Positions 1 to 7,821 of a stretch of 7,821 bases of DNA are shown here, one piece after another. The position numbers and the translations under genes are program-made. The stretch's first letter is position 1, and each line of letters starts with the position of its first letter. Source of the DNA: Acetobacteraceae bacterium. Lineage in GTDB: Bacteria; Pseudomonadota; Alphaproteobacteria; Acetobacterales; Acetobacteraceae. The notes beneath the pieces are model-generated. The model saw nothing but the letters and a program-made list of their open reading frames with translations. It did not search any database and was not told where the DNA came from. The DNA is taken from positions 1-7,821 of the forward strand of contig JASHVB010000541.1 in assembly GCA_030039695.1 (NCBI GenBank). The letters are read 5' to 3'.

Positions 1-764
1 TTGATGCCCTGATTGCCCAGTTCCTTGTAGAATGGCACGTTGGCGTCGCCGTTGATGGTGGACACCACCGCGGTCTTCTTGCCGGCAGAGCCGAAGTTCT
101 TGATCCTGGCGACTTCGGTCTGCCAGTCGGAGAACGCGAACGGCGTATAGTTCTCCAGGATATCCTCGTCGGCGACGCCAACCGACTTCAGGAATCCGCG
201 CATGATTGCGTTGGAGGTGCGCGGATATACGTAGTCGGTGCCTTCCAACACAAAGCGCTTCACCGAGCCGCCGGCGGGGCTCATCAGCCACTTCAGCACT
301 GGGACCGCCTTGTTGTTGGGCACCGAGCTGCCATAGAAAACGTTCCTCGATTGCTCTTCGCCTTCGTATTCCAGCGGATAATAGAGCAAGCCGTTCAGCT
401 CCTCGAACACCGGCAGCACGGACTTGCGTGAGACCGAGGTCCAACAGCCGAATACCGCCGAGACCTTGTCTACGGCCAGCAACTGGCGTGCCTTCTCAGC
501 GAACAGAGGCCAGTTCGATGCGGGATCGACCACGATCGGCTGGATTTGCCGCCCCAACACGCCGCCGCGCGCGTTCTGCTCAGCGATTTCCATCAGCATC
601 AGGTCCTTCAGGATGGTCTCGCTGATGGCCATGGTGCCAGACAGCGAGTGCAGAATTCCGACCTTGATCGGCGCGGGGGTTGCGCGCGCAGGCCGCAGTC
701 CAAGACCGCCGCCCAGCGGAAGCGCTGCGGCGGTACGCAGCCAGGAACGACGCGTGAGTCTCAT
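1..764 (-). CDS. urtA: Urea-type ABC transporter substrate-binding protein (5' part, continues past left edge)
   Basis: Periplasmic ligand-binding subunit of a UrtABCDE-type importer, which delivers urea or a related short amide to the inner-membrane permeases. The 254 visible codons begin at ATG 762-764, preceded by a good ribosome site (GAGGAG, 7 nt spacer). Residues 1-28 form a signal peptide with a twin-arginine motif (TRRSWL, then a hydrophobic Ala/Leu/Gly stretch and ARA), so Tat export is likely. The mature part opens with IKVGILHSLSG. It then carries the blocks typical of UrtA: VDPASNWPLFAEKAR, FGCWTSVSRKSVLPVFEELNG, GTDYVYPRT and STINGDANVPFYKELGNQG. About 150 C-terminal residues of a normal UrtA (roughly 400-440 aa) lie outside the window. 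The stretch around YGSSVPNNKAVPVLKWL departs from the usual UrtA version, so this could be a paralogue with a shifted ligand. It is divergent from the MocR-MOSC-rubredoxin gene. The family call is strong; the exact ligand is inferred. Confidence 0.9.
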   Translation of the reverse strand, partial: MRLTRRSWLRTAAALPLGGGLGLRPARATPAPIKVGILHSLSGTMAISETILKDLMLMEIAEQNARGGVLGRQIQPIVVDPASNWPLFAEKARQLLAVDKVSAVFGCWTSVSRKSVLPVFEELNGLLYYPLEYEGEEQSRNVFYGSSVPNNKAVPVLKWLMSPAGGSVKRFVLEGTDYVYPRTSNAIMRGFLKSVGVADEDILENYTPFAFSDWQTEVARIKNFGSAGKKTAVVSTINGDANVPFYKELGNQGI

Positions 765-1207
765 CGGAGGGCTCCTCTGACGTGTTGACGCCTGTCCAGG
801 CATCCGCGGACCGGGCAAGACGGGGGTGCCGTTGCCTGCCCTCGGACCTCCCGTACCGCGCAGCTTGCCGGGGTGTGGCGTCCAGCCCAGAGAGCCACCC
901 CCTGGAAATGGCATGGAGCCAGCACGCACCGCCTAACCCGTGCCGGCGGGGCCGGCGCGTCCCATCAATGCCTTTTTCGCAGGCGCTCTTCCCACAGTTC
1001 GGCCGGTTCTGCTCAAATGAAGGGCGACTCGCTCCGCACACACCAGGGCGAGGGAGCCAGTCCTTGAGAACGAGATGAGTCCAGTTGGTGCGTGCCTGAT
1101 CCTGGAAAGCCGGCGTTTTGCCTCGCAGGCGACGTGCCAACCGTGATAACGCGGAACTGGCCCCACCCTTCCACTGGCGGAAATCCGCGGCAAGCCGGAG
1201 TGTTGCT
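765..1207. promoter_or_regulatory. Divergent intergenic region between urtA and the MocR fusion gene
   Basis: A 443-nt stretch that must hold promoters for both divergent genes and the likely operator of the MocR regulator, since MocR proteins usually bind between themselves and a divergent target. The urtA ribosome site is at its left edge (772-777, minus strand). On the plus strand, TGATAA at 1144-1149 resembles a -10 box upstream of the preferred GTG start, but its best -35 partner (TTGCCT, 1118-1123) is 20 nt away, so the promoter is weak evidence only. A GC-rich block around 940-960 contains GCCGGC twice, three bases apart. No convincing gene, terminator or riboswitch was seen. Reading frames crossing the region on both strands have no recognisable content. 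Confidence 0.4.
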
Positions 1208-3886
1208 GTGCAAATACAGATCAGTCTGCTGCTGGACCGGGCACAACCACAGACGCTGACCGCCCAGATTGTGGGCCAAGTGCGTGACGCTATTCGCCTC
1301 GGACGCATCACCCCGGGTGCACGCCTCCCGTCCTCGCGGCGGCTCTCGGAACAGTTGGGCATCGCGCGCAATACCGTGGTGCGCGCCTACGAGACGCTGC
1401 TTGTGGAGTGCTACGCCGAATCCCGCCCGGCGTCGGGCATTTTCGCGACACTGCCGCCGCTCGATCCGCGCCCAGCCGCGGTACCCTCAGTGCTTGGTAA
1501 AGCGATCGCGCGCCACCGCGATGGGGCAGCGTTCGCACCCCCACCGCTCACCGCGCGCTTGCATGCCAGCGGCGTCGGGGTTGGTCAGGCGCCCATCCGC
1601 AACCGGCTTTCCTTCGATTTCGCCCCCGGCCGACCCGACCCGACATTGTTCCCGTTGAAAGCTTGGTGCCGGCTCTTGCGCGGCTGCTTGGCCCAGGGGG
1701 CCGCCGCCGGCCTAGCGCAGCCCGTCGACCCATTCGGGCTTGTCGCGCTGCGGTCGGCGGTCGCCACTCACGTCGCGTCGGCGCGCGGTATCGTCGCGGA
1801 GCCGGGCCAGGTCGTGATCACCAGCGGCACCGCCGAGGGGATCGCGCTCGCGGCGCGGCTGCTGCTACGCCCGGGGTCGGTCGCAGCGATGGAAATGCCT
1901 GGCTATCGCCCCGCGGCGGCGGCGTTCGAGGCCGCTGGCGCAGAACTGACCGGCGTGCCGGTGGATGAAGAGGGATTGTTCCCTGCCGAACTGCCCTCGC
2001 CCCCGGTCGCACTGCTATACCTGACCCCGGCGCACCAATACCCGACCGGGCATGTGCTCTCGCCGGTTCGGGCAGAGCAGGTCGTCCGATGGGCGCGGCG
2101 TACGGGGTGCGTGATCGTGGAAGACGATTGCGGCGCGGATTTCCGCTACGAGGGCGTGGCCGCCCCGGCGCTGGCCGCCGACGCTCCGGAATGCACGATC
2201 CATCTCGGCACGTTCTCCCAGTCGCTCGGGGCCGGCTTGCGCCTTGGCTACATGGTTGTACCGCCGTCGCTGGTCGACGCGGCGCGCGCGGCCAAGGCTT
2301 TGCTGAACAGTGGCAGCCCGTGGCTGGAGCAAGCGGCGATGGGGGAGTTCATTCGCAACGGCAGCTTCGTCTCTCACACCCTGCGCATGCGCACAGCCTA
2401 TCGCGAGCGGCGCGACCAACTGCTGGCCGCCCTGCAACGGCATTTCGGGGACGTTGAGATCAGCGGCGATATCGGCGGTATGCATTTATTCTGGCATCTG
2501 CCCGCCGGCGTGCCCGATGCGGCGACCGTGGAGGCGCTGGGCCGGCGGGCCCGTGTGGGGGTGTATTCGCTGCCGTCAGGCAATGTGTGCGACCCCTCGG
2601 CGGGAGTGCTGTCGCGGCGCGGCATCATGCTCGGCTATGCCGGCCTGGCCCCAAAGCAGATCGAACAAGGCATCGCGCGGCTGTCCGACGCTGTGGACGA
2701 TGCTCTGGACGGGCACCGCATCGAATACGGCGATTTGCTCGCCTTGCGGCCGAGCGTGTCCCGCGCCGCGACGGGGTCAGTTGCCCGGCGGGCGGGCAAA
2801 CCGGCTCCATGGTTTCGCCAGAAACCGGCTCTCCCGCCGCCGCCGCCGCGCCGGGCAGACTCCCGTGTGACGACGGGGGAGGGAGCCAGCGCGCCGATGC
2901 CAGTGATCACCGGACTTTACAAGTACCCGGTCAAGGGCCTGAGTCCGCAGCCGATCGAGACGGTTAGGGTCCGAGCCGGGCAGCCTTTTCCATTCGACCG
3001 CGTCTTCGCCTTGGCACGCCCGGGCACTGCGATGAACGTCGGGGAACCCAAATGGGCGAAGAAAGGCCTCTTCGTCATGCTCATGCTGGACGAGGGCTTG
3101 GCCCGCGTGCGCACCCGTCTCGATGAGGCGACGCTGCAACTGACCGTCCTGGACGGCGAGCGTCCGGTGCTGGCCGCTGACCTCGCGGATGCCAATGGAC
3201 GGGCGCGGGTCGAAGCGTTCTTCCATCGGCTAGCGCCGAGCCTGGCGGCACCGCCGACCCTGGTGCGGGCTCGGGACGGCCATTTCATGGACAAGCCTGA
3301 CAACGTGGTGTCGCTGATCAACCTCGCGACCGTGCGCAGCCTCGAGGCTCTGTGGGGCTTTTCCATCGACCCGCTGCGGTTCCGCGCCAACATCTACATC
3401 GACGGCGCTGCGCCGTGGGAGGAATTCGATTGGATCGGCAATGATATCCGGCTGGGCGAGGCAGTGTTTTGGGTCGATCGCCGCAACGGCCGTTGCGGGG
3501 CAACCAATGTCAATCCGGCCACCGGGCGACGCGACCGCGATATTCCGGCCTCGCTGCGCAAGGCGTTCGGCCACAAAGACCTCGGCGTGTACCTGGTGGC
3601 ACGTACCGACGCCGATCTGTCGGTGGGTGACACGCTGCAACGGCCGGGGGGTGTCGCGCCGCGCGCCTCAGCGCCGAAGAACGCAGGTATGCCAGCTGGC
3701 GCTCGAACCTTCATCTGCCGCGGCTGTTACTACATCTACGACGAAGCGCAGGGTGCGCCGGCGACCGGTGCCGCAGCTGGCACGTGCCTGGCCGATCTGC
3801 CCGCCGACTGGCGCTGTCCCGACTGCGGTTCGGAGAGGGGACTGTTCCGGCCGCACGGTGCAGAACCGGGATTGGCAAGCCAATGA
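1208..3886 (+). CDS. MocR-family regulator fused to a MOSC domain and a C-terminal rubredoxin
   Basis: One uninterrupted 892-residue reading frame made of three families. Residues about 10-80 are a GntR-type winged helix (TAQIVGQVRDAIRLGRITPG, LPSSRRLSEQLGIARNTVVR). Residues about 135-505 are a fold-type-I aminotransferase-like domain typical of MocR regulators (VITSGTAEGIALAARLLL, LTPAHQYPTG, VIVEDD, GLRLGYMV, RRGIMLGYAGL). A Pro/Arg-rich linker (about 515-560) follows. Residues about 564-812 are a MOSC domain (YKYPVKGLSP, FDRVFAL, RCGATNVNPATGRRD) with the conserved cysteine at 763. Residues about 833-885 are a rubredoxin with Cys 837, 840, 870 and 873 in CxxC...CPxCG spacing. MocR proteins are normally about 450-500 aa, so the tail is extra. 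The expected PLP lysine is Gln338 and the usual tyrosine after EDD is Cys308. GTG 1208 is preferred because GGAG lies 7 nt upstream and the domain starts there; an in-frame TTG at 1118 lacks support. Divergent from urtA, which it may regulate. The domain calls are strong; the combined function is unknown. Confidence 0.88.
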   Translation: MQIQISLLLDRAQPQTLTAQIVGQVRDAIRLGRITPGARLPSSRRLSEQLGIARNTVVRAYETLLVECYAESRPASGIFATLPPLDPRPAAVPSVLGKAIARHRDGAAFAPPPLTARLHASGVGVGQAPIRNRLSFDFAPGRPDPTLFPLKAWCRLLRGCLAQGAAAGLAQPVDPFGLVALRSAVATHVASARGIVAEPGQVVITSGTAEGIALAARLLLRPGSVAAMEMPGYRPAAAAFEAAGAELTGVPVDEEGLFPAELPSPPVALLYLTPAHQYPTGHVLSPVRAEQVVRWARRTGCVIVEDDCGADFRYEGVAAPALAADAPECTIHLGTFSQSLGAGLRLGYMVVPPSLVDAARAAKALLNSGSPWLEQAAMGEFIRNGSFVSHTLRMRTAYRERRDQLLAALQRHFGDVEISGDIGGMHLFWHLPAGVPDAATVEALGRRARVGVYSLPSGNVCDPSAGVLSRRGIMLGYAGLAPKQIEQGIARLSDAVDDALDGHRIEYGDLLALRPSVSRAATGSVARRAGKPAPWFRQKPALPPPPPRRADSRVTTGEGASAPMPVITGLYKYPVKGLSPQPIETVRVRAGQPFPFDRVFALARPGTAMNVGEPKWAKKGLFVMLMLDEGLARVRTRLDEATLQLTVLDGERPVLAADLADANGRARVEAFFHRLAPSLAAPPTLVRARDGHFMDKPDNVVSLINLATVRSLEALWGFSIDPLRFRANIYIDGAAPWEEFDWIGNDIRLGEAVFWVDRRNGRCGATNVNPATGRRDRDIPASLRKAFGHKDLGVYLVARTDADLSVGDTLQRPGGVAPRASAPKNAGMPAGARTFICRGCYYIYDEAQGAPATGAAAGTCLADLPADWRCPDCGSERGLFRPHGAEPGLASQ
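2878..2899 (+). promoter_or_regulatory. Possible internal ribosome site and ATG for a separate MOSC-rubredoxin product
   Basis: A purine-rich GGAGGGAG (2878-2885) precedes an in-frame ATG at 2897-2899 by 11 nt. That ATG sits exactly at the first residues of the MOSC domain (MPVITGLYKYPVKG). Initiation here would yield a free 329-residue MOSC-rubredoxin protein ending at 3886. The spacing is longer than ideal, so this is a suggestion. It may also be the fossil start of a gene that was once separate. Confidence 0.3.
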
Positions 3887-4138
3887 TACTGACGGAGCGA
3901 CGTTGGCAGCCGCCGCGGGCCGCTCGTTGCGTGTCGCGCTGACCCTAAATCAGCACGTCGCAAACAAGGGTCAATTTTCATGTTGGTTACATCATGGCAT
4001 CCAGCGTCGGGGCCAACGAGTTCGTGGCCCGACTCGAGTCCCGAAGCTAACCTCCATGCGCAAGCCTTTGATGAAACACCAGAAGCAGTTTATCGCGCAT
4101 AAGGGGCACAATGCCGCCCGATCTGTTGCAGAATAAGC
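3887..4138. other. Gene-free stretch with an inverted repeat, possibly old insertion-sequence debris
   Basis: No coding sequence is recognisable between the end of the fusion gene and the ISL3 remnant. The minus-strand text around 3940-4000 (ATGAAAATTGACCCTTG and neighbouring bases) resembles the end regions of some IS21-like elements from memory. No transposase residues were found to support this. Base composition is slightly lower in GC than the flanking gene. Confidence 0.3.
3940..3973. repeat. 7-bp inverted repeat with 20-nt spacer
   Basis: TGACCCT (3940-3946) and AGGGTCA (3967-3973) are perfect inverted copies 54 nt after the stop codon of the fusion gene. A short ATTTTC follows the right arm, but there is no real T-run, so it is a poor intrinsic terminator. 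It may be a relic of a mobile-element end or a protein site. Confidence 0.4.
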
Positions 4139-4175
4139 GGTTCTGGCGTGATTTGTGTGCCTTCAGAAGTGTGGC
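4139..4175 (+). repeat. Left terminal inverted repeat of the ISL3 remnant
   Basis: The outer 22 nt (starting GGTTCTGGCGTGATTTG) match the right end at 20 positions. After a divergent stretch of about 6 nt, the octamer AGTGTGGC matches again. It lies directly beside the transposase stop, as the transposase-3' end normally does. Confidence 0.75.
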
Positions 4176-4451
4176 AACGGAAGTGGTCTGGTGCGAAGAA
4201 TTTCGACACTGACGCGGCCATACATCGCTCGCTTCAGAGTCTTGAGTCGGTTAATCTGTCGTTCGACTTGGCCACTCGACCATTTCCTCGCCAATGCGTT
4301 CGGAACAGCGGCCAAATCCTTCTGCAGCCCCCGAATACCCGCATGCCACAAAACGGGGACATTGCCGCGGTTCACGAGGCTCGACCTCGATGACCAGACC
4401 GCCTCCAGCCCACCGGATGGCCCCTACACGCAAGCCGCCCGTCTCCGGCAC
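4163..4451 (-). pseudogene. ISL3-family transposase remnant (N- and C-terminal ends only)
   Basis: Two pieces in different frames. The first, from about 4451 down to about 4345, reads GLRVGAIRWAGG, GLVIEVEPREPRQCPR. This is the N-terminal strand and first zinc-binding Cys-Pro-Arg of ISL3 transposases. The second, from about 4345 to the stop at 4163, reads GLQKDLAAV then WSSGQVERQINRLKTLKRAM and YGR. This is the C-terminal block (usually WSNGQVEGQINRLKxLKRQMYGR) of the IS204/IS1001/IS1096/IS1165 (ISL3) group. The catalytic middle is missing and the join is out of frame, so no active enzyme can be made. Confidence 0.8.
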
Positions 4452-4490
4452 CAGTCACCCTGTTGCCATCTCGGTTCTCCGATCGAACTC

Positions 4491-4527
4491 GCCACACTCC
4501 GACCTGCACACAAATCCCGCCAGAATC
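4491..4527 (-). repeat. Right terminal inverted repeat of the ISL3 remnant
   Basis: Read on the minus strand from 4527 it starts GATTCTGGCGGGATTTG and is the inverted partner of the left end. It lies upstream of the transposase N-terminal fragment, as expected for the 5' end of the element. Confidence 0.75.
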
Positions 4528-4623
4528 CAATTAGGGGCAGCGAGACACGCAACGCCAGGTTGGTGGCTCGTGGGCAACATCCTCAGGGCAAGCCTTGTGA
4601 TCACCGAAGGCATAGCAATCAGT

Positions 4624-5172
4624 TTAATCGCCGGTTTGCTTATTGACATTGACTGTTACCATTGCGCCGAACGCTGGAGGATCTGCCAGAAGGTCAGGCG
4701 TCACGCCGCACGCCAGCGCACGCAGGATTTTTAGTGGCCCACCATGTGATATCACAGTACAGTCAACGGCCTCCTGAATAAGGGTCTGCAGTAGGTCCCT
4801 CACCCGGGAGAGAAGCGCCTCGCCGGATTCTCCGCCCGGCGGGGCGAAGCCAGACGGATCGGCTGCCCAGCAATCGAGTGCCGACGGTCCAATATCAGTC
4901 CAGCGCGCTCCCTCCCATCGACCGAAGTTCAGTTCCTTCAGCCGATTGTCTACTCGCAGTCGTGCCTGTGCTGAGGTTGCTGCCGCCTGTGCCGGGATCA
5001 GACAACGTGTCGCCGGGCTGCTCCAGACCATCGCTACGCGGTGGCGGCACGCGGCTTCGGCGATTGCGACAATCGCCGGCCCGGTATCTGAACGCAGCGG
5101 CACATCCAGGTGACCGTAGCAGATCCCCGTATCGACATTGGGCGTGGGGTGTCGAACCAACAGGAGTTTCAT
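4624..5172 (-). CDS. cobC: CobC-like histidine phosphatase (probable alpha-ribazole phosphatase)
   Basis: A 182-residue member of the histidine phosphatase (phosphoglycerate-mutase-like) family. The CobC branch removes the phosphate from alpha-ribazole phosphate or the late cobalamin phosphate intermediate in the cytoplasm. The catalytic set is present: the nucleophile motif LLLVRHPTP (Arg7, His8), Arg56 in SSPATRC, the acid in ELNFGRWEG (Glu80 to Glu87 region), and the second histidine in ISHGGP (His143). GICYGHLDVPL after the first motif is typical of CobC proteins, as is the length. ATG 5170-5172 has only a close, weak ribosome site (AGGA, about 3 nt away), and the membrane-protein gene ends 65 nt upstream, so co-transcription is likely. 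The general family is certain. The specific substrate is inferred; other small-molecule phosphatases share this layout. Confidence 0.82.
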   Translation of the reverse strand: MKLLLVRHPTPNVDTGICYGHLDVPLRSDTGPAIVAIAEAACRHRVAMVWSSPATRCLIPAQAAATSAQARLRVDNRLKELNFGRWEGARWTDIGPSALDCWAADPSGFAPPGGESGEALLSRVRDLLQTLIQEAVDCTVISHGGPLKILRALACGVTPDLLADPPAFGAMVTVNVNKQTGD

Positions 5173-5237
5173 TGTCCTACGGCCACTCTAGGCGCGATCG
5201 GTACGTCGATTAACAGGATGTGGCAGTCGCGTTGGCG

Positions 5238-5834
5238 CTATGCCGGCCCGGACGAAACCTTGCCGCTCCGCGTCAAGACGGGGAAGTGTGCGAAAGAACC
5301 ACGGGGGCGCTGCGCGGGAATCGCCCCACTATACCGCAAAATCTCATGCGTCCCGACGAGGGCCACGGTCCATCCAAGGTTCAGCAGCGTAACATGGGCG
5401 ACGATTGCCCTTGTGAATGCGCCTGCGCCGCCAAGCACAAAGGTCACCAAAAATAACCCGCCTTCGTAGGCGCCAAACGCCAACACAAAAGCTGCCCCGA
5501 CGGCGGCGGCGACGTTGCGAAGCCCGAGTCGCATTACTGCGCTGGCGAGAGCTGCCGCCAGCAAAGCCGCCGCGCCGATCGCGAAGCCCCACAAGATGGT
5601 ATCGACGGTCCAAGGGTATCCAAGCACGACGAAGCCAGTCGCCTGGTTCACAAGCCAGATTGCTGCCACAGTGAGCAGAGCCGCTCTCGTAGAGAGCGTA
5701 TACCCCGTTGCTACCGCAAAGGCGACAAAGGGCGTGATGCAGGCAAACTCCCAGCTAATGACGGCAGAAATCGTCACAAGCACGACGGGAAGGAACCACG
5801 ATTGGCGGATGACCGCGCCAGCGAAATAAGCCAT
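5238..5834 (-). CDS. Six-helix integral membrane protein, possible transporter component
   Basis: A 198-residue inner-membrane protein. Hydrophobic spans fall at about residues 13-27, 30-47, 52-71, 79-102, 107-133 and 141-163, followed by a basic C-terminal tail of about 30 residues. Notable features are Cys32 in EFACITPF, the NQATGF and GYPW turns after helix 3, and FGAYEGG in helix 5. There are no ATPase, signal peptide or soluble domains. The start at 5832-5834 is supported by AGAGGA 8 nt upstream. Its size, helix count and place next to a cobC-like gene resemble the solitary S-component type of vitamin transporter (for example BtuM for B12). I cannot confirm homology by eye; a metal or small-molecule channel of unknown kind is equally possible. 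Probably in an operon with the cobC-like gene and divergent from the ferredoxin-like gene. Confidence 0.75.
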   Translation of the reverse strand: MAYFAGAVIRQSWFLPVVLVTISAVISWEFACITPFVAFAVATGYTLSTRAALLTVAAIWLVNQATGFVVLGYPWTVDTILWGFAIGAAALLAAALASAVMRLGLRNVAAAVGAAFVLAFGAYEGGLFLVTFVLGGAGAFTRAIVAHVTLLNLGWTVALVGTHEILRYSGAIPAQRPRGSFAHFPVLTRSGKVSSGPA

Positions 5835-6031
5835 TTAGAAGTCCTCTCTCGAGAATACGGTGTGCCATACCTCGAACCGATGTAACGGGCTGGGTCCGGT
5901 CGATCCGGTCCATCGCGTCCGCACAATCTATCCCGTAGGGTCGACCGAGACCAGTCGGGCTCGCCTATTTTCCCGCGCAACCCCAGTCTATGTGGAGGGC
6001 CTGTGCACGCCAATTGAGCCGGAGAACCCTG
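5835..6031. promoter_or_regulatory. Divergent intergenic region between membrane-protein and ferredoxin-like genes
   Basis: Contains the ribosome site of the membrane-protein gene (minus strand, AGAGGA near 5843-5848) and, at the other end, GGAGA at 6021-6025 for the GTG start at 6032. GGTCGACC (5939-5946) is an 8-bp palindrome. TCCGGTC occurs twice, 2 nt apart, around 5894-5909. No cobalamin riboswitch core (GCCACTG box or the conserved GGGAA...CCCGC pattern) was found on either strand. Confidence 0.35.
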
Positions 6032-6721
6032 GTGCGCGCGACGTGGGAAACATTGACGGGCGATGTGGCACAACTGGGGTTCGCGCTCCGCGGTGCCTTT
6101 CATCCGGTTCCGGAAGACGGAGTGCCCGTGCTCTCGGACGGAGCGCCGGCGCTAACGGTTGTGTTGCTGGGTTGGACAGGCGGTGACCAGTGGCCAGTGT
6201 TCGCGGCTTCGAAAGAGGCCAATGACGGTATTCCCGATCCGCTCAACCGATGGTCCAAGCGGCTGATCGATCAAATCGCGGCTGATCTCGACGGCTCGGC
6301 CTTCTATCCATTCGGTGGGCCTCCCTGGCTTGATTTCCAGCGCTGGGCGCTGAGAGCCGAGCCGGTCTATCGCTCGCCCTTGGGTTTGCTCATTCATCCG
6401 AGATGGGGCTTGTGGCATTCCTACCGCGGAGCACTTGGGCTTCGACAATGGTTTGAGCTCGGCCCGCACGAAGATGGCCCCAATCCCTGCGACCCGTGCT
6501 TGGAGCGGCCGTGCCTTTCTGCCTGCCCGGTCTCCGCCTTCGCGCCGGGCGCCTCCTACAACTACGCTGCCTGCCGGCAACACCTTCAAGGCGCCGGCGA
6601 GGAATGTCGGGCGATGGCATGTGCCGCGCGTCGAGCTTGCCCGATCGCGCCGGAGAAGCGGTACTCCGCGGAGCAAGCCGCATTCCACATGCGGGCGATC
6701 CTCGTGAACCGGCTCGGCTGA
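6032..6721 (+). CDS. Ferredoxin-like protein with eight clustered cysteines (QueG-related type)
   Basis: A 229-residue protein likely to carry two [4Fe-4S] clusters. Residues 1-140 are a cluster-free domain (GFALRGAFHPVPEDGVP, FYPFGGPPWLDFQRWA, SPLGLLIHPRWGLWHSYRGA). From residue 153 come Cys 153, 156, 161 and 165 (PCDPCLERPCLSACP), then Cys 181, 192, 197 and 203 (last one in ACP). Conserved HPxxGxWHxYRxAL followed by such cysteines recalls the C-terminal half of epoxyqueuosine reductase QueG and similar cobalamin-linked reductases. The protein is much shorter than QueG, so it is not that enzyme. GTG 6032 is chosen because GGAGA lies 6 nt upstream and homologous-looking sequence starts nearby; ATG 5990 (243 aa) has no ribosome site. 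It is divergent from the membrane protein/cobC pair, which hints at a shared B12-related role. The iron-sulfur call is firm; the function is not known. Confidence 0.82.
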   Translation: MRATWETLTGDVAQLGFALRGAFHPVPEDGVPVLSDGAPALTVVLLGWTGGDQWPVFAASKEANDGIPDPLNRWSKRLIDQIAADLDGSAFYPFGGPPWLDFQRWALRAEPVYRSPLGLLIHPRWGLWHSYRGALGLRQWFELGPHEDGPNPCDPCLERPCLSACPVSAFAPGASYNYAACRQHLQGAGEECRAMACAARRACPIAPEKRYSAEQAAFHMRAILVNRLG

Positions 6722-7001
6722 AGTATATTTGCGTAGTCAACTATCGGACCGCGTCCCCTCGGCCCATGCGCCTGGCCAATTGGGTAAGCCGATGGGTCGG
6801 CCTTTGCCGATCCGCAGTAGCTTCGACGTCGAGGTGGCGCGACAATTGCGCGCTATGATCACGCAATTAACGAATTGCGGTCTGGCGTGAACGCTAACGG
6901 AACCCCCGGACTGCACCGGCCAACCGTCCACGGTAAAGGTGGCAAGACCAGGGGTTTTTCCACTCCCCCGGAAATTCTGCCAAATCCTTCGGTGGACCGC
7001 C
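6722..7001. other. Gene-free stretch with repeated AATTGCG motifs
   Basis: Nothing here is recognisable as an intact gene. A short plus-strand frame at 6792-6890 (ATG, 32 residues, containing SFDVEVARQLRAMITQL) has protein-like composition. It has no ribosome site and no family I recognise, and may be debris. AATTGCG occurs at 6844-6850 and 6873-6879, with its inverse CGCAATT at 6862-6868. No terminator is evident after the ferredoxin-like gene. Confidence 0.3.
6862..6879. repeat. Perfect 7+4+7 inverted repeat
   Basis: CGCAATT, spacer AACG, then AATTGCG. A third AATTGCG half-site lies at 6844-6850. The AT-rich arms in GC-rich DNA suggest a protein site, but no gene start is near enough to assign a target. 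Confidence 0.4.
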
Positions 7002-7390
7002 TCAATCCGAGACGCGACACCAAAAGTTTTGCCAGAGGAAATCTGTATCAACGAACGTCATCGCGACACCGATAGCTTTGAGGCAATGCCACCAACCGAT
7101 CGGCGGGAACAGCGCAGGAGCCAGACGGCGCGGACCGTCAGTCCATGTTCTGCGACCATCGCGTCCGTGACCCACCCCAAACGGCTACGCATGCCGACGT
7201 AGTTATCAAGTCTGTCCCGCTGATCCGGGTCGAAGAGGCCTGACACATCAGATTATTGGTCTCGTCGTGGTGCAGCGGCGTGACTGTATCGCGACCTGGC
7301 CAGACATAAGCAGCATCGGGACATGGTCGTAGAAACGAAGGCAGGGGATCAATGTCACGCCACAGTGGCACCAATGCCGTCGAGTTACTA
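7002..7390 (-). pseudogene. Frame-broken cupin_8/JmjC-like hydroxylase remnant
   Basis: Two minus-strand segments match the cupin-like JmjC group of iron/2-oxoglutarate hydroxylases. The first, about 7374 down to 7240, reads PLWRDIDPLPSFLRP then TVTPLHHDETNNLMCQA; the HHD triad start of the iron site is present. The second, in another frame from about 7124 to the TGA at 7004-7002, reads LAPALFPPIGWWHCLKAIGV then AMTFVDTDFLWQNFW. This is the C-terminal strand that provides the last iron-binding histidine (usually ALFIPVGWWHxVxSLDxSxSxTxTNF). Between them the text is degenerate and changes frame at least once. The N-terminal part is not recognisable above 7390. The intact family protein is about 300-350 aa, so this is a decayed fragment. 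Confidence 0.7.
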
Positions 7391-7555
7391 GAGCGGCTCT
7401 GTGCTGCGCACACGGGCTGCCGACACCGCCAACTACCGCTGGGGAATGACCGAGTGGCGCACCGAGCCGCATGTGCGACGCGGGATCGGCGTGTCGCGCG
7501 GGCCACCAAGCGTGTTCTCGTGGGGTGGCTGCGACGGCATCATATTTTGCATCGT

Positions 7556-7579
7556 GCTGTGTGAGATAGCTCACACAGC
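7556..7579. promoter_or_regulatory. Perfect 24-bp palindrome with a CRP-type core
   Basis: Arms GCTGTGTGAG (7556-7565) and CTCACACAGC (7570-7579) are exact inverted copies around ATAG. The core TGTGAGATAGCTCACA fits the CRP consensus TGTGA-N6-TCACA exactly. It lies about 225 nt upstream of the gene starting at 7804 and about 40 nt upstream of the broken small frame at 7618. Neither strand shows a T-run after the hairpin, so it is unlikely to be an intrinsic terminator. A CRP/FNR-type or another dimeric regulator site is the best reading; which regulator binds is unknown. Confidence 0.55.
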
Positions 7580-7617
7580 GAACGCAACATTGCACTCTAC
7601 ATTGAAGCAACGTTTGA

Positions 7618-7807
7618 AACGGGAGCACTCTCAAGGAGCAACTTGCCCTTGGTTTCGCGCCCGCTTTCGCCGTGCTGGGCGGCACGGTCGCCGTGTCCAC
7701 CCCCCTGTAACACCAGTCGCCGCCTGTTCGAACGAGCCGTGCTGAAACAGGAGGCGCCCCATCCGGGCAACCTCACAGACTACGAACCCGAGGAGATGTC
7801 GAGATGA
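7618..7807 (+). pseudogene. Possible small membrane protein broken by a frameshift in a C6 run
   Basis: One frame (7618-7710) reads STLKEQLALGFAPAFAVLGG then TVAVSTPL and stops. It looks like a short amphipathic start and one transmembrane helix. Skipping one base in the six-C run at 7700-7705 joins it to another frame reading SRRLFERAVLKQEAP, HPGNLTDYEPEEMSR and stopping at 7805-7807, a charged cytoplasmic-type tail. That stop overlaps the next ATG as ATGA, the usual sign of translational coupling. No normal start codon is visible for the first part, so it may be a remnant or a frameshift from sequencing. I do not recognise the family. Confidence 0.35.
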
Positions 7808-7821
7808 CTTACTATCTTCAG
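7804..7821 (+). CDS. Start of a gene leaving the window on the right
   Basis: ATG at 7804-7806 is preceded by GAGGAG (7790-7795) with an 8-nt spacer and overlaps the stop of the preceding frame as ATGA. Only six codons are visible (MTYYLQ), too few to name. A hydrophobic, aromatic start would suit a membrane protein, but that is only a guess. The ribosome site and coupling make a real gene likely. Confidence 0.55.

Follow-up and report, generated by a model that had tools for sequence, protein, structure and literature searches.

Results

The window, by which we mean the whole 7,821-nucleotide stretch of DNA analysed, carries a gene at 1208..3886 of the + strand that has a GTG start and encodes a predicted protein of 892 amino acids with the order MocR, MOSC_N/MOSC, rubredoxin. 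Divergent from it, at 1..764 of the − strand and cut by the window edge, lies the gene of an UrtA-like substrate-binding protein matched by Pfam and NCBIfam. The frame of the fused gene is open from an in-frame TTG at 1118, upstream of the GTG, through the stop ending at 3886, which bears out the uninterrupted reading from winged helix to rubredoxin given in an earlier note on this DNA. Four Pfam domains scored above their curated cut-offs: GntR (residues 18-79), Aminotran_1_2 (164-441), MOSC (692-810) and Rubredoxin (835-879). As in MocR regulators, the GntR winged helix (18-79; 1259..1444, +) is followed by an aminotransferase-like domain of fold type I at about residues 136-500 (1613..2707, +; Pfam, NCBIfam and alignment with GabR), and NCBIfam names residues 17-492 a PdxR-type MocR (361 bits; cut-off 320). 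Residues 564-813 (2897..3646, +) were assigned by Pfam and the model to MOSC_N plus MOSC with an mARC/YcbX-like fold, and residues 834-882 (3707..3853, +) by Pfam, alignment and the model to rubredoxin. MOSC_N itself reached 18.7 bits in the window protein, under the Pfam cut-off of 25; it is precomputed in Pfam for some family members, and residues 1-250 of the modelled MOSC half align with mARC1, consistent with a MOSC_N part preceding MOSC. Numbered from the GTG at 1208, the MOSC cysteine (763) and the rubredoxin cysteines (837, 840, 870 and 873) lie where the earlier note had placed them. Scans of the window with Rfam (up to E 0.5) and, for defence systems, with PADLOC gave no match.

Searching 5.8 billion proteins, we scored 7990 candidates, of which 866 were hits with E<=1e-3; the 120 hits that are listed are 827-943 amino acids long, the window protein being P0001. 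Since this search was limited to 0.55-1.75 times the query length it cannot reveal separate short genes, which were sought by other protein searches. Precomputed Pfam annotation has MOSC in 120/120 of the listed proteins, with rubredoxin missing in P0028, P0030 and P0101, GntR in P0015 and P0035, and the aminotransferase domain in P0022. A scan of genome contigs yielded 34 loci, 24 of them fused (L001-L023 and L028; the sequences of L014, L016 and L022 start within the gene). Record titles place the fused loci in Alphaproteobacteria, save L003 ('Proteobacteria' only) and L013 (Frankia). That assembly or annotation had artificially joined two genes is next to inconceivable, and we rejected this explanation on the ground that 119 other listed proteins and 24 fused loci in other assemblies carry the fusion.

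Two sequences deserve separate mention. The gene of L013, on a contig titled Frankia sp. RB7, groups with Bradyrhizobium, and the contig is likely mislabelled or contaminated. P0311, a MOSC protein with a truncated rubredoxin followed by sigma-70 region 4 domains, is probably a frameshift or chimera.

The ordered Pfam domains and the full-length fused relatives show, as far as sequence can, that a MocR half, a MOSC half of the mARC/YcbX type and a rubredoxin form one polypeptide. The three-part fusion proposed in the earlier note is thus real, and the conserved relatives span the linker, rather than always encoding the parts separately or breaking off between them. With MOSC–rubredoxin as query, 144 of 385 Alphaproteobacteria genomes gave a match; the three best matches (G009, G351 and G005, the last being the chosen centre of the genome set) are fused, and after them the next match falls to E 1e-66, most of the remainder being MOSC-only or rubredoxin-only relatives. 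These searches indicate that the fusion is common in metagenomes and rare per species.

The metal sites of the C-terminal half are conserved. Cys763 (codon 3494..3496, +) is kept in 119/120 listed proteins, the window included, and by homology would be the molybdenum ligand (PMC10637980); the four rubredoxin cysteines, two CxxC pairs within a rubredoxin fold, are kept in 120/120 aligned proteins. In model comparison the rubredoxin domain closely matches electron carriers, and the matches listed for it include alkane monooxygenase 8f6t, flavorubredoxin 4d02 and hydroxylamine reductase 7e0l. In rubredoxin-fused or rubredoxin-bearing oxidoreductases, AlkB–rubredoxin fusions being known (PMC7145413), rubredoxin is joined to its likely redox partner, as here; in the present case, however, that partner is a MOSC protein preceded by a regulator. 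The mARC and YcbX molybdoenzymes use a [2Fe-2S] ferredoxin or cytochrome b5 where this protein has rubredoxin and, unlike the MOSC half described here, are not fused to a DNA-binding regulator. A single-sequence search of the PDB with the MOSC part gave nothing significant (mARC1 at E 0.26), so that the substrate is not readable from sequence. The earlier note, correct about the fusion itself, had invoked sulfur/Moco chemistry, which is better put as a Moco-dependent N-reductase fold.

The earlier note overlooked residue 338. In the alignment of the MocR half with GabR, GTFSQSL of the window protein stands against GTFSKSL of GabR, and glutamine 338 (codon 2219..2221, +; alignments) thus replaces the lysine that, from family knowledge, we take to be the one forming the Schiff base with PLP. 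Across the 120 listed proteins this position holds K in 65, Q in 34, R in 14, T in 3, N in 2, and S and L in 1 each, so that the lysine is missing in 55/120, the window included. The 23 locus rows counted (the window among them; L014 and L020 omitted) hold K 11, R 5, A 3, Q 2, S 1 and one gap, that is, lysine in 11/22 rows with a residue there. In the Bradyrhizobium-type trio L012, L013 and L015, glycine also replaces the aspartate aligned at 307. On a tree of 80 of the 120 proteins, built by a quick method with the lysine column masked, lysine versus other residues requires 7 changes, at least 6 of them forced. Winged-helix conservation was 0.83 in rows without the lysine and 0.79 in rows with it; Tyr233 was retained in 65/65 rows with and 42/55 rows without it. 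Taken together, the alignments indicate that the PLP lysine has been lost repeatedly while the Mo and Fe ligands stay near-strictly conserved; the PLP site decays, and the winged helix and metal sites persist. PLP sensing is possible in the members that keep the lysine. For the window copy we make no claim of covalent PLP binding, its architecture and boxes being MocR-like by sequence.

The UrtA-like gene lies divergently upstream in 22/22 fused loci with upstream sequence, the window included, and no other gene family occurs in more than 5 loci, setting aside frames over the two genes themselves. Its product carries the stretch RRSWLR, which we take to be a twin-arginine-like signal. The window copy, incomplete at the window edge, scores 327 bits against the UrtA cut-off of 492.75, and the corresponding copies in 9/9 genomes exceed that cut-off with 513-535 bits. 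A second UrtA copy in those 9 genomes scores 551-566 bits and has a urtB hit about 1 kb away. In 9/9 genomes the urtB hits above cut-off sit elsewhere than at the fused locus, and no permease family recurs beside the UrtA-like gene in the fused loci (in the window the side downstream of this gene is missing); in the fused loci examined, this gene was not found encoded with the permease/ATPase genes that accompany UrtA. In the PDB, the L021 copy is closest to 8tg1 and to urea-binding proteins, with AmiC further off; as AmiC is also a relative, being UrtA-like does not prove urea as the ligand. In three loci a [2Fe-2S] ferredoxin frame shares 4 to 40 bases with the end of the urtA-like gene, counted with mechanical starts (L011 7828-8382, L023 7959-8420 and L028 8017-8394), and is a possible further electron carrier.

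These neighbours bear on whether the protein is simply an ordinary PdxR-type regulator of vitamin B6/amino-acid metabolism with decorative domains, its rubredoxin serving as a structural zinc knuckle. The NCBIfam call above cut-off would fit, and sequence cannot tell iron from zinc. However, the UrtA-like gene is the only neighbour in more than five loci, the window protein has no PLP lysine and the rubredoxin is close to electron carriers, and we regard this explanation as very improbable.

By sequence, the intergenic region shared by the two genes carries MocR-type ACTGGnCC boxes that are putative operators. An EM search over 19 upstream regions returned the motif AACTGGACCCATCGCG with a score of 122 (46-56 in 4 Markov-resampled sets), and a matrix built from boxes in the same regions marked 81 sites in 21 regions, where the frequency elsewhere in the loci would predict 10.2; these figures are inflated by the partly circular use of the same regions for the matrix, by fewer EM restarts in the resampled sets and by the non-independence of related loci. 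The EM set omits L012 and L016 as near copies and lost L006 and L028 through frame choice, which could also drop L014, L020 or others; L018 is missing from the matrix scan. Two direct copies stand 24 bp apart in 12/21 regions, with an inverted copy further on in at least 7 of those 12, and this '-> -> <-' layout is reported as the commonest among MocR motifs (PMC5320631). The window has putative box 2 at 1076..1087 (−, 18.6 bits) and inverted box 3 at 1154..1165 (+, 15.1 bits); a weak box 1 at 1052..1063 (−), not listed among sites scoring at least 6 bits, is 24 bp from box 2, the spacing found in relatives. Repeated operator boxes by a divergent target, as in MocR regulators, are therefore predicted here. 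Across 9 genomes the paired-box pattern was hit 12 times and its reversed control 13 times, which offers no evidence for a wider regulon. A second conserved element, at 890..911 and extending to about 925 (+), lies 126 bp upstream of the urtA-like start and reads GAGAGCC-N8-RAAWTGC followed by TGGnnCCA, the window having one or more mismatches. An exact search for GAGAGCC-N8-RAAWTGC in 9 genomes found it at the fused locus in 4 and elsewhere once; the element is possibly a promoter or distal operator.

The two halves are connected by a variable linker of low model confidence (residues 512-563; 2741..2896, +; alignment and model), in which a P-A-L triplet (540-542) is retained in 118-120 of the 120 listed proteins. 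The ATG of Met564 at the junction (2897..2899, +) is kept in 114/120 proteins beside this otherwise variable linker, and most of the free-standing MOSC–rubredoxins compared start at or beside the same position. Both observations would suit one gene with two products, the full-length regulator and, from a second start at ATG 2897, a separate MOSC–rubredoxin enzyme. Shine-Dalgarno pairing upstream of the junction Met also exceeds that found at 269 further internal Met codons (p 0.002), and the pairing energy in the window, −12.1, was reached by 1.3% of 300 synonymous reshuffles, a value uncorrected for the window being the best of 22 fused genes. Over these 22 genes, however, the pairing fits amino-acid constraint (33/300 simulations as low), and we consider the second start unlikely.

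In a tree of 87 rows, made after named removals (P0252 and P0263 lacking the cutting motif), all 43 fused sequences fall in one clade of 62 rows, together with 19 free-standing MOSC–rubredoxins. A group of 15 further free-standing proteins, which where named come from beta- and gammaproteobacteria, lies outside this clade, as does P0328. On this tree the fused label requires 10 changes, at least 5 being forced, and it requires 12, at least 8 forced, on an earlier tree of 85 of 168 sequences (P0007 and P0088 without the cutting motif). The simplest history for these sequences would be that a free-standing MOSC–rubredoxin was fused once, in Alphaproteobacteria, and that the MocR half was lost several times afterwards; alternatively, fusion may have been repeated, the deep branches of the tree being weak. 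Where L025 and L026 have a free-standing gene, flanked by genes that we take from their sequences to be rpsD- and glutaredoxin-like, L019 carries the fused gene together with its urtA-like neighbour, and this shared position suggests loss of the MocR half in place. A DNA-level search for the MocR half in L024-L027, L029 and L030 (whose gene lies in two frames) gave no match. For the remaining proteins, 'standalone' status depends on how their genes were called, and frameshifted fused genes may be among them; the end of P0147, for example, resembles that of P0080. Some free-standing MOSC–rubredoxin genes have no urtA-like neighbour, indicating that the enzyme does not need the regulator; L029, with about 340 bp upstream, is too short to show absence of that neighbour. 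At 8447-9589 of L030 we also observed a major intrinsic protein of the aquaporin family joined to a cyclic-nucleotide-binding domain.

Discussion

We think it rather probable that the fused protein is a bifunctional regulator–enzyme in which the regulator of the urtA-like gene is joined to an N-hydroxy reductase that carries its own electron donor. The protein would bind its boxes as a MocR dimer, controlling the urtA-like gene and itself. Its C-terminal half would be a Moco-dependent reductase of N-hydroxylated small molecules, supplied with electrons by its own rubredoxin, much as YcbX is by its fused ferredoxin. YcbX and YiiM reduce N-hydroxylated bases (PMC3831636), and mARC1 reduces N-hydroxyurea to urea (PMC11513889), an activity that would connect the present enzyme with a urea-type binding protein; according to the mARC review, the physiological occurrence of base-analogue substrates has been questioned (PMC10637980). 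We propose N-hydroxyurea or hydroxamates as the most likely substrates; their reduction would give urea or amides, the class of ligand that UrtA-like proteins bind.

The most speculative step is that DNA binding is governed not by PLP but by the MOSC–rubredoxin half, through its redox or substrate state, especially in lineages that lack the PLP lysine; the loss of this lysine makes feedback from enzyme state a reasonable bet. The stronger version, a MocR with a swapped sensor, in which PLP sensing is being lost and the built-in molybdenum N-reductase and rubredoxin set transcription of the urea-type binding protein, we hold only tentatively; if it is true, substrate turnover or electron supply would be read directly at the promoter. 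Tethering may instead be all that there is, an autonomous N-hydroxy detoxification enzyme being made together with a PLP-responsive or PLP-blind MocR whose DNA binding it leaves unaffected. The free-standing relatives and recurrent apparent splits, the long, variable linker of low model confidence and the activity of YcbX and YiiM on N-hydroxylated bases (PMC3831636) are consistent with this, but the PLP lysine decays while the fusion persists, and the near-invariant P-A-L of the linker, too, hints at talk between the halves, leaving tethering alone possible and, to us, doubtful. The redox-responsive regulator and the tethered enzyme put forward in the earlier note are both still conjectures.

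The regulator–enzyme that we favour shares with MocR/GabR/PdxR regulators the winged helix and fold type I aminotransferase-like domain, the divergent neighbour gene and the repeated TGG boxes; it differs from them in the extra 330 amino acids of MOSC–rubredoxin, the urea-type binding-protein neighbour and the frequent absence of the PLP lysine, in the window protein among others. PutA combines an enzyme and a DNA-binding domain in one chain and has a divergent target; the one-chain plan is the same, whereas the domains are unrelated.

In agreement with the earlier note, which knew of no described class of this kind, we found no published description of the fusion among open-licence papers: in the available text of the matches listed, nothing places MOSC or rubredoxin in one protein with MocR, or the two in one protein with each other, and the matches listed for GntR, the MocR family and the urea ABC transporter hold nothing on it. 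The main text of PMC5320631 mentions neither MOSC nor rubredoxin, and rubredoxin is unmentioned in the main texts of PMC6677901, PMC4944035 and PMC5026710 and occurs 0 times in that of the mARC review PMC10637980, from which the MOSC plus rubredoxin pairing is thus absent. Databases already carry such proteins under MocR names, and the free-standing relative P0255 is called 'YcbX/rubredoxin'. The parts are known, and the combination is new and conserved. It offers a MocR protein that may work without PLP. Furthermore, the cellular role of MOSC molybdoenzymes is unsettled, a question that becomes directly testable where the MOSC enzyme is linked to a regulator and one gene is conserved beside it.

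Elsewhere in the window, 4624-5172 (−) encodes an alpha-ribazole phosphatase-like protein (TIGR03162 132 bits, below the cut-off of 162.9) and 5238-5834 (−) a hydrophobic, membrane-like protein with no Pfam match. The frame at 5990-6721 (+), also without a Pfam match, is cysteine-rich, with a CxxCxxxxCxxxCP-like stretch, and perhaps encodes an iron-sulfur protein.
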